Assembly: GCA_016916535.1 (NCBI GenBank)
Contig: CP070276.1
Location: 310,001-374,000, forward strand
Direction: 5' to 3'
From: Dysgonomonadaceae bacterium zrk40
GTDB lineage: Bacteria; Bacteroidota; Bacteroidia; Bacteroidales; Dysgonomonadaceae
DNA length: 64,000 nt
Shown here: positions 1 to 64,000 of the stretch, piece by piece
How the letters are laid out: each line of letters opens with the position of its first letter
Position numbering within the stretch: position 1 is the stretch's first letter
Translations under genes and position numbers: made by a program
The notes under the pieces: model-generated
Seen by the model: only the letters and a program-made list of their open reading frames with translations
Databases searched by the model: none
Told to the model about the DNA's origin: nothing

Positions 1-1127
1 TGCGGTGCCAGGCCACTGCCGTCATGCATCTGTAGGGAAGAAACCACAATACCCCTGCTTTTCCAGAAATCCAATGTTGCTGCACTTCCTGCTTCCAGAA
101 CATCCCCCTCCTGTGTCATGTTGCTTTTTATGCCGAGGGTCCGAATCAGATGCTCCGCGAAGTGGTTGTTGCTCTCCACGTTCACCTCGCGGATGATATC
201 CTTCAGTGGAGGTGACACCTGTGTTAAAAGCACTTTTCCCACCCGGTAGTTGACACCATGGCCGAATCCGCACACCCCTGAGAGATAATCCCCGCGTGCT
301 GTCTCCACCTTTTTAACTTGTATGCCTGCCGCTTTCAGATATGTGGCCAACGTCTCACCCAGCAACAAGCCCGGATCGGGAATATCCCCCTTGATGCTGA
401 ACGCCTTCCTACCAGCCGGGATGTTTCCCCGTAAAATCCGCTCGTTCGAGAAGGGGGCACCATAGATATAGCCGTTGTCGCGACCGGTGGTGTTCAGCGT
501 CAGTTCGTTCTGGAAAGTGAGTTGTTCCATCTCCGGTTCGGTGCGCAGGATTTTGGGACAACTGCTCCGATCGGTGGTATCAAAGAAAAGCTTGTAGCTG
601 TTGTCGAAGATGCTGATGCCGTAGGCACCCGCGGCATAGTAATTTCCCATGTCGATCCAGGTCCACTCGGGCGAGATGCCGTTGTAGCCGAAGAGATCAT
701 CCACCACGTAGATGCTGTATTCCCTGCCGGAGGGGAGCGCTCTTCTGAGGGCATCTGCCGCCACGGTAAAGAATGTCTCGGGATGATCGCCAAAAGCCTC
801 GCTACCCAGGGTGGGATCGCCTGCCCCAATCACCAGGATGCGGGTGGGATCATTGGCGTCGAGTGCCACCTCCGTCTTATAGCGGTAATGCTCTCCCAAC
901 ATCTCCAGTGCCGTGGCAGTGGTGATCACCTTCAGCACCGATGCCGGTGTGAGCGATCGTTCGTTGTTGTACGACAGAATGCTCCTGCCTGTTACCATGT
1001 CGGTCACCGATACCCCCACGGAGGCATGTCTCAGCGCAGGGTGATTGACAAACTGTTCAAGTGCAGGTTGTGCAAAGCTGAAGCTGGCCGCAAAGAGTAA
1101 AACAACTAAATAGAGATGTCTTTTCAT
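1..1127 (-). CDS. dacB: D-alanyl-D-alanine carboxypeptidase/endopeptidase, PBP4 (DacB) family, partial
   Basis: I translated this frame by hand; it is open from an ATG at 1127 to the window edge, so the C-terminus is missing (about 375 residues present). It starts with a signal peptide (MKRHLYLVVLLFAASFSFAQ), so the enzyme acts in the periplasm. The serine-acylase motif SxxK is seen as SVLK about 65 residues in, and the SxN motif as SNN in VESNNHF. DGSGLA near the edge is also typical of the family; the third motif (KTG) lies outside the window. PBP4-type enzymes trim peptidoglycan stem peptides or cut cross-links. A TATTTTTG box on the minus strand (1159-1152) sits just upstream of the start. 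Confidence 0.9.
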   Translation of the reverse strand, partial: MKRHLYLVVLLFAASFSFAQPALEQFVNHPALRHASVGVSVTDMVTGRSILSYNNERSLTPASVLKVITTATALEMLGEHYRYKTEVALDANDPTRILVIGAGDPTLGSEAFGDHPETFFTVAADALRRALPSGREYSIYVVDDLFGYNGISPEWTWIDMGNYYAAGAYGISIFDNSYKLFFDTTDRSSCPKILRTEPEMEQLTFQNELTLNTTGRDNGYIYGAPFSNERILRGNIPAGRKAFSIKGDIPDPGLLLGETLATYLKAAGIQVKKVETARGDYLSGVCGFGHGVNYRVGKVLLTQVSPPLKDIIREVNVESNNHFAEHLIRTLGIKSNMTQEGDVLEAGSAATLDFWKSRGIVVSSLQMHDGSGLAP

Positions 1128-1181
1128 TTGTTCGGGAGATGATGGTTTCTACAAAAATAACAAAATTAAATTTTGTCCATG

Positions 1182-1211
1182 AAAAAACCCTGCAAGAAAT
1201 GTTGCAGGGTT
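1182..1211 (-). terminator. Rho-independent terminator downstream of the beta-barrel gene
   Basis: A perfect 10-bp stem (1186-1195 with 1202-1211) closes a 6-nt loop. On the minus strand it is followed by a run of T (A-tract 1182-1187 on the plus strand). It lies 22 nt past the stop of the beta-barrel gene. Confidence 0.85.
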
Positions 1212-1232
1212 CTCTATCAGAAGGGTTGGCTG

Positions 1233-1853
1233 TTAAAACTTGTAGCCCACCGAAAGATATGCGTTCTGGTTTTTGGTGTTCCCGTTGTCACGGTTGGATA
1301 TATTCACCATTCCCATATCCCATCCAAGGTCGATCAGGAAGGCACCCATCTCGGCACCCACACCAAGACCGAGTCCGGCATCGAAGGGTTTGTACTGTCC
1401 GTTGGCATCACCGAAGATCTTGTCCACATCCCATTCTCCGCTCAGGCTACCCACTTTGGCTTCCCTGCTTCCGCCTACGCCATAGGCTGCATAGGGACCG
1501 GCGTGAAATACGATGCGTGAGCCTGGAGTAACATCCACCTTGTAAGCAAGGTGCAGCGGCAGCTGCAGGTACATGAGGTTTTCGGTGTACTCAGTATCCA
1601 TGGCATCGTTGACAGACTTAAATCCCTTCGTGCTTAAGAACAACCCGGTCTGGAGGGCCATATTGGGTGCAAAGTCCACATCAGCGGCCAGTCCGATATT
1701 GAATCCAATCTTCGGGTTCTTGTCATCCACCTCATCGTCATATACCAGGTTTGACATGTTCACACCTCCCTTGATACCCAAGCTCACCTGTGCACTGACG
1801 GCAGTTACGATGGCAAGCATGGCAATGACTGCTGTTAATCTCATTTTTTTCAT
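1233..1853 (-). CDS. Outer-membrane beta-barrel protein (porin/PorT-like family)
   Basis: The product is about 206 residues. A signal peptide (MKKMRLTAVIAMLAIVTAVSAQ) is followed by alternating amphipathic strands and a C-terminal aromatic residue (VGYKF), the usual signature of small Bacteroidota beta-barrels of the OMP_b-brl_2 type. Glycine-rich strands such as SLGIKGGVNMSNL and GFNIGLAADVDF fit this. It should sit in the outer membrane; no substrate can be inferred. I chose the MKK start four codons inside the longest frame (ATG 1865) because it gives a cleaner signal peptide. The gene is monocistronic, with its own terminator. Confidence 0.75.
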   Translation of the reverse strand: MKKMRLTAVIAMLAIVTAVSAQVSLGIKGGVNMSNLVYDDEVDDKNPKIGFNIGLAADVDFAPNMALQTGLFLSTKGFKSVNDAMDTEYTENLMYLQLPLHLAYKVDVTPGSRIVFHAGPYAAYGVGGSREAKVGSLSGEWDVDKIFGDANGQYKPFDAGLGLGVGAEMGAFLIDLGWDMGMVNISNRDNGNTKNQNAYLSVGYKF

Positions 1854-1995
1854 AATTTCATTCATTAAGTTGTTAATCCTAATCTTATTCTTTGGGTTTC
1901 AAAGATGACTTCTCTAAAACCAGCAATAAAACAGTTTGCCGCAGTGATTTGTTCGCAAACGTGGTACTTTGAACTGTAACAGGTTGGATTATCGG

Positions 1996-3213
1996 CTATA
2001 GGTAAGTAAGCTCAACAGGCTCGGCAACAAAGAGTTCCCGTGCTGTGACATGCAACTCCTCTGCCGTGATGGCATCGATACGATCAAACATATCGTTTAG
2101 GGAGAGATAGCGGCCGGTGTGCAGGTAACGTTTCGCCATGGCCAGGGTATAGTTCTCATTCTGTTCTGCGGCGATACCCAGCTGTCCTTTCCACTGTCGT
2201 TTGGCCAGATTGAGTTGCAAGGGTGTCAATTCCTTTTCCAGAAGACGATTGACCTCCTTCCTGACCAGACGGATGCAGCGTTCACGCTGTTGTGGGTCGC
2301 CGGCAAAATAGGCGACAAACAGACCGGTGTCGCTGTACAGGGTCACGTTCGACTCCACATGATACACCAGTCCGTGTTTCTCCCGGAGAGAGGCATTGAG
2401 GCGGCTGTTGAGGCTGCCGCCGCCCAGGATGTTGTTCAGCAGTAGCAGGGCATGTCGTTGGGGGTGATGCATCGAAAAAGCCGGCAACCCGATCATCACA
2501 TGGCTCTGTGCAGTGTTCTTCTCCATTTGCTGTTTCACCGCCCGGGGGAACTCTACGGGTGCTCTCCGCACCTTCGCATCAACCCGGGACGGGGCTACAG
2601 AAAAATGCCGCTCCAGCTGACGCATCACCTTGTGAAAGGGTGTTCTTCCACTGGAAAAGAAAACCATCTGTGATGGCTGATACTGTCGCTCCATAAAACC
2701 AAGGATCTGTTCATGCGTAAAACGGTTGAGGGTCTCCGGCTCCCCCAGGATGTAATGCCCCAGGTCATGACCTGCAAACAACATGTTTTCGAAATCATCC
2801 CAGATCAATTCCGCAGGGTCATCCCGGTAGGAGTTGATCTCGTCGAGGATCACCTCCCGCTCCCGCTCTATCATTGCGGGGGAACATTCAGAATGAAACA
2901 ACATGTCGGCCAGCAGCTCCACGGCCCTGGGAAAATAGGCACCCAGGAAAGTGGCATAATAGAAGGTCTCCTCCTTCGAGGTGTAGGCATTCAGCTCTCC
3001 CCCCACACTTTCCATTCGTGCGGCTATCTGATGTGCCCGCCTCCTGTGGGTCCCCTTGAAGAGCATATGTTCCACGAAATGGGCCATGCCGGCTTCCCCG
3101 GGGTACTCATCGCGTGAGCCTGTATTTACAACAATGCCACAATGGGATATTTCGGATGGCGCCTCGCGATGGATGATACGCAATCCGTTTGATAAGGTAT
3201 CTGTATGAATCAT
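1996..3213 (-). CDS. M16 family zinc metallopeptidase (processing-protease type)
   Basis: The product is 405 residues, the usual size of the short bacterial M16B proteases. The inverted zinc motif HxxEH is present as HFVEH (His45, Glu48, His49), with the third ligand at about Glu125 in VILDEI. The active-domain signature around GMAHFVEHMLFKGT is well conserved. There is no signal peptide, so it is probably cytoplasmic. It is the last gene of a tight minus-strand group: only 9 nt separate it from the DNA alkylation repair gene upstream. The natural substrate is unknown. Confidence 0.9.
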   Translation of the reverse strand: MIHTDTLSNGLRIIHREAPSEISHCGIVVNTGSRDEYPGEAGMAHFVEHMLFKGTHRRRAHQIAARMESVGGELNAYTSKEETFYYATFLGAYFPRAVELLADMLFHSECSPAMIEREREVILDEINSYRDDPAELIWDDFENMLFAGHDLGHYILGEPETLNRFTHEQILGFMERQYQPSQMVFFSSGRTPFHKVMRQLERHFSVAPSRVDAKVRRAPVEFPRAVKQQMEKNTAQSHVMIGLPAFSMHHPQRHALLLLNNILGGGSLNSRLNASLREKHGLVYHVESNVTLYSDTGLFVAYFAGDPQQRERCIRLVRKEVNRLLEKELTPLQLNLAKRQWKGQLGIAAEQNENYTLAMAKRYLHTGRYLSLNDMFDRIDAITAEELHVTARELFVAEPVELTYL

Positions 3214-3222
3214 CTTCTTCGT

Positions 3223-3930
3223 TTATTTGGGACGCTGCATGTAACAAGCTTTCTGTTCCGCTGTCAACCGTTCAATGGCATAGCGCAGCATGGTACGGGG
3301 CATCACCCGGTGAAAGCGATCCAGAAAATCGGTCAGCGACTGCTCATCGCGTTTGCCCACCTCCCGCAGCATCCAGCCTGTGGCCTTGTGCATCAGGTCA
3401 TGTCGGTGTGTCAGGAATAGCTCCGAAAGACGAAGGGTATCGCCAAAGTCGTTGTGACGGATAAAGGCAAGGGTGGAAACCATCGCTATCCGCTGGTCCC
3501 AGAGCAGTTCACTCTCTGCCAACCGGTAAAGTAGTGAACGATCTTCTTTATCCTTCAACCACTCCCCAACGATATGGTAACAAGAGAGATCCACCAGATC
3601 CCAATTGTTGACCCTCTCTGTGTGCGAAAGATAAAAATCCACCATCTCCCCGCGGGTCGCTTCATCCGCTTTCCGAAACTGATCGGCAAGGATCACCAGC
3701 GCACAGAGACGACATTCATGCAGCGGATCAGCCAGCAACTTCTCCAATTCGTGCAGGGGAGTAGCCCGATAGAGGGATGCCACCTTCCTGGTTTCGGGTA
3801 CCGTACATCCAATGAAGCGGTCTCCTTCACCATAGGCTCCTTTTCCGGTCTTGAAGAAATAGGAGGAGTGTTTTGCTCTTTCGGGACTGCCCAAGGCGAG
3901 CAATGCTTTTTTAATCTCTGTGGCCTCCAT
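3223..3930 (-). CDS. DNA alkylation repair protein, AlkD-like HEAT-repeat family
   Basis: The product is 235 residues, typical of AlkC/AlkD-type HEAT-like proteins. The segment NNWDLVDLS matches the conserved region holding the catalytic aspartate of AlkD-type glycosylases, and WDQRIAMVSTLAFIR is another family signature. Members excise bulky or cationic alkylated bases without flipping them; many Bacteroidota members are untested. It lies 8 nt downstream of the 2-hydroxyacid dehydrogenase gene and 9 nt upstream of the M16 gene, so the three are probably co-transcribed, although no shared pathway is evident. Confidence 0.85.
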   Translation of the reverse strand: MEATEIKKALLALGSPERAKHSSYFFKTGKGAYGEGDRFIGCTVPETRKVASLYRATPLHELEKLLADPLHECRLCALVILADQFRKADEATRGEMVDFYLSHTERVNNWDLVDLSCYHIVGEWLKDKEDRSLLYRLAESELLWDQRIAMVSTLAFIRHNDFGDTLRLSELFLTHRHDLMHKATGWMLREVGKRDEQSLTDFLDRFHRVMPRTMLRYAIERLTAEQKACYMQRPK

Positions 3931-3938
3931 TTGAATGT

Positions 3939-4898
3939 TCAGTTTACTTTGGATATGGAATAAGCTCCTTCGTAGTAGCCGATGATGTTGCGCACCATCT
4001 CCTCCGACATGAGGATCCGATCTTCCAGGGTCTTGGTACCTGCATGGGGAGCCAGCACCACGTTGTCAAGTGTCAGCAGTTCCGGCAGGATGTGCGGCTC
4101 CTCTTCGTAGACATCCAGAGCGGCCGCCCAGATGCGTTTATCACTGAGTGCTGTCGCCAGTGCCCGTTCATCCACCATGTTGCCACGTGCGGTATTGATG
4201 AAAACGGCGGTGGACTTCATCATGGCCAACTCCCTTTCACCGATCATGTGATAGGTCTCGGGGGTGGAGGGTGCATTCAACGAGATATAGTCGGAGCTGC
4301 TCAGCAGCTCATCCAGGGTGAGCCATCGTGCCTGGTATAGCTTCTCTATCGACTCATCCAGCCGATTGCGGTTGTGATAGACAATCTCCATGCCGGAAGC
4401 CAGGGCACGGCGCGCGAGCGACTGACCGATACGCCCCATGCCAATGATGCCCAAACGCTTGCCGTAGACCGGCAAGCCTGCCTCGGCATAGACTCCCCAG
4501 CTGACACCCTCCGGACTCCGCAGCTTACGGTCGTAATAACCGATGCGGCGGCCCGCGGCCAACAATAGGCCAAAGGCGAACTCGGCTGTCGGTTCACGCG
4601 TGGTGTTGGGAATGTTTGTCACTACGATCCCTTTCTCGGTGGCACATGCCACATCAATGTTGTTATACCCCACCCCATAGTTGGCGATCAGCTCCAGCTT
4701 TACCCCTCTCTCCATGATCTCACGGTCGGTAAAGAAGCCAAAGCTTGGAACCAGCACCTCATAGTCCGGAATCATCTCCAGTACCTCTTCCCTGCTGAAA
4801 TGAGACTTATCTGTGGGAAGGGTCACCTCATAGCGCCCCTCCAGCTCTTTCAATCCCTCCGGCTTCAATCGATAGGCTATCAATATTTTTTTCATCAC
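3939..4898 (-). CDS. D-2-hydroxyacid dehydrogenase, NAD(P)-binding
   Basis: The product is 319 residues. The Rossmann motif GMGRIG is at about residues 153-158. The catalytic triad of D-isomer-specific 2-hydroxyacid dehydrogenases is visible: Arg in NTARG (about 238), Glu in DVYEEEP (about 265-267) and His in APHAG (about 285). This family reduces glyoxylate, hydroxypyruvate or other 2-keto acids, and the exact substrate cannot be read from sequence. The first two codons are both ATG, so the start is 4898 or 4895. It is the first gene of the minus-strand trio with the AlkD-like and M16 genes. Confidence 0.9.
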   Translation of the reverse strand: MMKKILIAYRLKPEGLKELEGRYEVTLPTDKSHFSREEVLEMIPDYEVLVPSFGFFTDREIMERGVKLELIANYGVGYNNIDVACATEKGIVVTNIPNTTREPTAEFAFGLLLAAGRRIGYYDRKLRSPEGVSWGVYAEAGLPVYGKRLGIIGMGRIGQSLARRALASGMEIVYHNRNRLDESIEKLYQARWLTLDELLSSSDYISLNAPSTPETYHMIGERELAMMKSTAVFINTARGNMVDERALATALSDKRIWAAALDVYEEEPHILPELLTLDNVVLAPHAGTKTLEDRILMSEEMVRNIIGYYEGAYSISKVN

Positions 4899-5000
4899 TA
4901 TTCGTTTTGTTGGATTCTTTCACGGGATGTGCATGCAAACATCTTGTCTCTTCTAACGGAGTGGTGCGGAGAAATGTTCTGACCCAAACCGAATGAACGG

Positions 5001-5035
5001 GACTAAAACAAAAAAACGAGCCTGTTGACTCGTTT
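5001..5035 (-). terminator. Terminator downstream of the tRNA-Asn pair
   Basis: The stem AAACGAG/CTCGTTT (5014-5020 with 5029-5035) has an 8-nt loop. On the minus strand it runs into a T-rich tract (plus-strand A-tract 5005-5016). It lies immediately beyond the 3' end of the second tRNA-Asn gene. Confidence 0.75.
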
Positions 5036-5040
5036 CTTTG

Positions 5041-5114
5041 CTCTTCAGGTTGGACTTGAACCAACGACCCTCTGATTAACAGTCAGATGCTCTAACCGAC
5101 TGAGCTACTGAAGA
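5041..5114 (-). tRNA. tRNA-Asn (GTT), copy distal to promoter
   Basis: This is a 74-nt cloverleaf read on the minus strand. The 7-bp acceptor stem is TCTTCAG/CTGAAGA, the discriminator is G, the anticodon is GTT within CTGTTAATC, and a TTCAAGT T-loop is present. The 3' CCA is not encoded. It is identical to the copy at 5148-5221. Confidence 0.97.
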
Positions 5115-5147
5115 ATTTATTCACCCATTATCTTATTTACCTTTCCG

Positions 5148-5221
5148 CTCTTCAGGTTGGACTTGAACCAACGACCCTCTGATTAACAGTCAGATGCTCT
5201 AACCGACTGAGCTACTGAAGA
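5148..5221 (-). tRNA. tRNA-Asn (GTT), promoter-proximal copy
   Basis: The cloverleaf is identical to the other tRNA-Asn (anticodon GTT, acceptor TCTTCAG/CTGAAGA, G discriminator, no encoded CCA). The spacer between the mature tRNAs is 33 nt (5115-5147). The identity extends beyond the mature tRNA: 5040-5122 and 5147-5229 are the same, which points to tandem duplication with flank. Confidence 0.97.
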
Positions 5222-5251
5222 ATTTATTCTCTTACTTTTAGAAAAGTGATG

Positions 5252-5283
5252 CAAAAGTAGTACAATTATCCCAATTATCCAAC
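5252..5283 (-). promoter_or_regulatory. Promoter for the tRNA-Asn pair
   Basis: On the minus strand TACTTTTG (5259-5252) matches the TAnnTTTG -7 box. A TTG (5283-5281) lies 21 nt upstream, where the -33 box is expected. Transcription would start about 25 nt before the first tRNA. Confidence 0.65.
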
Positions 5284-5341
5284 AACAGTACGGAAAAAGT
5301 TATGGTTAATTTGGAATGAAACAACTAAAGCTAACCGTTGG

Positions 5342-6253
5342 TCACTGCTCCCTCTCCAACAATGACGATGCCAATTCCAACACATCCTGCTCCTTATCAG
5401 TGAGGTTCACCCAGTGAACCGCATTGTCTCGCCTGAACCAGGTGAGTTGCTTGCGGGCATAGTTGCGTGAATGTTGCTTGATCTTGTCGATCGCCTGTTC
5501 CAGGCTCCAGTCGCCATCGAAATAACGAAACAGCTCTTTATATCCTACCGTGTTGAGTGCATTGAGATGACGCATCGGGTAAAAGCCCCGCGCCTCCTCA
5601 ACCAGCCCCTCCAGTACCATCGCATCCACACGCCTGTTGATCCGATCGTACAAATCCTCCCGATCGCGGGTGAACCCGATCTTCACAATCCTGAACGCTC
5701 TCTTTTTATCGGGATTCGTTCGCAGCGATGAGTAGGGTTTACCGGACATCAGACAGATTTCAAGGGCATGAATCACCCGCTGCGGGTTTTTCAGATCTAC
5801 CTGGCTGTAGAACACCGGATCAACTATTTTCAACTGTTGGCGAATGGGATCCAGACCCTCCCGCTTGTATTGTTCCTGCAGTTCCTGTCGCAAGGTCTCA
5901 TCCACCGTGGGCAACTCATCCATCCCTTTGCATACCGCATCGATATACATCATCGACCCACCCGAGAGAATCACCACCGGGTGTTGCATGAAGAGCTCCT
6001 CAAGGAGCGTGAGCACCTCCTGCTCATAGACGCTTGCACTGTAATAGGTTTCCGGGGATAGGGTTCCCACAAAGAAATGTGGAACCTGTTGCTGCTCTGC
6101 AGCTGTTGGTGCTGCCGTGGCAATCTGCATGCCGCGGTAAATCTGCCGTGAGTCGGCGGACACTACCGGCGTCCGGAAGGCTGCTGCCAGGCGGATGCTC
6201 CATTCAGTCTTTCCCACGCCCGTGGGGCCAAGCAGCACGAGCAGGGTGTTCAT
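5342..6253 (-). CDS. miaA: tRNA dimethylallyltransferase MiaA
   Basis: The product is 303 residues, the normal MiaA length. The P-loop GPTGVGKT is at residues 9-16. The DSRQIYRGM motif, which contacts substrate, follows at about 36-44, and the C-terminus carries KQHSRNYARKQLTWFRR, the usual tRNA-binding element. MiaA transfers a dimethylallyl group to N6 of A37 in tRNAs that read UNN codons. It ends about 110 bp from the tRNA-Asn genes and lies 12 nt downstream of the pRiA4b ORF-3-like gene, so those two are probably one transcript. Confidence 0.96.
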   Translation of the reverse strand: MNTLLVLLGPTGVGKTEWSIRLAAAFRTPVVSADSRQIYRGMQIATAAPTAAEQQQVPHFFVGTLSPETYYSASVYEQEVLTLLEELFMQHPVVILSGGSMMYIDAVCKGMDELPTVDETLRQELQEQYKREGLDPIRQQLKIVDPVFYSQVDLKNPQRVIHALEICLMSGKPYSSLRTNPDKKRAFRIVKIGFTRDREDLYDRINRRVDAMVLEGLVEEARGFYPMRHLNALNTVGYKELFRYFDGDWSLEQAIDKIKQHSRNYARKQLTWFRRDNAVHWVNLTDKEQDVLELASSLLEREQ

Positions 6254-6265
6254 GATGTGTGAATG

Positions 6266-6823
6266 CTAATAAAGATCCCCCTCACCCAAATCGCTGTTCA
6301 ATCCTTCCAGACCTTCAAAACCCTCCTTGTCCAGCTCTTCCATGTCGAAGCTCTCATCGCCGTAAAAGCTCTCACCAATGTCAATCGAGCCGGTCTCTGC
6401 CTTTATCTCCTCAGCAGTCAGCACCTGTTTCGGGGCTTCCCCCACAGCCAGTGTACAAAGCGGTTTTTTCTGGTTCTTCCCGGTGATGATCTCCGACAAT
6501 TCAATGTAAAGTGCCCTCTCGGTCAGGTAATCGAACACATACATCATCTTCTGTTTCTCATCTTCCAGAAAATCACTCAGGATACACTCTTCCATCACGA
6601 AGGAATCCTCATCAGAATAGGTGTCCATCTCTACAAGTGTGATCTCCTTCTCTTTACGCCATTTGTCGTCGCACAGAAAAAAGGAGGACATCTCCTTGTC
6701 GCTGAACCCCGTAGAAGATACTATCACCTTGTACAAATCAAGGAATGTGGCATCTGCGTCGATGGTTATTTCTCTTCTGAAGTCCTCCACTTCATCCGAA
6801 AGTATAAGAAATTTGAATATCAT
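6266..6823 (-). CDS. pRiA4b ORF-3-like domain protein
   Basis: The product is 185 residues, acidic and without signal or membrane segments. The N-terminal part (FKFLILSDEVEDFRREITIDADATF, then DLYKVIVSSTGF and FFLCDDKWRKEKEI) fits the plasmid pRiA4b ORF-3 fold, a small mixed alpha/beta domain common in Bacteroidota; this is by pattern, not by search. The C-terminal third is very acidic (GSIDIGESFYGDESFDMEELDKEGFE split over several acidic runs). The function is unknown. It is the first gene of the unit with miaA. A TACCTTTG box on the minus strand (6852-6845) lies 22 nt before the start. Confidence 0.6.
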   Translation of the reverse strand: MIFKFLILSDEVEDFRREITIDADATFLDLYKVIVSSTGFSDKEMSSFFLCDDKWRKEKEITLVEMDTYSDEDSFVMEECILSDFLEDEKQKMMYVFDYLTERALYIELSEIITGKNQKKPLCTLAVGEAPKQVLTAEEIKAETGSIDIGESFYGDESFDMEELDKEGFEGLEGLNSDLGEGDLY

Positions 6824-6959
6824 TGCTCTCTTCGTTTAGTGATTCAAAGGTAAGAAAAAGTTTTAAATTTGTAAAAAGCGGCCCAATTTTAACCAATCCT
6901 CTTTGCAAATCATGATGCACACCCTGAAAGGAGGATTCGATTTTTTAATTAGAAATCTA

Positions 6960-6967
6960 TATCTTTG
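6960..6967 (+). promoter_or_regulatory. -7 box of the rpoN promoter
   Basis: TATCTTTG matches the Bacteroidota -7 consensus exactly. It lies 22 nt before the rpoN ATG, in the 166-bp region shared with the divergent pRiA4b ORF-3-like gene. The -33 region is only T-rich. Confidence 0.6.
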
Positions 6968-6989
6968 CTTTTAAATTATCCCATCTATT

Positions 6990-8441
6990 ATGGCGCTGAA
7001 ACAGCAACAGGAACTAAAACAAACGCAGCGGCTTTCTCCCCTCCAGATGCAGGTGATCAAGCTGGTGGAGCTCAACACCGTGGAGGTGGAAGATCGAATC
7101 AAACAGGAGGTGGAGGATAATCCCGCTCTGGATACAGGAAATGATGACTCGTTGAACGATAAGGAGCAGGATGAGCAGGAGCCGGGCGATGAGATCACGC
7201 AGGATGAGATCATGCTGGGTGATTACCTCTCGGAGGAGGAGATCCCCGATTTTCACATCAATCAGCGGGATCGTAAGAATGAACCCAATTTCGTGGAGAT
7301 CAGCTACTACGACGACATGTCGTTGATCGACTCCCTCCAGGAACAGCTCAGCCTTCTCGATCTGGACGAGAGACGCCACACCATCGCCACCTACATCATC
7401 GGCAATCTCGATGAAAACGGTTACCTGCAACGCGAACTGCAGGCTATTGCTGACGACCTGCTGTTTCAGCAACAGATGGAGGTGACAACACTGCAACTGG
7501 AGGACCTGCTCTACGAAATACAGGAACTGGATCCCGCCGGCGTGGGGGCACGCAACCTGCAGGAATGCCTGCTGCTGCAACTGGCAAGAAAAGAACCCAC
7601 CCAGGCGGTGAAACTGGCAGAAACCATCCTATCCGATTATTTTGAAGAATTTTCCCGGAAGCATTACGACAAGATCATCCAGCTGCTGAGCATCTCACAG
7701 GATGAGCTCAGGGATGCCATTGAGGAGATCACCTCTCTCAATCCCAAACCGGGAAACTCCATGGGGGGTGCCTTGCAGACTGCCATGAACAACATCACAC
7801 CCGATTTTCTGGTCGACACCTTCAACGGTCAGGTCACCATTCACCTCAACAACAGCAACATCCCGAGCCTGAAAGTGAACAACAGCTTCTCCGAGATGCT
7901 CAAAGGGTATCAGGAGAACAGGCAGAGCATGTCGGCCGACAACAAACAGGCGATGCTCTTCATGAAGCAGAAGGTCGATTCGGCAAAATGGTTTATCGAT
8001 GCAGTGAAGCAACGCCAGAATACCCTGGAGCGAACCATGGAGGCTATCGTGAAACTACAGTATGATTTCTTCCTGAACGAAGATGAATCGCAGCTCAAAC
8101 CGATGGTGCTGAAAGATGTGGCGGAACGAACAGGTTTTGATATCTCCACCGTCTCACGGGTGAGCAACAGCAAGTATGTGCAGACCAACAATGGCATTTA
8201 CCCCCTGAAGTATTTCTTCTCAGAAGCAATGCAAACAACTGAAGGTGAAGATATATCATCGAGAGAAGTAAAGAAGATACTCAAAGAGAGCATCGAGGCG
8301 GAGAACCCCGGACGACCGTTGACCGACGACCAGCTCACGCAGATCCTGAACGAAAAAGGGTATCTGATTGCCCGCCGCACCGTGGCAAAATACCGTGAAC
8401 AATTGAACATTCCTGTCTCACGTTTGCGAAAAAAAATATAA
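6990..8441 (+). CDS. rpoN: RNA polymerase sigma-54 factor RpoN
   Basis: The product is 483 residues. The N-terminal activator-interacting region is glutamine- and leucine-rich (KQQQELKQTQRLSPLQMQVI), followed by an acidic linker and the core-binding domain. The C-terminal RpoN box ARRTVAKYRE is intact at about residues 461-470, and the helix-turn-helix (DVAERTGFDISTVSRVSNSK) precedes it. Sigma-54 directs RNA polymerase to -24/-12 promoters and depends on AAA+ activators; none is encoded nearby. The gene starts 22 nt after a TATCTTTG box. Confidence 0.97.
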   Translation: MALKQQQELKQTQRLSPLQMQVIKLVELNTVEVEDRIKQEVEDNPALDTGNDDSLNDKEQDEQEPGDEITQDEIMLGDYLSEEEIPDFHINQRDRKNEPNFVEISYYDDMSLIDSLQEQLSLLDLDERRHTIATYIIGNLDENGYLQRELQAIADDLLFQQQMEVTTLQLEDLLYEIQELDPAGVGARNLQECLLLQLARKEPTQAVKLAETILSDYFEEFSRKHYDKIIQLLSISQDELRDAIEEITSLNPKPGNSMGGALQTAMNNITPDFLVDTFNGQVTIHLNNSNIPSLKVNNSFSEMLKGYQENRQSMSADNKQAMLFMKQKVDSAKWFIDAVKQRQNTLERTMEAIVKLQYDFFLNEDESQLKPMVLKDVAERTGFDISTVSRVSNSKYVQTNNGIYPLKYFFSEAMQTTEGEDISSREVKKILKESIEAENPGRPLTDDQLTQILNEKGYLIARRTVAKYREQLNIPVSRLRKKI

Positions 8442-8489
8442 CTTTGTCGGTTTATCACCAGGAAACCCATTGAAAGGATACCCATCAGG

Positions 8490-9104
8490 ATGAAAACAAT
8501 CGCCCATCTCATATCTACCATATTCCAACCCTTGCTGATGCCCACTTATGGGGTGATGCTCATCTTTGTATACACCTACTTCGGCATGATCTATCTGCCG
8601 CAGTTCTGGAGGATCCTGCTGCCGGTGATGCTCTTCTCCTTTGCAATCCCGGGACTCCTCATCTACATGCTCTTTCGCATGAAAATCATATCCGACCTAT
8701 CACTGAAACATCGGCGCGAACGCTTTTTCCCATACCTGATCACGCTCATCTCCTACTCCGCAATGATCGTCTACTATTTCAGGATGGGCATGCCGATGTG
8801 GTTCCTGATGATCATGGCCGCTTCGGTCGCCATCATGGTGATCGCCATCCTGATCACCCTCACCTGGAAGATCAGTGCCCACATGTTCGGTGTGGGGGGA
8901 CTCATTGGCGGTGCCATGGCGGTGACCTATTTCGTGGAACGCTCTAATCCCTATTTCATGTTCATGGGTCTGTTTATCATTGCCGGACTGGTGGGCACCT
9001 CCCGACTCATCCTGCGGCGTCATACACTCTACCAAGTGATCGCCGGCTTCCTACTCGGGTTCCTAGTCTCCTTCCTCTTCGTGTGGGGCGGAACAATGGC
9101 ATAG
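8490..9104 (+). CDS. Integral membrane protein, possibly PAP2-phosphatase related
   Basis: The product is 204 residues with about six hydrophobic segments. A basic motif between the second and third segments (LKHRRERFFP) and a late HTLYQVIAGFLLG, which resembles the third motif of PAP2 phosphatases (H followed by xAG), suggest a degenerate PAP2-like fold. The canonical KxxxxxxRP and PSGH motifs are not seen, so enzymatic function is uncertain. It follows rpoN by 48 nt on the same strand and may be co-transcribed. Confidence 0.5.
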   Translation: MKTIAHLISTIFQPLLMPTYGVMLIFVYTYFGMIYLPQFWRILLPVMLFSFAIPGLLIYMLFRMKIISDLSLKHRRERFFPYLITLISYSAMIVYYFRMGMPMWFLMIMAASVAIMVIAILITLTWKISAHMFGVGGLIGGAMAVTYFVERSNPYFMFMGLFIIAGLVGTSRLILRRHTLYQVIAGFLLGFLVSFLFVWGGTMA

Positions 9105-9124
9105 GAGAAATCGCCAAAAGGCTC

Positions 9125-9155
9125 TTTGACAATCAAAATTATTGTCGTACATTTA
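9125..9155 (+). promoter_or_regulatory. gcvH promoter
   Basis: TTTG at 9125-9128 is followed, after a 19-nt spacer, by TACATTTA at 9148-9155. This is a near-ideal Bacteroidota -33/-7 pair (one mismatch in the -7 box). The gcvH ATG is 34 nt downstream. Confidence 0.7.
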
Positions 9156-9189
9156 TCCCGTCAAACAACTAATTTAAAATATAACTGCT

Positions 9190-9570
9190 ATGAATTTTCC
9201 CGACAACCTGAAGTATTCCTCCGACCATGAATGGGTGCGCGTGGAAGGAAATGAAGCCTTTGTTGGCATCACCGATTTTGCACAAGATGAACTGGGCGAG
9301 ATCGTTTACGTGGATGTATCTTCCGAAGGTGAGAACCTTTCGCAAGGCGAGGTCTTTGGCAGCATCGAAGCTGTGAAAACCGTTTCAGACCTGATGATGC
9401 CTCTTTCAGGGGAAGTGCTGGAAGTGAATGCCAAGCTCGACAATGCTCCGGAACTGGTCAACAGTGATCCCTTTGGTGAGGGATGGATTATCCGGGTAGC
9501 CATGAAAGATGCTGCTGAGCTCGATCAACTGATGAGTGCCGCCGCCTACAAGGAGTTCACAGGCAAGTAA
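9190..9570 (+). CDS. gcvH: Glycine cleavage system H protein
   Basis: The product is 126 residues, the full family length. The lipoyl-accepting lysine is Lys63 in IEAVKTVSD, and the surrounding hammerhead fold ([18 protein letters not shown]) is conserved. GcvH shuttles the aminomethyl group between the P and T proteins and also serves in lipoate relay. The other gcv genes are not in the window. It has its own promoter and a terminator 18 nt after the stop, so it is a single-gene unit. Confidence 0.97.
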
Positions 9571-9587
9571 CCAACGCATAAACAACA

Positions 9588-9618
9588 GGAATCACTTTCA
9601 CCAAAGTGGTTCCTTTTT
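9588..9618 (+). terminator. Terminator after gcvH
   Basis: An 11-bp stem with one G-T wobble (9588-9598 with 9603-9613) closes a CACC loop and is followed by TTTTT. It separates gcvH from purE. Confidence 0.85.
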
Positions 9619-9643
9619 ATTCATCCCTACATTCTGAAAAAAT

Positions 9644-10150
9644 ATGAAACCATTGGTAAGCATCATCATGGGCAGCACTTCCGACCTGCCCGTCATGGAT
9701 AAAGCAGCACAGTTCCTCAACGAGATGGAGATTCCTTTCGAGATCAACGCCCTCTCTGCACACCGCACACCCGAAGAGGTGGAGAAGTTTGCCAAGGGTG
9801 CCGCAGAAAGAGGCATCAAAGTGATCATTGCCGCTGCAGGCATGGCAGCACACCTCCCGGGTGTGATTGCCTCGATGACCACACTCCCGGTGATTGGGGT
9901 ACCCATCAAAGCCTCACTGGAGGGTCTCGATGCCCTGCTGGCCATCGTGCAGATGCCTCCCGGCATCCCCGTAGCCACCGTAGGCATCAACGGCTCACTT
10001 AATGCGGCCATCCTGGCACTGCAGATCATCGCCACCGGTGAGGAGACGGCACAACAGAAGCTGACAGCCTACAAGGAGAACCTGAAGAAGAAGATCACAC
10101 AAGCCAACGAGGAGCTGGCGAATGTCTCTTACAAGTACAAAACAAACTGA
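9644..10150 (+). CDS. purE: N5-carboxyaminoimidazole ribonucleotide mutase PurE
   Basis: The product is 168 residues (class I PurE size). The substrate-binding motifs are present: GSTSDLPVM near the N-terminus and SAHRTPE at about residues 39-45, then AAAGMAAHLPG. The enzyme moves the carboxyl group of N5-CAIR to C4 in purine synthesis. Only two nucleotides separate it from the downstream peptidase gene, implying a shared transcript without an obvious shared function. Confidence 0.96.
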   Translation: MKPLVSIIMGSTSDLPVMDKAAQFLNEMEIPFEINALSAHRTPEEVEKFAKGAAERGIKVIIAAAGMAAHLPGVIASMTTLPVIGVPIKASLEGLDALLAIVQMPPGIPVATVGINGSLNAAILALQIIATGEETAQQKLTAYKENLKKKITQANEELANVSYKYKTN

Positions 10151-10152
10151 AT

Positions 10153-12213
10153 ATGAAGAAAATAATCTACATGCTCACATCACTCTTCCTGCTGGGTGCC
10201 TGCAACCAGGGCAACCAGACCGGCAGCACGCCGGTCGACGACGGCATCGATTCCACCTTCGAGTACAAGGTTGATCGCTTCGCCGACATCGAGATCCTGC
10301 GTTACCCCGTACCGGGATTCAACAGCCTCTCCCTTCAGCAGAAGGAGCTGATCTATTATCTCTCACAGGCTGCCCTGGAGGGACGCGACATCCTCTGGGA
10401 CCAGCACAACCGCTACAACCTCACCATCCGCCGCGTCTGCGAGGGGGTGTATGAAAACTACATGGGCAACAAGTCGTCCGATGAGTGGAAACAGTTCGAG
10501 ACCTACCTGAAACAGATCTGGATGGCAAACGGCATCCACCACCACTACTCGGAAGACAAGATCATGCCGCAGTTCACACAGGACTACTTCGTCACACTTG
10601 TCAAAAGCGTCGACCCGGGGCGGATGCCCTTCCGCGACGGGATGGCTGCCGATGAGACCCTCAACGAGATCCTACCGGTGATGTTCGACCCGGCAGTGAT
10701 GCCCAAACGAATGAGCCAGACTCCCGGCAGCGACATCGTGGCCACCTCGGCGGTCAACTTCTACGAGGGGGTGACCCAGCAGGAGGTGGAAGCATTCTAT
10801 AATGCGATGAAGGATCCGGCGGACGAGACGCCGATCTCCTACGGACTCAACAGCAAGGTGACCAAGATCGACGGTCAGGTGACCGAACAGGTCTGGAAGC
10901 TGGGCGGCATGTACGACAAGGCGATTGAACGGATCATCGGATGGCTGGAGAAAGCGGCTGCCGTGGCCGAGAACGACCACCAGAAGGAGGTAATCACCCT
11001 GCTGATCGACTACTATCGCAGCGGCGACCTGCAAACGTTCGACGACTACTCGGTGAAATGGGTGACCGACACCCACTCGCGCGTTGATTTCATCAACGGC
11101 TTCATCGAGAACTATACCGACCCGCTCGGCCTGAAAGCCTCCTGGGAGGCGATGGTCAACTTCAAAAGCGAGGAGGCTTCCAAGCGAACCCAAACCATCA
11201 GCGACAATGCCCAGTGGTTCGAAGACAACTCTCCCATCGACGACCGCTTCAAGAAGGAAGAGGTGAAAGGGGTCTCCGCCAAAGTGATCACAGCCGCCAT
11301 CCTCGGCGGCGACACCTACCCTGCCACTCCCATCGGCATCAACCTGCCCAATGCCGACTGGATCAGACGTGACCATGGCTCCAAGTCGGTCACCATCGAC
11401 AACATCACCTACGCCTACACCAAGGCTGCCGAAGGCAACGGCTTCAACGAGGAGTTCATGTGGAGCGACAGCGAACGGCAGTTGGCAAAGCAATATGGCT
11501 CCCTGACCGACAACCTCCACACCGACCTGCACGAGTGCCTGGGCCACGGCTCCGGCAAGCTGCTGCCGGGCGTCAGCAGCGACGTGCTGCAAGCCTACGG
11601 TTCTCCGCTCGAAGAGACACGTGCCGACCTGTTCGCACTCTACTACCTGGCCGACCCGAAGCTGGTGGAGCTGGGGCTGCTGCCCGACGGTGAGGCCTAC
11701 AAGGCTGAGTACTACTCCTACATCATGAACGGGGCGATGACACAGCTCACACGCATCCAGCCGGGTAAAGACATTGAACAGGCCCATATGCGCAACAGGG
11801 CGCTGATCTCCCGCTGGGTGATCGAGAAGGGCAGCAATGAGAAGGTGGTCGAGCTGACACAAAAGGAGGGTAAAACCTATGTGGTGGTGAACGACTACGA
11901 GAAGCTTCGCGCACTGTTCGGCGAACTGTTGGCCGAGGTGCAGCGGATCAAGTCGGAAGGCGACTTTGAAGCCGGCAAGCAGCTGGTGGAGAGCTACGGC
12001 GTGAAGGTAGACCCCACGCTGCACCAAGAGGTGCTGACCCGCTATGAGGCGCTCAACCTGGCCCCCTACAAAGGGTTTGTAAACCCGGTATACAAGCTGG
12101 TGACCGACGACGAAGGCAAGGTAACCGATGTCACCATCTCCTACGATGAGAACTATGTGAACCAGCAACTGCGCTACTCACGCCAGTACTCGGTGCTACC
12201 GCTGAAAAACTAA
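10153..12213 (+). CDS. Dipeptidyl-peptidase III (M49) with lipoprotein signal
   Basis: The product is 686 residues. The M49 zinc motif HExxGH is seen as HECLGH (His460, Glu461, His465), and the second metal motif EExRAD as EETRAD downstream. M49 enzymes remove dipeptides from peptide N-termini. The N-terminus is a lipoprotein signal (MKKIIYMLTSLFLLGAC), so the protein should be lipid-anchored in the periplasm or at the surface rather than cytosolic as in eukaryotes. It starts 2 nt after purE and is followed by a strong terminator. Confidence 0.93.
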   Translation: MKKIIYMLTSLFLLGACNQGNQTGSTPVDDGIDSTFEYKVDRFADIEILRYPVPGFNSLSLQQKELIYYLSQAALEGRDILWDQHNRYNLTIRRVCEGVYENYMGNKSSDEWKQFETYLKQIWMANGIHHHYSEDKIMPQFTQDYFVTLVKSVDPGRMPFRDGMAADETLNEILPVMFDPAVMPKRMSQTPGSDIVATSAVNFYEGVTQQEVEAFYNAMKDPADETPISYGLNSKVTKIDGQVTEQVWKLGGMYDKAIERIIGWLEKAAAVAENDHQKEVITLLIDYYRSGDLQTFDDYSVKWVTDTHSRVDFINGFIENYTDPLGLKASWEAMVNFKSEEASKRTQTISDNAQWFEDNSPIDDRFKKEEVKGVSAKVITAAILGGDTYPATPIGINLPNADWIRRDHGSKSVTIDNITYAYTKAAEGNGFNEEFMWSDSERQLAKQYGSLTDNLHTDLHECLGHGSGKLLPGVSSDVLQAYGSPLEETRADLFALYYLADPKLVELGLLPDGEAYKAEYYSYIMNGAMTQLTRIQPGKDIEQAHMRNRALISRWVIEKGSNEKVVELTQKEGKTYVVVNDYEKLRALFGELLAEVQRIKSEGDFEAGKQLVESYGVKVDPTLHQEVLTRYEALNLAPYKGFVNPVYKLVTDDEGKVTDVTISYDENYVNQQLRYSRQYSVLPLKN

Positions 12214-12233
12214 TTCTTCTGCAAATCTTTTTC

Positions 12234-12270
12234 AAATAAGCGTTTCGGTACACCCGAAACGCTTATTTTT
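12234..12270 (+). terminator. Strong terminator after the purE-peptidase unit
   Basis: A perfect 15-bp stem (12234-12248 with 12254-12268) has a 5-nt loop and a T-run at its 3' side. It begins 20 nt after the peptidase stop and ends 27 nt before folC, so folC must have its own promoter close by. Confidence 0.92.
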
Positions 12271-12297
12271 GTATCGCTCCAACAACAAAGATAACAC

Positions 12298-13584
12298 ATG
12301 ACCTACGAAGAGACCCTCGATTACCTTTACAACCAGATGCCCGAATACCAGCGCATCGGTGAACGGGCCTACAAGGTGGGGCTGGACAACAGCCTCGCCC
12401 TCGACCGCATTTTCGGACACCCCCACAGGCAGTACAAAACCATCCACGTGGCCGGCACCAACGGCAAGGGCTCCACCTCGCACCTGCTGGCTGCGATCCT
12501 ACAGGAGTCGGGATACAGGGTGGGCCTCTACACCTCACCCCATCTGACCGACTTCCGCGAACGGATCCGCGTGAACGGTGAGATGATCGACAAAGCCTTT
12601 GTGGTCGATTTCACCGAACAGTACCGGGAGCAGTTCGAGCCGGTGATGCCCTCCTTCTTCGAGCTGACCATGGAGATGGCCTTCCTCTGGTTTGCCAAAC
12701 AAAAGGTGGATGTCGCCGTGATCGAAACGGGACTGGGGGGACGGCTCGACAGCACCAACATCATCACGCCGGTACTGAGCATCATCACCAACATCGGCCT
12801 CGACCACATGAAATTCCTGGGCGATACGCTCCCCCAAATCGCAGCTGAAAAGGCAGGCATCATCAAGCCGGGAGTGCCGGTGGTGATCGGTGAGAAAGGG
12901 AATCAGGAGGTGGAGAGGGAGTTTCGTAACAGGGCGGCTTCGGTGCAGGCTCCCATTCACTTTGCGGAGGAGGAAATCAATGATCTTTCCGCTGTGAGAG
13001 CAGGTTCCCGCTGGATCTTCAACGCCCGCGAATACCCCTCAATAGTTTGTGATCTGGGGGGATTCGCACAACAGAAGAATGCCCGCACCCTGCTTACAGC
13101 AGTCGCATTGCTGCAGGAAGGCGGATTGTCCATCCCACGCGATGCAGTGTACCGCGGGTTCTCGAAGGTGATCTCCCTTACCGGCTTGCGGGGACGCTGG
13201 CAGCAACTGCAGGAGAAGCCGAAAATAATCTGTGACATTGCCCACAATGCCCATGGACTGCATGATGTGAAGGAACAACTGGAATCGGAACAATATAAAC
13301 AACTGCATATGGTGTTCGGGATGGCGAACGATAAGGATACCGGAAGTGTATTGTCGTTGCTGCCCACAGAGGCACGATACTATTTCACCCGTGCATCAGT
13401 GGAGCGGGCACTCGACGAACAGCTGCTGCGGGAGCAGGCAGTTGGATATGATTTGAAGGGTGAGTGCTTCGGGAGTGTGGCGGAAGCGGTGGCGGCGGCC
13501 ATGAAAAACGCCGATGAAAATGATCTCATCTTCATCGGCGGCAGCTCCTTTGTGGTGGCAGATACACTGCCACTCTTCGACTGA
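12298..13584 (+). CDS. folC: Bifunctional folylpolyglutamate/dihydrofolate synthase FolC
   Basis: The product is 428 residues. The Mur-ligase-like ATP site VAGTNGKGSTSH is at about residues 46-57. The second signature ETGLGGRLDSTN and the C-terminal domain (IICDIAHNAHG) are intact. FolC adds glutamates to folates and in many bacteria also joins dihydropteroate to glutamate. The stop codon abuts the stop codon of the convergent lipoprotein gene with no intergenic base. Confidence 0.95.
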   Translation: MTYEETLDYLYNQMPEYQRIGERAYKVGLDNSLALDRIFGHPHRQYKTIHVAGTNGKGSTSHLLAAILQESGYRVGLYTSPHLTDFRERIRVNGEMIDKAFVVDFTEQYREQFEPVMPSFFELTMEMAFLWFAKQKVDVAVIETGLGGRLDSTNIITPVLSIITNIGLDHMKFLGDTLPQIAAEKAGIIKPGVPVVIGEKGNQEVEREFRNRAASVQAPIHFAEEEINDLSAVRAGSRWIFNAREYPSIVCDLGGFAQQKNARTLLTAVALLQEGGLSIPRDAVYRGFSKVISLTGLRGRWQQLQEKPKIICDIAHNAHGLHDVKEQLESEQYKQLHMVFGMANDKDTGSVLSLLPTEARYYFTRASVERALDEQLLREQAVGYDLKGECFGSVAEAVAAAMKNADENDLIFIGGSSFVVADTLPLFD

Positions 13585-14121
13585 TTACCAGATCATCACA
13601 AGACGGAAATTGTAGGTCTGGGGGGCATTTGCATCCTCAAAGACATCCGATGACTGGATGAAGAATGCCACATCACTGTTGCCACCCGATTGATACATCA
13701 CGTCGTAGCTGATGGTCTCGGTAAACGTTTCGGTGATGTTCCCCTCTGTATCGGTACCGTAGTAGGTATGCACATAGGGCAGCATCTTCTGCACCTCGTT
13801 CACACCCTGCTCTCCCAGGAAGAGATAACCCAGCACAGCACCGCTTTCATAGATGAACTCGGTCAACTCCGGCAGCGAGTAGACAGCCTCAAAACGTCTT
13901 TCCTGATCATTCCACTCCCAGTCGTTCTGATTGGCCTGTATGTTCACAATCTCCCACTGCGTAAACTCCAGGTTGGCATTGTTCTCCTGAAGGGCCTCCT
14001 CAATCATTCTCCTTACCTCCAGTTCACTCAGGGTGTCATCTGTGGCACAGGAGGAACCGCCAAGGAGGATGGATGCAAAAAGTGCGGATGCCAGCAGGAT
14101 TTTCGTGATGTTTCTCTTCAT
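13585..14121 (-). CDS. Hypothetical lipoprotein
   Basis: The product is 178 residues from the MKRNITK start. I preferred this over a much longer upstream frame because it gives a clean lipoprotein signal (LLASALFASILLGGSSC). The mature part begins with acidic residues and a short helix (LSELEVRRMIEEALQ), followed by a beta-rich region. Many Bacteroidota carry similar lipoproteins of unknown role. It converges on folC with directly abutting stop codons. Confidence 0.6.
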   Translation of the reverse strand: MKRNITKILLASALFASILLGGSSCATDDTLSELEVRRMIEEALQENNANLEFTQWEIVNIQANQNDWEWNDQERRFEAVYSLPELTEFIYESGAVLGYLFLGEQGVNEVQKMLPYVHTYYGTDTEGNITETFTETISYDVMYQSGGNSDVAFFIQSSDVFEDANAPQTYNFRLVMIW

Positions 14122-14251
14122 ATCTGTTTCTGTTAATTGGTTTCTTAATTCGGCCTTGCGCATTAAAACAATAATTATCTCTATGACCGGAAAAGAGATG
14201 ATTCGTTTAAATGAAACAAAAAATAAATTGAAAAGTTTAAAACCGGCAGCT

Positions 14252-14280
14252 AAAAAAAAGTCCGCCGGAGCGGACTTTTG
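14252..14280 (-). terminator. Terminator downstream of the DUF937 gene
   Basis: A 10-bp stem (14256-14265 with 14270-14279) closes a CGGA loop and leads into a T-run on the minus strand (plus-strand A-tract 14252-14259). It is 33 nt past the DUF937 stop. Confidence 0.85.
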
Positions 14281-14312
14281 TCGTTGGTTGCAGATAAAAA
14301 ACAACGATTCTG

Positions 14313-14912
14313 CTATCTTCTGCTACCCAGGAAGCCTCCCAGCAGATCATCCAGCGGGTTGCCGTCGCCATCCTTGTCCAGGATGCCTCCCAGCATATCC
14401 ATCAGGCCGCCGCCGGTAGAACTGCGCTGTTGTGTGGCTCCGCCCAGCAATCCGCCCAGCAGGTCACCCAGGCCGCCGGCACCGGTGTTGGTCTGTCGTT
14501 TCTCTTTCCCCAGGTAGGCCATCACGATGGGGGCCACGATCGCCAGCAGCGGCCCGATCTTGCTCAGGCTGATGCCCGATTTCTGCGCGATACCCTGCTC
14601 CACGGCGGTACGGTTCTTACCGAATACATGTCCCAATATGCCGTCACCGTCCGATTGCAGTTCTGATGTGTGGCCCTGCAGCATCCCCGATAGGTTCTCC
14701 AGCAGAGAACCATCATGCTTCTTTTCCAGCGCGTTGTTGAGGCTTACGGCACCATCCTGCGACCGTGCATTGCGTGTCATCCCGGCCAGGATAGCCGGTA
14801 TGGCCATGTTGACAGCGCTGGAAGCCTGGTTTTCATTTACGCCGAGCTGACCGGCTACATTGCGCACGATCGACTGACCGATGGCGCTGTTCAGCAATTC
14901 TGATAAATCCAT
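14313..14912 (-). CDS. DUF937 / YidB-like protein
   Basis: The product is 199 residues from MDLSELLNSAIG. The N-terminal two thirds match the DUF937 pattern: a short helix, the repeated motif AVNMAIPAILAGM and a long helical segment. The C-terminal part is rich in Gly-Asp and Leu (GLMDMLGGILDKDGDGNPLDDLLGG), with a calcium-binding-like DKDGDGNPLDD stretch. The role is unknown. Start choice: an upstream ATG would begin before a TATATTTG box (minus strand 14946-14939), so 14912 is the realistic start. Confidence 0.75.
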   Translation of the reverse strand: MDLSELLNSAIGQSIVRNVAGQLGVNENQASSAVNMAIPAILAGMTRNARSQDGAVSLNNALEKKHDGSLLENLSGMLQGHTSELQSDGDGILGHVFGKNRTAVEQGIAQKSGISLSKIGPLLAIVAPIVMAYLGKEKRQTNTGAGGLGDLLGGLLGGATQQRSSTGGGLMDMLGGILDKDGDGNPLDDLLGGFLGSRR

Positions 14913-15071
14913 ATAGCAAATTGTTGGTGATATTGATTCAAATATATGGATTAAAACAGAAGATTGTGCTGTCGCACCAAAAAAAATGAAGGGTGAGGAA
15001 TTACACCCCAACGGGATTTCAGGGAACAGCTGCCCGAATTACGGCTTCTTTCAAATTGGACCCACAGGATG

Positions 15072-15102
15072 GTTGATTCCAGCAAAAAAAAGGTTATTTT
15101 TG
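15072..15102 (+). promoter_or_regulatory. thyA-folA promoter
   Basis: GTTG (15072-15075), a 19-nt spacer and a perfect TAnnTTTG box (TATTTTTG, 15095-15102) lie 33 nt before the thyA ATG. This rules out the longer frame starting at 14986. Confidence 0.75.
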
Positions 15103-15135
15103 CCTGATCACAACAACGACCAGACAAAACGAAAA

Positions 15136-15930
15136 ATGAAACAATATCACGATTTATTGCGGCGGGTGCTCGATGAGGGAGTGGAAAAGGAGGATCGCAC
15201 CGGCACCGGTACCATCAGCATATTCGGTCACCAGAGCCGCTTCCGGATGAGCAACGGCTTTCCGGTGCTGACCACCAAGAAACTACACCTCAAGTCGATC
15301 ATCCATGAACTGCTCTGGTTCCTGAAGGGTGACACCAACATCAAATACCTGAACGACCATGGCGTGCGCATCTGGAACGAATGGGCCGGCGAGGATGGGA
15401 ACCTGGGACATATCTACGGTTACCAGTGGCGCTCCTGGCCCGATTACAACGGCGGCCATATCGACCAGATCAGCGAGGTGGTGGAGACGCTGAAAAAGAA
15501 CCCCGATTCGCGGCGCATCATCGTCAGCTCCTGGAATGTGGCCGATATCCCCCACATGAACCTCCCCCCCTGCCATGCATTCTTTCAGTTCTACGTGGCC
15601 GAGGGGAAGCTGAGCCTCCAGCTCTACCAGCGCAGTGCCGACATCTTCCTGGGGGTTCCCTTCAACATCGCCTCCTACGCGCTGCTGTTGAAGATGATGG
15701 CACAGGTCACCGGGTTGCAGGAGGGCGACTTCGTCCACACCTTCGGTGATGCCCACATCTACCGCAACCACCTGGAGCAGGTGAAGTTGCAGTTGAGCCG
15801 CGAGCTACGCCCGCTGCCGCAGATGATGATCAACCCCGACGTGAAGGATATCTTCGGCTTCCGCTACGAGGATTTCGAGCTGACAGGCTACGATCCCCAT
15901 CCCCATATCAGAGGAGAGGTTGCCGTATGA
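15136..15930 (+). CDS. thyA: Thymidylate synthase ThyA
   Basis: The product is 264 residues, the same length as the E. coli enzyme. The catalytic cysteine is Cys146 in [12 protein letters not shown]. The dUMP-binding RRIIVSSWN and the [13 protein letters not shown] folate/dUMP segments are intact. It converts dUMP to dTMP while oxidising methylene-THF to DHF. Its stop overlaps the folA start (ATGA), so reduction of DHF is translationally coupled to its production. Confidence 0.97.
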
Positions 15931-16439
15931 AGATGCATCCACGCAAACCCATCGCACTGATCGCTGCACTGGACGAAGAGAACGCCATCGGACGCAACGG
16001 TGATCTGCTCTGCAACCTGCCCAACGACCTGAAGCATTTCAAACAAATCACCCAGGGCCACAGGGTCATCATGGGGCGCAGGACCTACGAGTCGCTGCCC
16101 AAGGGAGCACTCCCCAACCGCACCAACATCGTCATCACATCCGATCAGGCAGAGAATTATCCCGGTTGCATCGTGGTCCGCTCGCTGGAAGGGGCACTCG
16201 ATCATTGCCTTGAAGATGAAACGGCATTTGTGATCGGCGGGGGGATGCTCTATCGTGCCACCCTTCCCCTGGCAGAGAGACTTTACATCACCCGCATCCA
16301 CCATACCTTTCCCGATGCAGATACCTTTTTCCCGGAGATCACCGCAACTGCGTGGGAAACAACCACAAAGGAACATCATGCGGCAGATGAGAAACATCCT
16401 TTTCCCTATACCTTCATAACCTATGCGAAGCGAGGATGA
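15927..16439 (+). CDS. folA: Dihydrofolate reductase FolA
   Basis: The product is 170 residues. The conserved N-terminal [19 protein letters not shown] and the NADPH-site motif [10 protein letters not shown] are clear, with the C-terminal [20 protein letters not shown] completing the fold. It regenerates THF from the DHF made by ThyA. The start overlaps the thyA stop by 4 nt. Confidence 0.96.
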
Positions 16440-16528
16440 TCATCAATGCCACAAACAATGCCCTCAGGCGGGAAACGACCCTTATTGACCCCCTACTGAG
16501 AGACACATGGGTAGGTATTGGGCGCCTG

Positions 16529-16586
16529 CCTCTCCAAAAAAATTTGGAGAGGCTTTGGAGAGGCTTTGGAGGGGCATTGGAGAGGC
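16529..16586. repeat. 11-bp tandem repeat array with an inverted first arm
   Basis: Four direct copies of an 11-bp unit, TTTGGAGAGGC with minor variants, run at 16543-16553, 16554-16564, 16565-16575 and 16576-16586. An inverted copy GCCTCTCCAAA at 16529-16539 can pair with any of them, giving an 11-bp stem and a 3-nt loop in the nearest pairing. There is no T-run, so it is not a normal terminator. The rest of the 202-bp gap between folA and the glycosyltransferase gene shows nothing recognisable. Confidence 0.85.
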
Positions 16587-16641
16587 ATAAGCCCTGTACC
16601 TGCGAATGAATCTTCCTTCTTTACCCTACAACCAACACAAA

Positions 16642-18108
16642 ATGAAAAAAATAGACGCATTCATCCTCTTCACAGAACCTGCACAGGCAATGCAAACCGT
16701 GGCAGAGCTCAGGCAATCGGAATCAGTGGGCAGGATCTTCCTGCTGACGCCTGAAGGCATCACGGAACAGATCGAAGGATGCCTTACCATCCCCATCGAC
16801 AGGCTGCAGAGCAGTGCCACCGTGCTAAAAATCGCACAGCATGCCGCTGCACCCTACACGCTGATCTACCAGAAGCCGACGCGGTTACAGCCGGGCTACT
16901 TCGCACCGGAGCGGATGACACGCATCGCGGAGGATAGCAGCGCCGGGATGGTCTACTCCGATTATTGGGCCATCCGCAACGGGGTGAAGAGCAACCATCC
17001 GGTGATCGACTACCAGGAGGGGAGCCTGCGCGACGATTTCAACTTCGGCTCGCTGTTGCTTTACCGCACAGCGGCACTCAAAGAGGCTGCCGGAAGAATG
17101 GCCGCGAGTAGCTACCGCTATGCAGGTCTCTACGACCTCCGGTTGAAGGTGTCGCAGCAGCATTCGCTGGTGCACATCAATGAGTACCTCTACAGCGAGA
17201 TCGAAGAGGACAACAGGGCCTCGGGCCAGAAGATCTTCGATTACGTGGATCCCAAAAACCGGGAGCTGCAGCTCGAGATGGAGCAGGCCTGCACGGAGCA
17301 TCTCAAGGATGTGGGTGGCTGGCTGGCGCCCACCTTCGAGCCCATCGCATTCGACGGGGGGGAGTTTCCCTGTGAGGCATCGGTGATCATCCCGGTGCGC
17401 AACCGCATCAAGACCATAAGGGATGCCATCTCGTCGGTGTTGAGCCAGCAGACCTCCTTCCCCTTCAACCTGATCGTGGTGGACAACCACTCCGACGACG
17501 GCACCACCGAAGCGATCCGCGCGTTTCAGGATGACAAGCGACTGATCCACCTGATCCCCGAAAGGGAGGACCTGGGCATCGGCGGCTGCTGGAACATGGG
17601 GGTACACCACCCGGAGTGCGGCAAGTTCGCCGTGCAGCTCGACAGCGACGACATCTACAGCGGCAACGACACCCTGCAAAAGATCATCGAGGCCTTCTAC
17701 GCACAACAGTGCGCGATGGTGGTGGGCACCTACCGGATGACCAACTTCGCAATGGAGATGATCCCCCCGGGCATCATTGACCACCGGGAGTGGACCCCCG
17801 ACAACGGGCGCAACAACGCGCTCCGCATCAATGGCCTGGGTGCTCCCCGCGCCTTCTATACCCCTCTGCTGCGGGAGATCAAGCTGCCCAACACCAGCTA
17901 CGGCGAAGATTACGCCCTCGGACTTTCCATCTCGCGCCGTTACCGGATCGGACGGATCTATGAGGTGCTCTACCTCTGCCGTCGCTGGGAGGAGAACAGC
18001 GATGCCTCGCTCGACATCGAAAGGATGAACGCACACAACCTATACAAAGACCGGATCAGAACATGGGAACTACAGGCACGAAAGAGATTGAACGAAGTGA
18101 ACCGCTGA
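16642..18108 (+). CDS. Family 2 glycosyltransferase with extra N-terminal domain
   Basis: The product is 488 residues from [10 protein letters not shown]. The C-terminal half (from about residue 245) is a GT-A glycosyltransferase: [10 protein letters not shown], then [14 protein letters not shown] for nucleotide binding, and the metal motif DSDD in QLDSDDIY. The N-terminal 240 residues look like a second, degenerate nucleotide-sugar transferase-like domain. No membrane segments are seen, so it is cytosolic. It is the first gene of the cell-wall cluster and overlaps the SpoIID gene by 46 bp. Confidence 0.85.
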
Positions 18109-19406
18109 TTGCGGTAGGCATTCTACCGGAACAGGCCGCCATAAGCTTTTCACTCCTTTCCGGTTACACGCTGAACGGAAAGCCGCTTCCTGCGGGAGAT
18201 TACCGGGTGGAAGCCGGTGCGGCGGGTGTCACCTTTCAGGGCGAACAATACCCTGAACTCACCTTCGAACCGGTGGAGATGCACCGTGAGAGCTTCGAGC
18301 TGAAGGAGGTGATCATCGGCCGCAACTTCCACTGGGAACGCAGGGAGAACCAGCGTTTTCAGGGAGCGTTGAAGTTCATCGCCGAAGAGAAGGGGATCAC
18401 CGCCATCAACATCGTCGCCCTGGAGGATTACCTCAAAAGCGTGATCTCCTCCGAGATGAGCGCCACCAGCTCTAAAGAGCTGCTCAAGGCACATGCCGTC
18501 ATCTCCCGCAGCTGGCTGCTGGCACAGATGGAGAAAAACAGAGTGATCGATGCGGGGTATCAAACCTCTTTTGTCACGCCGACAGAGATCATCCGCTGGT
18601 ACGACCGCGAAGAGCACGCCCGCTACGATGTCTGCGCCGACGACCATTGCCAGCGCTACCAGGGCATCACCCGGCAGACCACTGACCTGGTGAACAAGGT
18701 GATCGATGCGACACGCGGAGAGGTGATCACCTATCGCCATGCCATCTGCGACGCCCGCTTCTCGAAATGCTGCGGTGGCGTGATGGAGCGCTTTGAAAAT
18801 GTATGGGAACCGATTGTCCATCCCTACCTGCAGGGGATGGCCGATTGGACCGAAGACACTGCCTTCCCCGACCTCACACGGGAAGAGCAGGCCGACCAGT
18901 GGATTCGCTCCGCTCCCCCTGCCTACTGCAACACGCAGGATGCTGCGATACTGAGGCAGGTGCTCAACGACTACGACCGGGAGACAGCCGACTTCTACCG
19001 CTGGAAGGTGACCTACACACAGGAGGAGCTGTCGACCCTCATCCGGGAGCGCTCCGGCATCAACTATGGAGAGATCGTCGCCCTGGAACCGCTGGAGCGG
19101 GGCAGCTCGGGTCGGATCATCCGACTGAAGGTCATCGGCACGGAACGGGTGATGATCATCGGCAAGGAGCTGGAGATACGACGCACCCTCTCCCCCTCAC
19201 ACCTTTACAGCTCCGCCTTCGTGGTCGACGCGGAAGAGGAGAACGAGGAGGGGATTCCACAGCGGTTCATCCTCACCGGTGCCGGCTGGGGTCACGGCGT
19301 AGGACTCTGCCAGATTGGTGCGGCCATGATGGCGGCAGAGGGGCAGGACCACAAGGCAATCCTCCGCCACTATTTTCCACACACTACCATCGAAAAGAGA
19401 TACTAA
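18063..19406 (+). CDS. SpoIID/LytB domain protein
   Basis: The product is 447 residues. The SpoIID signature is seen in [14 protein letters not shown] followed by [16 protein letters not shown], then a cysteine pair in FSKCCGGV and the C-terminal [14 protein letters not shown] motif. SpoIID domains cut glycan strands that lack stem peptides. No signal peptide is seen at this start, although the family acts outside the membrane; the start could be wrong, or export may be non-standard. The 46-bp overlap with the glycosyltransferase suggests tight coupling. Confidence 0.85.
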
Positions 19407-19419
19407 ACAACCCAACAGG

Positions 19420-20727
19420 ATGAAGAAAACAACGCGCTCTCCCTGGAGCTGGATTCCCACCCTCTACTTTGCCGAAGGTCTCCCCTACGTAGCGGTGATG
19501 ACCGTCTCGGTGATCATGTACAAACGGTTTGGGCTCTCCAACAGCGATATCGCCCTCTATACCAGCTGGCTCTACCTACCCTGGGTGATCAAGCCCTTCT
19601 GGAGCCCCTTCGTCGATATCCTCAAAACAAAACGGTGGTGGATCGTCTCGATGCAGCTGCTGATTGGTGCGGGACTGGCCGGCATCGCCTTCACCCTGCC
19701 CACCCCCTTCTACCTGCAGGCATCGCTCGCCTTCTTCTGGCTGATGGCCTTCAGCTCCGCCACACACGACATCGCCGCCGACGGCTTCTACATGCTGGCA
19801 CTCGACGAGTCGCAGCAATCCTTCTTCGTGGGCATCCGCAGCACCTTCTACCGCCTGGCAATGATTTCCGGTCAGGGACTGCTGATCATCCTGGCGGGAT
19901 TCCTCGAAAAATCGACAGGGCAAATCCCGCTCGCGTGGAGCATCACCTTCTTCGTGATGGCGGGGCTCTTCATCGCCTTTATGGTCTACCACCGCTTTCT
20001 CCTGCCCTACCCGGCGCAAGATAGCGGGAAAGCAGTGACCACCCCAAAGATGGTGCTGATCGAATTCGGAAAGACATTTAAATCATTCTTCACCAAGAAG
20101 GGTATCGGCCTGGCCATCGCATTCATCCTGCTCTACCGGCTGGCAGAAGCGATGCTGGTGAAGCTGGCATCACCCTTCCTGCTTGACAGTCGCGAGGTGG
20201 GAGGACTGGGACTGAGCACTTCCGAGGTGGGCATCACCTACGGCACGGTCGGTGTGATTGCCCTCACCCTGGGTGGCATCATCGGCGGCATCGTCGCCTC
20301 ACGCAACGGGCTGAAGTACTGGCTCTGGCCCATGGCACTGGCCATCACCCTGCCCAATGCAGCCTACCTCCTGCTGGCCACGTTTCAACCGGAGAACCTT
20401 CTCTGGGTGAATGTAGCCGTAGCGACCGAGCAGTTCGGTTATGGATTCGGATTCACCGCCTACATGCTTTACCTGATCTATTTCTCACAGGGTGAGCACA
20501 AGACAGCCCACTACTCCATCTGCACCGGCTTCATGGCCCTGGGGATGATGCTGCCCGGCATGGCGGCGGGTTGGATTCAGGAACAGATGGGCTATGAGCA
20601 ATTCTTCGTCCTGATCATGCTCCTAACGATCCCCACCCTGCTGTTGATACCCTTTATGAAAGTAGACAGCAATTTCGGGAAGAAGAAAGCTACTGTATCT
20701 GCCGGTGAGCAATCGTCAGAAGCCTGA
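19420..20727 (+). CDS. AmpG/MurT-like MFS muropeptide or MurNAc permease
   Basis: The product is 435 residues with about 12 hydrophobic segments. The N-terminus (SPWSWIPTLYFAEGLPYV) and the ATHDIAADGF motif are the signature of AmpG-type permeases, which bring cell-wall fragments across the inner membrane. In Tannerella forsythia a permease of this family (MurT) imports free MurNAc and is encoded with a MurK kinase and MurQ etherase; the same set follows here. It starts 14 nt after the SpoIID gene. The exact substrate (MurNAc or muropeptide) is open. Confidence 0.87.
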   Translation: MKKTTRSPWSWIPTLYFAEGLPYVAVMTVSVIMYKRFGLSNSDIALYTSWLYLPWVIKPFWSPFVDILKTKRWWIVSMQLLIGAGLAGIAFTLPTPFYLQASLAFFWLMAFSSATHDIAADGFYMLALDESQQSFFVGIRSTFYRLAMISGQGLLIILAGFLEKSTGQIPLAWSITFFVMAGLFIAFMVYHRFLLPYPAQDSGKAVTTPKMVLIEFGKTFKSFFTKKGIGLAIAFILLYRLAEAMLVKLASPFLLDSREVGGLGLSTSEVGITYGTVGVIALTLGGIIGGIVASRNGLKYWLWPMALAITLPNAAYLLLATFQPENLLWVNVAVATEQFGYGFGFTAYMLYLIYFSQGEHKTAHYSICTGFMALGMMLPGMAAGWIQEQMGYEQFFVLIMLLTIPTLLLIPFMKVDSNFGKKKATVSAGEQSSEA

Positions 20728-20765
20728 ACCAACAACGGGTAAAAAAGAGATTTTACATTTGTCGA

Positions 20766-21953
20766 ATGATAAGCAAAAAGATGAAACAATCCCTGACAAC
20801 TACACAATCGTCCCGGCTCCTCTCGCTGGACATCCTGCGCGGCATCACCATTGCCGGCATGATCATGGTCAACAATGCCGGCTCAGGTCAATATGTCTAC
20901 GAACCACTGCGCCATGCACACTGGCACGGGCTCACACCCACCGACCTGGTCTTCCCCTTCTTCATGTTCATCATGGGGGTCTCCACCTACCTCTCGCTGC
21001 GCAAGTTCAATTTCGAACCCTCCAGAAATGCATTGTGGAAAATTGCACGACGCACCCTCCTCATCTTCGGGATCGGGGTGGCCTTGGGATGGTTCGGTCA
21101 ACTGATGTGGGGAGTGGCTTCGGGGGAGTCGCTGGCCGTGGCAGCAACTCACTTTGAGACCCTCCGCATCCTGGGGGTGCTGCAACGACTGGCACTGGCA
21201 TATGGTCTTGCAGCATTCACAGTCCTTCTGGTGAAGGGAAGGTTTTTGCCCTGGCTGATCGGCATCCTGTTGTTTGGGTACTACCTGATTCTTCTCCTTG
21301 GAAATGGGTTTGAGATGTCGGAGGAGAATGTGATTGCGGTGGTGGACAGGGCACTCTGGGGTACAGCACACATGTACAAGGACACCACACCGGAGGGGGT
21401 GCGCATTGCCCTCGATCCGGAAGGGTTGCTCAGTACACTCCCCTCCATCGCCCACGTGCTGATCGGCTTCCTCTTCGGCAAGCTGATTGCGGAGAACAGA
21501 GACAACCACAAGCGGGTGGAGAAGCTGCTGATCTGGGGAACGCTCCTCGCCTTTTCCGGCCTGTTGCTGCAGTACGGATGCCCCATCAACAAGAAGATAT
21601 GGAGCCCCACTTTCGTGCTCACCACCACCGGTTTTGCAGCACAGCTGCTCGGGCTGTTGATCTGGATTATCGACATCCACAAGAAAAAGCGATGGAGCCG
21701 TTTCTTTCACGCTTTCGGTGTGAACCCGCTGATCATCTATCTCTTCGCGGGGGTGATGGCCAGTCTGGTCTCCAACATCCGGTTTGGGTGGCAGGGAGAG
21801 ACCATCTCTGTTAAAGAGTTCGCCTATCAGGTGATTTTGCGCCCATGGGCAGGCGACTATTTTGGGTCGCTGCTCTACGCCTTGCTGTTCATCAGCCTCT
21901 GCTGGCTGTTTGGATATAAGCTGCACAAAAAAAAGATTTACATCAAACTATAA
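20766..21953 (+). CDS. NagX-like / heparan-alpha-glucosaminide N-acetyltransferase family membrane protein
   Basis: The product is 395 residues with about 10 membrane segments. The opening SLDILRGITIAGMIMVNN and HWHGLTPTDLVFPFFMFIMG are the hallmarks of the DUF5009/HGSNAT-like family. The His and acidic residues in these loops correspond to the active region of HGSNAT, which acetylates terminal glucosamine using cytosolic acetyl-CoA. In this cluster it might acetylate amino sugars at the inner membrane. A TACATTTG box ends at 20761, so the true start may be the second ATG at 20781. Confidence 0.8.
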   Translation: MISKKMKQSLTTTQSSRLLSLDILRGITIAGMIMVNNAGSGQYVYEPLRHAHWHGLTPTDLVFPFFMFIMGVSTYLSLRKFNFEPSRNALWKIARRTLLIFGIGVALGWFGQLMWGVASGESLAVAATHFETLRILGVLQRLALAYGLAAFTVLLVKGRFLPWLIGILLFGYYLILLLGNGFEMSEENVIAVVDRALWGTAHMYKDTTPEGVRIALDPEGLLSTLPSIAHVLIGFLFGKLIAENRDNHKRVEKLLIWGTLLAFSGLLLQYGCPINKKIWSPTFVLTTTGFAAQLLGLLIWIIDIHKKKRWSRFFHAFGVNPLIIYLFAGVMASLVSNIRFGWQGETISVKEFAYQVILRPWAGDYFGSLLYALLFISLCWLFGYKLHKKKIYIKL

Positions 21954-21985
21954 GGGGCGGCTGGTGGTTAATAGAACAACAACAC

Positions 21986-22846
21986 ATGAGATTGATGAAT
22001 AAACCTTCAGCGAGAAACATATTGATTGCCGACAGCGGAGCGACCAAGACCGACTGGTGCCTGGCACGTGGCGGAGAGATCCTGCAGCGCTTCTCCGGGA
22101 ACGGGATCAGTCCCGTTTACCAGTCGCAAGAGGAGATAGCGGTGGAGATCAGGGAGCAGGTACGGCCACGTCTGAAGGATCATAAGATCCATTTGATACA
22201 CTTTTATGGCAGCGGTTGCATTCCGGGGAAAACGGTGCTCGTCGAGAACGCGCTCCAGCACTCATTTCCAATAGGATCAATCCATGTCTACAGCGATCTG
22301 ATCGCAGCCGCACACAGCCTTTGCAACCATGAGGCGGGCATCGCCTGCATCCTGGGCACCGGCAGCAACTCCTGCCAATGGAACGGCAGTGAGATCACCG
22401 CTCAGGTATCACCCCTCGGTTTCATCCTGGGTGACGAGGGTAGCGGTGCCGCCCTGGGCAGGCAGCTGGTGGGTGACGCACTCAAGAACCAGCTCACTCC
22501 GGGATTGAGGGAAAAGCTGCTGGAGGAGCAGCAGCTCACACCTTCCCTGATCATTGACAAGGTCTACCGCCAACCCTTTCCAAGTCGTTTCCTTGCCGGA
22601 TTGGCACCTTTCCTGCTTAACAATATTGCCGACGAGAGCATCCGAAGGATTGTGAACCGCAGCTTTACCGATTTCTTCGAACGCAATGTAATGCAGTATG
22701 ATTACCGGAATCATAAAGTTCATTTCGTCGGTTCCGTTGCCTGGCATTTTGCCGGAATCCTGCGAGAGGTTGCCACATCCAAAGGAATTGCGATTGGCAG
22801 GATTGAGCAATCGCCCATGCCCGGGTTGATCGATTATTACAAATGA
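21986..22846 (+). CDS. BadF/BadG-type amino-sugar kinase (MurK-like)
   Basis: The product is 286 residues. ASKHA ATPase motifs are clear: phosphate-1 ADSGATKTDW near the N-terminus, phosphate-2 GTGSNSCQW at about residues 117-125, and GFILGDEGSGAALGRQLV. The family phosphorylates N-acetylglucosamine or N-acetylmuramic acid. With murQ 34 nt downstream and an AmpG-type permease upstream, MurNAc kinase (MurK) activity is the best inference. A second ATG at 21995 is an alternative start. Confidence 0.85.
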   Translation: MRLMNKPSARNILIADSGATKTDWCLARGGEILQRFSGNGISPVYQSQEEIAVEIREQVRPRLKDHKIHLIHFYGSGCIPGKTVLVENALQHSFPIGSIHVYSDLIAAAHSLCNHEAGIACILGTGSNSCQWNGSEITAQVSPLGFILGDEGSGAALGRQLVGDALKNQLTPGLREKLLEEQQLTPSLIIDKVYRQPFPSRFLAGLAPFLLNNIADESIRRIVNRSFTDFFERNVMQYDYRNHKVHFVGSVAWHFAGILREVATSKGIAIGRIEQSPMPGLIDYYK

Positions 22847-22880
22847 CTCCAAGTAACCACATCCCAAATAGAACAACGAC

Positions 22881-23699
22881 ATGACACACATCAGCATTAC
22901 CGAGCAGGAATCAAACCACAACCACCTGGAGAAAAAATCGGTGCATGAGATACTCACCGGAATCAACAGGGAGGATCAGACGGTAGCACTGGCGGTAGAG
23001 AAGACGATCCCTGATATTGAACGTCTGGTCACAGGCATCGTGGAACGGATGCGCCGCGGCGGTCGCCTCTTTTACCTGGGTGCCGGCACCAGCGGGCGAC
23101 TGGGGGTGCTCGACGCCTCGGAGATACCTCCCACTTTCGGCATGCCGGGCAGTTACGTGATCGGCCTGATTGCAGGAGGAGACGAAGCCCTTCGGAACGC
23201 GGTAGAAGATGCTGAAGATGACTTTGACAAGGGATGGGAGGATCTGATGGAGCATAAGATCGGCAGGGATGATGTGTTGGTGGGCATCGCTGCTTCCGGC
23301 ACCACTCCCTATGTGATCGGTGCGCTGCGACGTGCCCGCGAGAAAGGGATCCTCACCGCCGCCATCAGCTGCAATCCCGGATCGCCGGTGGCAGCAGAGG
23401 CAGAGATCAAGATTGAACCGGTGGTGGGACCTGAGTATGTGACCGGCAGCACCCGCATGAAATCGGGGACGGCACAGAAGATGGTGCTGAACATGATCAC
23501 CACCGCCACCATGATCAGGCTGGGCAGGGTGAAGGACAACCGGATGGTCAACATGCAGCTTACCAACCAGAAGCTGGTGGACAGGGGTACCCGCATGATC
23601 GTCGATGAGCTATCGCTGAACTACGAACAGGCGAAGAACCTCTTGCTGCTGCACGGTTCTGTGAGAAAAGCGATTGAGCAATACAAAAACGGAGCGTAA
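22881..23699 (+). CDS. murQ: N-acetylmuramic acid 6-phosphate etherase MurQ
   Basis: The product is 272 residues, slightly shorter than the E. coli enzyme. The SIS-domain substrate site is seen as YLGAGTSGRLGVLDASE, with a second loop GIAASGTTPYVIGAL and the C-terminal GSTRMKSGTAQK. MurQ removes the D-lactyl ether from MurNAc-6-P to give GlcNAc-6-P and D-lactate. It follows the MurK-like kinase that would make its substrate. Confidence 0.95.
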   Translation: MTHISITEQESNHNHLEKKSVHEILTGINREDQTVALAVEKTIPDIERLVTGIVERMRRGGRLFYLGAGTSGRLGVLDASEIPPTFGMPGSYVIGLIAGGDEALRNAVEDAEDDFDKGWEDLMEHKIGRDDVLVGIAASGTTPYVIGALRRAREKGILTAAISCNPGSPVAAEAEIKIEPVVGPEYVTGSTRMKSGTAQKMVLNMITTATMIRLGRVKDNRMVNMQLTNQKLVDRGTRMIVDELSLNYEQAKNLLLLHGSVRKAIEQYKNGA

Positions 23700-23709
23700 A
23701 CAATCACAT

Positions 23710-24051
23710 ATGGCAATCATCATACATACTTATCATCCTGATCTGTTGCTAGACAAGATTTACGAGGCGATAGATGGGAAGAAAGCAGACAAATGGAGCC
23801 GCACCAACGACGGACGGCTGACCTATGGAGCGCTCTTGTGGAGAAACGAAGCCTTTTTCAAGCCCGAGATATGGGTAGATGAAAACGAACTGCGATTTGG
23901 ACTGATCAAGCGTAAAGACCGGAGGCATATCACCACGAAACTTTACACCACCTTTCATGCAAAACTGATTGAGACGCTGCTCAGCCATTTCGACAGTTAT
24001 TTCAGGAGTATCACGGCCACCGCCGCAAGAGCTGAACCGGATCAGTTCTGA
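23710..24051 (+). CDS. Small conserved hypothetical protein
   Basis: The product is 113 residues, starting MAIIIHTYHPDLL. I chose the ATG at 23710 over an upstream start that would overlap murQ. It has no signal or membrane segment. The composition is rich in Lys, Arg and aromatic residues, with a compact alpha/beta look. It follows murQ by 10 nt, so it is probably co-transcribed with the recycling cluster. I do not recognise a family. Confidence 0.6.
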   Translation: MAIIIHTYHPDLLLDKIYEAIDGKKADKWSRTNDGRLTYGALLWRNEAFFKPEIWVDENELRFGLIKRKDRRHITTKLYTTFHAKLIETLLSHFDSYFRSITATAARAEPDQF

Positions 24052-24093
24052 TCCTTTCATTTCAGGAGCAATCAATAACAAGTATCAAATTCA

Positions 24094-24318
24094 ATAAAAG
24101 CATTTACCACTCTATTATTGCTCATTCTGTTTATACAGACCTCCTACCCACAGGATGAAGCATACATAACCCTCAGGGATATTCCCTATTACAAAGGCAG
24201 TGAGAAACAAATGGATGAGTACATCCGGTAGCGCTGCCAGCCGGACATCACCTACCCGAAAGAAAAAACAGGATTTGCAACGGTGGTCTGGTTCCACGGT
24301 GGCGGACCCGTTTTTTTA
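24094..24318 (+). pseudogene. Decayed 5' fragment of an alpha/beta-hydrolase (esterase) gene
   Basis: Reading codons from ATA 24094 gives a signal peptide (KAFTTLLLLILFIQTSYPQ), then DIPYYKGSEKQMDEYIR, a TAG stop at 24229, and in the same frame PDITYPKEKTGFATVVWFHGGG. The HGGG oxyanion motif after VVWFH is typical of carboxylesterase-type hydrolases. Three defects are seen: the start codon is ATA, there is an in-frame stop, and similarity ends right after HGGG, with the catalytic Ser/Asp/His region missing. The promoter of the next gene lies just beyond. Confidence 0.75.
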
Positions 24319-24334
24319 TCCCGGCAAGAATGGC

Positions 24335-24342
24335 TACCTTTG
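24335..24342 (+). promoter_or_regulatory. -7 box before the FemAB-like gene
   Basis: TACCTTTG fits TAnnTTTG and lies 21 nt before the ATG at 24364. No clear -33 box is seen; the region upstream is T-rich and belongs to the esterase remnant. Confidence 0.5.
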
Positions 24343-24363
24343 CAGGTTTAAACTGTTATTGGT

Positions 24364-25488
24364 ATGTTATCGAACATTCGTCCCAAAGAGACCGATGAGC
24401 TATACGCCACCCCCATCTTACAACAAACTGCCTTCTGGTCCGAAGTGAAAGCCTCACTGGGAGCAGAGACCATGGCTGTCAACTTCGCAGCCCAGAGCGA
24501 GGGACTGTATGGAGCAGCCGATGAAAAGCAGCTGATTCACTCCGATCTGCTGATCATCCTGCGACAAATTGACCGTGATCATTCAGTAGCCTATGTCCCT
24601 TACGGTCCCGAGCTGGAACCTGCCGACGAGTTTCAGGGCATCTTCCTGGAAGAGCTCTCGGAGTCGCTACGTTCTCAACTCCCCCACAACTGCATTCTGA
24701 TTCGTTACGATCTTTGCTGGGAGTCCTACTGGGCCAAAGAAAATGATCATTTCGATGAAAACGGTCTCTGGAGAGGTGAACCGGAACAAACCGCCCAGGA
24801 GTTCCGCTTCAACTACAACACGCAGCAGTGGAACTTCCGCAAAGCTGCAACCAACATCCTCCCCGCCCACACCATCTTCCTGGATCTGACAGCTGAAAGG
24901 GAGATCCTGTTGAAGAAGATGAAGCCGAAGACACGCTACAACATCGGACTGGCGCGTCGCAGGGGGGTAACGGTGCGGACCATGGGACAGGAAGGAATGG
25001 ATATTTGGTATGAGCTCTACCGTGAGACCGCTGAACGAAACCATCTGCTGATCAACGAAAAGAAATATTTCGAGGCGGTGCTCACTGCACGGGCCGACGA
25101 CAGCCGCTCTCCGGCCGACGTGCGGCTTCTTGTCGCCGAGAAGGATGAGAAGCCACTGGCAGCCATGTTCCTGGTGATCACCCGGAACCGGGGCTCCTAT
25201 CTCTATGGAGCCTCCTCCTCTGCTGAGCGCAACCTGATGGCCCCCTATGCACTACAGTGGGAGGCCATCTGCCAGTCGCAGGAGGCGGGCTGCACCGAGT
25301 ATGACATGTTCGGCATCTCACCCAACCCTGACCCTCATCACCCGATGTATGGGCTCTACAAGTTCAAGTCGGGCTTCGGCGGCGACATCCACCACAGCCT
25401 CGGCTGTTGGGACTACCCGCTTGACGAGGAGATCTACACCCTCTTCCGCGCCTCAGAGCTGCACAGTCAGGGATATCACCTGGTCTGA
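24364..25488 (+). CDS. FemAB/GNAT-type peptidyltransferase-like protein
   Basis: The product is 374 residues. The central region LKKMKPKTRYNIGLARRRGV followed by a GNAT-like second half (RLLVAEKDEKPLAAMFLVI, then YDMFGIS) matches the FemAB family, which uses aminoacyl-tRNA to add amino acids to lipid II side chains, or related enzymes of unknown acceptor. It is soluble. It sits downstream of the cell-wall recycling cluster but with its own promoter. Acceptor and donor cannot be deduced. Confidence 0.8.
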   Translation: MLSNIRPKETDELYATPILQQTAFWSEVKASLGAETMAVNFAAQSEGLYGAADEKQLIHSDLLIILRQIDRDHSVAYVPYGPELEPADEFQGIFLEELSESLRSQLPHNCILIRYDLCWESYWAKENDHFDENGLWRGEPEQTAQEFRFNYNTQQWNFRKAATNILPAHTIFLDLTAEREILLKKMKPKTRYNIGLARRRGVTVRTMGQEGMDIWYELYRETAERNHLLINEKKYFEAVLTARADDSRSPADVRLLVAEKDEKPLAAMFLVITRNRGSYLYGASSSAERNLMAPYALQWEAICQSQEAGCTEYDMFGISPNPDPHHPMYGLYKFKSGFGGDIHHSLGCWDYPLDEEIYTLFRASELHSQGYHLV

Positions 25489-25618
25489 CAAGAAAAGTTA
25501 AACTAAAAACCTTTTTTTCCTACAGCTGTTTCATCTTGTCAAAACCACCATAATCTGTATGTGCAGGTTATTTTTTTCGCATCGGGCAACAGAGCCCGTG
25601 ATATAAACGGCCCCAACA

Positions 25619-26245
25619 ATGAACATCATAGAACCACTGCAGTGGCGCTACGCCACCAAACGAATGACCGGCGGGAAGATTCCGGAGAAGGAACTTGAAT
25701 CGATACTGGAGGCAATCCGTCTGGCCCCCTCCGCCTATGGCTTGCAGCCCTACCGGGTGATTGTTACCGAAAACAGGGAACTGATAGAGCAGATATATGA
25801 GCAATCCTGCCCTCAGGTAGTGCTGCAGCAATGCTCACACCTACTGATCTTCAAGGCGAAGAAAAGACTCGATGAAGTCTATGTGGAAGGATTCCTGGAG
25901 GAGTTCAGGAGCGTCAGAAATGCCACCGACACCCATATCGACAGTTATCGGGAAAAGATACACCGCGTGATCAATGATCCGGCGATCAACACCTTCAGCT
26001 GGACCACCCACCAGACCTACCTGGCCCTGGGGTACGCCACCTATGCGGCGGCACAGCTGGGCATCGATGCCACTCCCATTGAGGGATTCAACCCGAAAGC
26101 ACTCAACCGGCTGCTCGCGCTCAACGAGGAGGAGGAGGAAACGGTGCTGATGCTCGCCCTCGGCTACCGTGATGCCGGAGAGGACAGGCTTGCACATCAG
26201 CCCAAAGTAAGAAAACCGCTCCACAAACTTGTAGAGCGGTTGTAA
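25619..26245 (+). CDS. Nitroreductase family NAD(P)H-dependent oxidoreductase
   Basis: The product is 208 residues. The nitroreductase FMN-site pattern is visible: RYATKRMTGGKIPEKEL, then RLAPSAYGLQPYRVIV, and near the C-terminus a segment LGYRDAGEDRLAHQPKVRKP typical of NfsB-like enzymes. These use FMN and NAD(P)H to reduce nitro compounds, quinones or pterins; the physiological substrate is unknown. The 130-bp gap before it holds a GGGC/GCCC hairpin at about 25584-25597 and no clear -7 box. Confidence 0.88.
   Translation: MNIIEPLQWRYATKRMTGGKIPEKELESILEAIRLAPSAYGLQPYRVIVTENRELIEQIYEQSCPQVVLQQCSHLLIFKAKKRLDEVYVEGFLEEFRSVRNATDTHIDSYREKIHRVINDPAINTFSWTTHQTYLALGYATYAAAQLGIDATPIEGFNPKALNRLLALNEEEEETVLMLALGYRDAGEDRLAHQPKVRKPLHKLVERL
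26212..26241 (-). terminator. Possible terminator for the KASIII-like gene
   Basis: An 8-bp stem, AACCGCTC with GAGCGGTT (26214-26221 with 26234-26241), has further pairing inside the loop and is followed on the minus strand by TTTT. It lies inside the end of the convergent nitroreductase gene, so terminator function is uncertain. Confidence 0.4.
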
Positions 26246-26272
26246 AAAACCCTGTCTGTAAGGGCTTACTTA

Positions 26273-27355
26273 TTAGGGAATCCGGTAGACAATGCTGTTG
26301 ATGTTCATGCCTGCACCTACTGAGGCGAGGCTGATGATGTCTCCGCTTTTCAGGTCGTGACCATCCATCTCCTGACGGGTGAGCAGGTCGAGCAATGTGG
26401 GCACCGTGGCCACCGATGAATTGCCCAGCCAGGAGATGGTCATCGGCATGATGCTCTCCGGCACCTCTTTGATACCGTAGAGCTTGAACAAGCGCTGCAG
26501 GATGGCATCATCCATCTTGCCGTTGGCCTGGTGGAGCAACACCTTGCGGATATCGGTGATCTCTAGCCCCACTCTATCCAGACCCGCCTTGATCGTCTTC
26601 GGCACATTCTCCAGTGCGTACTGGTAGAGACGACGTCCCTGCATCTTCAGGTAATAATCTTTCTTCTTCGCCAGTTCGGGATTGTAGGAGTAGCCCATCT
26701 GAAGCATCTGCACGTAATCGAGGGCATCACTGCGTGAGTTGTGTCCCAGGATGCCGAGCGGTGTGTCGCTCTCACGACCCTCCATGATGGCAGCTCCGGC
26801 ACCATCGGCATAGATCATGCTGTCGCGGTCGTGCGGATCGGCTACACGCGACAGGATGTCGGCACCCACCACCAGCACCTTTTTCGCATCACCCGAGCGG
26901 ATGTAGTAGTCGGCCTGGATCACCGCCTGCACCCATCCGGGACAGCCGAAGAGGATGTCATAAGCCACCGCGGAGGGATTGACGATACCCAGTTTCTGCT
27001 TGAGCCGTGAGGCAAGCGAGGGAACCACGTCCATCCGCATGTTATCCGCCATCGTCTCGCCGAAGTTGTGGGCAAAGATGATGTAGTCAAGCTCCTCCTT
27101 CTCCACGCCGGCAGCTGCAATCGCACGTTGTGAAGCAATCAGGGCCAAATCGGAGGTCACCTCATGTTCCCCGGCATAACGCCGTTCAGAGATGGTGGTG
27201 ATCTCTTCAAACTTCTGAACGATTGCCTCGTTGGGAGTGTCGATCTTCTCACCGGATGATTCATAAAACTCGTTCTCAAGAAAAGCATCGTTCTTTACTT
27301 GTTTGGTCGGCACATAGCTGCCGGTACCGGTAAACACGCTGTAAATTTTGCTCAT
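26273..27355 (-). CDS. 3-oxoacyl-ACP synthase III (KASIII)-like ketoacyl synthase
   Basis: The product is 360 residues. The active-site Cys is in DILFGCPGW, the His in LLHQANGKM and the Asn in SWLGNSSVAT, giving the Cys-His-Asn triad of thiolase-fold condensing enzymes. It is longer than FabH (about 320) and diverges around the cysteine, so it may be a FabH paralogue with another acyl substrate, such as branched or secondary lipids. It is monocistronic. A TATCTTTG box (minus strand 27475-27468) suggests a leader of about 105 nt. Confidence 0.85.
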   Translation of the reverse strand: MSKIYSVFTGTGSYVPTKQVKNDAFLENEFYESSGEKIDTPNEAIVQKFEEITTISERRYAGEHEVTSDLALIASQRAIAAAGVEKEELDYIIFAHNFGETMADNMRMDVVPSLASRLKQKLGIVNPSAVAYDILFGCPGWVQAVIQADYYIRSGDAKKVLVVGADILSRVADPHDRDSMIYADGAGAAIMEGRESDTPLGILGHNSRSDALDYVQMLQMGYSYNPELAKKKDYYLKMQGRRLYQYALENVPKTIKAGLDRVGLEITDIRKVLLHQANGKMDDAILQRLFKLYGIKEVPESIMPMTISWLGNSSVATVPTLLDLLTRQEMDGHDLKSGDIISLASVGAGMNINSIVYRIP

Positions 27356-27467
27356 ATAAAGTAATTCGGTTGAAGTATGGATGTGGTCGTATCACTGATA
27401 CATACGGACTGACAACCATGCTTTTATCTAACAATCTTTAAATTCTGACAATGGGTGTTACCCCGTG

Positions 27468-27475
27468 CAAAGATA
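27468..27475 (-). promoter_or_regulatory. -7 box of the KASIII-like gene
   Basis: TATCTTTG on the minus strand matches the consensus. The implied leader of about 105 nt contains a 13-bp near-perfect palindrome GTATCACTGATAC (27389-27401), which could be an operator or hairpin. The remaining 93 bp up to the mscS-type stop codon show nothing. Confidence 0.5.
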
Positions 27476-27568
27476 AAAATTTATTTTATAATATCATCAT
27501 CTTCCCGGGCGATTCCTGCAAACAACGAAAGAGGAAGACCACAATTACGTTGTCAAATCACAGCGAGC

Positions 27569-28867
27569 TCACGGCTCCGGGTTGATCCCTGCAGAGAGCA
27601 CCGGATTGGAAATATCCTCGAACAACTCCAGGTTAAAAAACCTTGCAGCCGCGGTCACATGATCAAACACATCGGAAGTAATATCCTCATATCGCTCCCA
27701 CTCGGTGGTGGCAGTGAAGAAGTAGAGTTCCAGCGGAAGTCCTTTCGAGGTGGGTTGCAGCTGACGCACCATCAACATCAACTCCTTGTGCACATCGGGA
27801 TGATGACTCAGGTAGTTCTTGATGTATTCCCGGAAGAGTCCCATGTTGGTGAGGTTACGGCCGTTGAGGGGCAGCGATTTGTCGGCACCGACGGATTGGT
27901 TGTAAGCTTCGATCTCACGGCTCCTCGTGGAGATATACTGGTTCACAGCCTGCACCTTCAACAACTTCGTCACCTCTTCGTCGCTGAGAAAACGAATCGA
28001 TGATTGTTTCACGTAGATGCTTCTTTTCACGCGTCGTCCACCGGCTTCAACCATCCCCCGCCAGTTCTGAAACGAGTCTGAAACAAGCGAATAGGGCGGT
28101 ATGGTGGTGATGGTCTTGTCGAAGTTGCGGATCTTGACGGTGGTGAGCGTGATCTGGATCACATCACCGTCGGCACCATACTTGGGCATGGTAATCCAGT
28201 CGCCGATCCGCACCATGTCGTTGGCCGACACCTGCATACTGGCCACGAAACCGAGGATGGTATCCTTGAAGATCAACATCAGGATGGCCGATGCGGCACC
28301 CAGCCCCCCGAGGATCACCCCGGGCTTTTGACCTGTGAGGATGGAGAAGAGGATGATGAAACCAATCGCGTAAAGGATGATCTTCACCACCTGGACGTAG
28401 CTATCCAGCGGCTTGTCGGCCATGCTGGGGCGGCTGCGCAGGGTATCGGAGAAAGCGTTCACGATCGATGAGATAAGCCATATCACATAGAATATGAGAA
28501 AGATATCCACCAGTTTGTCGACCATCACCATGGTACGGGGGAAAAGATCGAAGATGATGGGGATGGATCCTTTCACCAGGCTGAAGGGGATGATCATCGC
28601 CAGGTAATGGGGAAAGCGTCGTTCGGAGAGATGTCGCAGGAATTCGATTCCGGTGATCCTGGACACACGGTTCAGGACAGCATGCAGGATGCGGCGGGTG
28701 AGGTATTGTACCATGAACACCAACACAACCAGTACCGACAGTAGCAGCAACAGGTTGATATATTTCACCCAGTTTTCGGGGATACCGATATTGGTCAGCA
28801 GCCGGATGCTCCATTCACTGATGGCGTTGGTTGAGCGGGATATTTGTTCAATCTTTTCTTCGTCCAT
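27569..28867 (-). CDS. Mechanosensitive ion channel, MscS family
   Basis: The product is 432 residues. Four to five membrane helices occupy the first 190 residues or so. The pore helix region VILGGLGAASAILMLIFKDTILGFVAS is the MscS signature (residues about 185-211), followed by the beta domain (VRIGDWITMPKYGADGDVI) and a C-terminal alpha/beta domain. These channels release solutes on hypo-osmotic shock. A TATATTTG box on the minus strand (28907-28900) lies 33 nt before the start. Confidence 0.9.
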   Translation of the reverse strand: MDEEKIEQISRSTNAISEWSIRLLTNIGIPENWVKYINLLLLLSVLVVLVFMVQYLTRRILHAVLNRVSRITGIEFLRHLSERRFPHYLAMIIPFSLVKGSIPIIFDLFPRTMVMVDKLVDIFLIFYVIWLISSIVNAFSDTLRSRPSMADKPLDSYVQVVKIILYAIGFIILFSILTGQKPGVILGGLGAASAILMLIFKDTILGFVASMQVSANDMVRIGDWITMPKYGADGDVIQITLTTVKIRNFDKTITTIPPYSLVSDSFQNWRGMVEAGGRRVKRSIYVKQSSIRFLSDEEVTKLLKVQAVNQYISTRSREIEAYNQSVGADKSLPLNGRNLTNMGLFREYIKNYLSHHPDVHKELMLMVRQLQPTSKGLPLELYFFTATTEWERYEDITSDVFDHVTAAARFFNLELFEDISNPVLSAGINPEP

Positions 28868-28978
28868 TGTTGTGCAGTTGATTTTTTTTTAACAAAAGAC
28901 AAATATACACATTTAAAACCTCGCCTCAAAACTTCCATTTTTTTGATCAGAAACCGGGGCCGTTTCCGGGAATCATTG

Positions 28979-29114
28979 TATATTTGTAGACAACAGCAGA
29001 CAACGCCCCTGTCAGGCGGAGGCTGCGGTAACCGGATGTTCTTCACTGCCGCAGGGTGATGAGAGCAGCTGTTATAAATTGAATTATCAACACAATAAAA
29101 AAAAAGTAATATCT
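28979..29114 (+). promoter_or_regulatory. Promoter and structured 5' leader of the carboxynorspermidine synthase-like gene
   Basis: TATATTTG at 28979-28986 predicts transcription from about 28991. The leader can fold as a three-way junction: closing stem AACAGC/GCTGTT (28992-28997 with 29068-29073), a small hairpin CGCC/GGCG (29004-29007 with 29015-29018) and a hairpin CTGCGG/CCGCAG (29023-29028 with 29049-29054). An A-rich stretch leads to the ATG. It matches no riboswitch class I can recognise. Confidence 0.45.
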
Positions 29115-30317
29115 ATGGGAAAAGTACTGATCATTGGCGCCGGTGGCGTCGGTACGGTGGTAGCCAACAAGGTAGCGCAAAACAGCGACCTCTTCACCGG
29201 TATCATGCTGGCCAGCCGTACCAAAAGCAAGTGTGACGCCATCGCGGAGGATGTGAAACGACGTACCGGTGTCGCCATCGAAACTGCCAGGGTGGATGCC
29301 GACAACGTGCCGGAGCTGGTGTCGCTGATGAATGAGTTCAAACCGGAGCTAGTGATCAACGTGGCACTCCCCTACCAGGATCTGACCATCATGGATGCCT
29401 GCCTCGAAGCGGGGGTACATTACCTCGACACGGCCAACTACGAGCCGAAGGATGAAGCCAAGTTCGAATACAAATGGCAGTGGGCCTACCGGGAGAAGTT
29501 CGAGAAGGCAGGACTCACCGCCATCCTGGGATGCGGCTTCGACCCGGGGGTGACCAGCATCTTCACTGCCTATGCGGCCAAGCATCACTTCGATGAGATC
29601 CACCACCTCGACATCGTGGACTGTAACGCGGGAGACCATGGCAAGGCGTTCGCCACCAACTTCAACCCGGAGATTAACATCCGCGAGGTGACACAGAAAG
29701 GAAAGTACTGGGAGAACGGTGCGTGGGTAGAGACGGAACCGCACGAGATCCACCAGCCGCTCACCTACCCGGAGATCGGTCCCAAGGAATCTTACGTGAT
29801 CTTTCACGAGGAGCTGGAATCGCTGGTGAAGAACTTCCCCACCCTCAAGCGGGCACGCTTCTGGATGACCTTCGGGCAGGAGTACCTCACCCACCTCAGG
29901 GTGATCCAGAACATCGGCATGGCACGCATCGACGAAGTGGAGTACAACGGTCAGAAGATCGTACCCATCCAGTTCCTGAAAGCAGTGCTGCCCGACCCGG
30001 GTGAGCTGGGAGAGAACTACACCGGACAGACCTCCATCGGCTGCCGCATCCGAGGCATCAAGGATGGCAAGGAACGGACCTACTATGTGTACAACAACTG
30101 CAGTCATGAGGCAGCCTACAAGGAGACAGGTGCTCAGGGCGTCAGTTACACCACCGGTGTGCCGGCCACCATCGGCGGCATGATGTTCATGAAGGGTCTC
30201 TGGAAGAAACCGGGGGTCTTCAACGTAGAGGAGTTTGATCCCGATCCGTTCATGGAGCAGCTCAACAAGCAGGGACTGCCGTGGCATGAACTTTTCGATG
30301 TAGATCTGGAAGTCTGA
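29115..30317 (+). CDS. Saccharopine dehydrogenase family protein, carboxynorspermidine synthase-like
   Basis: The product is 400 residues from [17 protein letters not shown]. The Rossmann motif GAGGVG is at residues 8-13. The segments [21 protein letters not shown] and [13 protein letters not shown] are typical of the carboxynorspermidine/carboxyspermidine dehydrogenase branch, which condenses a diamine with aspartate semialdehyde in an alternative polyamine pathway. The partner decarboxylase is not in the window. The gene has its own promoter, a structured leader and a strong terminator. Confidence 0.87.
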
Positions 30318-30328
30318 AGATTTTTTTT

Positions 30329-30358
30329 AACCTTGCAATCAGATTGCAAGGTTTTTTT
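30329..30358 (+). terminator. Terminator between the carboxynorspermidine synthase-like gene and pyrB
   Basis: A perfect 10-bp stem (30329-30338 with 30344-30353) with a TCAGA loop is followed by TTTTTTT. The next -7 box (TACTTTTG, 30360-30367) begins two bases beyond the T-run. Confidence 0.9.
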
Positions 30359-30359
30359 C

Positions 30360-30367
30360 TACTTTTG
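30360..30367 (+). promoter_or_regulatory. -7 box of pyrB-pyrI
   Basis: TACTTTTG is a perfect -7 match. The upstream region where a -33 box should be is the terminator hairpin of the preceding gene. Starts at 30386 or 30401 are both downstream; the TTG at 30344 is excluded. Confidence 0.55.
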
Positions 30368-30400
30368 CTGTGCACAACTCATTTAATGAAAATATCACCC

Positions 30401-31318
30401 ATGAGTCCCAAAAGTCTGGTCAATATCGGCGATTACAGCAGAGAGGATATCCTGCGCATCCTGCAAACCGCCTCCCGATTCAAGGAGAACCCCAACCGTG
30501 ATCTGTTGAAAGGAAGGGTTTGCGCCACCCTCTTCTTCGAGCCCTCCACCCGCACGCGTCTCAGCTTCGAGACTGCCGTCAACAGGCTGCGCGGACGCAT
30601 CATCGGCTTCTCCGATGCGGCCACCAGCAGCTCCACCAAGGGTGAGTCACTCAAGGACACCATCATGATGGTCAGCAACTACGCCGACCTGATCATCATG
30701 CGCCACCACCTGGAGGGGTCGGCACGCTACGCCTCCGAGATCTCACCGGTGCCGTTGATCAATGCAGGTGACGGCTCCAACCAGCACCCCACGCAGACGC
30801 TGCTCGACCTGTTCACCATCTACGAGACGCAGGGCACCCTCGAGAACCTCTCCATCACCGTGGTGGGCGACCTCAAGTATGGCCGTGCCGTGCACTCCCT
30901 CATCCAGGGACTGTCACACTTCAAACCCTCCTTCCACTTCGTGGCACCGGAGGAGCTTGCCATCCCCGAGAAGTACAAACTCTTTTGCGATAGACAGGGA
31001 ATACCCTATCGTGAGTATACCGATTTCTCGCCCGCGGCGATCAACGGCTCCGACATCCTCTACATGACTCGTGTACAGAAGGAGCGGTTCACCGACCTGA
31101 TGGAGTATGAGAAGGTAAAAAACGTCTACGTATTACACAACGACATGCTCAGTGACTCGAAAGAGAGCCTGAGGGTGCTCCACCCGCTTCCCCGAGTGAA
31201 GGAAATCAACCAGGATGTGGATGACAATCCCAAGGCCTACTATTTCCAGCAGGCAAAGAACGGCATCTACGTGCGCCAGGCGGTGATCTGCGATCTGTTG
31301 GGCATTGAGGTAGCATAA
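30401..31318 (+). CDS. pyrB: Aspartate carbamoyltransferase catalytic subunit PyrB
   Basis: The product is 305 residues. The carbamoyl-phosphate site [13 protein letters not shown] is intact at about residues 47-59, with [11 protein letters not shown] holding the loop residues from the adjacent subunit, and HPLPRVKEI near the C-terminus. It makes carbamoyl-aspartate in pyrimidine synthesis. I chose MSPKSLV as the start; an ATG five codons earlier (30386) is possible. pyrI follows 18 nt downstream, so the enzyme is the regulated class B type. Confidence 0.96.
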
Positions 31319-31336
31319 CCCATTAAATGAATAAAG

Positions 31337-31792
31337 ATGATGAGAAAAGAATTGCAGGTGGCCGCTCTCGAAAATGGGACAGCCATTGACCACATACCCA
31401 GTGATGCTGTTTTCAAGGTGGTAACGCTCCTGCAGCTGCAGAAGCTGAACAACCGCATCACCATCGGCAACAACCTGAAGAGCAGCAAGATGGGTTCGAA
31501 AGGGATCATCAAGGTCTCCGATAAATTCTTCCGCGAGGATGAAATCAACCGTATTGCACTGGTTGCACCCAACGTGAACCTCAACATCATCCGAAACTTC
31601 GAGGTGGTGGAGAAAAAGAAGGTGGTGTTACCTGATGAGATCATCGAGATTGTGCGTTGCAACAATCCCAAGTGCATCACCAACAACGAGCCGATGAAAA
31701 CCCGCTTTCACGTGATCGACAAGGAGTTGGTGGAGCTGCAATGCCACTACTGTGAGCTCAAGATCCGGAAGGAGGAGATTGAATTGATATAA
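31337..31792 (+). CDS. pyrI: Aspartate carbamoyltransferase regulatory subunit PyrI
   Basis: The product is 151 residues. The C-terminal zinc domain has its four cysteines as CNNPKC and CHYC. The N-terminal allosteric domain contains [18 protein letters not shown], the nucleotide-binding face. PyrI makes PyrB responsive to ATP, CTP and UTP. The second codon is also ATG. It is encoded directly after pyrB. Confidence 0.96.
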
Positions 31793-31862
31793 ATAAGTTG
31801 ATTCATTTGAGGTTTATGGTATATAGTTCAAAAAATAAACTGAGAACTGACAACTGAAATAA

Positions 31863-32444
31863 ATGAAACAAGACTGGAAACCGGGAACGATGATTTATCC
31901 GCTGCCGGCGGCAATGATCAGCTGCGGAAACAGCCCCGAAGAATATAACATCATCACCGTAAGCTGGGTGGGTACCATCTGCTCCGATCCCCCTATGTGC
32001 TACATCTCAGTGAGACCGTCGCGTCACTCGTATGAGATCATCAAACGCACCGGTGAGTATGTGATCAACCTCACTACCGAGGCATTGGCACGGGCCACCG
32101 ACTGGTGTGGGGTGCGATCGGGAAAAGATTACAACAAGTTCGAAGAGATGAAACTGACGGCCGGAAAAGCGACACTGGTAGGGGCACCGTTGATTGAAGA
32201 GAGCCCTGTCTGCATCGAGTGCCGGGTGAAAGAGATCATCCCGCTTGGTTCGCACGACATGTTCATCTCGGAGGTAGTCAACGTGAAGGCCGACGATCAG
32301 TACCTCGATCCGGTTACCGGTCGCTTCGACATGCAACTGGCGGGACTGCTTGCCTACTCCCATGGTCATTACTATGGGTTGGGAAGGAAAATAGGCAAGT
32401 TTGGCTGGAGCGTAGCGAAGAAAAAGAGAAAGAAGAAGAAATAA
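31863..32444 (+). CDS. Flavin reductase family protein (FMN-binding split barrel)
   Basis: The product is 193 residues. The segments IITVSWVGTICSDPPMCYISVRPSRHS and GEYVINLTTEALA match the flavin reductase-like split-barrel fold, which binds FMN. The C-terminus is a lysine-rich tail (KKKRKKKK). Related Bacteroidota proteins are annotated flavin reductases, but the electron acceptor is unknown. It follows pyrI by 70 nt and could be on the same transcript. Confidence 0.85.
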   Translation: MKQDWKPGTMIYPLPAAMISCGNSPEEYNIITVSWVGTICSDPPMCYISVRPSRHSYEIIKRTGEYVINLTTEALARATDWCGVRSGKDYNKFEEMKLTAGKATLVGAPLIEESPVCIECRVKEIIPLGSHDMFISEVVNVKADDQYLDPVTGRFDMQLAGLLAYSHGHYYGLGRKIGKFGWSVAKKKRKKKK

Positions 32445-32490
32445 CAACCGATTGTTTACACAATCTCATTCATAAACGACCATTTACATC

Positions 32491-33426
32491 ATGCCTGTCA
32501 ATTTACCCGACAAACTGCCGGCGGTAGAGATACTGAAGAAAGAGAACATCTTTGTGATGGATGATTTGCGTGCATCCACACAGGACATCCGCCCCCTGAA
32601 GATACTGGTGCTGAACCTGATGCCACTCAAGATCACCACCGAGACCGATCTGATACGGCTACTCTCTAACTCCCCGTTGCAGGTGGAGATTGAGTTCCTG
32701 GGGCTCTCTTCACACACCCCCAAGAACACCCCCATCGAGCATCTGATGTCGTTTTACACCACCTTTTCAAAAGTGAAGAAACGATATTACGACGGCATGA
32801 TCATCACCGGTGCACCGGTGGAGATGATCCCTTTCCGGGAGGTGACCTACTGGGATGAGATCACCCGCATCTTCGACTGGGCCCGCACACATGTCACCTC
32901 CACCTTTTACATCTGCTGGGGAGCGCAGGCTGCACTGTACCATTTTTACGGCATCAACAAACATCCGCTGGAAAAAAAGCTGTTCGGTGTATTCCGCCAT
33001 CAGCTCAACGACCCCTCCTTCCCACTCTTCCGCGGCTTCGACGACACCTTCTTCGCACCGCACAGCCGCCACACCACCATCCTCGGGGATGAGATCCGGC
33101 AGCAACCGGAGCTCTCCATCCTCTCCGAATCGGAGGATGCCGGTGTCTACATTGTCTCCTCAAGGGGTGGTCGCGAATTCTATGTAACAGGTCATTCGGA
33201 ATATTCTCCCCTCACCCTGCACAACGAGTACCTGCGGGATATGGAAAAAGGGATGGACTCCGTGGAGATTCCCCTGAACTATTACAGAGACAACGACCCG
33301 AATCAACCGCCTTTTGTGCAGTGGCGCTCGCATGCCAATCTACTCTACATCAACTGGCTGAACTATTTCGTGTACCAGGCCACTCCCTACAAACACGAAG
33401 AGATCGCCCAGCTGGGTGATCTCTAA
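32491..33426 (+). CDS. metA: Homoserine O-acyltransferase MetA, predicted acetyl-CoA specific
   Basis: The product is 311 residues, aligning without gaps to the E. coli numbering in the regions checked. The catalytic Cys142 is in FYICWGAQ, and His235 and Glu237 in TGHSEYS. Position 111, which sets acyl-CoA choice in this family, is Glu (GAPVE), as in the enzymes that use acetyl-CoA, not Gly as in succinyl-CoA enzymes. So the product is predicted to be O-acetylhomoserine for methionine synthesis. No SAM riboswitch is evident in the 46-nt upstream gap. Confidence 0.95.
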   Translation: MPVNLPDKLPAVEILKKENIFVMDDLRASTQDIRPLKILVLNLMPLKITTETDLIRLLSNSPLQVEIEFLGLSSHTPKNTPIEHLMSFYTTFSKVKKRYYDGMIITGAPVEMIPFREVTYWDEITRIFDWARTHVTSTFYICWGAQAALYHFYGINKHPLEKKLFGVFRHQLNDPSFPLFRGFDDTFFAPHSRHTTILGDEIRQQPELSILSESEDAGVYIVSSRGGREFYVTGHSEYSPLTLHNEYLRDMEKGMDSVEIPLNYYRDNDPNQPPFVQWRSHANLLYINWLNYFVYQATPYKHEEIAQLGDL

Positions 33427-33468
33427 GGGGAAATGCCATTTTTTGTTGAGTAGGAAGGTGTCAGCGTG

Positions 33469-34662
33469 TCAAATGCTCTTTGCAAACTTCAGACATACCG
33501 GCTTGCTCAAAAGGATATCCTGTTTTGTGTCATTGAGTAGGCCAGTGACCTCATCTACTGAGAAAACCTGAATCCTGTTTTCATCCCTGCTGGCAACCAG
33601 CAGGTATTTTCCATTGGGGGTGAATACAAAATTGCGGGGATGCGTTGCGGTGGGTTGATACCCCACCTTGGTGAGCGTACCCTCGTCGGGATCGATCGCG
33701 AAGATGGCAATGCCATCAGCCTGCAGACGGTTGGAGGCATAGAGATAGCGACCGTCGGGTGATACATGAATATCGGCACTGCCGCGTGCGCCCACCGTAT
33801 CGGCTTTGATCACCTGCTTCTCAGTCAGCTCACCATTGTGATGGTCATAGACCACCACCTCGCCTGACAACTCACCCAGCAGGTAGAGGTATCTGCCTCC
33901 ATCGGGGTGGAAGTCAAAATGACGGGGACCGGTGCCTGCGGGAGTCTCTATCGCAGTCATGCTGCTCTCCCGGATCACCGGCTGTCCCTGAAAGGGGGTC
34001 TCCTGCACCTTGAACCGGTAAAGCTTATCGCTTCCCAGGTCAGCAGCAAAAAGGGAGAGTCCGTCAGGCGAGTAAGCCACACTGTGCAGGTGAGGCTGAC
34101 GCTGCCGGGAGCTGTCGGGACCGGATCCGCTGAATTGAATCAGGGAGAGCAGTGGCGAAAGGCTGCCATCATCGTTCACCTGGAAGGAGGAGATGCTCCC
34201 CCCGCCGTAATTGGCAGTATGAAGGTTACGTCCCTTCGCGTCGATGGTAACGTAACAGGGTCCGCTACCCCTCGTCTCCTGCGTATTGATCTTCTGCAGC
34301 GTTCCTTTCGCCTTGTCGAAAGAGAATGCATGCACGGCACCCTGCTCTCCATCGTTCTCTCCCACGGCATAGAGAGCTTGCTCATCGGGGCTGAAGGTGA
34401 GATAGGAGGGGTTGGACACCTCCGCCATGCTCACCGAGTCACTCTTCCCGGTGAGGGCATCAAAGTGATAGAGGTAGATTCCCCTGCTGCCCTCCTCTGA
34501 GGTGTAGGTCCCCACGGCAAGATATAGCATGTCGTGGCTGCCCATTGCCGGTGAATCGGCGGCGGCAGGTTGATCATTTGACTTACGTGCATCTGCACGA
34601 TTTCCGTTACAGGATATAAAGAGTGAAGTAGCCAGGGTTACAATAGTCATCAATCGGTACAT
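33469..34662 (-). CDS. Lactonase-family beta-propeller protein (putative lipoprotein)
   Basis: The product is 397 residues. Repeated blades ending in patterns such as HVSPDGRYLYASN, FTPNGKYLLVASRD and FSPDEQALYAVG mark the seven-bladed propeller of the 6-phosphogluconolactonase (YbhE/Pgl) family. The N-terminus MYRLMTIVTLATSLFISC looks like a lipoprotein signal, so a cytosolic pentose-phosphate role is doubtful; an extracytoplasmic lactonase or binding role is more likely. It is convergent with metA, with a 42-bp gap that shows no terminator. Confidence 0.85.
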   Translation of the reverse strand: MYRLMTIVTLATSLFISCNGNRADARKSNDQPAAADSPAMGSHDMLYLAVGTYTSEEGSRGIYLYHFDALTGKSDSVSMAEVSNPSYLTFSPDEQALYAVGENDGEQGAVHAFSFDKAKGTLQKINTQETRGSGPCYVTIDAKGRNLHTANYGGGSISSFQVNDDGSLSPLLSLIQFSGSGPDSSRQRQPHLHSVAYSPDGLSLFAADLGSDKLYRFKVQETPFQGQPVIRESSMTAIETPAGTGPRHFDFHPDGGRYLYLLGELSGEVVVYDHHNGELTEKQVIKADTVGARGSADIHVSPDGRYLYASNRLQADGIAIFAIDPDEGTLTKVGYQPTATHPRNFVFTPNGKYLLVASRDENRIQVFSVDEVTGLLNDTKQDILLSKPVCLKFAKSI

Positions 34663-34758
34663 TGTTTTTCGTTTATGGGTAAATACAGTTGCGAAAATAA
34701 CCCTTTTTTACTGTAGTCAGAGCCACAGATCGAAAAAACATCACATTTTCCCTGAAAA

Positions 34759-34790
34759 GTTGCGAATATGGGAGAGTCTGCGTACTTTTG
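34759..34790 (+). promoter_or_regulatory. Promoter of the DUF5606 gene
   Basis: GTTG (34759-34762), a 20-nt spacer and TACTTTTG (34783-34790). Transcription would begin near 34795, downstream of the ATG at 34768, which fixes the coding start at 34837. Confidence 0.7.
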
Positions 34791-34836
34791 CACCTTGAAA
34801 AAACAATTTTGTAACAAAATCGCAAATTACACTGTT

Positions 34837-35283
34837 ATGCTATCCAAGATATTATCGGTTACGGGGCGTCCCGGTCTTTATAAGCTCATCTCTACTGGAA
34901 AGAACCTGAACATCGTTGAATCACTTGGTGACGGCAAACGTTTGCCTGTCTACGCGCATGAGAAGGTGGTGGCGCTGAGTGATGTCTCCATCTACACCAA
35001 CGACGGGGATACCCCCCTGCGGGATGTGTTGAAGCGGATGAAGGAAAAAGAAAACGGCGGCAAGGCATCGGTGAGTAGCAAGGCATCGGGCAATGAGTTG
35101 TTCACTTATCTGAAAGAGGTGCTTCCCGACTACAGCCGTGAAAGTGTCTATGCCTCTGATGTGAAAAAGATCATCTCCTGGTATAACATTCTGATGGAAA
35201 ACGGGGTGGAGCTGGAAGAGGATGAAAACGACGTGACGGAAGAGACCGCCTCACCCTCTGCAGACAAAGCTGAACAAGAATAA
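34837..35283 (+). CDS. DUF5606 domain protein
   Basis: The product is 148 residues. The N-terminal half (MLSKILSVTGRPGLYKLIST, then RLPVYAHEKVVALSDVSIYT) matches DUF5606, a small beta-rich domain found in Bacteroidota; a helical segment (YLKEVLPDYSRESVYASDVKKI) follows, and the C-terminus is acidic. It is cytosolic and of unknown function. It lies upstream of cdsA, but a separate -7 box lies between them. Confidence 0.75.
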   Translation: MLSKILSVTGRPGLYKLISTGKNLNIVESLGDGKRLPVYAHEKVVALSDVSIYTNDGDTPLRDVLKRMKEKENGGKASVSSKASGNELFTYLKEVLPDYSRESVYASDVKKIISWYNILMENGVELEEDENDVTEETASPSADKAEQE

Positions 35284-35360
35284 AGCAGGTGATGTGTGAT
35301 GGTTGTTAACGCATCAGCATAAAACAACTATCTTTATCCCTTCACATAAAAAGAGGCGAA

Positions 35361-36200
35361 TTGAATCTGAAAAACTTACTGACTCGTGCCGGGGCAGGTA
35401 TCATCTATATCCTGGTGATCCTCGTGGGACTTCTGGGGGGACGCTACTCCTTTCTGACCGTATTCGGAATCATCCTCGCCATGGGATTGTTTGAGTTCTA
35501 CCGTATGGTAGAAAAAGATACATCGCATGCCATCAGCAAGATATTCAACATCACACATGGTCTGATTCTCTTTGTCTCGGTATATCTCTACCTTGAAAAG
35601 ATCTCATTGGTGGCACTGCCGGTATTTATATTGATATACCTGCTCATCCTTATTGCCTCGGCAATGTTTATCAGGCGTCAAGACATCCTGCATGGCATCA
35701 TCTATTCGGTGTTCGGTCAGATATACATCACCATGCCTCTGAGCCTTCTGATGATGCTCTCCTATTCATATCAACAGGTTTTCACCGGCATCGGTTACAA
35801 CTGGTCTCCCTTGCTGGCCCTCTTTGTATTTATCTGGGTAAACGACACCGCTGCCTATTTCTTCGGATCGCTCATCGGCAAGCATAAGCTCATCCCCCAC
35901 ATCTCACCCAAGAAATCGGTTGAGGGTTTCATTGCAGGTATCCTGTTCACAATGCTCTCATCGCTCATCTTCGCACGCCTCTTTCCGGAATTGTCGACAC
36001 TCCATTGGATTGGATTATCCCTGGTGATTGCCCTTTTTGGCACCGTAGGCGACCTCTTTGAATCGCTGATCAAACGTACCTGCTCTGTGAAAGATGCCGG
36101 CACCCTGATCCCCGGCCACGGAGGCATTCTCGATCGCATCGACAGCCTACTGGTGGCAGTACCGGCAGCGTACCTCTTCCTGATTCTCTTTTTAAACTGA
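35361..36200 (+). CDS. cdsA: Phosphatidate cytidylyltransferase CdsA
   Basis: The product is 279 residues with about eight membrane segments. The C-terminal signature is complete: NDTAAYFFGSLIGKHKL, SPKKSVEGF, then SLIKRTCSVKDAGTLIPGHG with the catalytic aspartates. It makes CDP-diacylglycerol for phospholipid synthesis. The start appears to be TTG (35361): no in-frame ATG lies between it and an upstream stop at 35307. A TATCTTTA box at 35329-35336 precedes it. Confidence 0.94.
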   Translation: MNLKNLLTRAGAGIIYILVILVGLLGGRYSFLTVFGIILAMGLFEFYRMVEKDTSHAISKIFNITHGLILFVSVYLYLEKISLVALPVFILIYLLILIASAMFIRRQDILHGIIYSVFGQIYITMPLSLLMMLSYSYQQVFTGIGYNWSPLLALFVFIWVNDTAAYFFGSLIGKHKLIPHISPKKSVEGFIAGILFTMLSSLIFARLFPELSTLHWIGLSLVIALFGTVGDLFESLIKRTCSVKDAGTLIPGHGGILDRIDSLLVAVPAAYLFLILFLN

Positions 36201-36324
36201 TTCCTTTTTTCCTCTTTTGGGGCGAACAAACTTCTGACATCAGTTGTTTTTATGATGCAGGATGATGATCCCCAACAACAAACATGCAAAACAAACAAGC
36301 ATCACACCATTAAGAGCTATCGTT

Positions 36325-36543
36325 ATGAACAAGAAACTGATTGGCACCAATGCAGGTATTATCTGGAACCTGTTGAACAACAACCAGAAATGGAATATCG
36401 CCGACCTGCGAGAGGCTTCCGGTTTGACAGAAAAGGAGATTTACACTGCCATAGGCTGGCTGGCCAGAGAGAACAAGATAGAGATTGAAAAAACACACAA
36501 GGGTGATGAAAAATACTACCTTGTGATTGAATATTACTTCTGA
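36325..36543 (+). CDS. Small winged helix-turn-helix protein (DUF2582-like)
   Basis: The product is 72 residues from MNKKLIGTNAGIIW. The pattern of helix, turn, recognition helix (DLREASGLTEKEIYTAIGWLARE) and a beta wing (KIEIEKTHKGDEKYYLVI) fits the short winged-helix DUF2582 group. It could bind DNA but has no effector domain. I chose the start to fit the domain boundaries. It ends 27 nt before a terminator shared with galE. Confidence 0.75.
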   Translation: MNKKLIGTNAGIIWNLLNNNQKWNIADLREASGLTEKEIYTAIGWLARENKIEIEKTHKGDEKYYLVIEYYF

Positions 36544-36569
36544 GCTAACCTCAGAAATGGATACACAAG

Positions 36570-36600
36570 AAAGGTCCGGCCATCAGTTCCGGACCTTTCT
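36570..36600. terminator. Bidirectional terminator between the winged-helix gene and galE
   Basis: A 10-bp perfect stem (36570-36579 with 36589-36598) has a 9-nt loop. It has a T-rich 3' side on the plus strand and a short A/T edge on the other, and lies between convergent stop codons. Confidence 0.75.
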
Positions 36601-36624
36601 TATATGGTTAATACTGCTTTGCTT

Positions 36625-37656
36625 TCACATCACACCTTTCTCACGCAGTCGTTGCTGCCATCGCCATGCAGAAGCCATGGTATCCTCAACCGACACCTCT
36701 GCTTTCCATCCCAGTACCTCATTCGCTCTGTCCGGTTGTGCCCATATCTGTTCAATATCACCCTCACGACGTCCCACAATCTGGTAGTTGAGGGGCAACC
36801 CGGAGACTTTCTCAAAGAGGGCAATCAGTTCCAGCACTGACAACCCCGTACCGGTGCCCAGGTTGAAGATCTCGACAGGTTCATCCGACTGATCTTCGAC
36901 CATCCGCTCAATGGCTTTGACGTGCGCTTTGGCCAGGTCCATCACATTGATGAAGTCACGGATACAGGAGCCGTCGGGCGTATTGTAATCATTGCCGAAA
37001 ACACTCAGCTGCTGCCGGATACCAATCCCGGTTTGGGTGATGTAGGGTACCAGGTTTTGGGGCACCCCCAGCGGCAGTTCCCCGATCTCGGCAGAGGGAT
37101 GGGCTCCGATAGGATTGAAATAACGAAGAATGATGCTTTTGATCGGAGCTCCCGAGTGGACAAAATCCCGAATGATCTCTTCGTTGATCTGTTTTGTGTT
37201 CCCGTAGGGAGACGCTGCCGGTTTGATGGGTGCGTTCTCATCGATGGGGTTGCTGTCGGGTTCCCCGTACACGGTGCAGGAGGAGGAGAATACGATTCCC
37301 TTCACCTTGTGTTCCGGCATCAACTCCAGCAGGTTGACCAACGAGACCAGGTTGTTTCGGTAGTAAAGCAGCGGCTTTTGTACCGACTCACCCACCGCCT
37401 TGCTGGCAGCGAAATGGATGATACCGTCGAAGGTGTGTTTCCTGAAAAGTGCCTTCAACGCCTCCATGTCGGTGCAGTCCAGCTTGTCGAATTGTGGACG
37501 GATGCCGGTGATGCGTGTAATCCCCTCGATTACATCGGCATTTGAGTTGGAAAGATTGTCTGCAATGACCACTTCGTAGCCTGCCTGTTGCAATTCAACA
37601 ACTGTATGGGAACCGATGTAGCCTGTCCCCCCTGTTACCAGTATTTTATTTGCCAT
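36625..37656 (-). CDS. galE: UDP-glucose 4-epimerase GalE
   Basis: The product is 343 residues. The NAD-binding GGTGYIGSHT is at residues 8-17, and the catalytic Ser and Tyr-x-x-x-Lys are in FSSSCTVYG and SPYGNTKQ. It interconverts UDP-glucose and UDP-galactose, feeding glycan and LPS synthesis. TAAATTTG on the minus strand (37716-37709) may be its -7 box. Confidence 0.96.
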   Translation of the reverse strand: MANKILVTGGTGYIGSHTVVELQQAGYEVVIADNLSNSNADVIEGITRITGIRPQFDKLDCTDMEALKALFRKHTFDGIIHFAASKAVGESVQKPLLYYRNNLVSLVNLLELMPEHKVKGIVFSSSCTVYGEPDSNPIDENAPIKPAASPYGNTKQINEEIIRDFVHSGAPIKSIILRYFNPIGAHPSAEIGELPLGVPQNLVPYITQTGIGIRQQLSVFGNDYNTPDGSCIRDFINVMDLAKAHVKAIERMVEDQSDEPVEIFNLGTGTGLSVLELIALFEKVSGLPLNYQIVGRREGDIEQIWAQPDRANEVLGWKAEVSVEDTMASAWRWQQRLREKGVM

Positions 37657-37760
37657 ATGTTTATAATAGTTTGATTGATCTCTCTGATGGTTTGGTTAGC
37701 TTGTTGTACAAATTTACAAAATAAATCAGTAACTGCTGTCGAGTTAAGCAGAAAAGCATA

Positions 37761-37768
37761 TACTTTTG
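37761..37768 (+). promoter_or_regulatory. -7 box of the cysteine-cluster gene
   Basis: TACTTTTG fits the consensus exactly. It lies only 10 bases before the ATG at 37778, so the transcript would have a leader of about 5 nt. Confidence 0.5.
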
Positions 37769-37777
37769 CAGAAAAAA

Positions 37778-38257
37778 ATGAATGTCACTGATCTGCCGAA
37801 AGAGGTTGCACTGAGAAAGCCCGCATGGGAGAAATGGGTTGCGAAGAACAAACGACGCCTGATGAAAATGGATCGGGAGATTCTGCAACTGCACCTTGAA
37901 GCCGAGGAAGAGACCGATTGCCTGGCGTGCGGAAACTGCTGCCGCTCACTGGGGCCGATGATCCTACCCGACGATGTGGATCGAATGGGCAAGGCTCTGC
38001 GCATCAAACCTTCGGTGGTCATTGAGCGTTACCTCCGCACCGATGAGGATGGCGACAGGGTGTTCCGCTCCATGCCCTGCCCTTTTCTTGGTGACGACAA
38101 CTATTGCGCCATCTATGAGAACAGGCCCAGGGCATGTCGTGAATATCCGCATACCGACAGGAAGAAGTTCTACCAGATCTTCGCTCTTTCGGTGAAAAAC
38201 GCGGAGACCTGCCCCATCGTTTTCAAAGTGCTGGAAAAACTGACAGCCGGAGGATAA
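37778..38257 (+). CDS. YkgJ-family cysteine-cluster protein
   Basis: The product is 159 residues. The conserved cysteines appear as CLACGNCCRSLG, then CPFL, YCAIYENRPRACREYP and a late CPIVF, the CxxCxxCC pattern of YkgJ/Fe-S cluster or zinc-binding proteins. A role in metal handling is possible but unproven. The start at 37778 is set by a -7 box ending at 37768; the longer TTG frame at 37766 would begin inside the promoter. Confidence 0.85.
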   Translation: MNVTDLPKEVALRKPAWEKWVAKNKRRLMKMDREILQLHLEAEEETDCLACGNCCRSLGPMILPDDVDRMGKALRIKPSVVIERYLRTDEDGDRVFRSMPCPFLGDDNYCAIYENRPRACREYPHTDRKKFYQIFALSVKNAETCPIVFKVLEKLTAGG

Positions 38258-38266
38258 CCACCTGGG

Positions 38267-38297
38267 GTTGTCTGTTTGCTTTTTTTTACTACATTTG
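38267..38297 (+). promoter_or_regulatory. Promoter of the GNAT/FemAB-like gene
   Basis: GTTG (38267-38270), exactly 19 nt, then TACATTTG (38290-38297). It starts 10 nt after the preceding stop codon and gives a leader of about 27 nt. Confidence 0.75.
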
Positions 38298-38328
38298 TAA
38301 AAAATGTGATCATTCACCCCCGATCTGC

Positions 38329-39315
38329 ATGGCATTCAGCGTTCAAACATACTATCACAAAGAAGAGCTGCCGCCAATGGAAGAAACCAACTTCTTCCAC
38401 TCTCCCGACGCTTTCGACTGGTACAGTTGCATACCCGCATACACCCCCTTCATGCTGGTAGCCTTCAACGAAGGGAAACCGGTTGCCGCCCTCTTCGCCA
38501 TTATCGCCCGCAAAAACAGATTGCTGCGCCATTCACTCTTCAGACGATGCATCATCAGCCAGCCCCCTTCATTTTTCGGGAGTGATCTACCGCAGATAGA
38601 GCTCTTTGAACTGCTTATCACCCGCTTGGTTGAAGAGGTGCGACAAAAGGTGTTTCTCATCCGTTACGAGAACCTGGGTAACGCCATCTTCGGATACAAG
38701 GGGTTTCGCGAGAATCAGTTCTTCTCGGTGAAATGGATCAACATCTGCAATTCGTTGCAACGAAGACGAAAGATTTGGGACCAGCTCACACCCTCCCGCA
38801 AGAACCAGGTCAACAGGGCATTGAAGAAAGGGGTGCAGATGGTGGAGGTAACCTCTGACGATGATCTGCCTGAAATCTATCGGCTGATCAGGGATACCAA
38901 CCAGAAGAAGATCAGACGTCGTTTACCACCATACCTCTATTTTGAGAATTTCTACCGACACTATGTGAAAGAAGGAAAGGGAATGATTTTGCTCACCCGC
39001 TACCAGGGCAAGATCATTGGTGGAGCCATACTGGGTTTCGAGCAGAAAAAGAAAGTCTACTGCCTCTATTACTGGGGCAAATCGAAGCGCTACAAACTGC
39101 TCTATCCTACCATCTTCACCATCTATTCAGCTATGAAACGGTCGGAAGATGAAGGCTTTCACTATTTTGATTTCATGGATATAGGCTTTATTCACAAAAA
39201 CAGCGGACGGTCACGTTTTCTCCTTCAGTTCGGGGGAAAACAGAAAGCCACCAGGCGCTGGTATCGCCTCAACTGGGGGTTGCTCAATTTTTTTGCCAAC
39301 AGATTATACGACTAA
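38329..39315 (+). CDS. GNAT/FemAB-like acyltransferase-fold protein
   Basis: The product is 328 residues. The central LTPSRKNQVNRALKKGVQM followed by LLTRYQGKIIGGAILGF and a final YFDFMDIG block resembles the FemAB/BioF2-like double GNAT fold. This is the second such protein in the window (compare 24364-25488), but the two share pattern rather than close sequence. The substrate is unknown. It has no signal peptide, so it is cytosolic. Confidence 0.72.
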   Translation: MAFSVQTYYHKEELPPMEETNFFHSPDAFDWYSCIPAYTPFMLVAFNEGKPVAALFAIIARKNRLLRHSLFRRCIISQPPSFFGSDLPQIELFELLITRLVEEVRQKVFLIRYENLGNAIFGYKGFRENQFFSVKWINICNSLQRRRKIWDQLTPSRKNQVNRALKKGVQMVEVTSDDDLPEIYRLIRDTNQKKIRRRLPPYLYFENFYRHYVKEGKGMILLTRYQGKIIGGAILGFEQKKKVYCLYYWGKSKRYKLLYPTIFTIYSAMKRSEDEGFHYFDFMDIGFIHKNSGRSRFLLQFGGKQKATRRWYRLNWGLLNFFANRLYD

Positions 39316-39449
39316 TACCGTGATGTTCAATCAGGAACAACTGTACCCTCAAAATATGCAAACAAACGCAAATAACCTGGTAGTTTGAAGCACTCTAAGG
39401 AGATAAATACTAAATTAATTTAAAAAGCATCTTTTTTTCTCCATATTGC

Positions 39450-39480
39450 TTGGAAAAGTGCATTGATGCGTGTACATTTG
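39450..39480 (+). promoter_or_regulatory. Promoter of the small RNA candidate
   Basis: TTG (39450-39452), a 20-nt spacer, then TACATTTG (39473-39480). There is no gene on this strand between it and the terminator about 75 nt downstream. Confidence 0.65.
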
Positions 39481-39484
39481 TACT

Positions 39485-39556
39485 GTGTTTTTCATGGTAT
39501 TAGATTTAAGGTTAACAATGAAGATTGGTTGTCGTGAGACAACCATTTCTTTTTTA
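39485..39556 (+). ncRNA. Candidate small RNA between the GNAT gene and plsC
   Basis: A consensus promoter at 39450-39480 would start transcription near 39485. The transcript ends at a strong terminator: stem TGGTTGTC/GACAACCA (39526-39533 with 39538-39545), GTGA tetraloop, then TTTCTTTTTT. The RNA would be about 70 nt. A 24-codon frame from ATG 39494 runs through the hairpin and is unlikely to be coding. The hairpin points away from plsC, whose opposite strand has no T-run after it. The 100 bp before the promoter hold nothing else. Confidence 0.5.
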
Positions 39557-39564
39557 ACCCCCTC

Positions 39565-40296
39565 CTAGCGATATTTCTCCCACAATGCAGAATGGATGAT
39601 CTCTTTTGACCGGTCGATCAGAACGGCCAGCTCCTCGTCGCTGAGCGATGATGTAGGGATCGGATCATGAATGATCAACTCAAGCTTTCCCGGTTTGAGG
39701 AATCGGCTGTTTCGCTTCAGTACATCATATGGCCCGTTGATGGTCAGCGGTACCACAGGCAAATGAAGATCCCGTGCGATATGATAGGCTCCCCGTTTGA
39801 AACGCCCCATCTTACCGGTGAGAGTACGCGCACCCTCAGGAAAGATCACCATGGAGACACCATCCGTGATTTGTGCCTTGGCTCTTTCAATGGTAGCAGC
39901 ACGGGCTGTAGCGGTGGAGTTGTCCACAAACACATGACCTGCTTTTTCAGAAGCATACCCCACAAATGGAATCTTTCGCAGACTCTGTTTTTGAATCCAT
40001 TTGATGTTCTGATTCAGGAAACCATAGACCAGGAAGATATCAAACGCACCCTGATGGTTGGCTACAAAGACGTATGATTGCCTGGGATCCAGTTTCTCGT
40101 GACCTGAACATTTCACCCGACAAAGCGCCAGCCAGCAGGTGACCCGGCTCCAGATGTGAGGAGGATAATACCCCCAGAAGCGATTTCCGAAAAAGGGAGT
40201 CGTAATCATCACCGTTACAGCGGTAAGAATGGTGATCAACAGAAACAACGGCATGAAAATGATCCATTGATAAAAAAACCGGGCAATTCTTTTCAC
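39565..40296 (-). CDS. plsC: 1-acyl-sn-glycerol-3-phosphate acyltransferase PlsC
   Basis: The product is 243 residues. The acyltransferase motif HxxxxD appears as NHQGAFD, and the substrate-binding motif as FPEGART, with a hydrophobic N-terminal anchor. It acylates lysophosphatidic acid to phosphatidic acid, the substrate of CdsA encoded 4 kb away. A TATTTTTG box on the minus strand (40334-40327) lies 31 nt before the start. Confidence 0.93.
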   Translation of the reverse strand: MKRIARFFYQWIIFMPLFLLITILTAVTVMITTPFFGNRFWGYYPPHIWSRVTCWLALCRVKCSGHEKLDPRQSYVFVANHQGAFDIFLVYGFLNQNIKWIQKQSLRKIPFVGYASEKAGHVFVDNSTATARAATIERAKAQITDGVSMVIFPEGARTLTGKMGRFKRGAYHIARDLHLPVVPLTINGPYDVLKRNSRFLKPGKLELIIHDPIPTSSLSDEELAVLIDRSKEIIHSALWEKYR

Positions 40297-40490
40297 AGCT
40301 TACACTTTCTACGGATGAACAAAGCACAAAAATAAACAAATTAAAAGATGTCACACGCCTCCATGGCTGTTTTTTGGCCCAAAACTGCTTTTTTAAACGG
40401 TGGTTCAGTTTTTTCTGTCAAATTATTTCCTGGTTTGTCGATTTTTGTGTTTATTTGCGTTACGAAATCGAAATCATAATTATTATACAC

Positions 40491-40775
40491 ATGAAAGAAT
40501 TTGCGAAGTACTTCGGAGTGATTGTAATGCTCATTGGCGTTGCACTGTTGGTGGTACCCTTCCTGATGGGCACAACAAACAATACCAATTTGATCATTGG
40601 GTTGTTATTGGTGATTGAAGGGATGCTGGGCCATATCTTCATCAACAACATGAAAAAAGGAAGCAAGCTGAGCAACATCATCTGGGCCATCATTCTGTTG
40701 TTCATCCCTTATCTTCTCTTTTTCTTCTTCAAGAAGAAGGCATACAGCGAAGAGGAGATGGCTGCTTACAATTAA
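40491..40775 (+). CDS. Small membrane protein of unknown function
   Basis: The product is 94 residues from MKEFAKYFGVIV. Three hydrophobic segments are seen (GVIVMLIGVALLVVPFLMG, LIIGLLLVIEGMLGHIFI and IIWAIILLFIPYLLFFFF), with a charged end (KKKAYSEEEMAAYN). I do not recognise a family. The 194-bp gap before it carries the divergent plsC promoter; I see no clear -7 box for this gene. A strong terminator follows 46 nt after the stop. Confidence 0.65.
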   Translation: MKEFAKYFGVIVMLIGVALLVVPFLMGTTNNTNLIIGLLLVIEGMLGHIFINNMKKGSKLSNIIWAIILLFIPYLLFFFFKKKAYSEEEMAAYN

Positions 40776-40821
40776 GATTGCTGCCTGAAAGCAGTTGCAT
40801 AAAAGAACTATTAGACAAAAA

Positions 40822-40858
40822 ACAAACCCTGAGACAATGTCTCAGGGTTTGTTTTTTT
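40822..40858. terminator. Bidirectional terminator between the small membrane gene and the NfeD protease gene
   Basis: A near-perfect stem of about 14 bp (40822-40835 with 40839-40852) has a tiny loop, a T-run on the plus strand (to 40858) and an A-run on the other side. It lies between convergent genes. Confidence 0.88.
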
Positions 40859-40869
40859 CAGAAACCTGG

Positions 40870-42258
40870 TCAATTATCTTTTCGCATCACATAAAGCTGA
40901 AAATTTTCATAACGTTTCACCACCACCTCTTCCCCCTTCTCTACAAAACCTTTCAGAGAGACAGCGTCGTAATATGCTCCCTCCAGTAATATCTTCCCCG
41001 AGGGACGGAGCACTGTGGCCGCCACGGCACTCTTACCCGTCAACAGGCGGGGTTCCACCGGTACCGAGACAAAGCCCTCCTCATCGGCATTGAGTGCGGC
41101 ATTTCTCAAAATACCCGGCTTGCCGATCCTTCCGGTGAGGTAGATGATCAGCACCATCCCCATGCCCATACCTCCCAGCACGATCATCACTGCGCGAAAG
41201 AGTCCAACAGCATCTACCCCCTCCAGGCCGAAACGTATGTTCCCCACGAGTGCCAGCACCAGTGAAGAGAAGATAAAGACGATGCCGGCGATACCGGGAA
41301 CGCCAAACCCCGGAAAGACAAACAGCTCAAATACGATAAAGATCAGTCCCAGCACAAAGAGAAGAACCTCCCAGTTCTGGGCGTATCCGGTGAGGTAGAG
41401 CGGTGTGAAGTAGAGCAGAGCTGCAGTGATGGCCATTGCAGTGGGAAAACCCATGCCGGGTGATTGCAGCTCAAAGTAAATGCCGCCGATGATCAGCATG
41501 ATCAGTAGTGCCTGTACCACACCGCTGGTGAGAAAACCCTTTACCCTGTCGTAAAAGGTGGGGTTATAGGTCTCCAGCCGGTAATCAGCAATGCCCAGCC
41601 GGGTCACGATCAATTCATGGAGGCTCTCGGAGGTGCCCTCACAATAACCCAGCTCCATGGCCTGGGTGGCTGTTAGAGTCAAGATCTGCGTCGAATCGGC
41701 ATATCCGGGTACTACAATCCGTTCATCCACCATTGCCTCTGCAACCAGCGGATCCCGCCGCCACCGCAGAACCGTGTCCCCATCAACGATGGTTGATATT
41801 TTACCGTGGCTCTCGGCCGTGGCACGCATGATGCCGCGCATGTAAGATTGGTACTTGTCCGGAGCCGCGGCACCTGTCCCGCCTTCCACCACGGTTGCCG
41901 CACCTATGGAGGCACTGTTTCGCATGAAGATGCTATCGCAGGCGGTGGCAATCAGAGCTCCCGCCGAAGCTGCATTGTTGTCGATGAAAACATATACCGG
42001 CAGGGAGCTGTTGAGGATGGCCGTTCGCATCGAATCAGCTTCGAGCACCCCTCCCCCGTATGTGTTCATGTGCAGCAAAATTGCATGGGCCTCTTTTTGT
42101 CCGGCTTCATGCAATCCATTTTGCAGGTGAATCCAACTGTTGCTGCCGATGTTTTCACGGAGATTGATCCGGTAGATCAGCGGAGTATCATCCTGTGCCG
42201 TGATATTGCTGACGAGAAGTGAAAAAAGAAGGAGTAACGCTCCCTGTAAATTTTTCAT
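40870..42258 (-). CDS. NfeD-family membrane serine protease
   Basis: The product is 462 residues. A signal peptide (MKNLQGALLLLFSLLVSNITA) is followed by a ClpP-like domain with the nucleophile region NNAASAGALIATACDSIFM, then four membrane segments and a C-terminal OB-fold NfeD domain (GKSAVAATVLRPSGKILLEG). This is the long NfeD type, which cleaves membrane proteins and usually pairs with a stomatin/SPFH partner; no partner gene is in the window. TATCTTTG on the minus strand (42287-42280) lies 21 nt before the start. Confidence 0.92.
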   Translation of the reverse strand: MKNLQGALLLLFSLLVSNITAQDDTPLIYRINLRENIGSNSWIHLQNGLHEAGQKEAHAILLHMNTYGGGVLEADSMRTAILNSSLPVYVFIDNNAASAGALIATACDSIFMRNSASIGAATVVEGGTGAAAPDKYQSYMRGIMRATAESHGKISTIVDGDTVLRWRRDPLVAEAMVDERIVVPGYADSTQILTLTATQAMELGYCEGTSESLHELIVTRLGIADYRLETYNPTFYDRVKGFLTSGVVQALLIMLIIGGIYFELQSPGMGFPTAMAITAALLYFTPLYLTGYAQNWEVLLFVLGLIFIVFELFVFPGFGVPGIAGIVFIFSSLVLALVGNIRFGLEGVDAVGLFRAVMIVLGGMGMGMVLIIYLTGRIGKPGILRNAALNADEEGFVSVPVEPRLLTGKSAVAATVLRPSGKILLEGAYYDAVSLKGFVEKGEEVVVKRYENFQLYVMRKDN

Positions 42259-42328
42259 TTTTTAATAGTTATAGTGGAACAAAGATAATTGATTTACGTT
42301 TGAGCCGATCATTTTCATCAAAAATGTG

Positions 42329-42336
42329 TATATTTG
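42329..42336 (+). promoter_or_regulatory. -7 box of folK
   Basis: TATATTTG matches the consensus and lies 17 nt before the folK ATG at 42354. It excludes the longer frame that starts at 42219 inside the protease gene. Confidence 0.6.
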
Positions 42337-42353
42337 TAGTTCAATTTAACAGT

Positions 42354-42734
42354 ATGAGCACAATTTTACTAAGCATAGGATCCAACACGTTCGCGAGGAC
42401 CAATATTGACAAAGCCCGGAGGATGTTGACGCGCCTCTTTCCCGGCATCGTCTTCAGTGAGTCTGTCTTGTCGGAACCGGATGATGAGCGTTACTCCTTT
42501 CTTTTTCGGAATGTGCTGGCAATGGCTGAGACAGATTACACACCCGTGGAAGTGATTGACAAGATCAAACAGACAGAACGTGCCGTTGGTCGTTCACCGC
42601 GTGACAAGTACCAGGGAAAGGTGATCATCGACATTGATCTGATCCGTTACAACGACGAGATTCTGCGTCCCGAAGATTTTCAACGGGAATATCTGCAACA
42701 ACTCCTCACCACCTTCACTCCTCCGGTCGATTAG
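42354..42734 (+). CDS. folK: Short HPPK (FolK)-like protein
   Basis: The product is only 126 residues, against about 155-160 for usual HPPK. The N-terminal LLSIGSNTFARTNIDKARRML and the metal-binding IDIDLIRYND are family-like. The region after the two aspartates, which normally contains a conserved His and Arg that close over ATP, is replaced by a short tail ending TFTPPVD. It may be a minimal pyrophosphokinase or an inactive relative. Its stop overlaps the stop of the convergent relA-type gene by 4 nt. Confidence 0.65.
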   Translation: MSTILLSIGSNTFARTNIDKARRMLTRLFPGIVFSESVLSEPDDERYSFLFRNVLAMAETDYTPVEVIDKIKQTERAVGRSPRDKYQGKVIIDIDLIRYNDEILRPEDFQREYLQQLLTTFTPPVD

Positions 42735-44929
42735 TTTAACCTGGTTACCGATTTCACCCCCTTCACAGCCTTCAGTTTCCTGATAAGCTGTTCCAGCATT
42801 GAGGTGTTGGCTAGCATCACCGATATATTCCCCTGAAAAAGGCCGTCGTTGGAATCAATGGAGATGGCACGCAACTGTACCCCCTCCTCTTTTGATATAA
42901 TCGACATCAGGTTAGCTACGATGTTGATCTGGTCATTGCCAATCACCCTCAACACGATGGTGTAGTTAGAGCTGCCGGTACTACCCGACCAACGTGCCTT
43001 GATCACACGATAGCCAAAGCGTGAGAAGAGATCCTGTGCGTTGGGACAGTTTACCCGGTGAATTTTAATGCCCTGAGAAGAGACGAAGCCAAAGATCTCA
43101 TCCCCAAAGATAGGATTGCAGCACTTTGCCAGTTTGTAATCAACGCCGGTCAGGTTTTGATCAATCACAAGCTCATCACTGCTGTGGCTCTCACGAGCGT
43201 CGGTTTTGAGGGTGAACTGGCCGGCACTTATCTGTTGAACAGCATCACGGCTCTCGCTTTCCCTGCTCTCCAGTTCCAGGTAACGATCAATCACCCAGTT
43301 GACATCCAACTTCTCTGCCGCGATGTCTGCGTAAAAATCAGTAACAGTTTTATATTTCAGCTTCTTGATCAACTGCATCAGGTGGGCATCGTCGACCTCG
43401 ATCTTACGGTTTTTCATCCGTCGCGAAAGCGTCTCCTTGGCAATATCGACCTGCTTACCCGCTTCCTCTTTTAGCAGCTGGCGAATCTTGGTGCGTGCAC
43501 GGGAGGTAATCACGAAACTGAGCCAGTCCTGCTTTGGCGTCTGATGTGTGGAGGTGTTGATCTCCACCTGGTCGCCACTCTTCAGCGGATGCTTGATCGG
43601 CACATTCTTACCATTCACCCTTCCCGAGATGCAGGAAGCTCCCAGCTTCGAGTGGATGGCAAATGCAAAGTCCAGCACGGTAGCTCCTTTGGGCAGCTTG
43701 AAGAGATCACCCTTGGGTGTGAAGACAAAAATCTCTTCCTCATAAAGGTCAAGCTTGAAATCGGTCAGTTTCTGACTCAGGTTGGACTCCTTGTCTTCGA
43801 GCGATTCACGCAACGTGGTAAGCCAGCTGTCTAGCGTCGACTCCTCTTTCACCCCCTTGTACTTCCAGTGGGCAGCCAGTCCCCTCTCAGCAATCTCATC
43901 CATTCGGCGGCTTCTGATTTGCACCTCCACCCATCTTGAATTGGGCCCCATCACGGTGATGTGCAGTGATTCGTAACCGTTGCTCTTAGGGATCGAGAGC
44001 CAATCCTTCAATCGCCTGGGGTTGGGTTGATACATGTCGGTAATCACCGAATAGACCTGCCAGCACTGCGCTTTCTCCTGATCGGCCGGAGCATCCAGGA
44101 TCACGCGAATAGCAAAGAGATCGTATATATTCTCAAAATCAATCTTCTGCTTCTTAAGCTTGTTGAGAATAGAATGAATCGATTTGGTACGCCCCTTGAT
44201 GTCGAAGATCAGCCCTGTTTTTGCCAGCCGCTCCTCCACCGGCTCAATGAATTCACGGATATATTTCTCTCTTGAGCGCTTGGTTTCGTTCAGCTTTTGT
44301 GCCACATAATCGTACGACGCACGGTCGGTATATTTGAGAGAAAGATCCTCCAGCTCCGATTTGATGCTGTAAAGACCCAATCGATGTGCCAGGGGAGCAT
44401 ACAGAAAGGAGGTCTCCACAGCCAGGTCAAGCCGTCGGGAGCTATCGCTGCCTTTTGCATCACGCATCAGCTGCAGCTGCCTTGCAATCATCACGAAGAC
44501 CACCCGAATATCCTCAGCCATCGAAAGCAGCAGCTTCATGTAATTCTCCGACTCCACGGCTGATCGTTTGTCGCTGAAACGGCTGATCTTCTTTAACCCC
44601 CGCAGGATCACCTCCACCTCTTCACCAAAAAGCCGCCCGATATCTTCCAGTTGATACTGATCCGAAACGGCTCCACGATAGAGCAAGACAGCACATACCG
44701 TGGGTTGTCTTAGTCCTATCTCATTGATGGCAATCAGAGCAGTACGCATCTCGAGGACAAGGGAGGAATATGCATCCTCATCACCCGGCTCCGCGGACTG
44801 CAGGGAGCTCCTTACCATCTCCTTGAGGCGTAACAGCTTCTCGCGCTCCATTGCCTGGCGCAAAAAAGAATATAACCTTCGATAGAGTTGCAGGAACTCG
44901 CGGCGTTCGATGGTTTGCTTGTCGTTCAT
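42731..44929 (-). CDS. RelA/SpoT-family (p)ppGpp synthetase with degenerate hydrolase domain
   Basis: The product is 732 residues from MNDKQTIERREF. The synthetase domain is complete in motif terms: GRTKSIHSILNKL, YDLFAIRVIL, SNGYESLHITV and VEVQIRS. TGS (IFVFTPKGDLFKLPKGATVLDF) and C-terminal ACT-like domains follow. The hydrolase HD motif is missing: AVLLYRGAVSDQY stands where HD is expected, and IARQLQLMRD replaces the usual DRLHNMR. So it should make (p)ppGpp and not degrade it. The start at 44929 follows from a TACATTTG box (44965-44958). Confidence 0.9.
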   Translation of the reverse strand: MNDKQTIERREFLQLYRRLYSFLRQAMEREKLLRLKEMVRSSLQSAEPGDEDAYSSLVLEMRTALIAINEIGLRQPTVCAVLLYRGAVSDQYQLEDIGRLFGEEVEVILRGLKKISRFSDKRSAVESENYMKLLLSMAEDIRVVFVMIARQLQLMRDAKGSDSSRRLDLAVETSFLYAPLAHRLGLYSIKSELEDLSLKYTDRASYDYVAQKLNETKRSREKYIREFIEPVEERLAKTGLIFDIKGRTKSIHSILNKLKKQKIDFENIYDLFAIRVILDAPADQEKAQCWQVYSVITDMYQPNPRRLKDWLSIPKSNGYESLHITVMGPNSRWVEVQIRSRRMDEIAERGLAAHWKYKGVKEESTLDSWLTTLRESLEDKESNLSQKLTDFKLDLYEEEIFVFTPKGDLFKLPKGATVLDFAFAIHSKLGASCISGRVNGKNVPIKHPLKSGDQVEINTSTHQTPKQDWLSFVITSRARTKIRQLLKEEAGKQVDIAKETLSRRMKNRKIEVDDAHLMQLIKKLKYKTVTDFYADIAAEKLDVNWVIDRYLELESRESESRDAVQQISAGQFTLKTDARESHSSDELVIDQNLTGVDYKLAKCCNPIFGDEIFGFVSSQGIKIHRVNCPNAQDLFSRFGYRVIKARWSGSTGSSNYTIVLRVIGNDQINIVANLMSIISKEEGVQLRAISIDSNDGLFQGNISVMLANTSMLEQLIRKLKAVKGVKSVTRLN

Positions 44930-44957
44930 CCTTTTGTGGTTGTTCGTAATGCTCTTA

Positions 44958-44965
44958 CAAATGTA
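44958..44965 (-). promoter_or_regulatory. -7 box of the RelA-type gene
   Basis: TACATTTG read on the minus strand. Transcription would start near 44953, after the ATG at 44968 but before 44929, which fixes the start codon. Confidence 0.6.
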
Positions 44966-45029
44966 CAATTTTCCGTTAAAAAAGTGATCCTCTCACCAGA
45001 AAAGTAAAGTGAGAGACCTCTCCCCTGCA

Positions 45030-45061
45030 CTTGCGCAACCGAACCAGAATATCTATATTTG
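45030..45061 (+). promoter_or_regulatory. Promoter of the beta-mannosidase gene
   Basis: CTTG (45030-45033), a 20-nt spacer and TATATTTG (45054-45061). It lies 11 nt before ATG 45073 and excludes the TTG frame at 45031. Confidence 0.7.
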
Positions 45062-45072
45062 TATTTCATTTT

Positions 45073-47637
45073 ATGCGAAAGATCACCATGCGAAAGATTC
45101 TCACCATGCTCTTACCCCTCCTCTCCCTGCTGGCAAATGCACAGCAAAGCGAAACCATCTCCCTGAACGAGGGATGGCAGTTCTCACAGATGAACAGCGA
45201 CCAGTGGTACAACGCAGAGGTGCCCGGCTCGGTACAGCGCGACCTGGTGCGTCACGGTGTACTGCCGGATCCCTTCTACGGCACCAACGAAGAACGGGTG
45301 CAGTGGGTGGAAGATGAAAACTGGGATTTCAAAAAAACATTCTGCGTCTCCGCTGCACAGCTGCAACATGACGAAGTGTTGCTCCGGTTCGAAGGACTGG
45401 ATACCCATGCCGAGGTGTTCCTCAACGGCTCCCGCATCCTGCGGTCGCAGAACATGTTCGTGGGTCACGAGGTCTCAGTGAAGAACCTGCTGAAAGAGGG
45501 GGAGAACAGCCTCTATATTCGTTTCTACTCACCCATCGCGACCATGATGCCGGCCCGTGCCACCTTCGGCTACGACTACCCCGCGGGGAACGACCACCGT
45601 GAGGAGAAGCTGAGCATCTACAACCGAAAGGCTCCCTACCACTTCGGGTGGGACTGGGGGATCCGCATCGTGCAGATGGGTATCTGGAAACCTGTTTCAC
45701 TTCTCTTCTATGACGATGCACGAATAGAGGATTACTACGTGAAGCAGCATTTGGTGACTGAGGAGAAGGCAGAGATTGCACATCAGCTGACCATTCACGC
45801 TCTCACAGAAGGTGATGCCACCCTCACATACGGTTATCTTCTCAACGGAAAGATGCTGAAATCGGAGCAGAAAGAAGTCCGTTTGGCGGAAGGGGTGAAC
45901 AGCCTCTCCATTCCTTCCACCATCAGCAATCCGCAACGCTGGATGCCGGTGAACTGGGGTGAGCAGCATCTCTACGACTTCTTCGTGACCGTGAAGCGTG
46001 GCGACAGGCTGATCGCAGAGAAGCAGGTGCGCACGGGACTCCGTACAGTGCGCCTGGTACAGGAACCCGATGATCATGGTCGTTCCTTCTACTTCGAGGT
46101 GAACGGCATCCCCCTCTTCGCCAAGGGAGCCAATTACATCCCGGGGGAGATCTTCACCACACAGCAGGATGAAGCCTACTACGAGAAGATCTTCGACCAG
46201 ATCACCGATGCCAACATGAACTTTGTCCGCGTCTGGGGGGGAGGCATCTATGAGCATGAGGAATTTTACCGACAGGCCGACGAAAGGGGCATCCTGGTAT
46301 GGCAGGATTTCATATTTGGTTGTGTACCCTACCCCTCCGACGATGCCTTCCTGGCCAACGTGCGGGAGGAAGCGATCTACAACATCAAACGGCTCCGCAA
46401 CCATCCCTCCCTCGCCTTCTGGTGCGGCAACAACGAGATTGACGAGGCCCTCAACCACTGGGGTTGGGACAAGCAGTACCCAGAAGAGGTGATGAAGGCC
46501 TGGTTCGAAGGGTACGACAAAACCTTCCGCGAGCTGCTGCCATCATTGGTGGAAGAGTTGGATGGTACCCGCAGTTACATACACGGATCACCTTACGACG
46601 CCAACTGGGGCAACACCGAGAAATTCGCCTCAAGCGACGTGCACGACTGGGGTCTCTGGTATGGGCACCTCCCCTTTGAAGCGATGGCAGACCGATTGCC
46701 ACGCTTTGCCAGTGAGTTCGGCTTCCAGTCGTTCCCCGAGATGAAGACCATCCGCTCCTTCGCACCCGAAGAACAGTGGGCACTGGAGAGCGAGGTGATG
46801 CAGGTACATCAGAAGGCTTCAACTGGCAACTCACTCATCAAGAAATACATGGACATGTACTACCCCGAGCCGAAGAACTTCGAAGACTTCGTTTATGTGG
46901 GACTGGTGATGCAGGGCAACGGCATGGAAGAATCGGTGGAGGCGATGCGCCGCGGCAGGCCCTACTGCATGGGTGCACTCTACTGGCAGATCAACGACGA
47001 CTGGCCGGTGGTATCCTGGTCGAGCATCGACTACTATGGCAACTGGAAGGCACAGCATTACAGGATGCGCAACGTGTTGGCACCTCTGGCATTGGGGGTG
47101 GATGAAGAAGAGGGCATGGTGCACTATTACACCCTGTCAGATTATCTCACAGACAGGGATGACCTGACCCTTACGGTACAGGTGATCGATTTCTCAAAAG
47201 GAATCCAAAAGGAGTTTCGGGAAAAGGTAAGTGCGACGGCAAACGCCAGCACCATTGTCAAAAGTTACAAGCTTTCCGATTTGTTGAAGGAGGATGAAAA
47301 GTCGCACACCCTGCTTCACGCCTTCCTCACCGACAGTAACGGGGAAGTGATCTCGCGCAAGGATCATTTCTTCTACTGGCCCAACCGGCTGAAGCTGCCC
47401 AAGACCACAGTCGCAAGCAATGTACAGTACGCTGATGGAGAGTACCGGGTAACGCTCTTCAGCGAGAAGCTGGCCAAGGATCTCTTTCTCGAGATCCCAA
47501 TTCAGGGAGCCCGCTTCAGTGACAACTTCATCAACCTGTTGCCGGGAGAACAACGCACCATCATCATCCGCTCCCCGCAGTTGAAGGCCGCTGAAAGAAC
47601 TGCGGTGACTGTGAAGCATATGCGGGAGACATTCTGA
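45073..47637 (+). CDS. Beta-mannosidase, glycoside hydrolase family 2
   Basis: The product is 854 residues with a signal peptide (MRKILTMLLPLLSLLANAQQ). GH2 sandwich domains precede the TIM barrel. The acid/base Glu is in WCGNNEIDE, and the nucleophile Glu in ASEFGFQSF. The features YHFGWDWGIRI and FIFGCVPYPSD are characteristic of the mannosidase branch of GH2, which releases terminal beta-mannose from oligosaccharides or glycoproteins. It is exported, probably periplasmic. The start could be 45073 or 45088. No PUL genes (susC/D) are adjacent; an MFS exporter follows one base later. Confidence 0.92.
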   Translation: MRKITMRKILTMLLPLLSLLANAQQSETISLNEGWQFSQMNSDQWYNAEVPGSVQRDLVRHGVLPDPFYGTNEERVQWVEDENWDFKKTFCVSAAQLQHDEVLLRFEGLDTHAEVFLNGSRILRSQNMFVGHEVSVKNLLKEGENSLYIRFYSPIATMMPARATFGYDYPAGNDHREEKLSIYNRKAPYHFGWDWGIRIVQMGIWKPVSLLFYDDARIEDYYVKQHLVTEEKAEIAHQLTIHALTEGDATLTYGYLLNGKMLKSEQKEVRLAEGVNSLSIPSTISNPQRWMPVNWGEQHLYDFFVTVKRGDRLIAEKQVRTGLRTVRLVQEPDDHGRSFYFEVNGIPLFAKGANYIPGEIFTTQQDEAYYEKIFDQITDANMNFVRVWGGGIYEHEEFYRQADERGILVWQDFIFGCVPYPSDDAFLANVREEAIYNIKRLRNHPSLAFWCGNNEIDEALNHWGWDKQYPEEVMKAWFEGYDKTFRELLPSLVEELDGTRSYIHGSPYDANWGNTEKFASSDVHDWGLWYGHLPFEAMADRLPRFASEFGFQSFPEMKTIRSFAPEEQWALESEVMQVHQKASTGNSLIKKYMDMYYPEPKNFEDFVYVGLVMQGNGMEESVEAMRRGRPYCMGALYWQINDDWPVVSWSSIDYYGNWKAQHYRMRNVLAPLALGVDEEEGMVHYYTLSDYLTDRDDLTLTVQVIDFSKGIQKEFREKVSATANASTIVKSYKLSDLLKEDEKSHTLLHAFLTDSNGEVISRKDHFFYWPNRLKLPKTTVASNVQYADGEYRVTLFSEKLAKDLFLEIPIQGARFSDNFINLLPGEQRTIIIRSPQLKAAERTAVTVKHMRETF

Positions 47638-47638
47638 C

Positions 47639-49048
47639 ATGAGTACCCACCAAGCTGACAATGTGCAACATGCACCGGAAGTGAAGAGTCTCTCCATCCT
47701 ACTGATGGTTGCCACCACCTCTTTCCTGGGCACCTTCCTCATCTCAGCGGTCAACATTGCCCTCCCGGACATAGGCAATGAATTTAACTTCTCTGCCGTG
47801 GGCCTGAGCTGGATCATCACCTCGTTTCTGTTGGCGACGGCGCTCTTCATGCTGCCCGCAGGAGCCTGGGGCGACCGTCACGGCAGCAGCCGTTTTTTCA
47901 AGGTGGGAGTGCTGCTCTTCTCCCTCTCCTCTCTCTTCTGCTGGATGGCACCCAGTGGAGGATGGCTCATCGCTGCCCGTTTCCTGCAGGGGGTGGGTGC
48001 CGCCTTCACCAGCACCACAGGTCAGGTGTTGTTGGTCTCCTCCTTTCCCGCACACAAAAGGGGCCAGGTGCTGGGCATCTCCGTCTCGGCTGTCTATGCA
48101 GGTCTGGCACTGGGCCCCCTGCTGGGTGGGATCATCACCCTCTATGCCGGATGGCGCCTGCTCTTCCTCATTGCCGCTCTGCTCGGCTTTGCCACGTTGC
48201 TGCTGACGCTTCTCAAGCTGAAGGAGCCGGCAAGAAAACAGCACTCTCCTGCATCAAATGATGGCAGGGGCACACTCCTCTTTATGATGGGCCTCACGTC
48301 ACTGGTCTTCGGCTCCACACTCATTCCAGCGCTCCCAGGATGGCTGCTCATGGTGGGTGCACTGATCCTGTTGCTGCTCTTCTGGCGGCAGGAGAAGAGA
48401 ACCCAGCATCCGCTGTTCGAGGTGCGTCTCTTCACCCACAACCGCCTCTTCACCTTCTCCAGCCTCTCGGCACTGATCAACTACACCGCCACCTTCGCCA
48501 TCGTCTTCTTCCTCAGCCTCTACCTGCAAAAGATCCAGGGGCTCTCCCCCCGTGATGCGGGTGCGGTGATCATCGCCCAGCCATTGATGATGACCCTCTT
48601 CTCCCCGCTGGTGGGACGTCTCTCCGACAGGATTGAACCTCGCTACTTCGCCACTGCAGGCATGGCTCTTTGCTCCTCCGGACTGGCCATGCTGGCTATG
48701 ATCGGCAGCCGGACACCCATCTGGGTGATCATCGCCATCCTCGTGTGGGTGGGTCTCGGCTTTGCCCTCTTCTCCTCACCCAACATGAGCACCATCATGG
48801 GATCGGTGGAACGAAGCAGCTACGGGCAGGCCTCCGGGCTGGCAGCCTCAATGAGGGTCTTTGGACAGATTGTCAGCATGAGCGTGGTCACCCTCCTGTT
48901 CACCCTTTATTTCGGTGATTTAACCGTGGAGGCGGTGGGGGAAGCAATGTTTCTCAAGGCCATGCGGTTGGGCTTCATTATCTTCGCACTGATTGGCATC
49001 CCCGGAATCTACCTCTCATACAACAGGGGAAACATGAAAAACCGATAA
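47639..49048 (+). CDS. MFS transporter, DHA2 (EmrB/QacA-like) drug-exporter family
   Basis: The product is 469 residues with about 14 hydrophobic segments. The segments ISAVNIALPDIG, LPAGAWGDRHGSSRFF and RFLQGVGAAFTSTTGQVLL carry the DHA2 motifs, with the MFS loop motif GxxxDRxGxxR in the first loop. These pumps export hydrophobic compounds or dyes using the proton gradient. It starts just after the beta-mannosidase stop, so they are probably co-transcribed; a functional link is not obvious. Confidence 0.9.
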   Translation: MSTHQADNVQHAPEVKSLSILLMVATTSFLGTFLISAVNIALPDIGNEFNFSAVGLSWIITSFLLATALFMLPAGAWGDRHGSSRFFKVGVLLFSLSSLFCWMAPSGGWLIAARFLQGVGAAFTSTTGQVLLVSSFPAHKRGQVLGISVSAVYAGLALGPLLGGIITLYAGWRLLFLIAALLGFATLLLTLLKLKEPARKQHSPASNDGRGTLLFMMGLTSLVFGSTLIPALPGWLLMVGALILLLLFWRQEKRTQHPLFEVRLFTHNRLFTFSSLSALINYTATFAIVFFLSLYLQKIQGLSPRDAGAVIIAQPLMMTLFSPLVGRLSDRIEPRYFATAGMALCSSGLAMLAMIGSRTPIWVIIAILVWVGLGFALFSSPNMSTIMGSVERSSYGQASGLAASMRVFGQIVSMSVVTLLFTLYFGDLTVEAVGEAMFLKAMRLGFIIFALIGIPGIYLSYNRGNMKNR

Positions 49049-49194
49049 AATCGAAGTTTTGACTGATTGAATATTTTTCGCGCATACCATGTTTAAAGTG
49101 AATCAGAACAATCTTATGACCAATGCTGTCGATTCTTTAGACCTGCGAATAAAAAATGTGTCGCACGAATGGGGTAAAATCAGTCAGTTGGTGT

Positions 49195-49202
49195 TATCTT
49201 TG
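49195..49202 (+). promoter_or_regulatory. -7 box of proS
   Basis: TATCTTTG is a perfect -7 match 33 nt before the proS ATG. The rest of the 187-bp gap holds no other recognisable feature. Confidence 0.55.
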
Positions 49203-49235
49203 CACCCACAAATAAAAGATTGAATTTTCACGATA

Positions 49236-50717
49236 ATGGCTAAAGAATTGAAGGAGCTTACGCCCCGCAGTAAAGACTATTCGCAGTGGTACCTCGACCT
49301 GGTAATCAAAGCCGATCTGGCGGAGAACTCCGCCGTGCGCGGCTGCATGGTGATCAAACCTTACGGTTACGCCATCTGGGAGAAGATGCAGCGCCAGCTG
49401 GATGATATGTTCAAGGAAACAGGACACGAGAACGCCTACTTCCCGCTCTTCATCCCCAAATCCTACCTCAGTCGAGAGGCCGATCACGTGGAGGGTTTTG
49501 CCAAGGAGTGTGCAGTGGTGACCCACTACCGCCTGAAAAACGACCCCAACGGCAACGGCGTGATTGTGGACCCGGAAGCGAAACTGGAAGAGGAACTGGT
49601 GGTACGCCCCACCTCTGAGACCATTATCTGGAGCACCTACAAGAACTGGATTCAGTCCTACCGCGACCTGCCGCTGCTCATCAACCAGTGGGCCAACGTA
49701 GTGCGCTGGGAGATGCGTACGCGGCTCTTCCTGCGTACGGCCGAGTTCCTCTGGCAGGAGGGACACACCGCACACGCCACGGAAGAGGAAGCAGTAGCGG
49801 AGGCGGTGCAGATGATCAATATCTATGCCGATTTCGCGGAACAATATATGGCGATGCCGGTGATCAAGGGACACAAGTCGGAATCGGAACGTTTTGCCGG
49901 CGCCCTCGACACTTACACCATCGAAGCACTGATGCAGGATGGCAAGGCTTTGCAGTCGGGCACCTCCCACTTCCTTGGGCAAAACTTCGCCAAGGCATTC
50001 GACGTGCAATTCACCGACAAGAGTGGCGCACGTGATTTCGTCTGGGCCACCTCCTGGGGTGTCTCCACGCGACTGATGGGAGCCCTGATCATGTCCCATT
50101 CGGATGACAATGGCCTGGTATTGCCCCCGAAGCTGGCACCCTACCAGGTTGTGATCGTGCCGATCTACAAGAACGAAGAGCAGCTCCAACAGATCAACGA
50201 AAAAGTAACCGGCATCGTGAAGGGGTTGAAAGATCTGGGCATCTCGGTCCGTTACGACAATGCCGACAACAAGAAACCGGGCTGGAAATTCTCAGAGTAT
50301 GAATTGAAAGGGGTACCGGTACGACTCGCCATGGGTGGCCGCGACCTGGAGAACAACACCGTGGAGGTGGCACGCCGCGACACGCTGACCAAGGAGACCC
50401 TCTCCTGTGAGGGTATCGAACAACATATCAAGGATTTGCTGGATGAGATGCAGGAAAACATCTACCGGAAGGCGGCCGACTTCCGCACGGCACAGACCCG
50501 CGAGGTGAACAGCTACGAGGAGTTCAAGGTGGAAATCGAGAAGGGTGGCTTCCTGCTCTGCCACTGGGATGGCACTGCCGAGACCGAAGAGCTGATCAAG
50601 AACGAGACCAAAGCTACCATCCGTTGCATCCCTCTCGACGGCGACAAGAGCCCCGGGCAGTGCATGGTGACCGGTAAGCCCTCCTCACAGCGGGTAATCT
50701 TTGCCAGAGCCTACTAA
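49236..50717 (+). CDS. proS: Prolyl-tRNA synthetase (short, archaeal/eukaryal type)
   Basis: The product is 493 residues, the size of the ProS type without the bacterial editing insert. Class II motifs are visible: motif 2 in [21 protein letters not shown], then [11 protein letters not shown], and motif 3 in [20 protein letters not shown]. The anticodon-binding and C-terminal zinc-like domain ends in RVIFARAY. It charges tRNA-Pro. This form is common in Bacteroidota. Confidence 0.96.
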
Positions 50718-50732
50718 ACAACTTTTTGCAAC

Positions 50733-51638
50733 ATGGCATCGCTCAACAGGTGGATAGAAGCCTTCCGGCTACGCACCCTCTTCCTGGCGGTGTCGAGTGT
50801 CATCCTGGGCAGCGGGGTGGCCTGGTTCAAGGGGCTCTTTACGCTCCACACCTTCATCCTCGCCTTCCTGCTGGCGGTAGTGCTGCAGATCCTGGCCAAC
50901 CTGGCCAACGACCTGGGGGATTACCTCAAGGGTACCGACACCACCGGACGGCGTGAGGGACCGGTAAGGGCACTGCAGGGAGGCAGCATAACCCCCCGCG
51001 CCATGAAGCGGGCAGTGGCCATAGCTGTTTCAATATGCATTGGGATCGGACTGGCGCTGATCTTCACAGCACCGGGAACAGCCAGCGGAGATGCAGTCTG
51101 GATTCTCCTGCTACTAGGAGGCGCCTCCATCCTGGCAGCCCTCTTCTACACCATGGGACGCCATGCATACGGATACAGGGGATGGGGTGATCTCTTCGCC
51201 TTCCTCTTTTTCGGACCGGTGCCGGTGATCGGCACCTACTTCCTCCACACAGGGTCAGCAGTTGCACTGCCCCTGTTGCCGGCAATCGGACTGGGACTGA
51301 TCAGCAGCATGATCCTCAACGTGAACAACATGCGGGATATCGAGAACGACCGCTCCTCCGGAAAAAGAACCATCGCTGTCAAACTGGGATTGAAGGGAGC
51401 CAAACGTTACCATGCTGCGATGACACTGGCCACCATCCTCAGCTTCGCCCTTTTCAACCTGATCTACCTCCCTTCCTCACTGCCGGGTTATCTCTACCTG
51501 CTCCTCTTCATCAGGCTCATCACGATCATGGCAGCCATCAACAAGCGGGAAGGAGGCAGGCTCGACCCCTACCTGAAAGAGACCTCCCTCACGGGATTTC
51601 TGCTCTCGCTCGCATTCGTTCTCTGTATCAATCTATAG
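50733..51638 (+). CDS. menA: 1,4-dihydroxy-2-naphthoate polyprenyltransferase MenA
   Basis: The product is 301 residues with eight to nine membrane helices. The first aspartate motif is NDLGDYLKGTD and the second NNMRDIENDRSSGKR, both typical of the UbiA/MenA superfamily. MenA prenylates DHNA to demethylmenaquinone. The gene lies 15 nt after proS. Other men genes are not in the window, although menaquinone is the quinone expected in this phylum. Confidence 0.93.
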   Translation: MASLNRWIEAFRLRTLFLAVSSVILGSGVAWFKGLFTLHTFILAFLLAVVLQILANLANDLGDYLKGTDTTGRREGPVRALQGGSITPRAMKRAVAIAVSICIGIGLALIFTAPGTASGDAVWILLLLGGASILAALFYTMGRHAYGYRGWGDLFAFLFFGPVPVIGTYFLHTGSAVALPLLPAIGLGLISSMILNVNNMRDIENDRSSGKRTIAVKLGLKGAKRYHAAMTLATILSFALFNLIYLPSSLPGYLYLLLFIRLITIMAAINKREGGRLDPYLKETSLTGFLLSLAFVLCINL

Positions 51639-51657
51639 AGACTTGCTTATACCGTAG

Positions 51658-52311
51658 TTATTCGGCCTCCATCCATTGCACCAGTGCTGCTATTTGGGTG
51701 GGATCATCAAATTGGATCTCCTGTTCTGAAACATACTGATCGAAACGATCTCTACTCTTTTTGTAGAATTTTCTCAGCTGTTTCATCGAATTAACTTTCT
51801 TCCAGCCGGATCCGTTGTCGATGCGATACATGTAGCTGGTTTCAATCTTGAAATCTTCGGGCAGATTCAGATCATAAAAGGTGTTGTTCGCACCCCACCT
51901 TGAAATTTTATCGACAGATGAGATCTGTGAGGTACCCCCAAAGGGAGCCGGATTGCCGGGAGGAATCACGCTGCAGCGTAAAAGAGCCAGTAACTTCACT
52001 TCACCATTCAGGATCAACTCAGCGAACTCATCTTCAAAAGGCACAAGCTTCCGATCACTGATGAACACCGTGTCTGTCTGGCTTAGCGCGGGGTCGGCCA
52101 ACGCCAGCACCTGTCCGTTTTGCTGAAAGACAATCTCCTCGGTGATCGCATTGTAATTCAACATCGCAGCATTCAACGTTCCATCTTTCATCAAAACCTG
52201 ACCGGCGGTAAACTCGGGAAACAGATAATGTGATATCACTGTACCTTTTTGTGCGTGCATGGTTGTTGCTATCAACCAGAGTAAAAACAGAGTAGAAAAT
52301 TTGTTGGTCAT
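51658..52311 (-). CDS. Secreted hypothetical protein
   Basis: The product is 217 residues with a signal peptide (MTNKFSTLFLLWLIATTMHAQ). The mature part is beta-rich with a mid-region LVPFEDEFAELILNGEVKLLALLR, and a C-terminal helix (KQLRKFYKKSRDRFDQYV). I recognise no domain; similar secreted proteins are widespread in Bacteroidota. It is convergent with menA, with a 19-bp gap and no terminator hairpin. Confidence 0.6.
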   Translation of the reverse strand: MTNKFSTLFLLWLIATTMHAQKGTVISHYLFPEFTAGQVLMKDGTLNAAMLNYNAITEEIVFQQNGQVLALADPALSQTDTVFISDRKLVPFEDEFAELILNGEVKLLALLRCSVIPPGNPAPFGGTSQISSVDKISRWGANNTFYDLNLPEDFKIETSYMYRIDNGSGWKKVNSMKQLRKFYKKSRDRFDQYVSEQEIQFDDPTQIAALVQWMEAE

Positions 52312-52411
52312 CGAATTAGAATTTTTTGATTACAGCGCTAAAGATAATGGAAAAAATGATTGGATACAAAATATCATTTAACCATCAACCCTGCAAAACT
52401 AAAAAAATGTT

Positions 52412-52419
52412 TATCTTTG
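52412..52419 (+). promoter_or_regulatory. -7 box of the HerA-like gene
   Basis: TATCTTTG lies 31 nt before the ATG at 52451. Confidence 0.5.
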
Positions 52420-52450
52420 CCCTGTACAGAAACCAAACAATCAGACCAGT

Positions 52451-53989
52451 ATGTTCGACAACAGCCAACGTGCCTTCATCGCCCTCAACGACAACGCAGA
52501 AGTCTGCCTGATACCCAAGATGGCCAATCGCCATGGACTGATCACCGGTGCCACCGGTACCGGCAAGACCGTCACACTTCAAACCCTTTCAGAAACATTC
52601 AGCGAAATGGGTGTCCCCGTCTTCGCCGCCGACATGAAAGGCGACCTTTCAGGGGTGGCCAAGATTGGCGGCAACAAAGAGAGTGTCACCAAGCGTGTTG
52701 AGGGCTACGGGTTGAAAGAGAAGGGCTTCGCCTACAAGCCTTTTCCAGTACGATTCTGGGATGTGTTCGGTGAACAGGGACACCCGGTGCGCACCACCGT
52801 CACTGCCATGGGTCCGCTGCTTTTGGAGCGATTGCTGAACCTCAACGACACGCAGGGGGCGATCCTCTCCATGGCCTTCCGCATCGCGGACGACAACAAC
52901 CTGTTGTTGATCGACCTGAAAGATCTGCAGAAGATGATCCAGTTCATCGGCGACAACCGGAAGGAGTTCACCACCCGCTACGGCAACATCTCACCGGCCA
53001 GCATCGGTGCCATCCAGCGCAGCCTGCTGCGCCTGGAGAGCGAGGGTGCCGACAAGTTCTTCGGTGAGCCGGAGTTTGAGATCACCGATTTCATACAAAC
53101 CGAACAGGGCAAGGGGGTGATCAACATCCTAGCTGCCGACAAGCTGATGAACTCGCCCCGTGTATACACCACCTTCCTGCTCTGGCTACTGGACGACCTA
53201 TACGAGACGCTGCCCGAGGTGGGCGACATGGAGAAGCCGAAGCTGGTCTTCTTCTTCGATGAGGCACACCTGCTCTTCAACGACATGCCCTCCTCCTTGC
53301 TGGAGAAGGTGGAACAAATCGTCCGCCTGATCCGCTCGAAAGGGGTGGGTGTTTACTTCTGCACCCAGAACCCCGCCGATATCCCGGAAAGGATACTGGG
53401 CCAGTTGGGCAACAGGGTGCAACACGCGCTGCGTGCTTACACACCCAACGACCAGAAAGCGGTGAGGGTAGCCTCCAACACCTTCCGTGCCAACCCCGCC
53501 TTCAGTACCGAAGAAGCGATCACGCAACTCAACACCGGTGAGGCGCTGGTATCGTTCCTCAATGAGAAGGGAGCCCCCCAGATGGTGGAACGGGCCAATA
53601 TACTGCCCCCACAGGGACAAATCGGTCCCATCACTGAAGGTGAAAGAGACCAACTCTTACGCAGTTCGCTCATTTACGGCGTCTATGAAAAGCTGATCGA
53701 CCGCGAGTCGGCCTTCGAGATCCTCTCACAGAAACAGGAATTGCTGGAAGAGGAGCGACGTCAAGCTGAAGAGGAGAAAGAGCGTATCCGCCGCCAGAAG
53801 GAGGAGCAGAAGGCTGCCCTTGAAGCAGAGCGCGCCCGGCGTGCCGCCGAGCGACAACGAAAGGCAGACCAGGGCATCCTGGGAGAGATGCTCGATCAGG
53901 TGGGCAAGAGTGCCAAACGTCAAATCACAACCCAACTGGGTCGCACCCTCACCCGAAGCCTGCTGGGTGCACTTTTCGGAAAAAGATAA
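52451..53989 (+). CDS. HerA-like ATPase / DUF853 helicase
   Basis: The product is 512 residues. The P-loop [10 protein letters not shown] is at about residues 37-46 and the Walker B motif in [12 protein letters not shown] at about residue 260. The arrangement is that of DUF853/YjgR, a HerA-FtsK superfamily ATPase probably working on DNA. The C-terminal 70 residues form a highly charged coiled coil ([20 protein letters not shown]). No NurA-like nuclease is adjacent. It is followed after 13 nt by a DUF5687 gene. Confidence 0.88.
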
Positions 53990-54002
53990 ACACAACAAAT
54001 CA

Positions 54003-55484
54003 ATGCTCACGATTCTATTCAAACACTATTGGCTGGAGAACAAACGTTCTCCGGGCTTTTACCGCAACCTGGCAGTGACCATCTTCATGGGACTGATGGC
54101 CCTCTATTTCGTCGTGATTTTCGTGATGCTGGGCTTCATGCTGCCACACATCCTGGCAGAGACAGTTCCGGACAGTAACCCTGCCGATCTGTTTCACGGA
54201 GGCATCCTCTATGCATTAATCGCCATGCTCTTCTTTCGCTACCTGATGCAGCCGCTGAGCAGGATCAACCTGCAGGCCTATCAGGTGCTGCCGCTGAAAA
54301 GAAATACGCTGGTCAGCTACCTCCTGTTGAAACCGTTGCTCAACCCGGCCAACTATCTGACGCTTTGCCTCGTGATCCCCTTCGCAATCAGCGGTATTTA
54401 CCCGGAATATGGGGTGGCAGGCGCTTTTCGTTTCATCTTCTCGCTGCTTTCGTTGATCGCATTCAACACGCTGATGGCCCCCCTGCTGAAACGACAGTTC
54501 AGCAACCTGCTTACCGGCATGCTGCTGCTGCTGGTTGTGGCAGCGGTGCCGGCGCTGCTGGAGTATTTCGGGATCCTCTCGCTGTTCGACCTCTCCCGCC
54601 AACTCTTCACAATGATGACCGGCACTCCGCTGGTCTGGATTGCGGCATGGCTGCTTCCATTGGGAGCATACGGACTCAACAGGCTCTACTTCGCACACAA
54701 CTACTATCCCGAGACATTCGAGAAGAAAAAAACATGGCGGCAGAGCGACACGAAGCGCTTCTCCTTCATGGAACGATTTGGTAAGATTGGCGAGTTGATA
54801 TCACTTGAGATAAAGCTGGTGATGCGGCACAAGCGTACCAAGAGCACGCTCTACACCGCCCTGCTCTTCCTGCTCTACGGGCTGCTCTTCTACCCCAACC
54901 CGATGTATAACGAGAGTCCCGGCTGGCTGCTCTTCGTGGCCATCTTTGTCACCGGCACCGGCATGCTGATGTTCGGACAGTGGATCATCAACTGGGATGG
55001 TTCACACTTCGACTTCCTGATGACCCGTAACATTGAGACTTCAAGTTACATCAGGGCCAACTACTTCCTTTTGCTGGCCCTCTGCATCCTCTCCTTCATC
55101 GCTACCACCCCCTACTTTCTCTTTGGGACACATGTCATTCCCTACCACGTGACGGCATTACTCTACAATGCGGGCGTCAACATCCATGTCTATCTTTATG
55201 GTGCCACCTTTAACACCAAACGACTGGAACTCGAAAAAGGATCCTCCATGAACATGCAGGGGGTGAGCTACAAAAACTTTATCGTGATGATCCCCCTCCT
55301 GCTGGTGCCAATTTTGCTGGTGAAAATCTTTGCTCTCTTTTCGGCCGATCACATCGCGCTGATCATCCTCTCCCTGCTGGGCCTCGGCGGCATCCTCTTC
55401 CGTGAATCACTGATCAGGATGACAGAACGACAATTTCTGAGGAGGAAATATGCGTTATGCTCCGGCTTTCGGAAGAAGGAGTGA
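54003..55484 (+). CDS. DUF5687 membrane protein, probable ABC permease
   Basis: The product is 493 residues from MLTILFKHYWL. I chose this over a longer frame that overlaps the HerA-like gene. About 10-12 membrane segments are present, matching the DUF5687 family. It is followed after 54 nt by an ABC ATPase gene, so together they are probably a two-gene exporter (substrate unknown). The translation context ties it to the HerA-like gene only by position. Confidence 0.85.
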   Translation: MLTILFKHYWLENKRSPGFYRNLAVTIFMGLMALYFVVIFVMLGFMLPHILAETVPDSNPADLFHGGILYALIAMLFFRYLMQPLSRINLQAYQVLPLKRNTLVSYLLLKPLLNPANYLTLCLVIPFAISGIYPEYGVAGAFRFIFSLLSLIAFNTLMAPLLKRQFSNLLTGMLLLLVVAAVPALLEYFGILSLFDLSRQLFTMMTGTPLVWIAAWLLPLGAYGLNRLYFAHNYYPETFEKKKTWRQSDTKRFSFMERFGKIGELISLEIKLVMRHKRTKSTLYTALLFLLYGLLFYPNPMYNESPGWLLFVAIFVTGTGMLMFGQWIINWDGSHFDFLMTRNIETSSYIRANYFLLLALCILSFIATTPYFLFGTHVIPYHVTALLYNAGVNIHVYLYGATFNTKRLELEKGSSMNMQGVSYKNFIVMIPLLLVPILLVKIFALFSADHIALIILSLLGLGGILFRESLIRMTERQFLRRKYALCSGFRKKE

Positions 55485-55538
55485 TCCGGATCGCCGATGA
55501 TTAACCTTAATAACAGATAAACAAAACAAACTCATCAT

Positions 55539-56315
55539 ATGCAACAAAACGTAAATCCTGTCAATGAATCACCCGTTACACCGCCTGCAGTTCCGCAGGT
55601 CAGCGTTGAGAACGGAGGCATCATCACGGCTGCCGGCCTGCAAAAGCATTATAGCGGCGTCAACGTACTCAACATTTCATCCGTCTCAATTGCCAACGGC
55701 GAGAGTTTCGGGCTGGTTGGCAACAATGGCGCCGGCAAGACCACCTTCTTCCGGCTGATCCTCGATCTGATTGAAGCATCTGCGGGAGAAGTGCTGATCG
55801 AAGGTGAGCCGGTAGCCCGTAGCGATGGGTGGAAACAGAAAGTGGGCTCCTTCCTCGACGAGGGATTCCTGATCGACTTCTTGACCCCTGATGAGTATTT
55901 TGCCTTCACAGCGAAGCTCTACAACAAGTCGGAGGGCGATCTGGCTGCCTTCCTGGAGTCGATGCAGGAGTTTTTCAACGGGGAGATCACCGGATCGGGC
56001 AAGTTAATCCGCGACCTGTCGAAAGGCAACCAGAAGAAAACAGGCATCGCGGCCGCACTGCTCGGTGATCCGCAGATCTTGATTCTCGACGAGCCCTTCA
56101 CGGCACTCGACCCCACATCGCAAATTCGTCTGAAAAGAATGCTCAACGAGCTCAGGAGATCCCGCAACATGACCATGCTCATCTCCAGCCACGACCTGAA
56201 TCATGTGACGGAGGTGTGTGAGCGTATCGTTGTATTGGAAAAAGGATTGGTAGTGAAAGATATCGCCACCGGGGAGGAAACGTTAAAAGAACTGGAATCC
56301 TATTTCGCGGTATAG
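55539..56315 (+). CDS. ABC transporter ATP-binding protein
   Basis: The product is 258 residues. The Walker A motif GNNGAGKT is at about residues 66-73, the signature region LSKGNQKKTG at about 161, and the Walker B motif ILILDEPFTALDP at about 180. A proline-rich N-terminal extension of about 25 residues is unusual. It probably energises the DUF5687 permease encoded upstream. Export of an unknown compound is the best guess. Confidence 0.92.
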   Translation: MQQNVNPVNESPVTPPAVPQVSVENGGIITAAGLQKHYSGVNVLNISSVSIANGESFGLVGNNGAGKTTFFRLILDLIEASAGEVLIEGEPVARSDGWKQKVGSFLDEGFLIDFLTPDEYFAFTAKLYNKSEGDLAAFLESMQEFFNGEITGSGKLIRDLSKGNQKKTGIAAALLGDPQILILDEPFTALDPTSQIRLKRMLNELRRSRNMTMLISSHDLNHVTEVCERIVVLEKGLVVKDIATGEETLKELESYFAV

Positions 56316-56334
56316 GGTTATCTAAGGGCATGCA

Positions 56335-56751
56335 CTATTGATCAACACCCGTGTCAACCACGATACGGGGGTTGCGGTCCACCAGCTGGGCAATGAGGGC
56401 ATCCAGATCGGAAGCCTTTACCCTCAGTACCTCAAACCCACGCACCTTCTCAATGCGCAGCTGGTTGGAGCTTATTTTCTTCAATGCCACCATGTCACCG
56501 ATGGCAATCCGTCTGTTGCGAGTCAGTATCTTCAACAAAAAGCGGATCTCCAGGAAATTGGTCTCGGTGACAGCATACTCCTTGATGGTGACCGACAGCA
56601 TGAAAAAGATGGTGAAAGAGAAATAGATGATCAGGTTCCAAACCTTTTCATCGATGATAAGGCGATAGACAAGCAATGCCAGCAACATGACTGCTGCCAC
56701 ACCCCAGAAAATATTCGCCAACCCGTTGTCTGCTTTGAACTTTTTCTCCAT
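56335..56751 (-). CDS. Membrane protein with PH-like domain
   Basis: The product is 138 residues from MEKKFKADNG. Two hydrophobic segments (WGVAAVMLLALLVYRLI and WNLIIYFSFTIFFMLSV) are followed by a short beta-rich region resembling a bacterial PH domain (LEIRFLLKILTRNRRIAIGDM). The start at 56751 is preferred because a TATCTTTG box (minus strand 56780-56773) would place transcription start at or after the upstream ATG (56769). It is convergent with the ABC ATPase gene. Confidence 0.6.
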   Translation of the reverse strand: MEKKFKADNGLANIFWGVAAVMLLALLVYRLIIDEKVWNLIIYFSFTIFFMLSVTIKEYAVTETNFLEIRFLLKILTRNRRIAIGDMVALKKISSNQLRIEKVRGFEVLRVKASDLDALIAQLVDRNPRIVVDTGVDQ

Positions 56752-56946
56752 ATGATCCAGTCGTTTCAACTACAAAGATAGATTTATTCGTGAAAAAATA
56801 GTTAAACCAACCGTGAAAATAGAGAATAGACCAACAGCTTATTTTTATCGATTAAACCCGCTGATGATTGGACAAACACCCTTCAAACGTCCATACAGAC
56901 CTCTGCTTCTGAACGTTAATTCGCTCATTTCCTGACACCCCGATGC

Positions 56947-56975
56947 TTGGATGTTTAAACTTTTGCCTATTTTTG
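56947..56975 (+). promoter_or_regulatory. Promoter of the DUF4890 gene
   Basis: TTG (56947-56949), 18 nt, then TATTTTTG (56968-56975). It lies 49 nt before the likely start codon. The rest of the 249-bp gap holds only the divergent promoter of the PH-like gene. Confidence 0.6.
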
Positions 56976-57024
56976 AGTGTCATAGAATCGTAAACAAAAT
57001 ATATTCACTAAAAAAACAATGGTT

Positions 57025-57492
57025 ATGAAGAAAACAGTAGCAGTGGCAATGATTGCCCTTTTCACGATGAGCTTTGCAATGACAGCTCAAAACAGGAATG
57101 AAAGTGACAGAATTGGTCGTCGCACACAAGTTGAAAAGAGATGGACCTCTAAAAACAGAGCCGAGAACATGGCGAAACAACTGGAGCTCACAGAGGAGCA
57201 AAAAGCGAAGGTGGAAGCACTCTATGAGAAACAGGATGCTGAAAGAGCTGAACAATTGAAACTTCAGCGTGAGAAACGGGAGCAGGTGATGCAGGATCGT
57301 GAAAGCCGTCGTGAAGCAATGGAGAAAATTCGCGAGGAGGCTGTAGCGAAAAATGATGCCGAACTGGAAAGCATCATCGGCAAGGAAAAGATGGAACAAT
57401 GGAAACAGTATCGCGAGGATGTAAGGAAGAAAATGCAGGATGCCAACCGGAAGGATCGTCGTGCGCCCCGCAGAAATGGACCAAGAGGCTGA
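57025..57492 (+). CDS. DUF4890 / Spy-like periplasmic protein
   Basis: The product is 155 residues with a signal peptide (MKKTVAVAMIALFTMSFAMTAQ). The mature chain is almost entirely charged helix (AENMAKQLELTEEQKAKVEA repeated in pattern), ending in a basic tail RRAPRRNGPRG. The LTxxQ motif resembles Spy/CpxP chaperone-like proteins. It is likely periplasmic and may buffer misfolded proteins or metals; this is inference. A strong terminator follows 32 nt after the stop. Confidence 0.75.
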   Translation: MKKTVAVAMIALFTMSFAMTAQNRNESDRIGRRTQVEKRWTSKNRAENMAKQLELTEEQKAKVEALYEKQDAERAEQLKLQREKREQVMQDRESRREAMEKIREEAVAKNDAELESIIGKEKMEQWKQYREDVRKKMQDANRKDRRAPRRNGPRG

Positions 57493-57524
57493 ACTACATT
57501 GTAGCTAAAACGTCAAATAAAGAA

Positions 57525-57559
57525 GCCGTCTCATCAGATCAGATGAGACGGCCTTTTTT
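57525..57559 (+). terminator. Terminator after the DUF4890 gene
   Basis: A perfect 11-bp stem (57525-57535 with 57542-57552) with an AGATCA loop is followed by TTTTTT. Confidence 0.92.
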
Positions 57560-57646
57560 GTGCTTTTGTTTTTCCATTACTGTATCCCAAATTCAGGATG
57601 AGACAGGGAAAAAATTGGACAAAACAGGGTTCTCGGAGCCTCTAGC

Positions 57647-57717
57647 CTTATTGCACCCTTATTGCACCCTTATATCCACTCCAATAATTATGGGAGTGGC
57701 TATAAGGGAGCAATAAG
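57647..57717. repeat. Long imperfect hairpin with an 11-bp tandem repeat arm
   Basis: The 11-bp unit CTTATTGCACC occurs twice in tandem (57647-57657, 57658-57668). The stretch 57658-57684 can fold onto 57691-57717 as a 27-position arm with three mismatches (66/709, 75/700 and 83/92 in the last digits). No T-run follows, so it is not a terminator. It occupies the middle of the roughly 300-bp gap between two terminators and resembles the 11-bp array near 16.5 kb in design but not in sequence. Confidence 0.8.
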
Positions 57718-57803
57718 ATTAGAATATAAAAGCAGCGACCAATAAGTTTGGAAAAGGGTCACTTTTATGGTGTAAGGTTCTTACAGGATGAGACCCATCC
57801 TGC

Positions 57804-57841
57804 AAAAAAAGAGACTGCCTCGATGATGAGACAATCTCTTT
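57804..57841 (-). terminator. Terminator downstream of the solute-binding protein gene
   Basis: The stem AAAGAGA/TCTCTTT (57808-57814 with 57835-57841) has further inner pairs and is followed on the minus strand by a T7 tract. It lies 17 nt past the stop. A separate CAGGATG/CATCCTG hairpin lies upstream at about 57784-57802. Confidence 0.75.
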
Positions 57842-57858
57842 AGCATGCTAAACAAAGT

Positions 57859-58689
57859 TTACTCTTTGTAATATCTGCGGAAAATCAGATCGAACTGTCT
57901 TGTCTCCCGGAATCGGCTCAACCAGGAGTTGAGACTGTCCAGCAAATGCAGTGCGTCTGGGCGCAAGGCCCATGATTCTACCTGGGTAAAGCTGATGTCG
58001 GTATCGATGTCGATTTCGGGAAAATGAGCTTCCAACCGTACTGCCACCTCTTGATCACAAATTGTAAAGTCAATGTCGCCGGAAGCGACCATCATCACCA
58101 GCTGTTCCGTTTCGTACGTGGGATCTTCTTCAATCAGGATGGTATCACCAATCTCGTGTGAAAGATTGTTCAGTCGCATGATGGCCGGTGCATCAGCAGG
58201 GACATGGACCGACTTACCCGCCAGCTCGAGATGCTGCCGTATCGGCTCGAGTCCCCCGTTGAAAGAGGCTTTTCGCTGTACCAGCACCAGCCGGTTGTAG
58301 GTGATGGGATCGGTAAAGGCAAAGCTGTCCCGGAGCGCACTGTTCACCGGTATGTTTCGTGCTACCAGATCGTATCGTTGTTCCAGCAACCCCCTCAGGT
58401 TATCCTCCAGGCTGTTCTCCAGAAAAAGATTGACCTTCACACCCCACTCTTTCTCCAGCGCCTGCATCATCTCGAGTTGAAATCCGAGCGCGGTATCACC
58501 TGACACAAAATAACCGATGGAGTTGTAATCAGTGACCACGTTCATCTCTCCCGTTGCCATGATTTCACTGTAATCACGCGGCAGCAACACTTGTTCCTGA
58601 GGGCTAAAGAGCCGTTGCAGCAGGATCATTGCCAAAAGAGCAGTGATCAGCAGGGTGAGATAAAGATTCAACCGTCGCCTGACTTTCAA
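57859..58689 (-). CDS. Periplasmic solute-binding (SBP_bac_3/MltF-N-like) protein
   Basis: The product is 276 residues. A single N-terminal membrane anchor (YLTLLITALLAMILL) precedes a bilobal amino-acid-binding domain: YNSIGYFVSGDTALGFQLEM, then LEQRYDLVARNI and FAFTDPITYNRLVLVQRK. It resembles the N-terminal half of MltF, without the lytic transglycosylase domain. It is probably a periplasmic sensor or binding protein. It lies 15 nt downstream of a large porin gene on the same strand, so the two may form an uptake pair. Confidence 0.82.
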   Translation of the reverse strand: MKVRRRLNLYLTLLITALLAMILLQRLFSPQEQVLLPRDYSEIMATGEMNVVTDYNSIGYFVSGDTALGFQLEMMQALEKEWGVKVNLFLENSLEDNLRGLLEQRYDLVARNIPVNSALRDSFAFTDPITYNRLVLVQRKASFNGGLEPIRQHLELAGKSVHVPADAPAIMRLNNLSHEIGDTILIEEDPTYETEQLVMMVASGDIDFTICDQEVAVRLEAHFPEIDIDTDISFTQVESWALRPDALHLLDSLNSWLSRFRETRQFDLIFRRYYKE

Positions 58690-58704
58690 AACTAATCTGT
58701 TTTT

Positions 58705-60762
58705 TTAGTTGTGCAAATTAACGGAAAGGCCCAGCTTAAAGATAAAAGGATTCACCGGATAACCGGGCAACGTGAATGAGTCGTTCTCCTTCAGCACTTT
58801 CGGGGCTACATTGTAGAACATCAGAAAAAAGCGGGTCTGCTTCAGATGCATGTTGGCATAAACCGTCGCGATGGGATAGTCACCGATCTCGCGCTCCCGT
58901 TGGTTGTAAAACTGCAGCAGTGCCGGTTCATAGCCCGGGGCAAAATAGCTGGTGTGATAATGAGCATCCACACCCAGTTGCAGCGTCAACTCATTCACGA
59001 TCTTTGCTTTCAGGTACATGTTGGAATAAATGCTGAGCATGGGAACAGGAATTGCCTCCTGGTTGCTGGAGGTCTGGTAGACCACCTGGTTGTCCCAGTT
59101 AAAGACACCCAGCTTCAGCTTCTGTTCCACCCTTGCGGTCAACACCTGGATATTGCCGCCCTCCTGTGCGATCATCTTGTCGGCCCCGTAGTAAATATGG
59201 TTCTGCAGATTCTCCATGCCGGCACTCAGTGTTGTATTGGTAAAAGGTATGAAAAGTTTTCCGCCCACATAGACTCTCCGCATGTCACCAAGATCCTGAT
59301 TCCATCTGAAATATTTGGAGTAATAGTTTTCCTGGAGGTACTTTGGCCGTAAATTCTTTAAATAGGCCTCTGCAGTCAATGTGGTACGTTTCCCGGCCAG
59401 CTCAAAACCGGTCTCCATATCACCCATTAACCTGAGTTCCCCCAGGTTGGCACCCAGCACCCCCAGGTCGCCACGCAGGTTGAACAACAGATGCTCCCCC
59501 TGTTGCTTGTTGAGCACCCCACCGAGGGTCACCGCGCTCTCCCGGTGCGACCTGTATCCTGTTCCCGTGGTATCACGCATGGCGTAGTTGCGCAGATCAT
59601 GTTCCAGAAAGGCAGTGAGGCCGAACTTGACCCACTCCTTGAATCCCTCGCGAAGACTGAGTGAGACACTGTTTTTAAGCGAAGTAAAACGTATGCTGTC
59701 ATCCACGGCCCCCTCGTAATAGCGGTTCTCATAAAATCGATCGATCTGTTGCATCTGCACGCCTTCAACATTCACATAGGCGGTGTCGTATGAGAGGAAG
59801 CGGCGGTGTTGCTGGGTAAGCTGCGTAGAGAAACCAATGCTGGCTACCGGCACAAATGTTCCGAGACCCTTGTGCAGTGAATCCTGCGGCAACTCACGGT
59901 AGCCCAGATTGTATCGTCCCGACAGGAAGTAACGGTTGTTTTTAAGTGCATTCCAGGTGTCGTTGATGCGCACGGGGATGTCGAGCGATGTAAAGGTCTC
60001 ACCCACTTCCTGGGGATCGGTGATAAAACGTTCATCGGTGATACCGCCATTCTCGAACTGGGTGATGCTTCCCAGATGTACCATGGCATGGGCCTCCAAC
60101 CTGTCGGAGAGGTAATTCCCGAAGAGGGAGAAGTTGTTGTGCTTGACCGACTGTGCGGCATAAAAGCCCCTGGAATTGATCAGATCCACATCGAGTCCAA
60201 TGTTGAGACTTTTCCCGAAGTTGGATGTAAGACGTGCTTCCAGTCGCTCTTCACGCGTCTGCTTGGGTCCCGCACGATGGTATCCCAAACGAGAATAGGG
60301 TACCCGTGTGTTGACAAAGATCAGCTTTTCGGGATCTTTGAGGTAGTGGCTGTAGGCGTTGTTGAAGAGGAAAGTCTCCGTCTCCCCCCTGTCGAAGAAG
60401 ATCTTGGAGATATCGGGTGAGCCAAGGGGTCCCAGAAAGCCCATGGCGGTGGAGTAGCTGTCGGGTAGCGTAGTGTGCTGAAAGTTGTGCAGCAGCGTGT
60501 CTGACTCTGCCGGCATGCGATTACCGGTGCGGGCATCCAATCGCCAGATGGTCATGCGCGCCAGCTTTTGCAACGAGTCGGCCTCCGCGCCATGATCGTG
60601 GATGAGATGATCCAGATGAGATGATTCGCGGGGCAACAGATCAAGCGAGTCGGGGTCGCTGGTGATCTGCGATGAATCGGGCATGATGATGCGTGCCTGC
60701 GAGAAGGCTGCACCCACGCTGAGAAGCGTAGCGAGAAGCGATATGATCAGCTTATTTTTCAT
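58705..60762 (-). CDS. Putative outer-membrane porin (Porin_10 family)
   Basis: The product is 685 residues with a signal peptide (MKNKLIISLLATLLSVGAAFS). Many amphipathic strands follow, with the C-terminus ending KLGLSVNLHN. The pattern fits the large Bacteroidota putative porins. A -7-like box TAAGTTTG on the minus strand (60776-60769) would make the transcript begin within a few bases of the MKN start codon. It is transcribed with the solute-binding gene. The substrate is unknown. Confidence 0.82.
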   Translation of the reverse strand: MKNKLIISLLATLLSVGAAFSQARIIMPDSSQITSDPDSLDLLPRESSHLDHLIHDHGAEADSLQKLARMTIWRLDARTGNRMPAESDTLLHNFQHTTLPDSYSTAMGFLGPLGSPDISKIFFDRGETETFLFNNAYSHYLKDPEKLIFVNTRVPYSRLGYHRAGPKQTREERLEARLTSNFGKSLNIGLDVDLINSRGFYAAQSVKHNNFSLFGNYLSDRLEAHAMVHLGSITQFENGGITDERFITDPQEVGETFTSLDIPVRINDTWNALKNNRYFLSGRYNLGYRELPQDSLHKGLGTFVPVASIGFSTQLTQQHRRFLSYDTAYVNVEGVQMQQIDRFYENRYYEGAVDDSIRFTSLKNSVSLSLREGFKEWVKFGLTAFLEHDLRNYAMRDTTGTGYRSHRESAVTLGGVLNKQQGEHLLFNLRGDLGVLGANLGELRLMGDMETGFELAGKRTTLTAEAYLKNLRPKYLQENYYSKYFRWNQDLGDMRRVYVGGKLFIPFTNTTLSAGMENLQNHIYYGADKMIAQEGGNIQVLTARVEQKLKLGVFNWDNQVVYQTSSNQEAIPVPMLSIYSNMYLKAKIVNELTLQLGVDAHYHTSYFAPGYEPALLQFYNQREREIGDYPIATVYANMHLKQTRFFLMFYNVAPKVLKENDSFTLPGYPVNPFIFKLGLSVNLHN

Positions 60763-60849
60763 CGGGTGCAAACTTACATAAAAAAATGTCACAGCAGGTT
60801 ATCCAAGGCTCCATTTCTGCTGTTTTTGAGAATTTTTAGGAAGCCTTGT

Positions 60850-62646
60850 CTATTCAGTGATTCCCATTTTTCTCATCAAAAAACTGGCATTCATGTTTCG
60901 CGCTAACCCCTCCTGCAGCTGATAGCTAAACGTCAGGTTATCTTCCTGTATGAGGGCATCAAAGTGCCAGTTCTTTATCACCTGTGGATATTGTGTCTCC
61001 AGGTTACCCAGCGCCAGATCGTGTGTGGCAATGATACCACATCCACCGAGACCCACCAACCGCTTTATCAATGCCTGTGAACCCCGTTGTTTATCCTCGG
61101 AATTGGTTCCTTTCAATATCTCATCCAAAATGATCAAGATACCCTCTTCCCCTGAAACCAATCGGTCGATAATCATCTTCAATCGCTTTAGTTCCGCAAA
61201 GAAATAGGACTCACTGTTTACCAGTGAGTCGGAGGTACGCAGGTTGGTCAGCAACCGCCCCGGATAAAACGACAGTCTCTCCGCATAAACGGGCAAACCG
61301 ACTGATGCCAGCAGATGATTGATCCCGATTGTTCTCAGATAGGTACTCTTGCCCGCCATATTGGCTCCCGTAACGATCATGAAACTTGGTTTATGAGAAA
61401 GATCGATGTCGTTCTTTACGCATTTCTCGCGCGGGATGAGTGGGTGACCCAGTCCTTCACCACGAAAGCAGTGGCTGTCGGAAATCCCGGGGTAGCAGTA
61501 ATCGGGATGGTTGACTGCAAAAGTACCCAGTGATATCAATGCATCCATTTCGGCCAACAATGCAAACCAGGTATCTACATCACCTCCGTGATGTTTCATC
61601 CATCGCTCAATTTTCAAAGCATAGAGCGTTGTCCATAGAAACAGAGGATTCAGCAGCAGCATGGCGAGTGTAAAACCCACGTCGAGGTTGCGGCTCATTT
61701 TCGACAATTCCCTGATCGCATCAGAAGCTTTTTCGGGAAGGATAAGTTGCTTTTGCAGCGACTTCAGCAGTTGTGATTCGCATTTCTCCTGTTCTGAAAT
61801 CTTAAACAGGGAAGCATATGCATCCAATCGTTTGGATCGTTTATCAAACAATACCCATATAGCCTTCACCCTTTTCATGGGAATCAGTGATAATGCGAAT
61901 GTAAAAAGATAAAGATAGAGAAAGAGGCCGCCGGGCACAATTCCTGTAAGCCATAAAAAGATAAAAACAAGATAGAGGAAGGGGGTGATCCAAACGGCAG
62001 CTTTCCAAATCTTATTCTGAGACAACCCATTATCGGGACCCGAAGCAGTAAAATGCAACTCTTTCACAGAAGAAGAAGATATTTTCATCCCCGCCGTTCG
62101 AAAATGCAAACAGAACTCCTCCTTGCCCGCCAACTCCATGATGGTTTGTTGTCTGCCAAGAATCGCATCTTTATCGGTCAACGGATATTGTATCATCTCG
62201 GCCAGTTTTTGTTTCCCAATGGGCAACACCGTCCTGTTAATCTGCTGAAAAAATGAGTTCTCTCCAAAGATATCAAGATCATAACTGAACGGATGAGTAG
62301 GATCTGTCATCTCCCCGGCACCATTAAAAACCGAAAAATCATGACGAAATGCTTTTAGTTCATTTTCAGCCAACAGAATCAGAGACTCGGCAGACTCTTT
62401 CCGGTCCGATAACCTGTCATGCTTCTTGAATAAAAAAGCAAAAGAAAGAGCCATGACAATGAGAAGTGGAATAAGCAGTTGGTAATCACCCACAAGCATA
62501 TAGATCGCTATCAGGGTTCCGATAAACAGGATTAACCGAAAAGTGCCCAAAAGATGCATTTGTTTTCCTAGTCGATCGCTCTTTTTCCTGTTCTCCGACA
62601 CCAATGTCTCGTACGTATGTATCCTCTCTTCAATCATCCTGTTCAC
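60850..62646 (-). CDS. Membrane-anchored MutS-like ATPase
   Basis: The product is 598 residues. The C-terminal half is a MutS ATPase: Walker A TGANMAGKST at about residues 426-435, Walker B ILIILDEILKGTNSEDK and ATHDLALG. The N-terminal half has a pair of membrane helices (about 34-53 and 57-74), a second hydrophobic pair (about 205-250) and no MutS mismatch-recognition domain (no FxE motif). It is therefore not a repair protein of the usual kind. TAGATTTG on the minus strand (62673-62666) may be the -7 box. Confidence 0.85.
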   Translation of the reverse strand: MNRMIEERIHTYETLVSENRKKSDRLGKQMHLLGTFRLILFIGTLIAIYMLVGDYQLLIPLLIVMALSFAFLFKKHDRLSDRKESAESLILLAENELKAFRHDFSVFNGAGEMTDPTHPFSYDLDIFGENSFFQQINRTVLPIGKQKLAEMIQYPLTDKDAILGRQQTIMELAGKEEFCLHFRTAGMKISSSSVKELHFTASGPDNGLSQNKIWKAAVWITPFLYLVFIFLWLTGIVPGGLFLYLYLFTFALSLIPMKRVKAIWVLFDKRSKRLDAYASLFKISEQEKCESQLLKSLQKQLILPEKASDAIRELSKMSRNLDVGFTLAMLLLNPLFLWTTLYALKIERWMKHHGGDVDTWFALLAEMDALISLGTFAVNHPDYCYPGISDSHCFRGEGLGHPLIPREKCVKNDIDLSHKPSFMIVTGANMAGKSTYLRTIGINHLLASVGLPVYAERLSFYPGRLLTNLRTSDSLVNSESYFFAELKRLKMIIDRLVSGEEGILIILDEILKGTNSEDKQRGSQALIKRLVGLGGCGIIATHDLALGNLETQYPQVIKNWHFDALIQEDNLTFSYQLQEGLARNMNASFLMRKMGITE

Positions 62647-62753
62647 GATTATTGTTCTTCGGATACAAATCTATATAAAAACCCCCATGGAACCATACGA
62701 ATGCAATATTTATAAAAAAATGCAGTTTTCGCTTTCGTTTAAAATAATTCTTA

Positions 62754-62761
62754 TATCTTTG
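62754..62761 (+). promoter_or_regulatory. -7 box of the his operon
   Basis: TATCTTTG fits the consensus. Transcription would begin near 62766, 14 nt before the leader peptide start. Confidence 0.65.
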
Positions 62762-62779
62762 CATCATCAAAACAATAAT

Positions 62780-62836
62780 ATGAAAGCAAATTGGTTCCAT
62801 CATCATCATTTTCATACTTGCAGTCAGGCGAGCTGA
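62780..62836 (+). CDS. his operon leader peptide
   Basis: This is an 18-residue peptide, MKANWFHHHHFHTCSQAS, with five His codons at 62798-62815 (four in a row, one Phe, then another His). It is too short for routine gene calling. Its end overlaps the TCAGGCG segment (62824-62830) that can pair either with 62876-62882 or be masked by a ribosome at the stop codon (62834). This is the classic attenuation arrangement. Confidence 0.9.
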   Translation: MKANWFHHHHFHTCSQAS

Positions 62837-62903
62837 AATAGATATGTGCGAACACCAACGAGATATTTATTGACCCGTCTGAAGAGCATCAGGCGGGTTT
62901 TTT
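62824..62903 (+). promoter_or_regulatory. his attenuator: alternative antiterminator and terminator
   Basis: Terminator: ACCCGTCTGA (62873-62882) pairs with TCAGGCGGGT (62889-62898), one G-T wobble, followed by a T-run. Antiterminator: TCAGGCG (62824-62830) pairs with CGTCTGA (62876-62882), and AATAGATAT (62837-62845) with ATATTTATT (62863-62871). The two are mutually exclusive because they share 62876-62882. Confidence 0.85.
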
Positions 62904-62946
62904 ATTAGTAGACCACTGTTGCTTTCCGGCACATAACAAACCAACA

Positions 62947-63804
62947 ATGGAAAAAATCAAGATTGCAATCCAAAAAAGCGGACGGTTGAGCGAGAAATCA
63001 CTTGAGTTGCTCACCGAGTGCGGAATCAATGTCTCCAATGGAGATCGTAAGCTCAAAACCACAGCCCGCAATTTCCCCATGGAGATCCTCTTCCTTAGGG
63101 ACGATGACATCCCACAATATGTGGAGCAGGGTGTTGCCGATATTGGTATCCTGGGTGAAAATGAGGTGTGGGAGAAGGAGAAAGATGTGACGGTTGTAGA
63201 GAAACTGGGCTTCAGCAATTGCCGTCTCTCTCTTGCCATACCCAGGGAAGAGGTATATACCGGCCTCGATTATTTCAGGGGCAAGCGAATTGCTACCAGT
63301 TATCCGAAAATCCTCGGCAACTATTTCCGGGAAAAAGAGATTGAGGTAAAGATTGAAGAGCTGGGCGGCAGCGTTGAGATCGCTACCGGCATCGGTCTTG
63401 CCGATGGCATCTTCGACATCGTAAGCACCGGCAGCACCTTGATCATGAACGGTCTGAAAGAGGCGGAGACCATTCTTCGCAGTGAAGCGGTGCTCATCAG
63501 CAACAAAAAACTCACACCCGCAGTCTCCTCTCTGCTGGATCAGTTGCTCTTTCGTATCAAGTCGTACAAGGAGGGACAAGGTAAGAAGTATGTCTTGCTG
63601 AATGCCCCCAACGAGGTACTGCCCGATATTGTGCGGTTGCTGCCCGGCATGCGCTCCCCCAGTATCCTGCCCCTGGCCGATGAGGGTTGGAGCAGCGTTC
63701 ACTCGGTGATACGCGACGATGACTTCTGGGAAGTAATTGATGAGCTGAAGCGTCACGGTGCCGAAGGGATCCTGGTAATCCCTATCGAGAAAATGATCCT
63801 GTAG
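62947..63804 (+). CDS. hisG: ATP phosphoribosyltransferase HisG (long form)
   Basis: The product is 285 residues, the long form with a C-terminal regulatory domain. The N-terminal IAIQKSGRLSEKSLELL and the PRPP-binding TGIGLADGIFDIVSTGSTL are intact. It performs the first step of histidine synthesis and is usually feedback-inhibited by histidine through its C-terminal domain. It is the first structural gene of the operon, controlled by the attenuator, and is followed 44 nt later by hisD. Confidence 0.97.
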   Translation: MEKIKIAIQKSGRLSEKSLELLTECGINVSNGDRKLKTTARNFPMEILFLRDDDIPQYVEQGVADIGILGENEVWEKEKDVTVVEKLGFSNCRLSLAIPREEVYTGLDYFRGKRIATSYPKILGNYFREKEIEVKIEELGGSVEIATGIGLADGIFDIVSTGSTLIMNGLKEAETILRSEAVLISNKKLTPAVSSLLDQLLFRIKSYKEGQGKKYVLLNAPNEVLPDIVRLLPGMRSPSILPLADEGWSSVHSVIRDDDFWEVIDELKRHGAEGILVIPIEKMIL

Positions 63805-63848
63805 AAATTGTCTAATCCGTTCATCCGCTAATCAACGAATCACTCAAG

Positions 63849-64000
63849 ATGAAAACAATCAACAACCCTTCTGAAAGCAAATGGAAAAAGCTGACCGAAC
63901 GTCCGCTCATCAAACAGCGCAAGCTGATGGATACCGTGGAAAAGATGTTCTACGACATCCACCGCAAGGGAGACAAAGCAGTGCTGGCCTACAGCCGCAA
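63849..64000 (+). CDS. hisD: Histidinol dehydrogenase HisD, N-terminal fragment
   Basis: About 50 codons are present before the window ends (MKTINNPSESKWKKLTERP, then DTVEKMFYDIHRKGDKAVLAY). The pattern of a short N-terminal arm followed by a GDKAV helix fits HisD, which performs the last two oxidations of histidine synthesis. The call leans on operon order after hisG. Confidence 0.8.
   Translation, partial: MKTINNPSESKWKKLTERPLIKQRKLMDTVEKMFYDIHRKGDKAVLAYSR

Follow-up and report, generated by a model that had tools for sequence, protein, structure and literature searches.

In the well-studied enteric case, the his attenuator of E. coli comprises a leader peptide with seven His in a row, a pause hairpin, an antiterminator and a terminator ahead of hisG. 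In 2010, Naville and Gautheret described leader-peptide systems as known only in Proteobacteria and Actinobacteria, and added Firmicutes (PMC2965389). Attenuator motifs were thought in 2013 to be gamma-proteobacterial with few transfers, according to the relevant part of PMC3766115, and the corresponding section of a 2016 paper treats leader genes of Bacteroidetes only for their distance to the next gene (PMC4833913). In 2022, his leaders were added in Firmicutes (passages on his leaders in PMC9413887). Within Bacteroidota, a map of B. thetaiotaomicron mentions short ORFs in 5' UTRs that are reminiscent of leader peptides (PMC7366714). For Flavobacterium psychrophilum, the section on 5' regions of a 2021 paper gives strong indications that leader-peptide attenuators precede amino-acid operons, and reports an unassigned 5' element before hisG that is present in other Flavobacteriaceae (PMC9723704).

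Here, we describe the leader of the his operon in a 64,000-nucleotide stretch of the genome of Dysgonomonadaceae bacterium zrk40 (the window), which we regard with high confidence as a classical ribosome-mediated transcription attenuator. With the his attenuator of E. coli and Salmonella (hisL, Rfam RF00514) it shares a His-rich leader before hisG, a pause hairpin over the His codons, mutually exclusive antiterminator and terminator, and hisG as first gene (the E. coli anatomy is in part given in the background of PMC9413887). It differs from it by four His in a row plus one, by other pairing sequences and by a Bacteroidota-type promoter motif. The Firmicutes his leaders (Bacillus cereus group, some Eubacteriales, Erysipelotrichales) similarly present an ORF with 3-5 consecutive His, an antiterminator and a terminator, and RF00514 is likewise not found there, but they belong to another phylum and to 17 genomes (PMC9413887, same passages). 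The F. psychrophilum 5' regions come from the same phylum and include an element before hisG, whereas the section that describes them is without a His peptide, a pairing scheme or a spread outside the family (PMC9723704).

No amino-acid leader family of Rfam matched the window at the gathering threshold. In a 261-base search of 62700-62960, RF00514 (His_leader) was the best match, with 27.9 bits for a gathering threshold of 49 (E = 0.0079). With such a score the locus falls outside that family as Rfam defines it, though it would work in the same way, and we set the match aside as a sub-threshold look-alike; leader genes are thereby added that, in this window, escape the Rfam His_leader model. 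A T-box riboswitch was also rejected, with no match in the window at the gathering threshold nor in 62700-62960 up to E = 10. The first-pass annotation had held that a version of this attenuator in Bacteroidota deserved documentation. Its phylum-wide spread was indeed not met in the open-access literature searched, but attenuation had already been proposed for F. psychrophilum in 2021 (PMC9723704, same section). Among the titles and abstracts retrieved from that literature, none describes a phylum-wide His leader, a swap of pairing blocks or tandem copies. An article by Lopatovskaya et al. from 2010, on attenuation in bacteria, may already list Bacteroidota. We document a Bacteroidota his attenuator and claim no priority for it.

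The histidine operon and its leader peptide

The closest named relatives of the host in a genome scan are Proteiniphilum genomes, with a HisG identity of up to 95%. Judged by these nearest named relatives, the host genome is itself a Proteiniphilum (Bacteroidota, Bacteroidales). The first gene of the operon, hisG (62947-63804, + strand), encodes an ATP phosphoribosyltransferase and matches NCBIfam TIGR00070 with 191.8 bits (cut-off 75.75). It is followed on the same strand by hisD (63849-64000), which continues past the window end, then, beyond the window and 3' of hisD, by hisC, a bifunctional hisB, hisH, hisA, hisF and hisIE, all of them ORFs named by NCBIfam. The upstream neighbour (60850-62646) is a divergent MutS-like gene.

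Ahead of hisG, the ORF MKANWFHHHHFHTCSQAS (62780-62836, + strand) encodes a peptide of 18 aa and ends with a TGA stop codon at 62834-62836; His-rich ORFs stand at the equivalent place in relatives. Its five His codons start at 62798, 62801, 62804, 62807 and 62813, and thus occupy 62798-62809 and 62813-62815. These 5 His among 18 codons are the cognate codons expected of a leader-peptide attenuator, and the operon product matches the leader, the genes behind the His-rich peptide being histidine genes. Direct reading of the sequence gave the 18-residue peptide with five His codons exactly as the first-pass annotation had described it, and all the coordinates of that annotation are correct to the base.

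There is a candidate for the promoter that it had listed before hisG. The motif TATCTTTG (TAnnTTTG), which we take to be a Bacteroidota-type -7 promoter motif, lies at 62754-62761 (+ strand), just upstream of the interval initially annotated (62780-62903), but the sigma-70 promoter scan of 62400-63200 found no promoter. Moreover, no clear -33 TTG element accompanies TATCTTTG. Among the 205 loci in which a leader was detected (see below), 165 have TAnnTTTG in the 60 nt that precede the ATG of the leader, compared with 14 of 205 shuffled stretches.

Three alternative hairpins upstream of hisG

The minimum free energy fold of 62780-62905 (-35.4 kcal/mol, z = -3.60) consists of two hairpins, hereafter 1:2 and 3:4. 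In the 1:2 pause or protector hairpin (62791-62858, + strand), the segment 62791-62821, which holds the His codons and the peptide end, pairs with 62828-62858, and the inner stem associates CTTGC (62817-62821) with GCGAG (62828-62832). The 3:4 hairpin, found by both fold and terminator scan, is an intrinsic terminator (62872-62903, + strand) in which 62872-62882 pairs with 62889-62899 and a T-run extends to 62903. With 11 pairs, a 6-base loop, -18.0 kcal/mol and a z of -5.95, it is the sole site in the scan of 62400-63200.

A third pairing, 2:3, forms the antiterminator. Its 5' arm is region 2, TCAGGCG (62824-62830, + strand), which shares bases with the 3' arm of the inner stem of 1:2. Region 3, CGTCTGA (62876-62882, + strand), identified from the sequence and the alignment, is common to antiterminator and terminator, being complementary both to region 2 and to region 4, a second occurrence of TCAGGCG at 62889-62895. 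Between 62824-62830 and 62876-62882 there are 7 complementary bases including one G-U, and the duplex of region 2 with the terminator arm reaches -10.1 kcal/mol. The segment 62816-62888 was folded alone, which mimics a stalled ribosome hiding region 1 while region 4 is not yet transcribed; the 2:3 antiterminator is present in this fold (-18.0 kcal/mol, z = -2.44). For the leader without its terminator (62765-62868), the overall fold is no better than chance (z = -1.03). The three pairings are mutually exclusive because 62828-62830 take part in both 1:2 and 2:3, and 62876-62882 in both 2:3 and 3:4.

The terminator therefore lies between the leader ORF and hisG. The antiterminator that excludes it begins where a terminating ribosome would cover it, as region 2 sits at the stop codon (in the loci compared, its median start is 11 bases before the ORF end). 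The 1:2 hairpin in turn excludes the antiterminator, and its inner part is kept, its outer part weakly so. The antiterminator of two paired blocks and the terminator sharing one arm with it had both been rightly recognised in the first-pass annotation, which called the attenuator complete but overlooked the 1:2 hairpin. As this hairpin is also present, the layout is a classical three-hairpin one, and the description of a compact version has to be abandoned.

By analogy with the enteric case, from which we infer ribosome stalling, ribosome-polymerase coupling and the response to histidine, the translation of the His-rich peptide very probably decides whether the his genes are read. RNA polymerase would start about 10-20 bases before the leader ATG, a position deduced from the promoter motif, and a ribosome would follow it closely, translating the leader of 18 residues. 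The sensor would be the translation of its His codons, the position of the ribosome would select 2:3 or 3:4, and the terminator would gate the operon. When charged His-tRNA is plentiful, the ribosome would reach the stop codon (62834-62836) and cover region 2 (62824-62830); region 3 would then pair with region 4, and transcription would stop before hisG. When it is scarce, a ribosome stalled on the His codons (62798-62815) would break 1:2 and free region 2. The 2:3 antiterminator (62824-62830 with 62876-62882) would then form first, no terminator would appear, and hisGDCBHAF(IE) would be read. On a leader without ribosome, 1:2 would form and the terminator would win.

The hairpins could alternatively govern the access of ribosomes to hisG and not its transcription. 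Attenuators that hide a ribosome-binding site instead of forming a terminator do exist elsewhere (PMC9413887, background part). The last hairpin is here a terminator with a T-run, though, and 47 bases separate the end of its stem from the ATG of hisG (median of 43 bases to the HisG match in the 205 loci), so that the hisG start is not covered. Such translational control is accordingly most improbable, and we retain transcription attenuation.

Distribution of the leader in Bacteroidota

We searched for this leader upstream of hisG. Of 101 genomes of the family, 85 have a hisG match, and the figures are 123 of 247 for the order sample and 252 of 296 for the phylum sample. Upstream regions were taken for 86 of the 87 family matches (L001-L086; the match in G086, a 3' piece, was left out), 80 of the 123 matching genomes of the order, 40 of the 252 for class and phylum, and 46 named loci from the genome scan (L201-L246). 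Another 34 scan loci (L167-L200) repeat family loci, with the same last 150 upstream bases in 34 of 34 cases, and were not counted. Two further repeats, L204 (a repeat of L088) and one family locus that repeats another, were also left uncounted, leaving 250 distinct regions. In the 400 bases upstream of hisG, a script searched for an ORF of 8-32 codons starting with ATG, with at least 3 His in 8 residues, and after it, within 110 bases, a hairpin with a T-run.

Of the 250 distinct regions, two of which were too short for this test, 205 gave a His-rich ORF followed by a terminator. As controls, 500 dinucleotide shuffles of these regions gave 1 positive, and 508 other 400-base windows, taken on both strands from 76 of the loci, gave 2. 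The leader was found in 75 of 85 regions from the family, 61 of 80 from the order, 43 of 45 from the named scan loci, 17 of 20 from the class and 9 of 20 from the phylum. The anatomy of the 205 loci is uniform, with medians of 17 codons for the ORF, 34 bases between its stop codon and the terminator stem, and 43 bases between that stem and the HisG match. The proposed comparison with relatives thus bore out the conservation of the His codons. The parts in place at the locus, together with this recurrence of leader and terminator, support the initial interpretation as an attenuator. The mechanism is a textbook one; its presence, in some version, in most of the Bacteroidota relatives that we examined comes as a surprise, and 205 of 250 sampled regions in another phylum change the picture of where attenuators occur.

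The remaining 45 regions, including the 2 that were too short, were not detected by the script. Among them, the peptide and the pairing are visible by eye in L007, L033 and L035, and L058 has its leader 434 bases upstream, outside the 400 bases searched. There is no leader in the stretches inspected for L024, L063, L074, L081 and L083.

With the initial Met left out of the count, 28.8% of the residues in the 205 leaders are His, with 3-7 His in each (at least 3 being a condition of the script). These values bear on the possibility that ribosomes do stall in the leader but that the switch is not specific to His, read-through being governed by a general slow-down of translation or by lost coupling. 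By eye, no Shine-Dalgarno-like stretch was seen before the leader ATG, and the inferred 5' end is short, which puts the promptness of leader translation in question. Nevertheless, the His codons are the common feature of leaders that have otherwise diverged, and these His-rich leaders stand before the histidine operon. A switch blind to histidine thus appears very unlikely, although it is the least improbable of the alternatives considered here. This leader is a ready reporter for whether coupling of transcription and translation in Bacteroidota is tight enough for a classical attenuator to work on leaders that have no evident Shine-Dalgarno stretch.

Some individual loci deserve mention. L024 comes from a relative in the same genus, with a HisG identity of 82%; neither a His leader nor a terminator is seen in the 420 bases (1080-1500) that precede its hisG, and regulation seems to have been lost or replaced there. 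Genome G021, a member of the family (listed contamination 3%), has three HisG matches on separate contigs, of which L073 has a His leader, while none was found in the fetched stretches of L074 and L083. Tandem double attenuators, i.e. two His-rich ORFs each with its own terminator before hisG, were observed in L094, L104, L106, L120 and L121, all from other families of the order. The script listed 7 tandem cases in 248 regions; these 5 look real, and L051 and L265 look like chance or double counting.

Differences in the pairing blocks between lineages

The blocks that form the hairpins differ between lineages. In the genus and its near kin (type A), regions 2, 3 and 4 are TCAGGCG, CGTCTGA and TCAGGCG; in another branch of the same family (type B), they are GGTAAG, CTTACC and GGTAAG or similar. 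Blocks 2 and 3 therefore vary jointly, TCAGGCG/CGTCTGA versus GGTAAG/CTTACC, with few independent switches. Other types are found elsewhere, C with a GGTTTGCAG arm and D with a CCCCGGC arm. Regular expressions assigned 54 loci to type A, 91 to B, 26 to C, 7 to D and 27 to others, many of the latter being plainly A-like.

The blocks also shape the peptide. The C-terminal TCxQAS/R is well conserved among type A relatives, and its near-constant TC and QA(S/R) are explained by their codons being the RNA pairing blocks CTTGC and TCAGGCGAG. This conservation might also suggest a His-rich metal-binding or otherwise functional micropeptide, the hairpin being an ordinary terminator. However, the residues conserved are those encoded by the pairing blocks, and type B relatives from the same family have other peptide ends (e.g. 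ILLPxGK) where they have the other pairing block. In addition, there is no close upstream gene on the same strand to terminate, the neighbour at 60850-62646 being divergent. We set a micropeptide function aside, as the conserved residues track the RNA blocks and the end is replaced in type B, and we give it almost no credence compared with a leader peptide whose translation controls the operon.

We then compared the pairing energies across the 205 loci. The leader zone binds its own terminator arm with a mean of -10.0 kcal/mol, compared with -8.2 kcal/mol for permuted arms; the lowest mean of 10,000 arm permutations was -8.7 kcal/mol. Against shuffled leader zones, z was below -2 in 105 of 205 loci and below -3 in 42. 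Zones of type A give -10.1 kcal/mol with other A arms and -7.7 with B arms, those of type B -10.6 with other B arms and -7.2 with A arms, and those of type D -9.0 with D arms. In the same test, zones of type C (26 of 205 loci) show no preference for arms of their own type (-6.7); by eye, TGCAGA/TTTGCA is a candidate 2:3 pairing for this type. Among the A and B loci with a full HisG, 94 of 104 have a leader zone that favours, of the two consensus arms, the one corresponding to their own terminator. The best-fitting consensus arm is that of the locus's own type for 39 of 47 A, 46 of 57 B, 7 of 18 C and 3 of 5 D loci.

Finer tests were less discriminating. When leader zones were ranked for each terminator arm, the arm's own zone paired best in 2 of 205 loci, and was among the top five in 15 and in the top tenth in 42 of 205, a control that is blunted because many loci share one block. 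Types A and B could not be told apart by counting their motif words, since GGCGAG, a word from region 2 of type A, was listed for B as well. A HisG tree of 135 rows has 6 type changes among the four types, 3 of them between A and B; an independent-pairs test on this tree had 2-3 pairs and no power (median p = 1).

The first-pass annotation had also recommended looking for covariation in both hairpins. For this purpose we used an alignment (A1) of 30 sequences of our own choosing, drawn from the family and from named relatives and belonging to a single block type (A). The 2:3 pairing is present in 97.6% of cells, against 24-43% when one side is slid, and 3:4 in 95.2%. The 1:2 hairpin is paired in 79.6% of cells, with 92.3% for its inner 16-pair helix and 23-64% for its outer helices. 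One 2:3 pair changes from G-C to A-U in 3 of the 30 sequences. No shuffle out of 500 reaches the proportion of paired cells of 2:3, and none its covariation score. Pairing is thus well kept in the 2:3 and 3:4 helices, but the number of 2:3 pairs changed on both sides (1, for 0.3 in shuffles) is reached by 153 of 500 shuffles, and most measures in A1 are close to shuffled values.

We consider it likely that leader-peptide attenuation of histidine synthesis is an old, phylum-wide trait of Bacteroidota, as opposed to one that Proteobacteria invented and seldom passed on. Lineages would have kept the His leader and the logic of three hairpins while replacing all the blocks together (A, CGYYTGA, and B, CTTRCC, at the least, and perhaps C and D), some of them would have two attenuators in series, and ribosome-RNA polymerase coupling would be implied in Bacteroidota leaders. 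One logic with exchanged pairing blocks throughout a phylum, and with tandem copies in some lineages, is worth following.

Other elements in the window and the genome

In the 1.5 kb upstream of ilvD and of a homoserine dehydrogenase domain, the sequence of the host genome lies inside other genes or the same gene. A putative Trp leader is present in the same genome (G000:C1, about 1500126-1500261; L287, reverse complement, 49-184). Its ORF, MTNLLMNGYWWRCLQLTRS, has two Trp codons (WW); after it come a hairpin, a strong terminator (fold z = -5.29) and then a gene that by eye resembles trpB. It has the same short ORF, hairpin and terminator as the His leader, but by its codons would sense tryptophan, which suggests that leader-peptide attenuation serves tryptophan too in the host genome. 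In the window, BTncRNA_FopS, a family of paralogous small RNAs of Bacteroidetes, matches 39485-39556 (+ strand) with 80.1 bits for an Rfam gathering threshold of 56. Finally, two tRNA genes with equal Rfam scores lie about 100 bases apart on the - strand, at 5041-5114 and 5148-5221.
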